A stretch of 30,248 nt of DNA from a virus: IMG/VR virus record IMGVR_UViG_3300029309_000226, positions 1 to 30,248 of that record, one strand, 5' to 3'. The notes beneath the pieces are model-generated. The model was given only the letters and a program-made list of their open reading frames with translations, made no database searches and had not been told where the DNA came from. The position numbers and the translations under genes were made by a program. Positions 1-30,248 of this stretch are shown piece after piece; the stretch's first letter is position 1, and every line of letters begins with the position of its first letter.

Positions 1-100
1 AGATATCAGGCTTGTGTACGTGCAGGTATAGTTGAAATACCTATTTATAAATACACAAGAGAAGAACACGAGAAGTCAGGACAGAAAAAACCTTATGAAT
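1..100. repeat. Terminal direct repeat, left copy (contig circularity overlap)
   Basis: Bases 1-98 are identical to 30149-30246. The next position differs (A at 99, G at 30247) and the one after matches again. An overlap of this size that keeps the ParB reading frame intact is the signature of a circular or circularly permuted genome assembled past its own end. It is not a biological terminal repeat flanked by unique ends. Unique length is about 30,148 bp. Confidence 0.9.
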
Positions 101-453
101 TAGTATGTGATGAAATAGTTATCAAAGACAATAGCAATTTTGGTGAATGGGATTGGGATGTACTAGCAAATGAGTGGAATATAGACAAGCTGAAACATTG
201 GGGACTGAATATACCAAAGTGGGATGATGATTCTTTTGATACTGCTATAGAAGATACTGGTATGTATGACTATCCTGATGATAGCACTGTATCTGCTAAT
301 GTTAAAATGGTACAACTTTTTCTAAATACAGATACGGAAGCATTACTAAAAAAATATGAACTAGCTTTGAGAGAAGTATACGGCACAGATAATTTGACAG
401 ATACAATATTTAAGGCAATAGAAAACCTATACAATGAATCAGAAAGTAAATGA
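1..453 (+). CDS. ParB/Srx-like domain protein, C-terminal part (gene crosses the contig junction)
   Basis: Reading frame 1 is open from base 1 to the stop at 453 and is the in-frame continuation of the gene that starts at 29975. Joined across the circular junction, the product is about 208 residues. This part carries the end of the ParB fold (the helix after GGNMRYQAC) and an acidic, Trp-rich stretch (GEWDWDVLANEW) typical of phage ParB-like proteins that sit beside DNA-modification genes, then a charged helical tail. Family knowledge: ParB/Srx-fold proteins bind nucleotides (CTP or ATP) and often DNA. The stop overlaps the next gene, a TET/JBP-like dioxygenase, by 20 nt, which indicates translational coupling. 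An internal ATG at 262 is not the real start. The role in modification is inferred from context only; a partitioning role is unlikely without a ParA partner. Confidence 0.8.
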   Translation, partial: RYQACVRAGIVEIPIYKYTREEHEKSGQKKPYELVCDEIVIKDNSNFGEWDWDVLANEWNIDKLKHWGLNIPKWDDDSFDTAIEDTGMYDYPDDSTVSANVKMVQLFLNTDTEALLKKYELALREVYGTDNLTDTIFKAIENLYNESESK

Positions 454-1342
454 ATATAGGGTAAAACCTAGAATGAGTGATGATGATGCAAAAAAATTGC
501 TATCAACATTACTAACAGATAGTGACTACAATAATTTAATCACAACAGATGCAGATATTTATTGTGAAGAAACTGGAGAATTATTAGCTAAGTTTCGTAA
601 AAAAATTATACCTAGTAATATTGCAAAAGACGCTTTTGACAACTTGAAAAGTGCTGCAACACCATCATCTAATAGAATGACGAGTAATGGTGAAAAGAAT
701 GAAAAAGGCAATACATCACAAAACAGAATAAAAACAGATGGTACAAGAAGCAATACAAATAGTGCTGTAGGTGATGCACCAAACTCAGGCATTATTGGTT
801 ATTTTGATAGAAACCCTCGCTTCCCATATTGTAGACAAACTGCATTTAATGAAAAACAATTTGCTAAATTTAAGAAAGCATATCCTATAATCAAATTTGT
901 AGACACAAAATATGCAGAACTAGTACCTGAAAAGTATGCACTGCAAAGAGCACAAGCAGATGCAACAACACAAGATTTTGTAATAAAAGACACTGCATTT
1001 ACAACAGTGACAGTCAATAAGAATTGGCAAACTGCAGTACATACAGACAAAGGTGATTATGAAAAAGGTTTCGGTAATTTAGTTGTATTAAGACAAGGCA
1101 AATATACAGGTGGCTATTTTGTTTTGCCAAAATGGGGTGTAGCATTTGATGTACAAAATTGTGATTTGTTATTAGTAGATGTGCACCAGTTACACGGCAA
1201 TACACCTATACATAATGTTAGTGACGATGCAACACGTGTTAGCTTGGTAATGTATTACAGAAAGAATATGATACATTGTGAAGAAACACAAAAAGAAATA
1301 GAAAGAGCAAAAAGACGTGAACTAGGTACAAGTATAAACTAA
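434..1342 (+). CDS. TET/JBP-family 2-oxoglutarate/Fe(II) DNA base dioxygenase
   Basis: 302 residues. Residues 1-115 are a charged, low-complexity N-terminal region and residues 118-275 the double-stranded beta-helix domain. Visible motifs are H203-T-D205 (metal ligands), the distal His in LHGNTPI (H254), and R268 in a following strand as the likely 2OG-binding Arg. The 51-residue spacing from HxD to distal His, followed by Arg after 14 residues, fits the TET/JBP layout, as does the block FTTVTVNKNWQTAVHTDKGD. Family members hydroxylate the 5-methyl group of T (JBP) or 5mC (TET) in DNA. The gene overlaps the ParB-like gene by 20 nt, and its stop abuts the amidotransferase start (taATG). The phage also encodes a C5-cytosine methyltransferase (27931), so 5mC is a candidate substrate; T is equally possible from sequence alone. 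A later Met at 473 is an alternative start. Confidence 0.82.
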   Translation: MNQKVNEYRVKPRMSDDDAKKLLSTLLTDSDYNNLITTDADIYCEETGELLAKFRKKIIPSNIAKDAFDNLKSAATPSSNRMTSNGEKNEKGNTSQNRIKTDGTRSNTNSAVGDAPNSGIIGYFDRNPRFPYCRQTAFNEKQFAKFKKAYPIIKFVDTKYAELVPEKYALQRAQADATTQDFVIKDTAFTTVTVNKNWQTAVHTDKGDYEKGFGNLVVLRQGKYTGGYFVLPKWGVAFDVQNCDLLLVDVHQLHGNTPIHNVSDDATRVSLVMYYRKNMIHCEETQKEIERAKRRELGTSIN

Positions 1343-1953
1343 TGTGTGGAGTTGTAGGATATAGCAGTACGAAACCAGTAGAACAAGACTACAAAATATT
1401 GTATGATTTGATTATACAAAGTAAAATAAGAGGTCTGCATAGTTTTGGTTATACGTTTTATGATGAAGTTCTAACAACAAAGAAATATCATAATATAGAT
1501 AATATAACATTACCAGCTTCTGCTAATAAAATTATATATCACAATAGATACTCTACAAGTGGTGACTATAAATTACACGAGAACAATCAACCTATAACTA
1601 ACACTGATATGTCGCTTGTTTTCAATGGTGTTATTGATATGCGTACAAAAGAAGAAATGCAAGACTATTACAATATCAAAATGCATACAGATAATGATGG
1701 TGAGATACTATTACATAAGTGTAGTAACAAAGACGATATCAAAGAGTTTGTACAAAACATTTCAGGCTCATTTGCAGGACTTATACTAACAAAACAAGGC
1801 AATATGTATGCAATAAGAAATAACAACAGACCATTGTGGAGAATGTGCATAAACGATTCAGTATTCTATGCATCAACAAAAGATATATTCGAAAGAGTGA
1901 ATGAGGAATACGAACCTGAACAACTTATACCTAATGTGATATATGAAAGTTAG
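1342..1953 (+). CDS. Stand-alone class II (Ntn) glutamine amidotransferase domain
   Basis: 203 residues, essentially only the GATase-2 domain. It begins MCGVVGYSS, so Cys2 becomes the N-terminal nucleophile after Met removal. Further hallmarks are RGLHSFG (residues 33-39), the glutamine-binding block RYSTSGD and ENNQP, the oxyanion NG in FNGVID, a TDNDGE acidic block, GSFAG, and NRPLWR near the end. The family hydrolyses glutamine and passes ammonia to a partner synthase domain. No synthase (asparagine synthetase, GlmS, PurF) or QueC domain is fused here or seen nearby. In this cassette it may amidate a carboxylate on a modified base or its amino-acid donor, which is inference. Class II GATases are known companions of predicted phage base-hypermodification operons. 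It overlaps the next gene by 11 nt. Confidence 0.85.
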   Translation: MCGVVGYSSTKPVEQDYKILYDLIIQSKIRGLHSFGYTFYDEVLTTKKYHNIDNITLPASANKIIYHNRYSTSGDYKLHENNQPITNTDMSLVFNGVIDMRTKEEMQDYYNIKMHTDNDGEILLHKCSNKDDIKEFVQNISGSFAGLILTKQGNMYAIRNNNRPLWRMCINDSVFYASTKDIFERVNEEYEPEQLIPNVIYES

Positions 1954-2347
1954 AGAAGCGACTAAAGAAGATGCAGAATATATCAAGAAACTACATAAAC
2001 AACATAAAAAACATATAGGTGGTTTCAATCTGTACTGGGTTTGGGATAAGTACATAGATGGTACTGCAAAACATAAGTATGTAATTATAGACAATGCAGG
2101 TTTTATGAGGTATGGATATAGCAAGAAATACAGTGCATATGTTTTATACGAAATAGCAGTAGATACTGATTGTAAACAAAAAGGTGTAGGTACTATATTG
2201 TTCAATGAGTTACCGAAACCTACAATGTTAAAGTGTAATACTGATAATGATATAGGCAATGCATTCTATAAAAAAATGGGTATGACGAAAGTAGGTGTAA
2301 CAAGTACAAAAGCTGGTCAAAAACAAAATATATGGTGGAATACATAG
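1943..2347 (+). CDS. GNAT-family N-acetyltransferase
   Basis: 134 residues with the GNAT order: N-terminal strand-helix (MKVREATKEDAEYIKKLHK), beta4 EIAVDTDCKQ, acetyl-CoA pyrophosphate loop QKGVGT (Q-x-x-G-x-G), then the NAFYKKMGM motif B helix-strand. The family acetylates primary amines using acetyl-CoA. It overlaps both neighbours (11 nt upstream, 16 nt downstream), so it is part of the modification operon. A plausible role is acetylating an amine installed on a hypermodified base or its amino-acid donor; this is inferred from position only. It could instead acetylate a host or phage protein. Confidence 0.8.
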   Translation: MKVREATKEDAEYIKKLHKQHKKHIGGFNLYWVWDKYIDGTAKHKYVIIDNAGFMRYGYSKKYSAYVLYEIAVDTDCKQKGVGTILFNELPKPTMLKCNTDNDIGNAFYKKMGMTKVGVTSTKAGQKQNIWWNT

Positions 2348-3204
2348 ACTATCATATACAATCTTCTAATGCTAAAGACATAGACCCATCTAATGATTGT
2401 TTAAAATATGTAGCAGACAGATTTGAGTTGAATATAGAGCAACGCTATTGGCTTGCATTTTTATTTGCAACTTGTTATTCTGCAACGACTGTTTACTACA
2501 TATACAATGAGTTCCCTGATTATGAGAATGTAGATGTAGGTAGATTACAGAGATGGTGGGATAGCAATAGAGATAAAACATTATTTCAAACAGATAGATT
2601 GCGAGTAAAAACACAGGATAGATTTGTAGAAACTTTTGTCAGTTATAGACAACTACTTAATGATATGTCACAGAAAGATTACTATGAATCACTTAAACAA
2701 CCTACAAGACAGAATACATATGACAATTGCTATGACAATTTAATCAATATAAAAAACTTTGGCAGATTTACTATGTTTATATATCTAGAGATGGTTAATG
2801 TACTAACAGATTATCCTTTAGAACCTACTTATTTAGATTTAAAAAATGCAGAGAGTTGTCGTAATGGTCTTGTATATCACTTAGGACACTACGAACTAGA
2901 CACACACGGCAATAATAAGAAACTAAAACCAAAACACTATAACTATCTGCAATACAAATTTACAGAACTGCAAAGACAGATTGAGAAACTAGATATAAAA
3001 CATACAAATATTTGGAATATTGAAACTACATTATGTGCATACAAGAAATACAACAAAGGTAAAAGATATGTAGGTTACTATATAGAAAGACAGAAGAAAG
3101 AAATACTGAAGCTACAAAACAATGTGCAAGATGGTGTAGATTGGTCTGTACTTTGGCAATTTAGAGATGAAACATACGATAAAAAATGGCTAACAGAATT
3201 ATAG
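2332..3204 (+). CDS. Probable amino acid:DNA transferase (alpha-glutamyl/putrescinyl-thymine pyrophosphorylase clade)
   Basis: 290 residues, all-helical in appearance, rich in Tyr, Trp and charged residues. Conserved-looking blocks are DCLKYVADRFELNIEQRYW (about 22-40), YYIYNEFPDYENVD (54-67), RWWDSNRDKTLFQTDRLR (73-90), NIKNFGRFTMFIYLE (about 142-156) and LKNAESCRNGLVYHLG. The GRF and AESCRNG blocks and the overall order match my memory of phage proteins in the aGPT-Pplase/AADT group. In phages such as SP10, phiW-14 and ViI, members of this group replace a phosphorylated 5-hydroxymethyl group on DNA with an amino acid or polyamine. Sitting directly upstream of a P-loop kinase (19-nt overlap) is the expected partnership. 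The assignment rests on recognition, not a search; clade and donor cannot be read from sequence. Confidence 0.62.
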   Translation: MVEYIDYHIQSSNAKDIDPSNDCLKYVADRFELNIEQRYWLAFLFATCYSATTVYYIYNEFPDYENVDVGRLQRWWDSNRDKTLFQTDRLRVKTQDRFVETFVSYRQLLNDMSQKDYYESLKQPTRQNTYDNCYDNLINIKNFGRFTMFIYLEMVNVLTDYPLEPTYLDLKNAESCRNGLVYHLGHYELDTHGNNKKLKPKHYNYLQYKFTELQRQIEKLDIKHTNIWNIETTLCAYKKYNKGKRYVGYYIERQKKEILKLQNNVQDGVDWSVLWQFRDETYDKKWLTEL

Positions 3205-3713
3205 CAATAGGTGGTGAACCAGCAACTGGTAAGACAACGCTGATGAGAAGAATTATCAAACACTATGGTAAATTCAACACATTTAAGTCAGGTCTTGTAC
3301 AAGGTATGTACAATAAAGAAAAACAACTGTATATTATAGGTGTATATGATAGTAGTCTGTTTAGTGGTACAGATAAATTGTCTATGGCAGTACAACCACA
3401 TTTTATAAGAATGATACATAAACAACTGCAAGATGCTACGATTGTATTTGAAGGTGATAGACTATTTAACCAAAGTTTGTTCGATAAAGTAGAGTGTGAA
3501 ATATATGTGCTTAAAGCAGATGAAGAAATAATACACGACAGACATATTGCAAGACAAGATACACAAACTGATAAATTTAAAAAAGCTAAGAAAACTAAAA
3601 TAGAAAACATAGTACAAAATAATGATGTCAATGAGTTTTACAATAATACGCAAGAGCAAAATGACGAGTTATTTGAAGCTATAATAAATACAATAGAAAA
3701 TGGACGAAAGTAG
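3186..3713 (+). CDS. P-loop kinase, probable 5-hydroxymethylpyrimidine DNA kinase
   Basis: 175 residues. Walker A is GEPATGKT (residues 10-17) and a Walker B-like strand is TIVFEGDRL, followed by a charged, Lys-rich C-terminal half. The FEGD motif and small size fit the P-loop kinases that phosphorylate 5-hydroxymethyl-dU in phage DNA, creating the leaving group used by amino acid:DNA transferases. The 19-nt overlap with the transferase gene supports that pairing. Whether the acceptor is hmU or hmC is unknown. Alternatives are a generic nucleoside or deoxynucleoside monophosphate kinase; I see no LID domain typical of those. It overlaps terS by 14 nt, linking DNA modification to packaging. 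Confidence 0.7.
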   Translation: MANRIIAIGGEPATGKTTLMRRIIKHYGKFNTFKSGLVQGMYNKEKQLYIIGVYDSSLFSGTDKLSMAVQPHFIRMIHKQLQDATIVFEGDRLFNQSLFDKVECEIYVLKADEEIIHDRHIARQDTQTDKFKKAKKTKIENIVQNNDVNEFYNNTQEQNDELFEAIINTIENGRK

Positions 3714-4050
3714 ACACATAAAAAAAGAGACAATGTTAGCTGCATTAGAAAGCAGTCTAGGTGTAGTGACAACAGCTTGTAAAAAGACTGGTATACCACG
3801 TAGTACTTACTACAAGTGGCTTAAAGAGGACAGTGATTTTGCAGACAAAGTAAAAGACATAGAGAATGTTAGTTTAGACTTTGCAGAAAGTAAACTATTT
3901 GAGCAGATGCAGGACAACAATACTAGTGCTACAATATTCTATTTAAAAACAAAAGGTCGCAAAAGAGGTTATTGGGAAAAGCAACAATTTGATGTTACAA
4001 CAGATGACGAGCCGATTAAAATTAATATCAATCTAACTGATGACGATTAA
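3700..4050 (+). CDS. terS: Terminase small subunit
   Basis: 116 residues. An N-terminal helix-turn-helix (residues about 10-45: ALESSLGVVTTACKKTG, then PRSTYYKWLKED) of the phBC6A51 homeodomain-like class recognises phage DNA. It is followed by a helical oligomerisation segment and an acidic tail (TDDEPIKININLTDDD) likely to contact TerL. It overlaps the kinase by 14 nt and terL by 11 nt. Its position immediately before terL supports the call. Confidence 0.85.
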   Translation: MDESRHIKKETMLAALESSLGVVTTACKKTGIPRSTYYKWLKEDSDFADKVKDIENVSLDFAESKLFEQMQDNNTSATIFYLKTKGRKRGYWEKQQFDVTTDDEPIKININLTDDD

Positions 4051-5350
4051 TCTTGATTTTACACCTAAACAAAGCACTGCAATCAAATATCTGTTTGATA
4101 ACACGAATAGTGAAATACTCTTTGGTGGTGGTGCAGGTGGTGGTAAGTCATATATAGGTTGTGCTTGGATAATATTGTCTTGTATAAAATATAAAGGTAT
4201 AAGATGTTTAATAGGACGTAGTAAACTTGACAACTTAAAGAAAACAACACTAAATACTTTCTTTGAAATATGTTCGCAATGGGGATTGAAGTCAAACAAA
4301 GATTATGTGTTCAATGCAGGTAGTAATATCATAACATTTTATAACGGCAGTGAGGTATTGTTGAAAGACTTGTTTCACTATCCATCAGATGCTAACTATG
4401 ATAGTTTAGGTTCATTAGAATTGACAATGGCTTTTGTAGATGAGTGTAATCAAATAACACAGAAAGCTAAAGCAATATTATCGTCAAGAATAAGATACAA
4501 GTTAGATGAGTACAATCTTACACCTAAACTATTTATGAGTTGCAACCCAGCTAAGAATTGGGTGTATAACGAGTTCTATTTGCCACACAAACAAGACAAG
4601 TTACCTAAATACAGAAAGTTCATACAAGCACTTGCAAGTGATAACGTACATATATCTAAACACTATGAGCAACAATTAAGTAAGCTAGATGAAATAAGTA
4701 AACAAAGGTTACTTTATGGCAATTGGGAGTATGATGATAGCGAAGACAAGCTAATAAACTTTGATGCTATACTTAATATGTTTGACAATACAAGCATAGA
4801 AGCTGGTGACAAATATATTAGTTGTGATGTAGCTAGATTTGGTAAAGACAAGACTGTAATTATATACTGGAATGGTTTAAGAGCCGAAAGAATAAAAGTA
4901 TATAGCAGCAATACAATAACTGAAGCAGCAAAAACAATACAAGAAATACAAAGACAAGAATTAGTGCCATTAAAAAATATAATAGTTGATGATGACGGAA
5001 TAGGTGGTGGTGTTCGTGATATACTAAGGTGTAAAGGGTTTGTGAATAATGCAACACCTATAAATAAAGAAAATTATCAAAACTTAAAGACACAATGCTA
5101 TTACAAACTAGCAGAGTATATAAACGCATCAAAAATATATTTGCATACAAACGATACTAGCATAAAAGAAGATTTAACAAAAGAGCTAGAACAAGTTAGA
5201 CGTGATAAAATAGATAGAGATACAAAATTAGCTATATTGCCAAAAGAAAAAGTAAAACAAATTATAGGACGTTCACCTGACTATTCTGATGCATTGATGA
5301 TGAGAATGTACTATGAATTAAGACCGCAAGGTGTATATTATGTGCAATAA
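4040..5350 (+). CDS. terL: Terminase large subunit (packaging ATPase and nuclease)
   Basis: 436 residues, usual length for TerL. ATPase: Walker A GGGAGGGKS (29-37) and Walker B with the catalytic pair in AFVDECNQ (D134, E135), followed by a coupling motif around MSCNP (166-170). RNase H-like nuclease: D263 in SCDVARFG, D317-D319 in IVDDDGIGG, and D414/D417 in SPDYSDALM. All motor and nuclease residues are present, so the protein should be functional. The terminase translocates DNA into the prohead and cuts it. A stem-loop follows the stop (5358-5377). Confidence 0.96.
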   Translation: MTINLDFTPKQSTAIKYLFDNTNSEILFGGGAGGGKSYIGCAWIILSCIKYKGIRCLIGRSKLDNLKKTTLNTFFEICSQWGLKSNKDYVFNAGSNIITFYNGSEVLLKDLFHYPSDANYDSLGSLELTMAFVDECNQITQKAKAILSSRIRYKLDEYNLTPKLFMSCNPAKNWVYNEFYLPHKQDKLPKYRKFIQALASDNVHISKHYEQQLSKLDEISKQRLLYGNWEYDDSEDKLINFDAILNMFDNTSIEAGDKYISCDVARFGKDKTVIIYWNGLRAERIKVYSSNTITEAAKTIQEIQRQELVPLKNIIVDDDGIGGGVRDILRCKGFVNNATPINKENYQNLKTQCYYKLAEYINASKIYLHTNDTSIKEDLTKELEQVRRDKIDRDTKLAILPKEKVKQIIGRSPDYSDALMMRMYYELRPQGVYYVQ

Positions 5351-5357
5351 AAAGAAA

Positions 5358-5377
5358 GGGGTGCACTATGCAACCCC
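5358..5377 (+). terminator. Stem-loop after terL (GGGGT...ACCCC), possible terminator or processing site
   Basis: GGGGTGCA pairs with TGC(A)ACCCC, giving 8 bp with one bulged A and a CTA loop. It starts 8 nt after the terL stop and has no T-tract downstream, so it is not a textbook intrinsic terminator. It resembles the G5/C5 hairpin after the capsid gene (16789-16812). It is followed by a promoter-like element at 5425, so this may be a transcription-unit boundary. Confidence 0.5.
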
Positions 5378-5424
5378 AATCTATAAGAAACCCAAAACGC
5401 TGCAATGATACTCAAATTAAATTA

Positions 5425-5442
5425 TTTATATTTTATATTATG
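5425..5442 (+). promoter_or_regulatory. Promoter-like element abutting the tail chaperone start codon
   Basis: TTTATATTTTATATTATG differs by one base from the matching part of the repeated promoter-like sequence at 17464. TATATTTT (5427-5434) fits the Bacteroidetes -7 consensus TAnnTTTG except its last base. Only a partial -33 match (ATG at 5405-5407) lies 19 nt upstream. Transcription would begin at or next to the ATG at 5440, i.e. a leaderless mRNA. Confidence 0.45.
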
Positions 5443-6090
5443 GAATTAGTTATCAACAACCAAAGTTATCACATACCGAATGACTGGTCGCAAGTCAATT
5501 TAAGAAAGTATATGAAATTTGTTGAAGATATAGATGGTGTTGAAGATGAATATATGCAAACTCTGATAACACTATCTTGTTTTATCGATGTACCTATACA
5601 ATTACTTGAGGGTTGCAAAAAATCTGATATAGATGCTGTAATGCAAGAGTTACACAAACTTATAGAAACAAAAGCGAATACAGACCTCAATATGATAATT
5701 ACAATTGATAATGTCGATTATGGTTTTCACCCAAATTTGCACGAACTAAAGCTAAAAGAATTTGTAGACTTAGACACAAAATTAGAGGGTGGTTGGCTAA
5801 ATATGCATAATGTAATGGCAATACTATACAGACCAATTACAGAACAAAAAGGTGACAAATACAAAGTAGAAGAATACGACTATATAAGTGCAAATAAAAG
5901 AGCTGAACTATTTAAAGATAATTTAAGTATAAACACAGTAAATGGTGCATCTAGTTTTTTTTTGAATATAGGAATGGCTTACACGAACACTATGCAAGTT
6001 TATTCAAAGAACCTTACGAGGAAACAGAGAAGAAAAATGTCAAGACAGAAGAAGAAACATTTGAAGAAAGATATGGCTGGTATAGTTTAG
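5440..6090 (+). CDS. Tail assembly chaperone-like protein, zero-frame product
   Basis: 216 residues from ATG 5440. An in-frame ATG at 5368 is rejected because it lies inside a stem-loop and encodes an unlikely leader. The N-terminal part (VINNQSYHIPNDWSQVNLRKYMKF...) and acidic helices resemble the small proteins that precede tail genes in Bacteroidetes phages. After the run of nine T at 5955-5963, the zero frame becomes a short Lys/Arg-rich tail unlike the rest of the protein. The -1 frame instead continues into a well-formed domain ending at 6212. Tail chaperones of many long-tailed phages make two products by -1 frameshifting, so this product would be the short (gpG-like) form. A sequencing error in the T run would also explain the layout. 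Confidence 0.72.
   Translation: MELVINNQSYHIPNDWSQVNLRKYMKFVEDIDGVEDEYMQTLITLSCFIDVPIQLLEGCKKSDIDAVMQELHKLIETKANTDLNMIITIDNVDYGFHPNLHELKLKEFVDLDTKLEGGWLNMHNVMAILYRPITEQKGDKYKVEEYDYISANKRAELFKDNLSINTVNGASSFFLNIGMAYTNTMQVYSKNLTRKQRRKMSRQKKKHLKKDMAGIV
5955..5963 (+). promoter_or_regulatory. Candidate -1 ribosomal frameshift slippery site (T9)
   Basis: Zero frame reads AGT TTT TTT TTG; re-pairing one base back reads TTT TTT TTT GAA. Both T-TTT-TTT and T-TTT-TTG are permissive -1 heptamers. I see no convincing downstream stimulatory stem. Alternatively the genome has ten T here and the gene is one continuous ORF. Confidence 0.6.
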
Positions 6091-6212
6091 TATATAATTT
6101 AGCAAATGGTGATATTTTAAAATTTAACGATGTATTAGAATTAACAGTAAACGAATGTTTCAATTATATAGCATATCAAAAAGATTTAACACACATACAG
6201 AATAAACAATGA
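5955..6212 (+). CDS. -1 frame extension of the tail assembly chaperone (frameshift product)
   Basis: This frame is open from 5955 to the TGA at 6210-6212 and has no good start codon of its own. It encodes an ordinary-looking domain: an acidic linker (KEPYEETEKKNVKTEEE), then ERYGWYSLVYNLANGDILKF and NDVLELTVNECFNYIAYQKD. A -1 slip on the T run would fuse it to the zero-frame N-terminus, giving about 257 residues. The stop overlaps the next start as ATGA (6209-6212), so translation of this frame would couple directly to the following gene, whereas the zero frame stops 119 nt earlier. This arrangement parallels lambda gpG/gpGT. Mechanism inferred; the reading frame is directly visible. Confidence 0.7.
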   Translation, partial: FFFEYRNGLHEHYASLFKEPYEETEKKNVKTEEETFEERYGWYSLVYNLANGDILKFNDVLELTVNECFNYIAYQKDLTHIQNKQ

Positions 6213-6697
6213 TATTATACAAAGGTGAAGAAGTAAAAAATGTAACACTCAATATGTTGTATGAAATATTTAGAGATTTAGGTACAAGTAATTTATTTAT
6301 TCAAACAACATCAATAGGTGACATATTCGAGATAGAATTAAACGAAGTTGCATACCCATTGATGCACGTAACCACAAACACTGCAACATATACGCTAAGT
6401 GAATTAACATACAACTTTCAACTAATATTTATGGATTTAGTCAAAAAAGATGAGAGTAATGAAGAAGAAGTTTTAAGTGATATGTTGCAAGTTGCTGGTG
6501 ATATATTAAGTGCATTGAAGAATAGTGATTTCAGCAATGACTTTGAGCACTTTAGATATGATATAAGAATTAATGAAGAAATAAATTGCGAACCATTCAC
6601 AGAAAGATTTGATAGTCAAGTAAGTGGTTGGACGGCAGACATAAGTATAACAGTATCATTTGACGCATCAGCTTGTGCAGGTGATATACCTAACTAA
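6209..6697 (+). CDS. Tail or neck structural protein
   Basis: 162 residues with alternating strands and one amphipathic helix, ending in a Cys-containing tail (DASACAGDIPN). Homologues of this type sit between the chaperone-like gene and tail proteins in Bacteroidetes phages; I cannot assign a named function. Its start overlaps the frameshifted chaperone's stop (ATGA). The size would allow a tail terminator or a sheath/tube-adjacent protein. Confident that it is a real gene, less so of its role. Confidence 0.65.
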   Translation: MILYKGEEVKNVTLNMLYEIFRDLGTSNLFIQTTSIGDIFEIELNEVAYPLMHVTTNTATYTLSELTYNFQLIFMDLVKKDESNEEEVLSDMLQVAGDILSALKNSDFSNDFEHFRYDIRINEEINCEPFTERFDSQVSGWTADISITVSFDASACAGDIPN

Positions 6698-6708
6698 TTA
6701 TTAAAAAA

Positions 6709-7164
6709 ATGGCAAGTACAGTAACAACACAACAATTGACAGTAGAAGTAAAAGAAACATTGACGTTAAATGGCACAACATACGACCAAACTGTCACACA
6801 CACATTAAATGGTATAGGTAATATATCTAAACGTATATTTACAATACCACATAGTTCAACAGTGACATTAGCAACTTTTATCTCAGCAGTAACTAATGAT
6901 CAATTTGACGTTGAAGATGTCAAATACATTAGAGTTACAAACTTAGATGACACAGATGCTTTGATTTTGACAAAAGCATTTAATGCAACATCAGCAGCAA
7001 CAGAACTAAAAGCACAAATGAGTGTAGTTTACTTTACACCAAATGGTAATGGTGCAACATCAAAAGCTGGTGTAACAACAACTGATGATATAGAAACTTT
7101 ATTTGTACACAATCCACATGGTGGTAATGCACTAGATTTAGAACTTGTAATAGCTACTGCTTAA
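6709..7164 (+). CDS. Small virion structural protein, beta-rich (tail tube or decoration candidate)
   Basis: 151 residues, Thr-rich and strand-rich (TLTLNGTTYDQTVTHTLNG, then VKYIRVTNLDDTDALIL, LELVIATA), no Cys, no charged patches. This composition is typical of self-assembling phage beta-barrel proteins. It lies 11 nt after the previous gene and its stop overlaps the next start (taATGa). Position among tail genes suggests a tail-tube or tail-associated protein, but the gene at 16834 is a second tail-tube candidate, so the precise role is open. Confidence 0.6.
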   Translation: MASTVTTQQLTVEVKETLTLNGTTYDQTVTHTLNGIGNISKRIFTIPHSSTVTLATFISAVTNDQFDVEDVKYIRVTNLDDTDALILTKAFNATSAATELKAQMSVVYFTPNGNGATSKAGVTTTDDIETLFVHNPHGGNALDLELVIATA

Positions 7165-7700
7165 TGATAAAACCCGAAAGAACACAAAAAGTATTAGACA
7201 CTTTTGCTAAAAAAGTTATTAAAGACGCAAGAAGCATACTGAGAAATAAAAAAAACACTGGTAATCTTTCTGATAGTCTTAAATATAGATTAAAGGTATA
7301 TGATAGTGGTGCTTTAGACTTAAATTTCGAAGCACTAGACTATTTTGATTTTGTTGATAAAGGTGTACAAGGTAACAGTGGTCAAGCACACCCAAAACGT
7401 GGTAAACTAGCACCTGATAGTCCGTACAAGTATGGTAATAAAATGCCACCTACTAAAATATTAGATAAATGGGTTGTTAAAAAAGGTCTGAAAGCAGCGA
7501 GAGATGAAAAAGGTAAATTTATAAAAAGAAAAAGTTTAGTATTTGCTATAGCTAAAAGTATACAATTATATGGTCTAGAAGCTACTCAATTTTTCACAAG
7601 TCCTTTTAACAAACATTACAAGAAATTACCGCAAGATGTTATAAACGCATACGCTAAAGATGTAAGCAAGTTTTTAAAGTTTGCGACTAAAGATTTATAA
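7164..7700 (+). CDS. HK97 gp10-like neck protein
   Basis: 178 residues, basic. The block DYFDFVDKGVQG followed by Pro/Gly-rich SPYKYGNKMPPTKILDKWVVKKG is typical of gp10-like head-tail joining proteins, which carry a 'Y..fvd.GV.G' motif near the middle and a C-terminal helix-rich region. Here the C-terminus (YKKLPQDVINAYAKDVSKFL) is an amphipathic helix. It probably bridges connector and tail. Translationally coupled to the upstream gene (1-nt overlap) and 2 nt from the next. Confidence 0.68.
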   Translation: MIKPERTQKVLDTFAKKVIKDARSILRNKKNTGNLSDSLKYRLKVYDSGALDLNFEALDYFDFVDKGVQGNSGQAHPKRGKLAPDSPYKYGNKMPPTKILDKWVVKKGLKAARDEKGKFIKRKSLVFAIAKSIQLYGLEATQFFTSPFNKHYKKLPQDVINAYAKDVSKFLKFATKDL

Positions 7701-7702
7701 TT

Positions 7703-9175
7703 ATGATATTATCACACACAATAGATGTAGAAGATACAGTTATACAAGCAGCATACTCTGATATTGTTATGGTTGCTAGTAACGCACCTAACAATGTAGT
7801 TGTCTTACCTGATTTTAAATATGGTGTAAGAGTATATGTATTTTCTTCAGATGACCAAAATAGTTCATTCAATAGTGGCCCTAAAGCAATATTAAAATCA
7901 CCTATACTATCTGATAGAAAAGCTATTTTCAGAATAGAAGATGCTATACAAGATTTTACAAAAACTGACGCAGAGGGTTACGCACAAGAAAGTACTGATG
8001 GTACTTTAGTAACAAGTACAAAGAATGATTTAGATATGTTTTCTGATAATCATTCGATACACGTTATTGATAAATATTCTAGAAATAAACAAAATTTAGT
8101 ACACGTTTTTGTTTTACCATTTTATGAGTATAGAGAAACCTCAACAAGTGATTTGACAACTGTAAATGTATTAGGTCAATTGAAAAACTTTTTTTGTTTC
8201 AACTCTGTCACACAACATAATATTAAAAAACGTGGAGGTACTTTCTTGTTTGAAGATTACATTTTAAATGGTGATGTTGATAAATTTTTAACAAAGTTTG
8301 ACGATAATACTACATTTGCTAAAGCACAAAAAATACGTTCAAATGATTATCATACAATAGGTTTTATTAATGGGTTTTACAAAAGAAATAATAATAATTT
8401 TGATATAGGTAGTTATGGTAGTCGTATAGATTATATTAGAATACAATGTTTTCAGGCAGATGGATCTGCTAGTAATCAATTTAATGTTACAAATAATGAT
8501 GCTAATGGTGGTGCAGCTGGTGAAACTATACAAAGTCAATTTATAGACGAAAGTACAAATGTTGAAAAAGGTTTATTGTATTTTGGTTGTGGTACTCAAA
8601 ACATAGCTAACAGTGGTTTAGATATTAATGCTTTCGGTTTTATTACAAAATATTATTCTATACAATCGTTTATGGAGGGCACTGGTGATAGTCCTGACAC
8701 ACCAACTAGTAAACTACATATGTTCGAAATAGTTGAAGATGATTGTGCTGGTTATGAAACTATACGATTAGCATTCCTTAATAGTTTAGGTGCATACGAT
8801 TATTACAATTTCACTAAAAAATCTACAAAGTCTACTGCAATAAAAAGAAGTCCATTTAAACAAAGATATGGCACTGTCGCTAATGATGATGCTTTCTTTT
8901 ATAGTCAAGGTACATACGAGGGTGGCACAAGAACTTTCAATGTTAATGCAGTACAAACTATTGAGTGTAATACAGATTTTATTAATGCACAAGATTGTGA
9001 AATATTAGAAGAATTGTTTATAAGTCCTAGCGTGTTTATGCAAGATGGTGATGATTTTGTACCAGTTGTTATACTAGATACAGAATACATTACACAAACT
9101 GATGCTAATGACAAATTAAAACAATATATACTTACAATAGAGAAAGCACATAATACAAGAGTACAACGACTATGA
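7703..9175 (+). CDS. Large virion/tail structural protein
   Basis: 490 residues, beta-rich, with many Asn/Asp/Ser-Gly turns. Recognisable as the type found next to the long tail protein (9172) in Bacteroidetes phages, but with no characterised domain I can name. Blocks such as IRLAFLNSLGAYDYYNFTKK and a closing EELFISPSVFM segment look conserved. The stop overlaps the next start by 4 nt (ATGA). Probably part of the tail or baseplate. Confidence 0.62.
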   Translation: MILSHTIDVEDTVIQAAYSDIVMVASNAPNNVVVLPDFKYGVRVYVFSSDDQNSSFNSGPKAILKSPILSDRKAIFRIEDAIQDFTKTDAEGYAQESTDGTLVTSTKNDLDMFSDNHSIHVIDKYSRNKQNLVHVFVLPFYEYRETSTSDLTTVNVLGQLKNFFCFNSVTQHNIKKRGGTFLFEDYILNGDVDKFLTKFDDNTTFAKAQKIRSNDYHTIGFINGFYKRNNNNFDIGSYGSRIDYIRIQCFQADGSASNQFNVTNNDANGGAAGETIQSQFIDESTNVEKGLLYFGCGTQNIANSGLDINAFGFITKYYSIQSFMEGTGDSPDTPTSKLHMFEIVEDDCAGYETIRLAFLNSLGAYDYYNFTKKSTKSTAIKRSPFKQRYGTVANDDAFFYSQGTYEGGTRTFNVNAVQTIECNTDFINAQDCEILEELFISPSVFMQDGDDFVPVVILDTEYITQTDANDKLKQYILTIEKAHNTRVQRL

Positions 9176-11262
9176 TAAGATTGCAAGTAAAAGAACAAAA
9201 TAGTAGTAAACTAATTGATTTAGATGTGTATGGTACAGAAAATATTAATCTGACTTTACAAGTAGATGATGTTAGAAGTTTTGCTACTAAAAATGCTAGT
9301 TATTCTAAAGAATTTCAATTACCTGCAACGAAAACAAATAATGATTTTTTTAAACAATATTATAATTTAGATAATTTTACAACAACTTATAGTCCATACA
9401 AAGTAGCTAAAGTATTTCTGTACGTCAATGATGTTTTATTAATAGAAGGATTTTTAATGCTCACTAAAGCACTAGAAAAAACAACTGAAAGGTCTTATAG
9501 CGTAATTATATTTAATGACGTAGCGAACATATTAGAAGTGTTAGCAGACGCAACTTTGGCACACTTAGATTATACAGATATAGAGCATCATATGACACCA
9601 CAAAACGTATTTGATAGTTGGACTAATGGTGTTACACTATCAGATGGTGCTACTGTAACTGATAATGTTTTTTATCCTTTAATTAACGATGGTTATATAG
9701 GTACAAATCTTGAGTTAATAGATTTAGGTGCTTGGACATACAGATTTAATGAACATCACGTAATGAATTTAAAACTTAAGTATATAATAGATAAAATATT
9801 TGATTTTGCAGGTTTTAAATTGTCAAGTAATTTTTTTAATACATCATATTTTGAGTCAATATATTTTGATACTGGTATACAACAAGGTGCTGATGATGTC
9901 GAGCCAACATCTTTAATTACTTGTGATGGAATTGATAATTCATTACCTGTAGGTATACCATATTATGGACAACTTGCAATTAATTGGACTAATGAAAGTG
10001 GTGATTTGAACTCACAATTCAATCACAACACAAGTATTTTTACTGCTGCATATACTTCACCTGTCAATTTTAGTATTACAATAGATATTACAGGTGCTGC
10101 ACAAGTTATAGGTGGTCAAATAATTTTACCTAACGGCTCAATATATTTAGGTGGTTTACACACACATTCTGATGGCACAGTACAAGATGTAGATTTAGGT
10201 AGTGCATACAACTATGTAGTTGCAACAAACACAATAACAATGTCAGGGACTAGAACTTTGAATGCTGGTGATACATTGTTATTGTATTTATATTCTGATA
10301 CAGTTGTATTTGATATACCAGCTGGTGCTAATGCATCGTTGAAAATTACGCAATTTCCACAATTTCCTACTACAAGTATGATAGTTCAAGACATAGGTGA
10401 TATAAAACTTGCAGACATACTTAAAGACGTTTTAAATATGTTTAATTTAACAGTAGAAAGTATTGGCTCTGATAGACTTAGAATTGAACCTTATAGTGAT
10501 TTTATTAGTAATACTATTCACGATTGGACTGACAAAGTAGATTACAACGAACATAGTGTTGAACCAATTGAAATACCTAAACGCATACAATATAAGTTTG
10601 CTGATGATGATGAAAACTACAAAAAACAACTATATGACAATTTTGTAAACGTAAAATTTGGTAATCACATTATTGAATTTGATGTTGATAGCGATGAAAT
10701 AATTACAATACAGAATAGTGTATTTGCATCACCTATTACAGAAATATTATCAATAAATGGTATGCAAATACAAAGTATTAAAACACAATCAGGTGAAGAT
10801 GAGTATGTAGCATATAAAAATAAACCTAGATTGGTATTTAAGAGAAGTGGTGATTTATTGACATTTGGTGGAATACCTGAAGAAGGTATTTTTAATGGTT
10901 TTTATGGTGTATTAGTTGAAAATACCTTAAACGCACACGCTTTTGATAAAAAATTCTCATCTTGTACTAACGATGACCAGAGTTTATTATATGGTCTGAT
11001 TAATACGACATTTATTGATGGTGACGTAGAGCAACCTCTAAACACATTATTTAATAGATTTTGGTTTCCGTATATAAGAGAAAGATATAATGTTGATAAT
11101 GGTCTAATAGTTAAGTTCAAAATTAATTTAAGAGCAACTGATTTAAATGAATTTAGTTTTGGTGATAAAGTAAGAGTCGAACAACAATTATACAGAGTTA
11201 ATAAAATAGAGTTTAATACAGAAAAACAACTATTGTCTAAAATAGAGCTAATTAGAATATGA
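9172..11262 (+). CDS. Long tail/baseplate protein (696 aa)
   Basis: The longest protein in the window. The N-terminal 110 residues (MIRLQVKEQNSSKLIDLDVYGTE..., SYSKEFQLPATKTNNDFF) form a beta-rich attachment domain seen in Bacteroidetes phage tail proteins. The middle contains Thr/Ser-rich strand repeats, and the C-terminal region (FSFGDKVRVEQQLYRVNKIEF) looks like a beta-barrel. Probably a distal-tail or baseplate hub component that carries the fibre encoded next. It overlaps both neighbours by 4 nt. Confidence 0.62.
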   Translation: MIRLQVKEQNSSKLIDLDVYGTENINLTLQVDDVRSFATKNASYSKEFQLPATKTNNDFFKQYYNLDNFTTTYSPYKVAKVFLYVNDVLLIEGFLMLTKALEKTTERSYSVIIFNDVANILEVLADATLAHLDYTDIEHHMTPQNVFDSWTNGVTLSDGATVTDNVFYPLINDGYIGTNLELIDLGAWTYRFNEHHVMNLKLKYIIDKIFDFAGFKLSSNFFNTSYFESIYFDTGIQQGADDVEPTSLITCDGIDNSLPVGIPYYGQLAINWTNESGDLNSQFNHNTSIFTAAYTSPVNFSITIDITGAAQVIGGQIILPNGSIYLGGLHTHSDGTVQDVDLGSAYNYVVATNTITMSGTRTLNAGDTLLLYLYSDTVVFDIPAGANASLKITQFPQFPTTSMIVQDIGDIKLADILKDVLNMFNLTVESIGSDRLRIEPYSDFISNTIHDWTDKVDYNEHSVEPIEIPKRIQYKFADDDENYKKQLYDNFVNVKFGNHIIEFDVDSDEIITIQNSVFASPITEILSINGMQIQSIKTQSGEDEYVAYKNKPRLVFKRSGDLLTFGGIPEEGIFNGFYGVLVENTLNAHAFDKKFSSCTNDDQSLLYGLINTTFIDGDVEQPLNTLFNRFWFPYIRERYNVDNGLIVKFKINLRATDLNEFSFGDKVRVEQQLYRVNKIEFNTEKQLLSKIELIRI

Positions 11263-12038
11263 AAAAAATATCAAGTGTAGATGCTTTAGGTAAAATACTT
11301 TTTGAAGATGCTAAGGGTACAGGTACAACTGCTGGTACAAAAGAAGATTGTCTTGCTTATGGTTATGATTTTGATGGCACTAATTGTTATGTCAGCAAAT
11401 CACAAATACCAAAAAACGATAGTAAAGTCAATAATAATGGTAATTTAGTTTCAGGTGTCAATAATAATATTATAGGTAAAGGTAATATTGTTAATGGCTC
11501 ACACGCTAGGGTTTTAGGTAATGGCAATATAGTAGAAAGACGTGCAAAACAAAGTGTAACTATAGGTATGGGTTGTTTTACTGATAAATTTGGTGAGATA
11601 GCTTTCGGTAGTAGTATAAATAGCAATAGAGGTAAATATAGTATACTGCAATACAATGGTAGAACTACAGATGCTAGTACTATTGAATTATATCTAGGTG
11701 GTAAATACAATGAGTGTTTCTATGTAGATCCAAATTACGAATCTGCATTTTGGGGTGAAATACAAGTTGTTGCATTTAACAAAACAGATGGTGAAGCAAA
11801 AATAATGCATAAATATTTTTTGTTCAAATATGTAGGTACAACATTCACAGAAGTTATAAATGTTATTTTTATAAATTCAGGTGATACAGGTATGTCATCA
11901 GTTAATATGACTATTAATGTAGCAACTGCATCTTCAAAACCTGATAAAATTACAATAAGAGTAACAGGTCTAGCAGGTAAGACTATAGATTATAATGGAG
12001 TATTAAAAGTTAATGAGGTTAGAGATTATGAAAGTTAA
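11259..12038 (+). CDS. Tail fibre with YadA-like head repeats
   Basis: 259 residues. Residues about 55-125 hold repeats of the trimeric-autotransporter head type: short strands of the pattern N-G-N-xx-x-G alternating with G-x-G-N (NNIIGKGNIVNGSH, RVLGNGNIVE, SVTIGMGCFT, GEIAFGSSIN). These build a left-handed trimeric beta-roll. The C-terminal ~130 residues form a separate strand-rich domain (YLGGKYNECFYVD..., ITIRVTGLAG), a candidate receptor-binding tip. The N-terminus (SSVDALGKILFED) probably docks on the tail. A short ORF overlaps the 3' end. Confidence 0.68.
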   Translation: MKKISSVDALGKILFEDAKGTGTTAGTKEDCLAYGYDFDGTNCYVSKSQIPKNDSKVNNNGNLVSGVNNNIIGKGNIVNGSHARVLGNGNIVERRAKQSVTIGMGCFTDKFGEIAFGSSINSNRGKYSILQYNGRTTDASTIELYLGGKYNECFYVDPNYESAFWGEIQVVAFNKTDGEAKIMHKYFLFKYVGTTFTEVINVIFINSGDTGMSSVNMTINVATASSKPDKITIRVTGLAGKTIDYNGVLKVNEVRDYES

Positions 12039-12171
12039 AGATTTTAAATTACGTGCTGAAAGTATAAATTTAGGTTTTCAGATACTCAAAAATATTATGC
12101 CAATTATAACTAAAAAAGAAAACAAAAAAAATATTAATAAAATAATATCAGGTAAATGGCACAAAAAGTAA
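12028..12171 (+). CDS. Small basic protein between fibre and tape measure
   Basis: 47 residues (MKVKDFKLRAESINLGFQIL..., ending IISGKWHKK), 14 Lys. It fills the gap between the fibre gene (10-nt overlap) and the tape measure (16-nt overlap), so it could be read by translational coupling. No known family. It might be a small assembly factor, or only a coupling ORF that keeps ribosomes moving into the tape measure gene. Confidence 0.45.
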   Translation: MKVKDFKLRAESINLGFQILKNIMPIITKKENKKNINKIISGKWHKK

Positions 12172-13967
12172 CACAAATTATAGAATTAAAAGCTGATACT
12201 AAAGATGCTAATAAAGGTTTAGAGGAAGTTAAGAAAAAAACAGAAGACACAAGCAATGCAGCAACTGATGCTGCACAAAACTTTAGTGTAATGGGTGTGA
12301 GTATAAGTGGTATTAAAACGGCTTTTGCTAAAATTATACCTATTGCAAAGTCTATGTTTACTACAATTAAAGGTGGTATAATGGCTACTGGTATTGGTGC
12401 ACTGTTGATTGCTTTCGCTGCACTCAGACAATTTTTTACAGATAACGAAGAGGGTGCAGCTAAATTAAAAACTATACTAGCAGGTATAGGTGTTGTTACT
12501 GGTAACATAACAGATGTACTAAGTGAATTAGGTAAAGCTATATTTGAAGCATTTAGCAATCCTAAACAAGCAGTTATGGATTTAGCAGATGCCATAAAAC
12601 AAAATGTAGAGAATAGAATAGAGGGTTTAGTAAAGGGGTTTGGTGCACTAGGTAGAATTGTTAGTGGTGTATTTTCAGGTAGCTTAAGCGAAGTCAAAGC
12701 TGGTTTAAAAGATTTTGGCGAAAGTTCGTTACAAACTTTTACTGGTGTAGAAGATATTACAGGTAAGATAAAAAAGAATGTAAGTGACTTTGTAAATCAA
12801 ACAAAAGATGAGGTTGCAATTGCAACACAATTAGAGAAAGATAGATTAGCATTACAACAATTTGAGAGAAAAGCATTAGTAGATAAAGCTAAAACAGAAA
12901 GCGAAATAATGAAACTTAGACTGCAAGCAAGAGATATAGAAAGTTTCACAAATGAAGAGCGTTTAGGTTTTATGCGAGATGCTAATAGACTAGCAGACGA
13001 ACAATTACAAAAAGACTTACACGTAGCTGAAGAAAAACTAAGGTTTCAACAAGTAGAAAACAGCTTTAGTAAGTCATCACAAGAAAATTTAGATGCTGAA
13101 GCACAACTAGAAGCACAAGTATTTCAGATACAACGTAGTAACTTCAGTGAGAGAAAGCGTATGAAATCTGAAGAACAAGCATTAGTACGTGAAGCAAGTG
13201 CATTACAAAAAGCAGCAGACAAAGAAGAAGAAGAAGCTGCAAAGAAAATAGCTGATTTAAGAAAAACTATATCACAAGAGTTAATGTCTACACAAGAATT
13301 AGAAATAGCGAAGTCTAGTGAAAAGTACGACAAGCTAATAGAACAAGCAAGAAAAAACAATATAGACACAGTTGAATTAGAAAAAAAGAAAGCTGAAGAA
13401 TTAGATAAAATTAACCAAAAGTTTACTGATGCAGCAATAAAAAAGAAAACTGACGAAGAATTATCAAAAAGAAAACTAGCTGACGACACACTTAATGGTG
13501 TTAAAGCTGCATTTGGTGAAGAAAGTGCTGCAGGTAAAGCAGCTAGTGCAATACAAGCAACTATAAACACTTACGAGGGTATAACTGCAGCATTAGCATA
13601 CGGACCAATTGGTATACCTTTAGCAGCAGTTGTAGGTGCAGCAGGTTTCAAAAATGTAGCAGAAATACTAAGTACACCACCACCTGAATTAGCTTTAGGT
13701 GGTATTGTAGGTGGCTATGGCACTGGCACATCAGATAGTATTAATGCAAGATTATCAAAAGGTGAATCAGTTATCAACGCTAGGTCTACAAGAATGTTCA
13801 AACCACTTTTAAGTGCTATAAATGAGCAAGGTGGTGGTCGTGCATTTGCAGATTCTGAAGGTACTGGTGGAATGACTGCTGGTGTTGTAAAAGCATTTGT
13901 AGTTGCAGATGATATGACAAATCAACAGAATCAATTAGATAAAATAAGAAGAAAAACAACAATTTAA
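12156..13967 (+). CDS. Tail tape measure protein
   Basis: 603 residues. It starts with MAQKVTQIIELKADTKDAN and then a long helix. A hydrophobic Gly/Ala segment at about 66-92 (FTTIKGGIMATGIGALLIAF) and another near 455-500 (YGPIGIPLAAVVGAAGF) are membrane-active type regions typical of tape measures. Between them lie about 250 residues of charged coiled coil (LEKDRLALQQFERK, KAADKEEEEAAKKIADLRK). The C-terminus has a Gly-rich loop and RLSKGESVINARST, common in tape-measure C-terminal regions. By the usual ~1.5 A per residue, tail length would be roughly 90 nm, implying a siphovirus-like long non-contractile tail; I see no sheath gene. Confidence 0.8.
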   Translation: MAQKVTQIIELKADTKDANKGLEEVKKKTEDTSNAATDAAQNFSVMGVSISGIKTAFAKIIPIAKSMFTTIKGGIMATGIGALLIAFAALRQFFTDNEEGAAKLKTILAGIGVVTGNITDVLSELGKAIFEAFSNPKQAVMDLADAIKQNVENRIEGLVKGFGALGRIVSGVFSGSLSEVKAGLKDFGESSLQTFTGVEDITGKIKKNVSDFVNQTKDEVAIATQLEKDRLALQQFERKALVDKAKTESEIMKLRLQARDIESFTNEERLGFMRDANRLADEQLQKDLHVAEEKLRFQQVENSFSKSSQENLDAEAQLEAQVFQIQRSNFSERKRMKSEEQALVREASALQKAADKEEEEAAKKIADLRKTISQELMSTQELEIAKSSEKYDKLIEQARKNNIDTVELEKKKAEELDKINQKFTDAAIKKKTDEELSKRKLADDTLNGVKAAFGEESAAGKAASAIQATINTYEGITAALAYGPIGIPLAAVVGAAGFKNVAEILSTPPPELALGGIVGGYGTGTSDSINARLSKGESVINARSTRMFKPLLSAINEQGGGRAFADSEGTGGMTAGVVKAFVVADDMTNQQNQLDKIRRKTTI

Positions 13968-13978
13968 AAATTAAAGAT

Positions 13979-15154
13979 ATGCCGTGTACAAAATGCGAAA
14001 ATGGTAAATATAAATTTGGTCAAGGAGATTGTATATATGATACAAAACAAGATTGCGAATCTGCAAACCAAAACTACGATATAGTAGAATTAGTAGTTGA
14101 TGATGACAATGCAGCATTGTCGATAGATGCTATAAGTTTAGTTACAAGTCCTGCTATAGATGAAAACTTTGTGTATTTTAATGATGATAAATTCAATCTA
14201 ACATTTGCTAAAGTAGATGAAGAAAAAAGAATGCTTGTAAGTCCTGCATTGATACCATATAAACAGATATATAGATATGATGCAGACACAGACAAAAACT
14301 ATTATGTATATTTTACAAAAGACACAGTGCGAAAAGCTAGTGAAAACTATATGATACATAATAACACTAACAATGCTACAACACAACACGAAGCAAAAGT
14401 AACTGGTGTTCATACAATTGAAAGCTGGATAGTCGAAGATAGTAAGCAAGACAAAAGTAATTTATATGGTTATGAACTACCAGTCGGCACTTGGTTTGTG
14501 ACTATGCGAATCAATAATAATGAGGTATGGGAAAGAGTAAAAAGTGGTGAGTTAAAAGGTTTAAGTATAGAGGGTTATTTTATTGATAAAATGGAACAAA
14601 TGGCTAAACATATTGTACAACAAGAGAAAGTTGGCTCTATGATTGCAGATGGTATGGAATTGCCGTTATTTGATAATGAAGAAGAAGCACTAGAAGTTGC
14701 AAAAGAGATGGGATGTGAGGGTGTACACGAGCACTCTTTAGATGGTAAGACTGTATATATGCCTTGTGCAGATCACGATATTATACAGAAGTTAGCAGAA
14801 ATATTAGAATTAAAAACTGTAGTAAAAAAAAAAGTAGAACCTAAAACTATACTAGAGAGTTATACAGATTATCCTCAAAGTGCATCTAATAATGCAAAAA
14901 GAGCAATCAAGTATAAAGAAGAAAATGGTAGTAGTTGCGGTACAAGAGTTGGTTGGACTAGAGCAAGACAATTAGCAGATAAAAAACCTATTAGTAGAGA
15001 TACTATTGCAAGAATGGCAAGTTTCAAAAGACATCAACAAAATAAAGATGTACCATATTCAGAGGGTTGTGGTGGCTTGATGTGGGATGCTTGGGGTGGT
15101 GCAAGTGGTATTAATTGGGCAATAAGAAAACTTAAACAAATAGATAGAAAATAA
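13979..15154 (+). CDS. XkdF-like prohead protease with Cys-rich N-terminus and extra C-terminal domain
   Basis: 391 residues. Residues 1-33 carry a small Cys cluster (C3, C6, C18, C26). Residues 35-210 match XkdF-like phage serine proteases: the family signature ISLVTSPAIDENF, then H145 in VTGVHTIESWIVED, and S196 in GLSIEGYF as probable catalytic residues. Residues 237-266 hold a second putative metal site (C246, H250, H252, C263, H266). Residues 298-388 are a separate domain (YPQSASNNAKRA ... ASFKRHQQNKDVPYSEGCG, MWDAWGG) seen attached to various Bacteroidetes phage head proteins; function unknown. Cleaves scaffold and/or capsid during maturation. Directly upstream of scaffold and capsid, as expected. 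Confidence 0.78.
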   Translation: MPCTKCENGKYKFGQGDCIYDTKQDCESANQNYDIVELVVDDDNAALSIDAISLVTSPAIDENFVYFNDDKFNLTFAKVDEEKRMLVSPALIPYKQIYRYDADTDKNYYVYFTKDTVRKASENYMIHNNTNNATTQHEAKVTGVHTIESWIVEDSKQDKSNLYGYELPVGTWFVTMRINNNEVWERVKSGELKGLSIEGYFIDKMEQMAKHIVQQEKVGSMIADGMELPLFDNEEEALEVAKEMGCEGVHEHSLDGKTVYMPCADHDIIQKLAEILELKTVVKKKVEPKTILESYTDYPQSASNNAKRAIKYKEENGSSCGTRVGWTRARQLADKKPISRDTIARMASFKRHQQNKDVPYSEGCGGLMWDAWGGASGINWAIRKLKQIDRK

Positions 15155-15165
15155 GACAAATAAAC

Positions 15166-15188
15166 TTTTTTTATATTTTATAGTATAA
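15166..15188 (+). promoter_or_regulatory. Repeated promoter-like sequence upstream of scaffold/capsid genes
   Basis: Seven T followed by ATATTTTATAGTAT, identical over 21 bases to 17464-17484. It is preceded by AAAC, as at 23391. Contains TATATTTT (one mismatch to the Bacteroidetes -7 box TAnnTTTG) and TATAGT (5 of 6 to a sigma-70 -10 hexamer). It sits 20 nt before the ATG at 15209 in a 54-nt gap. Probable late promoter driving scaffold and major capsid protein. Confidence 0.6.
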
Positions 15189-15208
15189 CTTATTAAATAA
15201 ACATTGTA

Positions 15209-15853
15209 ATGGACTTAAAAGAAAGAATCAAAGTTGCTCTAGGTATAGAAACTGAAGAAGCACAAGAAGTCACATTAGCATTCGAAAGTAAGCTAGAAGA
15301 TGGTACAATCATTGTATCTGAAGCTGAAGAATTAGCAGTTGGTGTAGTTGTAAACATTTTGAGCGAAGATGGTGTACAAACACCAATGCCTGAAGGAAAT
15401 TACAGTCTTGAAGATGGCACTAGTTTTTCAACTGATGAAACTGGGCTTGTAACTGAAGTTTCAGAAGCTGAAGAAGTAGATGCTGATGATGAGGAAGACG
15501 ATATGGGTAAAGAGAAAGACAAAGAGTATATGTCTGACAACGCAGAACTATTTGCAGAAGTAGGTAGTGTTGTAAAAGAATTATTAGAAGAAGTACGTAA
15601 AGATATTAGCCGTATATCTTCTGAGTTAGATGAGTTAAGAGGTGAAAATCTAGCTAAAGATGAAAACATTGTAGATTTACAAAAAGAAAACACTGAGTTA
15701 TCATCACAACTAGAAGAATTAGGAAAAGAGCCTAGCGAAGAACCTATAAATACAAGTAAATTTAACAAAACGTCAAAAAGACGTGAATTGAGTAGTGCAG
15801 AATACAAGAAGTTAGATGCACGTGAAAGATTTTTATATAATTTAAACAAATAA
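15209..15853 (+). CDS. Scaffold-like protein, acidic and coiled coil
   Basis: 214 residues, strongly acidic. Residues 20-95 include a beta-rich part (TLAFESKLEDGTIIVSEAEE) and an acidic run (EVDADDEEDD); residues 110-180 form a heptad-like coiled coil (KELLEEVRKDISRISSELDELRGE); the C-terminus is basic (KFNKTSKRRELSSAEYKK). An acidic helical protein with a basic capsid-binding tail between protease and capsid genes is the classic scaffold layout. It is likely cleaved by the upstream protease. No direct motif proves it. Confidence 0.7.
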   Translation: MDLKERIKVALGIETEEAQEVTLAFESKLEDGTIIVSEAEELAVGVVVNILSEDGVQTPMPEGNYSLEDGTSFSTDETGLVTEVSEAEEVDADDEEDDMGKEKDKEYMSDNAELFAEVGSVVKELLEEVRKDISRISSELDELRGENLAKDENIVDLQKENTELSSQLEELGKEPSEEPINTSKFNKTSKRRELSSAEYKKLDARERFLYNLNK

Positions 15854-15857
15854 GAAA

Positions 15858-16772
15858 ATGGCAATTACTATTAATTCAAGCTATGCAGGTGACCACGCTG
15901 GTCAGTATATAGCTGCAGCACTAAAAAGTGCAACATCATTAGAATTTCTAACAGTGTTAGAAAACATAAAATATAAAAGAGCAATAACAAAAGTAGCAGG
16001 TTCTAATTTAGTACAAGATTCTTCTTGTGATTTTGACGAAGCTGGTACACTTGCTTTGACTGAGAGAAGTCTTGAGCCTAAGAACTTTAAGATTAACACT
16101 GACTTATGTCGTGAAACTCTTTTACAAGATTGGCAAGCTGCTCAAATGAGAGCTGGTGCCAACAATTCTGATTTATCAGATGATTTTGCTGCATTCGTAG
16201 TATCTTATATGGCTGCTACAATTGCAGACCACGTAGAAAGTAACATTTGGAATGGTAACACAGCAACTGGTGGCGAGTTTGTTGGCTTTATGCACGCAGG
16301 TAACGGACTATTTGAGAATGACGCTGCTATCGTAGAAGCTGATAACTCAGGTGGTGCTGGTACTGCATTTACGGCTGGTAACATTATAGCAAACTTAGGT
16401 ATTATTGCTGCTGCTATTCCTAGTGCAGTATATACTAAAGAAGATTTATACATCTATATGTCACCAACGACTTACAGATTATACATCAATGCTATTTCTG
16501 CATTATCTGCATTCCCATTCAATCATATGGGGCAGTATACTCCTGAATTTGAGGGTATTAAAATAGCAGTATGTCCAGGAATGGTAGAAAACAAAATGTG
16601 TGCTGCACAACGTAGCAACTTATTCTTTGGTACTGACTTAGTATCTGACCACTCAGAGATTAAGATTATGGATATGCGTGACCTAGATGGTTCTGACAAT
16701 GTAAGAGTTGTTGTAAAATACTCTGCAGGTGTACAACACGCACAAGGTGGTGATATAGTTAGATTAGACTAA
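15858..16772 (+). CDS. Major capsid protein
   Basis: 304 residues. N-terminal MAITINSSYAGDHAGQYIAAAL, central helices (DDFAAFVVSYMAATIADHVESNIWNG), a Gly/Ala loop region, and a C-terminal strand-rich part (SEIKIMDMRDLDGSDNVRVVVKYSAGVQH) fit HK97-fold capsid proteins of Bacteroidetes phages. The gene lies right after scaffold (4 nt) and has its own upstream promoter and downstream hairpin, as expected for the most abundant virion protein. Codon use is slightly more mixed (more GCT, CGT, CTT) than in neighbours, consistent with high expression. Confidence 0.85.
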   Translation: MAITINSSYAGDHAGQYIAAALKSATSLEFLTVLENIKYKRAITKVAGSNLVQDSSCDFDEAGTLALTERSLEPKNFKINTDLCRETLLQDWQAAQMRAGANNSDLSDDFAAFVVSYMAATIADHVESNIWNGNTATGGEFVGFMHAGNGLFENDAAIVEADNSGGAGTAFTAGNIIANLGIIAAAIPSAVYTKEDLYIYMSPTTYRLYINAISALSAFPFNHMGQYTPEFEGIKIAVCPGMVENKMCAAQRSNLFFGTDLVSDHSEIKIMDMRDLDGSDNVRVVVKYSAGVQHAQGGDIVRLD

Positions 16773-16788
16773 CGATAAAAATAATCAT

Positions 16789-16812
16789 ATGGGGGTTGAA
16801 ATACACCCCCAT
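16789..16812 (+). terminator. Strong G5/C5 stem-loop after the capsid gene
   Basis: ATGGGGGT (16789-16796) pairs perfectly with ACCCCCAT (16805-16812) around an 8-nt loop. It is the most stable hairpin I see in the window, 17 nt after the capsid stop. No T-tract follows, so it may be a partial terminator or an mRNA-stabilising 3' end that keeps capsid transcripts abundant rather than a classical intrinsic terminator. Confidence 0.6.
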
Positions 16813-16833
16813 TAACTAATAAAACAAGATAAT

Positions 16834-17394
16834 ATGGCTTGCGAATTAACTAAAGGTAGAGGTCTCGATTGTAGAGATGGTATTGGTGGTATTAAAGCAG
16901 TCTATTTTGTGCAGTTAGCTGATGTAACAACTTTGACCTCGTCAGGTGGTGAATTAACTGAGTTTGTGATAACTTCAAACTTATTTAAATACAATCTTGC
17001 ACGTGGTACTGGTTCATATACTGAAACTGTCAATGTAAGTACAGAAAATGGTACTTTATTTTTTCAGCCTGAGGTAAATATCAAGCTACACAAAATGACA
17101 ACTGCAGACCAAAACGAACTAAAATTATTAGCACAAAACAGAAGATTAGTAATATTTGTAGAAACTAATAATGTAAATGCAGCAGGAAAGCGTACAATAC
17201 TATGTTGTGGTTCTGTCAATGGTATGGAAATGACTGCAGGTACTGTACAAAGTGGGGTAGCATTTGGAGATATGAATGGTTATGATTTGACATTTACAGG
17301 AATGGAGCCTGATACTGCATTAGTAGTTGAAGACTATACAACAAATCCATTTGACCAAGGAGATTTTACTGTCAATGCGATAGATGAAGACTAA
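16834..17394 (+). CDS. Tail-tube-like structural protein
   Basis: 186 residues. Begins MACELTKGRGLDCRDGIGGIKAVYFVQL, then strands (TETVNVSTENGTLFFQPEVNIKLHKMTTADQNELKLL) and a C-terminal GVAFGDMNGYDLTFTGMEPD. This fold pattern (two sheets plus one helix, 'long loop' in the middle) fits a major tail tube protein, and the type is very common right after the capsid in Bacteroidetes phages. Three Cys in the first quarter and two mid-protein. Ends just before an intrinsic terminator, so it closes the capsid transcription unit. Confidence 0.65.
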   Translation: MACELTKGRGLDCRDGIGGIKAVYFVQLADVTTLTSSGGELTEFVITSNLFKYNLARGTGSYTETVNVSTENGTLFFQPEVNIKLHKMTTADQNELKLLAQNRRLVIFVETNNVNAAGKRTILCCGSVNGMEMTAGTVQSGVAFGDMNGYDLTFTGMEPDTALVVEDYTTNPFDQGDFTVNAIDED

Positions 17395-17410
17395 CAATCA
17401 ATATAATTAA

Positions 17411-17441
17411 GAAAAAGGAGGGTTATGCCCTCTTTTTTTTT
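17411..17441 (+). terminator. Intrinsic (rho-independent) terminator
   Basis: AAAAAGGAGGG pairs with CCCTCTTTTTT around the loop TTATG (17423-17427): GAGGG/CCCTC core, one G-T pair, then A-T pairs. The 3' arm continues into a run of nine T (17433-17441). Clear intrinsic terminator for the protease-scaffold-capsid-tube unit. Confidence 0.85.
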
Positions 17442-17463
17442 AGTTTTTTGTAAATAAATTGAG

Positions 17464-17484
17464 TTTTTTTATATTTTATAGTAT
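17464..17484 (+). promoter_or_regulatory. Repeated promoter-like sequence immediately after the terminator
   Basis: Identical over 21 bases to 15166-15186. TTG at 17448-17450, 19 nt, then TATATTTT (17470-17477) gives a near-perfect Bacteroidetes sigma-A promoter (TTG-N19-TAnnTTTG). The ATG at 17483 lies 6 nt after the box, at the expected transcription start, suggesting a leaderless message for the next gene. Confidence 0.65.
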
Positions 17485-17914
17485 GATACACATTAATAAA
17501 GGTGGATTGAGTACATTCCCAGTAACAATTAAAGAAAAAAGAGTGAATAATAGTGGTGTAACTATTTATTACTTGATTAACCTTAATAATGATATGACGA
17601 AAAAAAATTGGTGGTCATATGGTGCACAAACTATTACAAGAAGATATACTGCATTCAGTATAAATGATAGTATTGGCTCACCACCACTGCCACTGCCTGA
17701 TGAAGGATTTTACACATATAAAATTTATGAGGTTACTTCACTTTCAATTGACTTTACTGACGTAGATAATGTAGCAGTAACTGATAGTCAAATTGTAGAA
17801 ACTGGTAAAGCATTTGTGAAAGATGCATCAGTAACCGAAGTAACCTACACACAATATACACCAACAGATAATACAAATACATTAAATAGTAATACACAAT
17901 ACATAAGTATATAA
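17483..17914 (+). CDS. Virion accessory protein of unknown function
   Basis: 143 residues from ATG 17483; the upstream ATG at 17459 lies inside the promoter-like element and adds an unlikely hydrophobic leader. Strand-rich (FPVTIKEKRVNNSGVTIYYL, GFYTYKIYEVTS) with a Thr/Asn-rich C-terminus (YTPTDNTNTLNSNTQYISI). The type is common in Bacteroidetes phage structural modules and may be a head-fibre or decoration protein. Probably translated from a leaderless transcript. Confidence 0.6.
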   Translation: MIHINKGGLSTFPVTIKEKRVNNSGVTIYYLINLNNDMTKKNWWSYGAQTITRRYTAFSINDSIGSPPLPLPDEGFYTYKIYEVTSLSIDFTDVDNVAVTDSQIVETGKAFVKDASVTEVTYTQYTPTDNTNTLNSNTQYISI

Positions 17915-17916
17915 TT

Positions 17917-18186
17917 ATGAGTAGACAAAAGACAACAACAGAGTTACTATCAGAACAACTAGGTAAAAAAGGTAAAGTAGAAGTGTTTACAACTGATGCA
18001 CAAACTAGCAAAGACTTTTATGCAGTACACTTTGTAACTGAAAGTGTAATAACAAATTGCACTATAACTGATGCAGTAAATGATAGTAATTTAGATGGTG
18101 CTACAATACCAGCTGGTACAGTAATATTTGCACCATTTACTGCAATAGATTTAGCAAGTGGTATAGCAATAGGATATAACAACTAA
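17917..18186 (+). CDS. Small structural/decoration protein
   Basis: 89 residues. A short basic N-terminus (MSRQKTTTELLSEQLGKKG) precedes a compact beta-rich domain (FYAVHFVTESVITNCTIT, ATIPAGTVIFAPFTAIDLASG). The pattern 'IPAGTVIFAPFTAIDLASG' resembles small capsid-decorating or hub-attachment domains in Bacteroidetes phages. 2 nt after the preceding gene and 3 nt before the LamG-like gene; likely a group of surface-exposed virion proteins. Confidence 0.58.
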   Translation: MSRQKTTTELLSEQLGKKGKVEVFTTDAQTSKDFYAVHFVTESVITNCTITDAVNDSNLDGATIPAGTVIFAPFTAIDLASGIAIGYNN

Positions 18187-18189
18187 TAT

Positions 18190-18885
18190 ATGTTTCTAGC
18201 AAACGCATTAAAATTAAAAAGTAGAGTTGCTACTGCTTTTGATATAGGTTCTGTATCAAATATTAAAGCGTGGTATAAACTTAAAACAGGACAGACTGTA
18301 AGTAGTGGTAATTTGACAGTTTGGGCAGATAGTAGTGGCAACACAACTGAAGATATGGATTTAGATGTAGTCAGTGGTGTTTTACCTATCAACACTACAA
18401 CTGGTGCAGTAAATTTTAACACTGTTGATAAGGGTTTTATAAGTACAAGTAGTGACCAATTAAACTTAAGTACATTTACAATTTTAGCAGTATTAGATGT
18501 AGTAGAAAGTGGTGCTGCTAATGAAGCAGTATTTGGTCGTTTAGGTAACGATGAATTTAGATTATATCGTGGCTCTAATGGTGCTAATGTGAGATTAAGA
18601 GCCAATGGTATTAACTATGATGCTACTTTGACAACTGGTACCTTACCTACTGGTAAATTTTTATTGACATTAAGAAGAAATATTAATGGTGTTTTAACAA
18701 TAGATGTAGATGATACAAATGCAAATAATATAGGTACAACTATAACTGATTTATTTGATTTTACAAGACTAGGTAATGGTGCTACTGATTGTTTTATGTA
18801 CGAATTAGTTTTTTTTAATGATAGAAAATCTGACACTGATTTAGCACCAGTAATACAAGATATTAGTAATAGAAACGGATTGTAA
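18190..18885 (+). CDS. LamG/concanavalin-like lectin-fold structural protein
   Basis: 231 residues. IKAWYKLKTGQTVSSG, then VWADSSGN, and strands such as FTILAVLDVVES, EFRLYRGSNGANVRLRANG and LLTLRRNINGVLTIDVDD fit the jelly-roll LamG/laminin-G-3 fold, with the usual YELVFFNDRKSD near the end. In phages these domains bind carbohydrates on virion surfaces. The gene follows two small structural genes and overlaps the portal start by 1 nt. It may help the virion attach to host glycans or marine polysaccharides. Confidence 0.65.
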   Translation: MFLANALKLKSRVATAFDIGSVSNIKAWYKLKTGQTVSSGNLTVWADSSGNTTEDMDLDVVSGVLPINTTTGAVNFNTVDKGFISTSSDQLNLSTFTILAVLDVVESGAANEAVFGRLGNDEFRLYRGSNGANVRLRANGINYDATLTTGTLPTGKFLLTLRRNINGVLTIDVDDTNANNIGTTITDLFDFTRLGNGATDCFMYELVFFNDRKSDTDLAPVIQDISNRNGL

Positions 18886-20732
18886 TGAAAGAAAGACTAA
18901 TTAATATTAACCTTACAAATGAGGTGCAGCCTAGAAGCATCGAGCAAAGTGGTCAAGATTGGGTAAGTTATGGTGATGGTGAGTACAAAAACAATTACCC
19001 ACAATATCTGATAGACTTATACAATAATAGTGCTACAAACTCAGCTATAATTAATGCAACTGCATCTATGATTGCAGGTGATGATTTTTTAGTAGATGAC
19101 ACAGAAAATTTAGAGCAATATGTAGCTTTGAAAAAGTTTCTAGCAACAGTCAATAGTAAAGAAACTGCACACGAATTATTTGTGAAGTTAGCATTTGACT
19201 TAAAACTACAAGGTGCTTATGCTATAAATGTGATATGGTCAAAAGACAGAAAACACATAGCTGAATTACATCATATACCAGTAGAGCAAGTACGTGTGGG
19301 TGTGCCTGATGATAGAGGTGTACATTGTTATTTTCTTAGTACTGATTGGACTAAGTATAGAAAGAAAGAACACGAGCCGAAAAAAATCGATGCATTCAAT
19401 ATGATGGATAGAACAAGTGGTAGTCAGTTGTTATATTCAGGATTGTACTCACCAGCTATGGAATTGTATCACACACCTGACTATGTAGCATCAACAAATT
19501 GGATTCAAGTAGATAATCTAACTTCAGACTATCATTTAAATAATATTAGCAATGGGTTTTCAGGTTCATATTTTATAAATTTTGCTAATGGTGTACCAAC
19601 ACGTGAGGAAAGAGTTCAAATAGAAAGACAGATTACACAAAAATTTACTGGCAGCAACAACGCAGGTAAATTTGTTTTGACATTTTCTGATGACGCTAAT
19701 AGTAAACCTGAAATAATACCTATATCTATTAGTGATGCTGACAAACAATACACTGTATTGAATGAGTTGTGTATACAGAATATTATGATAGGACACAGAG
19801 TTACAAGTCCTATGTTGTTAGGTGTTAAAACTGAAGGACAATTAGGTGGTCGTGGCGAATTACTACAAGCATACGAATTGTATATGAATAGTGTTATAAA
19901 ACCTTTTCAGAATACAATTTTAAAGACGTTTAAGAAACTTTTAGCCATTAATGGTATAACGGCTTCATTTAGCATAAAAGACGTTAAACCACTCAATTCT
20001 ATGTTTGATGCTGATACGCTTAAAGACGTATTGACGCAAGATGAGATTAGAGAAGAATTAGGATATGCACCATTACAAGCACAAGAAGAAGCAGTTGCAG
20101 AAGAACAACAACTATCTGAGTTTACTGCATTAGATAAATTTCTGACAGAGTGTGGTGAAGAAGAAGATACTGAAAATTGGGAATTAATTGATGAGCAAGA
20201 GCTAAATGATGATGATGAGCATTCTGATTTTGATTTTGAGTACAATCTAAACCAGCTTGCTAACAAAACTAATTTAGCTAGAACTGGTGAAGCACGTAAG
20301 CGTGGTAGTAAACAAGACGGCAAAGATGATGAAGGTAATTTATATAGAGTACGTTACCAGTACAGTGCAAAACGTAAAAGTCATAGACACGAAAGAGAAT
20401 TTTGTCGTAAAATGATGATGGCTAATAAAATATATCGTAAGGAAGATATTGTAAAAGGTCAAGCACATGCATTAGGTAGTATAGCAGCGAATAAAGGTTT
20501 TGGTCCTAATGGTAGTGATGTATACGATATTTGGTTATACAAAGGTGGTGTAAATTGTCATCATAAATGGGTTCGTAAAATATACGTGACTAAATCAGGT
20601 GATAGACCTGACTATAATACAGATGAAATAATTAATAAAACAAAGGCACGTAGTCGAGGTTTTAGACCTGAAGAAAACGACCAACGTATATATCAAGCAC
20701 CAATTGATATGCCTAAACAAGGTAGACTATAA
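18885..20732 (+). CDS. Portal protein with C-terminal extra domain
   Basis: 615 residues. Residues 1-400 are portal-like: YPQYLIDLYNNSATNSAIINATASMIAG (clip/wing helices), ELHHIPVEQVRVG, NFANGVPTREERVQIERQI, and the conserved MLLGVKTEGQLGGRGELLQAYELY followed by FQNTILKTFKKLLA. Residues 400-480 are an acidic linker. Residues 485-580 form a separate domain with HRHEREFC (C507) and CHHKW (C558, H559, H560), possibly zinc-binding, resembling in spacing the end of minor head proteins. The portal is the dodecameric DNA channel. Placing it after the capsid and tail-tube genes rather than next to terL is unusual. Joins the next gene by TAATG. Confidence 0.82.
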   Translation: MKERLININLTNEVQPRSIEQSGQDWVSYGDGEYKNNYPQYLIDLYNNSATNSAIINATASMIAGDDFLVDDTENLEQYVALKKFLATVNSKETAHELFVKLAFDLKLQGAYAINVIWSKDRKHIAELHHIPVEQVRVGVPDDRGVHCYFLSTDWTKYRKKEHEPKKIDAFNMMDRTSGSQLLYSGLYSPAMELYHTPDYVASTNWIQVDNLTSDYHLNNISNGFSGSYFINFANGVPTREERVQIERQITQKFTGSNNAGKFVLTFSDDANSKPEIIPISISDADKQYTVLNELCIQNIMIGHRVTSPMLLGVKTEGQLGGRGELLQAYELYMNSVIKPFQNTILKTFKKLLAINGITASFSIKDVKPLNSMFDADTLKDVLTQDEIREELGYAPLQAQEEAVAEEQQLSEFTALDKFLTECGEEEDTENWELIDEQELNDDDEHSDFDFEYNLNQLANKTNLARTGEARKRGSKQDGKDDEGNLYRVRYQYSAKRKSHRHEREFCRKMMMANKIYRKEDIVKGQAHALGSIAANKGFGPNGSDVYDIWLYKGGVNCHHKWVRKIYVTKSGDRPDYNTDEIINKTKARSRGFRPEENDQRIYQAPIDMPKQGRL

Positions 20733-21292
20733 TGGCAGTATTATTTGTAAGTGAGGACACTATAAAAAAATCTACAACAATCAATGGTAATGTAGATGTA
20801 GAGTTATTGTTACCATACATCAAGGTAGCACAAGATATACATATACATCAGTTATTAGGTACTGATTTGTATGATAAACTACAAAATGATGTCGCTACAA
20901 GTAGTTTAGCTGGAGTGTACAAAACTTTGATAGATGAGTATGTACAACCAGTATTAATACACTATAGTCTTTATGAATGTTTACCTTTCTTGTCATACAA
21001 AATAATGAATAAAGATATTGTACGTAAGATATCTGAAACTTCATCTGCAGCTACATTAGACGATATTAAATATCTTAGAAATATAGTCAAAGATACTGCT
21101 GAATATTATAGTGAGAGATTAGTAGACTATATAAGAGATAATACTGAAAGTTATCCTGAATATAGTTCTAACACTGGTAGTGATTTACCACCTACTAAAG
21201 AAACTTATTTTAGTGGTATAGTTATGGATAGAGATATGCAAAGGAATCGTATAACATTAAGAGACTTTTTAGAAAGCAGTTATGACCTATAA
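20732..21292 (+). CDS. Head-tail connector/adaptor protein
   Basis: 186 residues, mostly helical. The N-terminus MAVLFVSEDTIKKSTTINGNVD and helices (LLPYIKVAQDIHIHQLLGTDLYDKL; YVQPVLIHYSLYECLPFLSYK) match the Bacteroidetes-phage head-completion type (DUF6712-like), functionally like gp6/gp15 adaptors stacked on the portal. It follows the portal with a 1-nt overlap. The conserved 'I..LLG..LY..L' and terminal helix 'MDRDMQRNRITLRDF' support the call. Confidence 0.7.
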   Translation: MAVLFVSEDTIKKSTTINGNVDVELLLPYIKVAQDIHIHQLLGTDLYDKLQNDVATSSLAGVYKTLIDEYVQPVLIHYSLYECLPFLSYKIMNKDIVRKISETSSAATLDDIKYLRNIVKDTAEYYSERLVDYIRDNTESYPEYSSNTGSDLPPTKETYFSGIVMDRDMQRNRITLRDFLESSYDL

Positions 21293-21389
21293 AATAAAAA
21301 AAGAAAACATCACAAAGTTAAGAAGCTATTTAGATAAGAAAGATGAAAAACCTAATAAGAGAGAACGCAGACGTACTAGGACTAAATAG
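21282..21389 (+). CDS. Small basic protein
   Basis: 35 residues, MTYKIKKENITKLRSYL with an Arg-rich end (KRERRRTRTK). Starts inside the end of the connector gene (11-nt overlap) and overlaps the next small gene by 47 nt in another frame. No known family. The dense overlap is typical of a phage lysis border, but coding status is uncertain. Confidence 0.4.
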   Translation: MTYKIKKENITKLRSYLDKKDEKPNKRERRRTRTK

Positions 21390-21507
21390 CATAACACTAT
21401 CTATAAGTTTCACAACTGTAGAACAAGTATTACAAATACTTTTGTTGCTTATATCTATTGTGTATACTATTGATAGATTTATATATTATCGTAACAAACG
21501 CAAATAA
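21343..21507 (+). CDS. Small single-TM protein (holin-like candidate)
   Basis: 54 residues. One hydrophobic segment (VEQVLQILLLLISIVYTI, about 26-43) followed by a basic tail (DRFIYYRNKRK), so N-out/C-in topology. Its stop overlaps the next ATG (taATGg). In front of another TM protein and the endolysin, it could be a small holin or antiholin. Confidence 0.55.
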   Translation: MKNLIRENADVLGLNSITLSISFTTVEQVLQILLLLISIVYTIDRFIYYRNKRK

Positions 21508-21716
21508 TGGAAGATATACTAAGATTAATCGAAACGTATGGTATAACTCTAGTTTTATTAATTGGAAGTTGTTACGCTTTATACAAGTTTTTTATATTCA
21601 GCATATATGAAGTAAAAGGTCAGTTTTCAAAATATCACGAAAACAATGCTAAAGATATGCAGTATATAAAAGAGAAAATAAATATAATTTTAGAATTTAT
21701 AAAAGAAAAGAAATGA
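21507..21716 (+). CDS. Small membrane protein (possible holin accessory)
   Basis: 69 residues. A TM helix at about 10-35 (YGITLVLLIGSCYALYKFFIF), then a charged amphipathic helix (KDMQYIKEKINIILEFIKEKK). This TM-plus-coiled-coil plan is shared by small phage proteins near holins; a spanin-like role is possible but no signal peptidase II lipobox is seen. Overlaps its upstream neighbour by 1 nt. Confidence 0.6.
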   Translation: MEDILRLIETYGITLVLLIGSCYALYKFFIFSIYEVKGQFSKYHENNAKDMQYIKEKINIILEFIKEKK

Positions 21717-21793
21717 ATAAATTTTGGTGTAACTTATTGTATTATTTGACATTTAAACAAGTTTGTAAAGGACATTGTAATTGTAAATTATAA
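21713..21793 (+). CDS. 26-residue Cys-rich micro-protein
   Basis: MNKFWCNLLYYLTFKQVCKG followed by HCNCKL: one amphipathic, aromatic stretch then four Cys in total, three clustered as C-x3-C-x-C. Overlaps the upstream stop (ATGA) and ends 2 nt before the endolysin start. Too short for homology reasoning; the tight packing suggests it is translated. Confidence 0.42.
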   Translation: MNKFWCNLLYYLTFKQVCKGHCNCKL

Positions 21794-21795
21794 TT

Positions 21796-22167
21796 ATGCT
21801 TAATTATTTTAATTTTGAGGAGTTTGATAGTCCTGATGAGATTGGTTCAGGTTTACCAAAAGAACAAGGTGGTAAAATGTGTATAAAATTCTTACACAAA
21901 CTTGATGAAGCTAGAGCAATATCAGGTGTGCCATATCGTATCACTTCAGGATATAGGTCTGAATCACATAATGCTAAAGTAGGTGGTCGCATAGGTAGTT
22001 CACATCTTAAAGGACTAGCGTGTGATATTGCAGTAAACAATAGTGGAGATAGAGGTGATATACTAAGAGGTCTAGTAACAGCTGGTTTTACACGTATTGG
22101 TGTAGCTAAGACGTTCATACACTGCGACTTAGACGAAAACAAAGTAAATTCTATATGGCTTTATTAA
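21796..22167 (+). CDS. Endolysin: M15-family D-Ala-D-Ala peptidase
   Basis: 123 residues, a single catalytic domain (Peptidase_M15_3 type). Zn ligands are H70 in GSSHLKGLACDI, D77 in the same block, and H109 in FIHCDLD; YRITSGYRSESHN is the conserved substrate-loop region. It cuts peptidoglycan cross-links during lysis. No signal peptide or cell-wall-binding domain, so release depends on a holin; the 3TM holin follows with a 13-nt overlap. Confidence 0.9.
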   Translation: MLNYFNFEEFDSPDEIGSGLPKEQGGKMCIKFLHKLDEARAISGVPYRITSGYRSESHNAKVGGRIGSSHLKGLACDIAVNNSGDRGDILRGLVTAGFTRIGVAKTFIHCDLDENKVNSIWLY

Positions 22168-22544
22168 CAAATATCTTTTCAAAACTTTTAGGTGACAGTT
22201 CAAAAATAATTGATGAAGTCGTAACTTCACAAGAAGAAAAATTAACACTCAAAAATGAGTTTGAACGCATCTTAAATGAGAATAAAGTAGTGATTGAGCA
22301 AGAAGTCACAAAACGATGGCAAGCCGATATGCAAAGTGATAATTGGTTAGCTAAAAGTATTAGACCTTTTGTATTGGCTTGGCTTGTTGTATCAACTACA
22401 CTACTTATTTTCATAGATGCTGGTGTTATAGAGTTTGTTGTAGCTGACAAATGGGTAGATTTACTACAAATTGTATTAATCACTTGCATAGGTGCATATT
22501 TTGGCTCTAGAGGACTGGAAAAAGTACGCAATGGCAAACAATAG
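22155..22544 (+). CDS. Holin, 3TM family
   Basis: 129 residues. Residues 1-60 form a charged helical N-terminus (IIDEVVTSQEEKLTLKNEF), followed by W-x-A-KSIRPFVLAWLVVSTTLL (TM1) and LQIVLITCIGAYFGSRGLEK (TM2). The 'RP' before the first TM and 'Y-FG-RG-EK' at the end are hallmarks of the Holin_3TMs family. Probably forms the membrane lesion that frees the M15 endolysin. Overlaps the next gene by 14 nt. Confidence 0.8.
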   Translation: MALLTNIFSKLLGDSSKIIDEVVTSQEEKLTLKNEFERILNENKVVIEQEVTKRWQADMQSDNWLAKSIRPFVLAWLVVSTTLLIFIDAGVIEFVVADKWVDLLQIVLITCIGAYFGSRGLEKVRNGKQ

Positions 22545-23265
22545 ATACAGACTAAAACCTCACGAAGAAGAAATAATACTAAAGCTAAGACAAAAAGATA
22601 ATCGCAATGTTTTAGTTATCGGTGATTTACACGCACCATTCACAAGAGAAGGATATCTAGAGCACTGTATAGATGTATATGATGAGTATAATTGTAATGA
22701 AGTAGTGCAGATAGGTGACGTTATAGATAATCATTATTCTAGTTTTCACGAGCCGACACCAGACGGCTATGGTGCAGGTGAGGAATTAGACAGAGCAATA
22801 GCAGTAATACAAAAATGGTACAAAGCATTCCCAAAAGCTAAAGTATGCATTGGCAATCACGATGCTATTATATGTCGTAAGGCATTTTCTAGTGGTGTTT
22901 CTAATAAGTGGATAAGAAGTTATAGTGAAGTGCTAGGTACATCAGGTTGGGATTTTCAGCAAGAACACAAAATTGACAATGTAACTTATGTACACGGCAC
23001 TGGTAGTAGTGGCAAAGGTGCAACAAAAAGATTAAGAGAGTGGCACACTTCTATTGTACAAGGACATATACATACTGAAGCGTATGTAGATTGGTATTGC
23101 AATAAAGAAAACAAATTATTTGCTATGCAAGTTGGCTGCGGTGTAGACGATAGGTCTTATGCTATGGCTTATGCTAAAAATTTCACAAAAAAATATATAG
23201 TCAGTTGCGGTGTAGTACTAAATAATGGTACATTACCAATCGTAGTGCCTATGTCATTAAGCTGA
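22531..23265 (+). CDS. Calcineurin-like metallophosphoesterase
   Basis: 244 residues from ATG 22531; an in-frame ATG at 22492 would run 53 nt into the holin gene and gives an unlikely leader. All five metallophosphatase blocks are visible: GDLH (31-34), GDVID (62-66), GNHD (108-111), a VHG around TYVHGTG, and GHIH. The enzyme hydrolyses phosphoesters with two metal ions; substrate unknown. Similar genes occur in many Bacteroidetes phages at the end of the lysis module. It ends the late block; the 458-nt non-coding region follows. Confidence 0.82.
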   Translation: MANNRYRLKPHEEEIILKLRQKDNRNVLVIGDLHAPFTREGYLEHCIDVYDEYNCNEVVQIGDVIDNHYSSFHEPTPDGYGAGEELDRAIAVIQKWYKAFPKAKVCIGNHDAIICRKAFSSGVSNKWIRSYSEVLGTSGWDFQQEHKIDNVTYVHGTGSSGKGATKRLREWHTSIVQGHIHTEAYVDWYCNKENKLFAMQVGCGVDDRSYAMAYAKNFTKKYIVSCGVVLNNGTLPIVVPMSLS

Positions 23266-23275
23266 TAATCAGCTT
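23259..23275 (+). terminator. Small stem-loop overlapping the end of the phosphoesterase gene
   Basis: AAGCTGA-TAA-TCAGCTT, a perfect 7-bp stem whose 5' arm contains the stop codon. No T-tract follows. Weak terminator or mRNA 3'-end stabiliser for the late transcript. Confidence 0.4.
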
Positions 23276-23333
23276 CTTACAAAGTTTGCCAAACAACAAA
23301 TGGTGAACAATCCAACACAAACAATAATAAAAG

Positions 23334-23385
23334 AATATATATAATATATATAATTATATTTATAGTAAGTATATATATATTAGAG
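23334..23385. other. A/T-only tract, candidate DNA-unwinding element / origin
   Basis: 51 of 52 bases... nearly all are A or T, with only two G, including a 30-base A/T-only stretch and a second TA-repeat block. It lies between late and early modules, upstream of replication genes including a DnaA-domain-IV-like HTH protein (25942). Origin role is inference; no clear iterons are seen. Confidence 0.35.
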
Positions 23386-23390
23386 TTACA

Positions 23391-23417
23391 AACTTTTTTT
23401 ACTAGATTATAGTATAA
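23391..23417 (+). promoter_or_regulatory. Diverged copy of the repeated promoter-like sequence
   Basis: AAAC plus seven T plus A, then TTATAGTATAA: the same ends as the copy at 15162-15188, with a middle one base longer and diverged. TATAGTAT is at 23408-23415. A palindrome (AAAGTT-ATC-AACTTT, 23416-23430) begins at the next base, at the expected transcription start, where an operator could sit. Likely drives the early operon. Confidence 0.5.
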
Positions 23418-23430
23418 AGTTATCAACTTT

Positions 23431-23458
23431 TTGTTTGTTTTATAAAAAAATAGTTTAG
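23431..23458 (+). promoter_or_regulatory. Bacteroidetes-type promoter candidate ahead of the structured segment
   Basis: TTG (23431-23433), 17 nt, TAGTTTAG (23451-23458), one mismatch from TAnnTTTG but with a spacer shorter than the usual 19. Transcription would start near 23465, at the beginning of the stem-forming segment. Confidence 0.35.
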
Positions 23459-23571
23459 ATATTCGCTACGTTCTTTGACATACGAAAGCAAATCTAAAGG
23501 GTCTACTCGGCTAACGAAAGTTACTAACAGATTACCCGACTGTTTTAATCGAGCGAAGTTTTTTGCGAATA
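23454..23571 (+). ncRNA. Candidate structured RNA (or structured 5' leader) in the non-coding region
   Basis: Complementary pairs seen by eye: TATTCGC (23460-23466) with GCGAATA (23565-23571) would close a ~110-nt domain. Inside is TAAC-GAAA-GTTA (23512-23523), a stem with a GNRA tetraloop. AATCT (23491-23495) with AGATT (23529-23533) and GGGT (23499-23502) with ACCC (23534-23537) together give an H-type pseudoknot layout. TTTAGAT (23454-23460) with ATCTAAA (23492-23498) is a competing 7-bp stem. Less AT-biased than flanks and without a convincing ORF. Could be a phage ncRNA, leader or origin structure; no known Rfam family recognised. Confidence 0.35.
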
Positions 23572-23723
23572 GGTGCAGGTTGTAAAAAAATTGGTGGAAG
23601 TTCCATTTTATTTTGCAGCCGTTTTTTTTTGTTTTTTTTATACCTCTGACGAGTTTGTAAAAACGAAACACTACTGTTGTGAAACATGGGTGTCAGGTAT
23701 TAACAATTTATTTTTTATTTATT

Positions 23724-23876
23724 ATGTTTTCATTAAACAGAAAAGATTTCGAGAAATTCGAAACAATTGACGCATTAATCGATTATTGTGTAGAACGTGG
23801 TATTTGTCCTAGTGCAGAAGTCACTATAGATGGCAGAGTAACTGGTGAAACACTAGAAGATTTCTTGCAATACTAA
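23724..23876 (+). CDS. Small early protein, unknown
   Basis: 50 residues from ATG 23724 (MFSLNRKDFEKFETIDALID...). An earlier ATG at 23679 adds a hydrophobic leader from non-coding sequence and is rejected. Contains a helix then a strand-turn-helix (SAEVTIDGRVTGETLEDFLQY). First gene of the early unit. No known family. Confidence 0.6.
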   Translation: MFSLNRKDFEKFETIDALIDYCVERGICPSAEVTIDGRVTGETLEDFLQY

Positions 23877-23903
23877 TTTATTTAACTTAAAAAACTCAAA
23901 ACA

Positions 23904-24044
23904 ATGACATTACAAAAATTATTACAAGAAGCACAAAACAGATACAATAATGGTTATAGCCAAAGTAGATTAGTAGACTTTGTATTTGCTAATGCTAAAA
24001 ATTTAACACAAGCAAATAAAATACTAACTATTATACTCAAATAA
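23904..24044 (+). CDS. Small helical early protein, unknown
   Basis: 46 residues, MTLQKLLQEAQNRYNNGYSQ..., rich in Gln, Asn and Leu; predicted two amphipathic helices. Preceded by an A-rich leader (CTTAAAAAACTCAAAACA) of the kind Bacteroidetes ribosomes use in place of a strong Shine-Dalgarno. No known family. Confidence 0.55.
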   Translation: MTLQKLLQEAQNRYNNGYSQSRLVDFVFANAKNLTQANKILTIILK

Positions 24045-24056
24045 ATAACTATTATT

Positions 24057-24314
24057 ATGAACAAATACTCAGAAATATACAACGAAACTTGTTTAGTACA
24101 AGTACAAAAAGTTAAACTAGGTGACGTAACATATTCAGCACGTTGCAAACTTATAGTGCTAGAAGATCTACTAAAAAATGCAGAAGAAAGACAAGTAGAA
24201 TACAAACAACAAGACAACTCAACTCTTGTAGAATGGTATCAAGGTCAGATTGAAGCATACAAGCTATCAATAGAACTTTTCAAAGATTTAGTAAAACAAT
24301 ATAATAAACTATAA
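24057..24314 (+). CDS. Early protein with coiled coil, unknown
   Basis: 85 residues. N-terminal strand-rich part (ETCLVQVQKVKLGDVTYSARC), then helices LIVLEDLLKNAEERQVEYKQQ and LVEWYQGQIEAYKLSIELF. Reads as a small dimeric coiled-coil protein. Lies in the cluster of small early genes. Function not recognised. Confidence 0.6.
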   Translation: MNKYSEIYNETCLVQVQKVKLGDVTYSARCKLIVLEDLLKNAEERQVEYKQQDNSTLVEWYQGQIEAYKLSIELFKDLVKQYNKL

Positions 24315-24315
24315 T

Positions 24316-24414
24316 ATGAAGCGAGATACTAAAATATCACTTGTTGTAGGACTAGGTTTTGCAGCATTTATAATACTACTTGACATATTAGGAATAATAA
24401 CTTTAACTTATTAA
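24316..24414 (+). CDS. Small single-TM protein
   Basis: 32 residues: a basic start (MKRDTK) then one TM helix (ISLVVGLGFAAFIILLDILG). One base after the preceding stop and 1 nt before the next start, so it is packed as a real gene. An early membrane micro-protein might act in superinfection exclusion or host membrane take-over, but nothing in sequence shows this. Confidence 0.5.
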   Translation: MKRDTKISLVVGLGFAAFIILLDILGIITLTY

Positions 24415-24415
24415 G

Positions 24416-24805
24416 ATGACCGAAAACGAAAACAAAATTGCAGTTCTATTCAAGGAATATGAACTTGCTAAAACAGATGTATTTAGACACCAACACTATG
24501 TTATCATTAAACGTAGTGGTATAGAGAAAATACAAGCAAAATTAGATATACAGATACAATACAATGTCATAAGATGTGAAGAAAACTTTGCAGTTGTACA
24601 AGCTATGGCACGTATTAGTGATGCAGAACCTATGCAAACATTTGGTAGTGCATTAAAAGGTGATTTCAAAACGGGTAATTGTAACACGTGGTATGTTATG
24701 GAAATGGCAGAGAAACGTGCATTAAGCAGAGCAGTATTGAAATTAGCAGGTTTCTACCAACTTGGTGTGTTTGGCGAAGATGAATCAGAAGACTTCAAAC
24801 AATGA
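24416..24805 (+). CDS. Possible single-strand annealing-type recombination protein
   Basis: 129 residues. A beta-rich first half (YVIIKRSGIEKIQAKLDIQI, FAVVQAMARISDAEPMQTFGSA) precedes a helix YVMEMAEKRALSRAVLKLAG and the closing GVFGEDESEDF. The helix 'AEKRALSRAVLKLAG' resembles the corresponding helix of Rad52/ERF-type annealing proteins ('AetRAigRAl...G'), and a DUF3127 SSB lies two genes downstream. The protein is shorter than typical annealing proteins. Suggestive only; it may be a family of its own. Confidence 0.45.
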   Translation: MTENENKIAVLFKEYELAKTDVFRHQHYVIIKRSGIEKIQAKLDIQIQYNVIRCEENFAVVQAMARISDAEPMQTFGSALKGDFKTGNCNTWYVMEMAEKRALSRAVLKLAGFYQLGVFGEDESEDFKQ

Positions 24806-25026
24806 GTGATTGGGTAGATGATTTTTTTGACGATAGATGTACGCTCATACAGATTAGCATTATTGAGAGTCTGTTGAGCACATCATCTATTGGTTTTGCA
24901 TATGAAAATCTAGACTATGAATTACTCGACTATGAAACTGCAGAGATAATTATATCTCATTTAAAAGAAAACGATAACCCAAAAGACTGCCGTGAGCAGT
25001 GGAAAAAATACACTAAACGATTATGA
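24802..25026 (+). CDS. Small acidic protein, unknown
   Basis: 74 residues, acidic: SDWVDDFFDDRCTLIQI, then YENLDYELLDYETAEIIISHL and a basic end (REQWKKYTKRL). Overlaps both neighbours by 4 nt (ATGA). Found in the small-gene stretch between annealing-like protein and SSB; likely linked to early replication. No family recognised. Confidence 0.58.
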   Translation: MSDWVDDFFDDRCTLIQISIIESLLSTSSIGFAYENLDYELLDYETAEIIISHLKENDNPKDCREQWKKYTKRL

Positions 25027-25289
25027 AAGCATATCCAATATGGACAGAAGTTACTGCTTGTAATTACAAAAGTAGCAAAAGCTACGGCAGTAAAGATACT
25101 AGTCAGCAAATTATATATGTTGGTACTAGTAAAAACAATTCACACGAACTAGCAGAAATAATAACAACAAGAAGACAGATAGATGATAAAATACATTTCA
25201 AACTATCTATTGATGATGTTATTATGAAAGAAACAGTAATGTGTGCTAAAACTAAGAAAATTATTAATGAATTTAACTATATAAAATAA
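25023..25289 (+). CDS. Conserved-looking early protein, unknown
   Basis: 88 residues, alpha/beta: MKAYPIWTEVTACNYKSSKS with a later SHELAEIITTRR and DKIHFKLSIDDVIMKE. The order strand, polar loop, strands suggests a compact nucleic-acid-binding-size fold. Overlaps the previous gene (ATGA) and precedes SSB by 2 nt. Similar short proteins sit beside SSB in Bacteroidetes phages. Function unknown. Confidence 0.58.
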   Translation: MKAYPIWTEVTACNYKSSKSYGSKDTSQQIIYVGTSKNNSHELAEIITTRRQIDDKIHFKLSIDDVIMKETVMCAKTKKIINEFNYIK

Positions 25290-25291
25290 TT

Positions 25292-25606
25292 ATGGAAATT
25301 AAAGGAACTATAACAAGGATTTACGATATACAAAAAGGTGTATCAAAGAACGGAAAAGAGTGGGTAAAAAGAGACTTTGTCATTGACACTGGCGAGAAAT
25401 ATAATAGTACATTATGTTTCACATTGTTCGGTGAAGACAAAGTTGAACAATTAACACAAGAAGCTGGTGACAATGTTGTTGTCAAGTTTAATTTGTCAAG
25501 TAGAGAATACAATGACAAATGGTATACACAAGCTATGGCATACTTAGTAGGTGACCACTATCCTGCAAAGAAAGAAATGACAGATGAAGTAGATTTACCT
25601 TTTTAA
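25292..25606 (+). CDS. DUF3127-type single-stranded DNA-binding protein
   Basis: 104 residues with an OB-fold strand pattern: MEIKGTITRIYDIQKGVSKNG, EWVKRDFVIDT, STLCFTLFGEDK, NVVVKFNLSSREYNDKWYTQ. The C-terminus, TDEVDLPF, is an SSB-like acidic tip ending in Pro-Phe, the part that recruits replication and repair partners. DUF3127 proteins are SSB-like in Bacteroidetes. Binds single strands made during phage replication and recombination. Confidence 0.82.
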   Translation: MEIKGTITRIYDIQKGVSKNGKEWVKRDFVIDTGEKYNSTLCFTLFGEDKVEQLTQEAGDNVVVKFNLSSREYNDKWYTQAMAYLVGDHYPAKKEMTDEVDLPF

Positions 25607-25608
25607 TT

Positions 25609-25764
25609 ATGGAATATAAAAAAGAATATGTCAGCATTTGTTGTAAATCTGATTACAGAAAACGACTATTTGACGTTTTAGGCAAATACTATTGGTATTG
25701 TCTGAAGTGTAAAAAATTTTGTGGACTAAAAAAGAAACGTAAAACTAAAAAGAAAATATTATGA
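25609..25764 (+). CDS. Small zinc-ribbon-like protein
   Basis: 51 residues. CC at 11-12 and CLKC at 31-34 with another Cys at 38, separated by a short linker, then a run of Lys (KKKRKTKKK). Looks like a minimal Zn ribbon with a basic nucleic-acid-binding tail. Follows SSB by 2 nt and overlaps the next gene by 4 nt (ATGA). Confidence 0.52.
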   Translation: MEYKKEYVSICCKSDYRKRLFDVLGKYYWYCLKCKKFCGLKKKRKTKKKIL

Positions 25765-25970
25765 ATTATGACCAATGGAAACTTATGTCTGATAGAGATG
25801 GTTACGAACAACAATATATAGATGAGGACTTATCACCAGCAGACAAATTTGCAAACTATGTATACGAAAATGATGATGAACTAGATGAGAGGGTTTTAGA
25901 ATATATAGAATATTTAGAAAGTAAAATAATAAGATTAGAAGATGATACAAAAAGAAATAAGAAAGATTAG
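25761..25970 (+). CDS. Small acidic early protein, unknown
   Basis: 69 residues, very acidic (DEDLSPADKFANYVYENDDELDERV) with a C-terminal helix (LEYIEYLESKIIRLEDD). Overlaps the upstream gene by 4 nt and the downstream by 29 nt. An acidic helical protein might act as a DNA mimic or partner of the basic protein before it, but no evidence beyond composition. Confidence 0.55.
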   Translation: MNYDQWKLMSDRDGYEQQYIDEDLSPADKFANYVYENDDELDERVLEYIEYLESKIIRLEDDTKRNKKD

Positions 25971-26391
25971 ATACATAATCGAAGATGAAGCAGACCTAGA
26001 TGATGGTGCTTTAGATGGTAGAACAAGAACAAAAGAGCTGGTATTAGCAAGGATGGTATTTAGCAACTTTCTTATGGCTGAAGTTGGTTTAAAAGAATCA
26101 CAAATAGTGAAGTTCTTGAAAAGAGATAGAAGTTCATTCTATTACTATCTAAAAAAACACTACAGTTATATTAATGATGCTAGAATATATCCTGAATATA
26201 ACGAATTATATATGAAAGTATATAATAGATACAATACTTTAGAAGACAAGCTATTCGATAACGAAGATAAAATATCTAAAATGTTATATCTGTCAGAAAT
26301 AGAGAATAGTATAGTGCATTTAGAGAGAGAGAAAAAAGCATTAACTACTGAAATAAACCTGATAAATGAAGGGTTGGATCAAACTACATAG
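25942..26391 (+). CDS. DnaA-domain-IV-like HTH replication protein
   Basis: 149 residues. Residues about 26-75 (GRTRTKELVLARMVFSNFLM, LKESQIVKFLKRDRSSFYYYLKK) match the pattern of the DnaA C-terminal DNA-binding domain: R-x-x-x-V-x-A-R, then I...L-x-RDrSS-x-yyy-x-K. No AAA+ domain is present. The C-terminal 60 residues are coiled coil (IENSIVHLEREKKALTTEI). Probably an origin-binding or replication-control protein, co-encoded with the replisome organiser that overlaps it by 26 nt. Confidence 0.62.
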   Translation: MIQKEIRKIRYIIEDEADLDDGALDGRTRTKELVLARMVFSNFLMAEVGLKESQIVKFLKRDRSSFYYYLKKHYSYINDARIYPEYNELYMKVYNRYNTLEDKLFDNEDKISKMLYLSEIENSIVHLEREKKALTTEINLINEGLDQTT

Positions 26392-26974
26392 AAAGATAAT
26401 AGAAAATGGTGTATTCAGTGATGCAGAATTGCTGAAAGTATTTATTTGGTGTTTAATTAGAGCAAACTCTAGCATAGAGCAAAAGAATGTGTATGATGTT
26501 CAATTAAAAATTGGTCAATTCATCACTGGTCGTATAAGTGCATCAGAAGAATTACTGATGAAGCCGTCTACAGTGCATAATAGACTTAAAAGATTACAAC
26601 GTATGCAATATATTAAACTAAAAAGCACTACAAAATATACAATTGTTGAGGTTATTAAGTTTAGTAAGTATCAAATAGAGAGCAATAACGCACCAAAAAC
26701 ACCTATTTTCAAGCGTTTAAGCGACTTTATTGATGAAGTTGAGGTGTATGCTAACGGCTATGATAAAAATGCTTTAGAGAGCTTTATTTCATATTGGACT
26801 GAAACTAATAAGTCTAAAACTAAAATGAAATTTGAGTTGCAACAAACTTGGAATACTAAACTTAGACTAATAAATTGGATGAAAAGAGCAAAACCAGTAA
26901 AAGAAAATAAGGTGCAACAAAGTATAGATACGTGGCAACAAGCAAGAAATATGATAAATGAAAGACAAGACTAA
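26366..26974 (+). CDS. Replisome organiser / DnaD-like helicase-loader N-terminal domain protein
   Basis: 202 residues. Begins MKGWIKLHRKIIENGVFSDAELLKVFIWCLIRANS, the classic start of phage replisome-organiser proteins. Then a winged-helix (QFITGRISASEELLMKPSTVHNRLKRLQRMQYIKL) and a C-terminal helical part (FISYWTETNKSKTKMKFELQQTW) often found in these proteins. It loads the helicase at the phage origin. Overlaps both neighbours. Confidence 0.8.
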   Translation: MKGWIKLHRKIIENGVFSDAELLKVFIWCLIRANSSIEQKNVYDVQLKIGQFITGRISASEELLMKPSTVHNRLKRLQRMQYIKLKSTTKYTIVEVIKFSKYQIESNNAPKTPIFKRLSDFIDEVEVYANGYDKNALESFISYWTETNKSKTKMKFELQQTWNTKLRLINWMKRAKPVKENKVQQSIDTWQQARNMINERQD

Positions 26975-27413
26975 ACAAATATGGTATAAGTTCTCTAATG
27001 ATAGAGAGCAACTAAATATAGACTGTGTAGACTTATTAAGCAAGTGCTATATGATGCTAGGACAACGACCTGATACTGAACAAATTGTCGTAATGGCTAA
27101 ATTTCTAGTAGATGATTTGTCTAGATACTATAGTTCTATGGAGTTAGATGAAGTGCAATATGCTTTTGAGCAAGGTATAAGAAACTCAGAAGCTGGTGCA
27201 TTTGTCAATGTACGAAATTGGAACATTTGGCTAAAAGAATACAAGCAAAAAGCAAACCTGAAAAGGCAACAAAACCTGATAACAGATTATCAGCAATATG
27301 AGGAAACTCAAAAACTAATTAATAATAATTTTAAAAAACTGAATTATGAAATTGACTCAAAAACAAAAAGTATTAAGACATCTAAGAGAGATAGGCTCGA
27401 TAACACCAATTGA
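26958..27413 (+). CDS. Replication-associated helical protein
   Basis: 151 residues, mostly helical: QRPDTEQIVVMAKFLVDDLSRYY, LDEVQYAFEQGIRNSE, then FVNVRNWNIWLKEYKQ. The 'A...GIR...E.gaFVNVR.W..WL' block is frequent in Bacteroidetes phage/prophage replication modules next to DnaD-like proteins and may be the helicase-interacting half. Overlaps the upstream gene by 17 nt, and its last 68 nt overlap the next gene in another frame. Confidence 0.62.
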   Translation: MKDKTKQIWYKFSNDREQLNIDCVDLLSKCYMMLGQRPDTEQIVVMAKFLVDDLSRYYSSMELDEVQYAFEQGIRNSEAGAFVNVRNWNIWLKEYKQKANLKRQQNLITDYQQYEETQKLINNNFKKLNYEIDSKTKSIKTSKRDRLDNTN

Positions 27414-27567
27414 TGCACTAAGAGATTACTCTATAATGAGATTAACATCTAGAGTATGCGAACTAAAAGATGAAGGTCATAACATCAAGTCTGAATTAGT
27501 ATCAGGGAAAAACAAATATGGTGAAAGTGTCAGATACTCTAAGTATACATTAGTTGAGCAAGAGTAA
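27346..27567 (+). CDS. Winged-helix/HTH protein
   Basis: 73 residues, MKLTQKQKVLRHLREIGSIT..., then PIDALRDYSIMRLTSRVCELKDEGHNI, a winged helix like the helix-turn-helix domains (HTH_39 type) in phage early regions. The 'ALRDYSIMRLTSRVCELK' recognition helix is clear. Its 68-nt overlap with the preceding gene is long, but the HTH pattern is convincing. Possible DNA-binding regulator. It overlaps ninG by 14 nt. Confidence 0.75.
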   Translation: MKLTQKQKVLRHLREIGSITPIDALRDYSIMRLTSRVCELKDEGHNIKSELVSGKNKYGESVRYSKYTLVEQE

Positions 27568-27934
27568 ACTGGTAAAGAAACTAGATGCAGTATATAGTAA
27601 ATATATACGTAACCTATATGCCAATGATAATGGATATGTAGAATGCTATACTTGTGGTGTACATAAGCACGTAAAAGAAATGCAGTGTGGTCACTTCCAA
27701 AGTCGTAGACATTATGCGACTAGGTGGCACGAAAACAATACAAGACCACAGTGTGTAAAGTGTAATATGTACTCACAAGGTGAGCAATATATATTTGGCG
27801 AGAAACTAAAGTCTGAAATTGGCGAAGTTATGTTTGAAGAATTAATTATAGAATCTAAAAAAACAAGCAAATATACATTAGCAGATTATAAGTATTTAAT
27901 AGATTACTATACCAAGAAATTAAAAGATTTATGA
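27554..27934 (+). CDS. ninG: NinG-like recombination endonuclease
   Basis: 126 residues from a TTG start (27554); no in-frame ATG is better placed. Zn/HNH-like pattern: CYTCG (C32, C35), QCGHFQSRRHYATRWHENN and RPQCVKCN, matching lambda NinG/Rap, which resolves recombination junctions. Downstream helices YTLADYKYLIDYYTKKL close the fold. Positioned between HTH and methyltransferase genes; overlaps the latter by 4 nt (ATGA). Confidence 0.82.
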   Translation: MSKSKLVKKLDAVYSKYIRNLYANDNGYVECYTCGVHKHVKEMQCGHFQSRRHYATRWHENNTRPQCVKCNMYSQGEQYIFGEKLKSEIGEVMFEELIIESKKTSKYTLADYKYLIDYYTKKLKDL

Positions 27935-28575
27935 AAATATTAAATTTATATGCTTGTTTAGGTGGCAATAGATACAAATGGTCTGATGTACACGATATAA
28001 CAGCAGTTGAATTAGATGCAGAAATAGCTAAACTATATCAAGAAAGATTCCCTAATGATACTGTTATAGTTGGTGATGCACATCAATATTTATTAGACAA
28101 TTATAAAGATTATGATTTTATATGGAGTTCACCACCTTGTCCTACACACTCATCTTTTCAAGTATCTATGAAAAGTGTAAGGAAAATGAAATATCCTGAT
28201 ATGAAGTTGTATCAAGAAATAATTTTTTTACAACATTTTTTCGATGGTAAATATTGTGTAGAAAATGTTATACCATATTATGAACCATTAATACCAGCTT
28301 TCAAAAGAGGTAGACATTTATTTTGGACAAATTTCAATTTGCCAAATGTATTAAGCAAAAGAAAATCACCTAGTATGTGTAATAAAAAATCAGAAGTAGA
28401 TGCATTAATAGAATTTCACGAATACGATTTTAGAAAATATAAAGGAACATATCATAATATGAGTTTAGCAAGAAACTTAGTAGATTACGAAGCTGGTAAA
28501 ACTATATTAGATACTGCTATGGGTATAATAAATAAGCAAGATAACAAACAAACCGACTTGTTTTATACACAATGA
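27931..28575 (+). CDS. DNA (cytosine-5) methyltransferase, short form
   Basis: 214 residues. Motif I: LNLYACLGG (4-12). Motif IV: SSPPCPTHS with catalytic C70. Motif VI: ENV (111-113). SAM acidic residue E27 (AVELD). The usual target-recognition domain and motif VIII QRR are reduced; the C-terminus (MSLARNLVDYEAGKTILDTAMGI) replaces motif X. Short phage C5 methylases of this type are common in Bacteroidetes phages. It makes 5mC in DNA, protecting against restriction and possibly feeding the TET/JBP dioxygenase at 434, about 2 kb downstream from the ParB start around the circle. Sequence specificity cannot be read. Confidence 0.82.
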   Translation: MKILNLYACLGGNRYKWSDVHDITAVELDAEIAKLYQERFPNDTVIVGDAHQYLLDNYKDYDFIWSSPPCPTHSSFQVSMKSVRKMKYPDMKLYQEIIFLQHFFDGKYCVENVIPYYEPLIPAFKRGRHLFWTNFNLPNVLSKRKSPSMCNKKSEVDALIEFHEYDFRKYKGTYHNMSLARNLVDYEAGKTILDTAMGIINKQDNKQTDLFYTQ

Positions 28576-28630
28576 TATGTGAATAACTTTTACATAACTT
28601 ACTAACATAATTTATTTAATAATTGTATAG

Positions 28631-29158
28631 TTGTATGTGATTGATAATGAGCAATATACAATATTGAAAGAAACTGCAGCAAAATTTATACCAGCTGAAG
28701 ACCTCGATGATTTAGTTCACGAGGTTTTTTTACAATTATATGAATCACCAGAAAAACTTAAAAAACTAATCAAAAACAATAATCTCAAATGGTATTTTAT
28801 AAGAACCTGTAAAAACAATTACTATTCTAAAACATCAAAATATCATTACAAATACAGAAGACTACATAAAGAAATAACATTCACAAATGATTTGATGAGA
28901 TATAACTTTGTACTCAAAACTGAAAAAATATATTTTATTAAAGATAGTGAATTGATAAACAAGTTGTTAGAAGAATTGTATTGGTATGATAGAGAATTAT
29001 TTAAACTATATGTATTAGGTGATAATGATGGCAAGAGTTACACATACTCAAGTCTAAGTAAAAAGACTAAAATAAGTAGAATGAATATATACATCACTAT
29101 AAAGAAAGTTAAAAAACATATAAAGAATAGACTAAAAGAGATAAGAAATGGATTATGA
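28631..29158 (+). CDS. Sigma-70-like factor (region 2 and region 4 HTH)
   Basis: 175 residues from TTG 28631 (or GTG 28637). Region 2-like: AEDLDDLVHEVFLQLYESPE; region 4-like: LEELYWYDRELFKLYVLG, then YTYSSLSKKTKISRMNIYITIKKVKKHIKNRL, a typical sigma-70 region 4 HTH. Highly basic overall, as DNA-binding proteins are. It may redirect host RNA polymerase to phage promoters such as the four T-run/TATAGTAT sites here. A 55-nt AT-rich gap precedes it. Overlaps the next gene by 11 nt. Confidence 0.68.
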   Translation: MYVIDNEQYTILKETAAKFIPAEDLDDLVHEVFLQLYESPEKLKKLIKNNNLKWYFIRTCKNNYYSKTSKYHYKYRRLHKEITFTNDLMRYNFVLKTEKIYFIKDSELINKLLEELYWYDRELFKLYVLGDNDGKSYTYSSLSKKTKISRMNIYITIKKVKKHIKNRLKEIRNGL

Positions 29159-29357
29159 TGATTTAGATAGATTGGTTGGCTATGGCTTATCTGTTATAGA
29201 GTTTTACAATGAGGATAAACAACTTGAATATGTAGTTGATTTAGATACAATGAATTTGTTAGATGTAGATGTTATACTTAGTGCAACTAAAGAGCCACTT
29301 GGTATAATAAAATTAATAAGAGATGAAAAAAGTAAAACTAAAGAAAAAAGCGTATAA
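29148..29357 (+). CDS. Small acidic protein, unknown
   Basis: 69 residues, acidic first half (MDYDDLDRLVGYGLSVIEFY, then YVVDLDTMNLLDVD) with a basic tail (RDEKSKTKEKSV). Overlaps the sigma-like gene by 11 nt and the Zn-ribbon gene by 35 nt. No family recognised; a partner of the sigma-like factor is possible by position only. Confidence 0.55.
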   Translation: MDYDDLDRLVGYGLSVIEFYNEDKQLEYVVDLDTMNLLDVDVILSATKEPLGIIKLIRDEKSKTKEKSV

Positions 29358-29550
29358 TTATTTAATAGCAGTAGGCAAAAGAATTATGGGTGGATTTGAA
29401 AATGTAAGTGATATAGTTTATAGCGAAAGAATAGAGATATGTGTAGAATGTACTAAACTAAATCCTAAATATGAATGCTCAATATGTGGTTGTCCAGTTG
29501 AAACAAAAGCAGCTTGGAAGACTGAAAGTTGTCCTGAAAAAAAATGGTAA
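29323..29550 (+). CDS. Small Zn-ribbon protein (C-x2-C, C-x2-C-x-C)
   Basis: 75 residues. After a basic N-terminus (MKKVKLKKKAYNYL), CVEC and CSICGC form a metal-binding pair, followed by ETKAAWKTESCPEKKW, the Cys-Pro-x2-Lys-Trp end shared by a family of small phage Zn-finger proteins. Likely binds Zn(II); role unknown. Overlaps the next gene by 7 nt. Confidence 0.7.
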   Translation: MKKVKLKKKAYNYLIAVGKRIMGGFENVSDIVYSERIEICVECTKLNPKYECSICGCPVETKAAWKTESCPEKKW

Positions 29551-29768
29551 TGACAGAAGAACAAATAGTAAAGTTGCGAGATATATGGCAACATTGTAAG
29601 ACTGGTATGGCTAAAAACAAAGAAGCTAAAGCACAGTTGATAGAATTGTTTAATGAAATACACGGCACAAATTACAAAACTAATTCTAATTGTAGCTCGT
29701 GTTTAAATACAGTGTATAGAGGTTTTGTAAACATAATAAGAAAATTAGATGCAGAAGAAAATTCCTGA
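29544..29768 (+). CDS. Small conserved phage protein, unknown
   Basis: 74 residues; helices EEQIVKLRDIWQHCK and QLIELFNEIHG flank a short Cys motif (NCSSCLNTVYRGFVNIIRKL). A pattern often found beside Zn-ribbon and DUF3310 genes in phages. A second in-frame ATG (29550) is an equally good start. Overlaps the next gene by 20 nt. Confidence 0.6.
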   Translation: MVMTEEQIVKLRDIWQHCKTGMAKNKEAKAQLIELFNEIHGTNYKTNSNCSSCLNTVYRGFVNIIRKLDAEENS

Positions 29769-29973
29769 TTACTATATTGGTAAACAATATGGTTTAGAAG
29801 CACACAAAATTATAGAAGATTTTGCAGGTGATAATTACAATATCGGTGTAGCTATTGCATATTTACTACGTGCTGGTAAAAAAGAAGATAACGATATAAC
29901 ACAAGACTTATTAAAAGCTATACATCACCTAGAGTTTGAAATTAAAAGACAACATAATTTAAATAATATTTGA
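29749..29973 (+). CDS. DUF3310 (SaV-like) protein
   Basis: 74 residues. The family pattern is clear: YYIGKQYGLEAHKIIEDF, then NYNIGVAIAYLLRAGKKEDN and TQDLLKAIHHLEFEI. Small early phage proteins of this type are widespread; related to nucleotide-metabolism modules, function not proven. Ends 1 nt before the ParB-like gene, so it is the gene just upstream of the modification cassette. Confidence 0.82.
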   Translation: MQKKIPDYYIGKQYGLEAHKIIEDFAGDNYNIGVAIAYLLRAGKKEDNDITQDLLKAIHHLEFEIKRQHNLNNI

Positions 29974-29974
29974 T

Positions 29975-30248
29975 ATGAAGATTACTAAAGTAAAAAGAAG
30001 TGAGATTAAAATAAATCCTAAAAACCCTAGAATTATTAAAGACCATAAGTTCGACAAGCTAATAAAAAGTGTAGAAGAACTACCTGAAATGTTAGAGATG
30101 CGACCAATAATCGTTGATGAAGATATGGTAATATTAGGTGGTAATATGAGATATCAGGCTTGTGTACGTGCAGGTATAGTTGAAATACCTATTTATAAAT
30201 ACACAAGAGAAGAACACGAGAAGTCAGGACAGAAAAAACCTTATGAGT
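29975..30248 (+). CDS. ParB/Srx-like domain protein, N-terminal part (continues at base 1)
   Basis: Starts at ATG 29975 (MKITKVKRSEIKINPKNPR). The ParB boxes are visible: NPKNPR (residues 14-19) and LGGNMRYQAC (about 53-62), equivalent to the nucleotide-binding G-x-x-R motif. It is open to the window end; residue 59 corresponds to base 1, and the frame continues without interruption to 453, total about 208 residues. It heads the modification cassette. Confidence 0.8.
   Translation, partial: MKITKVKRSEIKINPKNPRIIKDHKFDKLIKSVEELPEMLEMRPIIVDEDMVILGGNMRYQACVRAGIVEIPIYKYTREEHEKSGQKKPYE
30149..30248. repeat. Terminal direct repeat, right copy
   Basis: Identical to 1-98 across 30149-30246, with G at 30247 versus A at 99. 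The mismatch is synonymous in the ParB frame (GAG versus GAA, Glu) and lies next to the end of the contig, where a read error or population variant is likely. Confidence 0.9.

Follow-up and report, generated by a model that had tools for sequence, protein, structure and literature searches.

Which base of its DNA does a small marine phage modify, and by what chemistry, with the run of genes that it carries between a ParB-like gene and the terminase? The window analyzed here is the full 30,248-nt stretch of the viral record IMGVR_UViG_3300029309_000226. Comparison of its ends shows that they share ~99 bases, and a ParB-like ORF joins across them, so the window is a complete circular phage genome of ~30.15 kb. 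The 5' part of that ORF (29975-30247; ParB_N 2.2e-4, under the cut-off) is continuous with the open 5' end of its 3' part (1-453) and the joined product has 208 aa; the preliminary description had placed such a gene across the junction. These and all features below are on the plus strand.

The cassette (434-3713) lies between ParB and terminase and holds five ORFs, each overlapping or abutting the next. In order, they encode a TET/JBP-type 2OG-Fe dioxygenase (TET; 302 aa, 434-1342; PF12851 (Tet_JBP) 2.9e-29), predicted to be a 5-methylpyrimidine hydroxylase; a lone class II glutamine amidotransferase (glutaminase) domain (GAT; 203 aa, 1342-1953; GATase_7 1e-9); a GNAT acetyltransferase that is an optional cassette member (134 aa, 1943-2347; Acetyltransf_7 1.2e-5, just under the cut-off); an amino acid:DNA transferase-fold enzyme (ADDT, of the subtype 'ADDT1'; 290 aa, 2332-3204; PF18724 5.5e-18); and a P-loop kinase with a GEPATGKT Walker A motif (175 aa, 3186-3713), predicted to act on 5-hydroxymethylpyrimidines in DNA. 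The small terminase subunit TerS (3700-4050; PHROG 309 2.1e-9) forms the 3' edge of this modification slot and is followed by TerL (4040-5350; Terminase_6N 2.1e-8), with 55% identity to Flavobacterium phage 11b. The preliminary description had proposed an overlapping cassette directly upstream of the terminase, and all five ORFs were found in place, with families assigned by Pfam. Its gene inventory holds for the cassette but overlooked a short C5-cytosine DNA methyltransferase (214 aa, 27931-28575; PF00145 7.7e-7), a possible substrate maker that we judge to be unlinked.

We think it rather probable that TET, kinase and ADDT1 together perform a post-replicative hypermodification of thymine. 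The targets would be pyrimidines, most likely thymines, in phage DNA that has already been replicated and is close to being packaged. The TET/JBP enzyme would hydroxylate the 5-methyl group on the polymer; the P-loop kinase, going by homology and context, would phosphorylate the hydroxymethyl to yield a 5-phosphomethyl-pyrimidine; and ADDT1, its class given by profile and fold, would displace the phosphate with an amine. In the least certain step, the nucleophile would be ammonia freed from glutamine by the GAT, giving 5-aminomethyl-dU, and the GNAT might optionally acetylate the amine. Such bases would protect the DNA from restriction enzymes, and they might also serve as a packaging mark.

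The HxD...H iron ligands and the 2OG-binding Arg are present in the window TET, and residues H203, D205, H254 and R268 are invariant in 26 diverse phage homologues. Profiles were required for the PDB searches, as phmmer with single TET, ADDT or kinase sequences gave no useful match there. The TET profile matched TET2, Naegleria Tet and CcTet, with no JBP catalytic-domain structure among the matches. Three positions past the HxD motif stands the residue that in TET2 and NgTET1 reads the base at its 4-position; it is Asp here (D208), compatible with cytosine as the base. No match to PF00303, for a thymidylate synthase (TS)-like hydroxymethylase, was found in this genome or in 34 other TET-positive viral records; TS was above the cut-off in 0/37 TET-positive records in all, and in 0/7 complete cassette genomes. 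The dioxygenase, acting on the polymer, would thus have to supply the hydroxymethyl group; the preliminary description had made both points, of which the survey bears out the missing gene and through it supports the origin on the polymer.

The same enzymes could serve cytosine, if the phage C5-methyltransferase or the host made 5-methylcytosine, TET turned this into 5hmC, and the 5hmC was then decorated by kinase, ADDT1/GAT and GNAT. D208 speaks for this reading, as does the methyltransferase encoded in this complete genome. The latter had suggested 5-methylcytosine as an obligate substrate, a proposal weakened since the gene does not track TET: it occurs in 4/40 TET-positive records vs 6/24 TET-negative relatives, a trend the other way (p=0.16), in a survey limited by the bluntness of PF00145 for enzymes this short and by the many fragmentary records. 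It was not found in 5/7 complete cassette genomes, and an orthologue of the window gene sits in the TET-less relative L188. A single cluster of Methylophilales phage Melnitz does combine an HhaI-like methyltransferase with TET and a relative of the kinase, and phage TETs characterized so far act on 5-methylcytosine (PMC12730594); on the other side, the solved ADDT relative works on a deoxyuridine. We consider the cytosine pathway fairly unlikely. Since the methyltransferase does not track TET and the complete cassette genomes lack TS, oxidation of thymine on the polymer is the better of two predicted readings, 5-methylcytosine being the less likely one. The 'DNA methyltransferase' of the isolate Nonlabens phage P12024L, considered as a further C5 enzyme, proved to be of N6/N4 type.

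Profile and predicted fold agree in placing the product of the ORF at 2332 in the ADDT group, where it had been put provisionally. ADDT1 scores 66 bits against PF18724 (curated cut-off 26.2), and its AlphaFold2 model (pLDDT 95.5) has as its only specific PDB fold matches 8z2m/8z2n (TM 0.60-0.64, probability 1.00), the 5-phosphomethyl-dU (5-PmdU) glycinyltransferase of phage PaMx11; the sequence profile hits 25qc (5.3e-9) and 8z2m (8.8e-5) in the PDB. FGR and ESxRNG motifs are common to ADDT1 and the CBA120/ViI ADDTs and are not those of the PaMx11 enzyme, and Ackermannviridae proteins are among the closest isolate homologues (~27% identity over 77% of the query). Because ADDT1 is closer to the CBA120/ViI ADDTs than to the PaMx11 enzyme, its nucleophile may be an amino acid and not ammonia. 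The thymine pathway would then be kept, so that this alternative does not exclude our favored explanation as a whole: ADDT1 would add an amino acid, e.g. serine, the one inferred for ViI-type phages, and the GAT would later act on the adduct, e.g. on a side-chain amide, instead of feeding ammonia to ADDT1. This is a serious possibility, if short of an even chance; the cassette has no decarboxylase or flavoenzyme, its GAT has no synthetase partner that could use ATP to amidate, and cassettes that lack GAT retain the kinase just as often, all of which count against it.

Ammonia was proposed because the lone glutaminase always accompanies ADDT1 and never other ADDT types: GAT is beside ADDT1 in 56/56 testable loci and beside other types in 0/9, a pairing repeated in radical-SAM phages (4/4 with ADDT1 vs 0/23 otherwise). 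The nearest NCBIfam models to GAT are PurF (4.8e-14) and GlmS (2.3e-10), matched over their N-terminal part only; within its 203 aa the profile match leaves no attached synthase or acceptor domain of the PurF, GlmS or AsnB type. The glutaminase residues (N-terminal Cys, Arg, NG, Asp) are all present, with C2, R69, N95, G96 and D119 conserved in >=97% of 122 homologous ORFs. In PurF, ammonia displaces pyrophosphate, and by analogy ammonia from the GAT might be the ADDT1 nucleophile, a proposal that we make tentatively and hold to be somewhat doubtful. As the GAT is a glutaminase domain without a synthetase partner, the 'amidated' adduct of the preliminary description does not follow. Membership of the LUZ24-like GATase group was ruled out, whose members have 510-531 aa and belong to an amidoligase/ATP-grasp cluster, and a single-sequence GAT scan of viral contigs returned nothing beyond near-identical copies. 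GNAT is present in 40/56 ADDT1 loci, and the profile of the window-type family matches PaMx11 gp48 (phmmer 2e-7).

Pfam matches of the kinase are weak (best AAA_33 8.8e-5, Ploopntkinase3 0.0037), while its homologues match Ploopntkinase3 at 7.9e-22 and 3.5e-9. That family link and the genomic context are the grounds on which it is predicted to phosphorylate hydroxymethyl bases in DNA; its predicted fold is an ordinary, NMP-kinase-like one. Neither HMUDK domain (PF18748, PF18723) was matched by the window kinase or ADDT in Pfam. A terminase small subunit, as the name of PHROG 800 and the record of Caulobacter phage Cr30 (a carrier of TET, ADDT and kinase) would have it, was ruled out for this ORF, a separate TerS following.

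Viral contigs yielded at least 111 loci with an ADDT relative, and a search of related phages, as the preliminary description had suggested, showed the gene set kept in order across IMG/VR relatives; with this recurrence the cassette is far beyond chance grouping. TET and kinase are constant while the middle genes are exchanged. In a swap variant in the same slot, a PaMx11-like ADDT and a flavoenzyme replace the middle genes (phmmer 1.9e-10 to PaMx11 gp46 and 4.5e-9 to gp47, respectively), and other relatives, as well as P12024L, pair TET with a TAGT (glycosyltransferase). The ParB-terminase slot thus repeatedly holds TET plus TAGT, ADDT or flavoenzyme modules, which, with TET and ADDT being families of DNA-base enzymes, makes it very unlikely that the genes modify tRNA, protein or surface sugar and adjoin the terminase by chance, even though the GATase and GNAT domains are generic and the kinase fold is ordinary.

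The thymidine hypermodification cluster of PaMx11 comprises gp46 (the glycinyltransferase PUGT), gp47 (FAD enzyme), gp48 (GNAT), gp49 (kinase), gp50 (helical domain, matching PF18723) and gp51 (TS-like). The window has in common with it the ADDT fold with an E..C motif, the GNAT homologue and an adjoining P-loop kinase, and in window relatives this slot holds the gp46- and gp47-like pair. The window differs in that TET stands where PaMx11 has the TS-like hydroxymethylase, GAT replaces the FAD enzyme and the ADDT is of another subtype; the HMUDK helical domain was not found in it. Ackermannviridae (ViI/CBA120) share an ADDT relative with the FGR and ESxRNG motifs, and we know of no TET or lone glutaminase in them. 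Their 5-hydroxymethyl-dU is made before replication (PMC6449724). Phage clusters joining TET, C5-methyltransferase and glycosyltransferase are also known (PMC12730594), and resemble the window in that TET adjoins ParB and terminase and that window relatives and P12024L pair TET with TAGT; the window type differs in having no consistent C5-methyltransferase and in having kinase, ADDT, GAT and GNAT. In the window cassette itself no glycosyltransferase was found by Pfam. Burke et al. 2021 reportedly described such clusters and phage TETs working on 5-methylcytosine, and Iyer et al. 2013 are said to have predicted that phage TET/JBP genes are linked to those for base-modifying transferases and kinases, the same predicted TET/JBP-ADDT-kinase linkage that the window shows. 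Kinetoplastid JBP1/2 hydroxylate thymine on the polymer in making base J, feeding a glucosyltransferase; apart from that partner, they would be a precedent for the thymine activity predicted for the window TET.

Thymidines that are acetylated or derived from amino acids are already known, as are phage clusters linked to TET, so novelty is reduced, and the suggestion that the chemistry was undescribed goes too far, PaMx11 also having a homologous GNAT. Putatively new are the glutaminase coupling, the lack of a consistent source of a 5-hydroxymethyl precursor, and, in gut phages, a radical-SAM gene where TET otherwise stands. In known systems of this kind the first intermediate is formed ahead of replication, so the cassette would seem to reach comparable DNA armor by a new route. 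If so, no modified nucleotide pool would be needed to start thymine hypermodification, and armored DNA in 30-kb phages without nucleotide-metabolism genes would be explained; it would also provide a phage thymine hydroxylase, perhaps of the type ancestral to JBP, a DNA transferase that uses ammonia, and plug-in modules of one genomic slot that are useful for enzymatic DNA labelling. In its fullest form, a JBP-like phage TET hydroxylating thymine would open a fully post-replicative route to 5-acetamidomethyl-dU, the lone glutaminase passing ammonia directly to the ADDT-fold enzyme, and in phages of anaerobic gut bacteria, which live without oxygen, the radical-SAM enzyme would take over activation of the thymine methyl; we regard this combination as improbable. 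The gut radical-SAM variants would offer an oxygen-independent version open to direct testing.

The ends of the window overlap by ~99 bases, so it represents a complete circular phage genome. Its large terminase (4040-5350) shares 55% identity with the Flavobacterium phage 11b enzyme, which makes a marine flavobacterium the probable host. Between a ParB-like gene, which crosses the circular join, and the terminase genes (small subunit, 3700-4050) lie five overlapping genes: a TET/JBP dioxygenase (TET, 434-1342), a lone class II glutamine amidotransferase (GAT, 1342-1953), a GNAT (1943-2347), an amino acid:DNA transferase (ADDT1, 2332-3204) and a P-loop kinase (3186-3713). This cassette is real and conserved, gene order included, and is most aptly placed among phage systems for pyrimidine hypermodification, as a new form of them.

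TET residues H203, D205, H254 and R268 are invariant among 26 diverse phage homologues, whose profile matches TET2, Naegleria Tet and CcTet in the PDB. The best curated model for GAT is PurF, in its N-terminal part only; C2, R69, N95-G96 and D119, which we take from knowledge of the family to be the glutaminase residues, are conserved (at least 97%) across 122 ORFs homologous to GAT, a set including some loci fetched twice. The fold of ADDT1, as predicted (pLDDT 95.5), has one PDB match, 8z2m/8z2n (TM 0.60-0.64), the 5-phosphomethyl-dU glycinyltransferase of Pseudomonas phage PaMx11; independently of fold, the sequence profile matches that enzyme and 25qc ('amino acid:DNA transferase domain-containing protein'). 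BFVD/UniProt entry A0A516LCQ1 has equal length and 100% identity, so ADDT1 or an identical protein was deposited earlier. For the kinase, the predicted structure (pLDDT 94.0) is NMP-kinase-like in a generic way (TM ~0.5) and does not point to a substrate; homologues from Microbacterium phage Matzah and a Prevotella MAG score above the Ploopntkinase3 cut-off.

Scans of viral contigs gave 111 loci with the ADDT1 query and 76 with TET, many common to both. All 56 non-redundant ADDT1 loci with sufficient flank contain both TET and GAT; 40 of them also have GNAT, and 49 a member of the kinase family. The seven without that kinase have the order ParB-GAT-ADDT-TET, with a divergent P-loop protein in the slot that bears a Walker motif in most of those checked. 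GAT occurs in 0/9 loci with other ADDT types versus 56/56 with ADDT1 (p=3e-11, indicative only, the sequences being related). Our searches of isolate collections found the full cassette in no record.

Close relatives either lack these genes between ParB and the small terminase or carry alternative modules there. In one module TET is accompanied by a TAGT glycosyltransferase, recognised by Pfam in L139 and by resemblance of sequence in L147 and L118; L145 and L208 have only kinase and TET; and L090, L112 and others combine TET and kinase with a shorter transferase (ADDT2) and a flavoprotein-like gene. In the last of these, ADDT2 (PaMx11 gp46-like) and a gp47-like flavoprotein stand between TET and kinase in place of GAT-GNAT-ADDT1 (L090:5371-6872, L112:10887-12385). 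Other arrangements were also seen: (i) a tandem pair of TET genes, after which come genes for an unknown protein of 328 aa, ADDT and kinase (L123:504-2467); (ii) TET, TAGT glycosyltransferase and N6/N4 DNA methylase in a row in the cultured flavophage Nonlabens phage P12024L (L131:16409-18674), a cultivable test case; (iii) ParB-TET-Ploopntkinase3-terminase at the genome start of Matzah (L281:1-2179), the kinase being annotated as a HicA-like toxin.

By phmmer, ADDT2 resembles PaMx11 gp46 (1.9e-10), the flavoprotein gp47 (4.5e-9) and the window-type GNAT gp48 (2e-7), and beside the PaMx11 genes lie those for a P-loop kinase and an HMUDK helical-domain protein, as well as a thymidylate synthase (TS)-like gene. 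On these similarities the window cassette looks like the PaMx11 pathway, whose product is reportedly acetylated, with TET replacing the TS-like enzyme and GAT the flavoenzyme. GAT lacks a synthetase domain and has no ATP-using partner except the kinase, and cassettes lacking GAT carry the kinase equally. Because a lone glutaminase serves only already activated carbon, and a 5-phosphomethyl base is such a carbon, we propose that GAT would supply ammonia to ADDT1, yielding 5-aminomethyl-dU, which GNAT would then cap by acetylation. Taken alone, the ammonia step is a tentative and rather doubtful suggestion; an amino acid is about equally plausible as the nucleophile, since ADDT1 and the CBA120 ADDT have FGR and ESxRNG motifs in common, unlike PaMx11 gp46. 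We infer this order of steps and a protective role for the product.

The preliminary description saw no thymidylate-synthase-like hydroxymethylase, and this holds more widely: PF00303 had no match over cut-off in 37 TET-positive records including this genome. Thymine modified on the polymer would be the simplest reading. The genome does encode a short C5-cytosine methyltransferase (27931-28575, by Pfam) adjoining a NinG/HNH gene, and phage TETs have been described as working with such enzymes (PMC12730594), so the linkage was tested. PF00145 matched 4/40 TET-positive records versus 6/24 TET-negative relatives, a lack of association with TET, and the window enzyme has an orthologue in the same neighbourhood of TET-less L188. 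Only two of seven complete cassette genomes with overlapping ends (G000, G011) had a match; for the other five, the listed Pfam families (most non-structural ORFs, lists limited to 25 families) included no C5-methyltransferase. Among eight annotated TET-bearing isolate records, one (Melnitz) has a C5-methyltransferase and one (Caulobacter phage Cr30) a clear TS. Cytosine, methylated by the host or by divergent methyltransferases and compatible with D208 of TET, is the less likely but still a plausible base; thymine is preferred.

A genome scan found GAT-ADDT1 with no TET nearby in a Phocaeicola and a Prevotella MAG; after the pair come kinase, GNAT and a protein of the radical-SAM type (Pfam 4.3e-7, 2.6e-6), with a SAM synthetase in one case. 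The radical-SAM query returned 59 viral loci, usually with a shorter ADDT3 in place of GAT-ADDT1; many rumen/gut relatives have ADDT3 without GAT. GAT was present in 4/4 radical-SAM loci with ADDT1 (two from one MAG) versus 0/23 otherwise. The order ParB-GAT-ADDT1-kinase-GNAT-radical SAM, without TET and in some with SAM synthetase, occurs in gut Bacteroidota phages (L342:5869-11115, L340:5511-11162, L362:3586-9245). A TET search of 25 radical-SAM records gave no match, though the control genomes gave none either; TS was absent from 24 viral radical-SAM records, its sole match being in the Prevotella MAG. Radical-SAM enzymes also serve late in known pathways, as isomerases, so that replacement of TET by the radical-SAM protein is put forward only as a hypothesis; the set could possibly be an oxygen-free counterpart of the TET cassette.

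Isolates offer further variants. Cr30 (L279) carries TET, an ADDT (180 bits) and a kinase relative, with its TS elsewhere in the genome; TET is annotated as 'SNF2 DNA repair protein' and, in NC_025422, the kinase relative as 'terminase small subunit'. Methylophilales phage Melnitz-3 (L282:4010-8090) groups an HhaI-like C5-methyltransferase, TET, an unknown 427-aa protein and a kinase relative, perhaps a cytosine version of the first steps. The complete cassette-bearing relatives G005, G013 and G018 have two Dam-type N6-adenine methyltransferases among their proteins, a predicted second layer of DNA modification.
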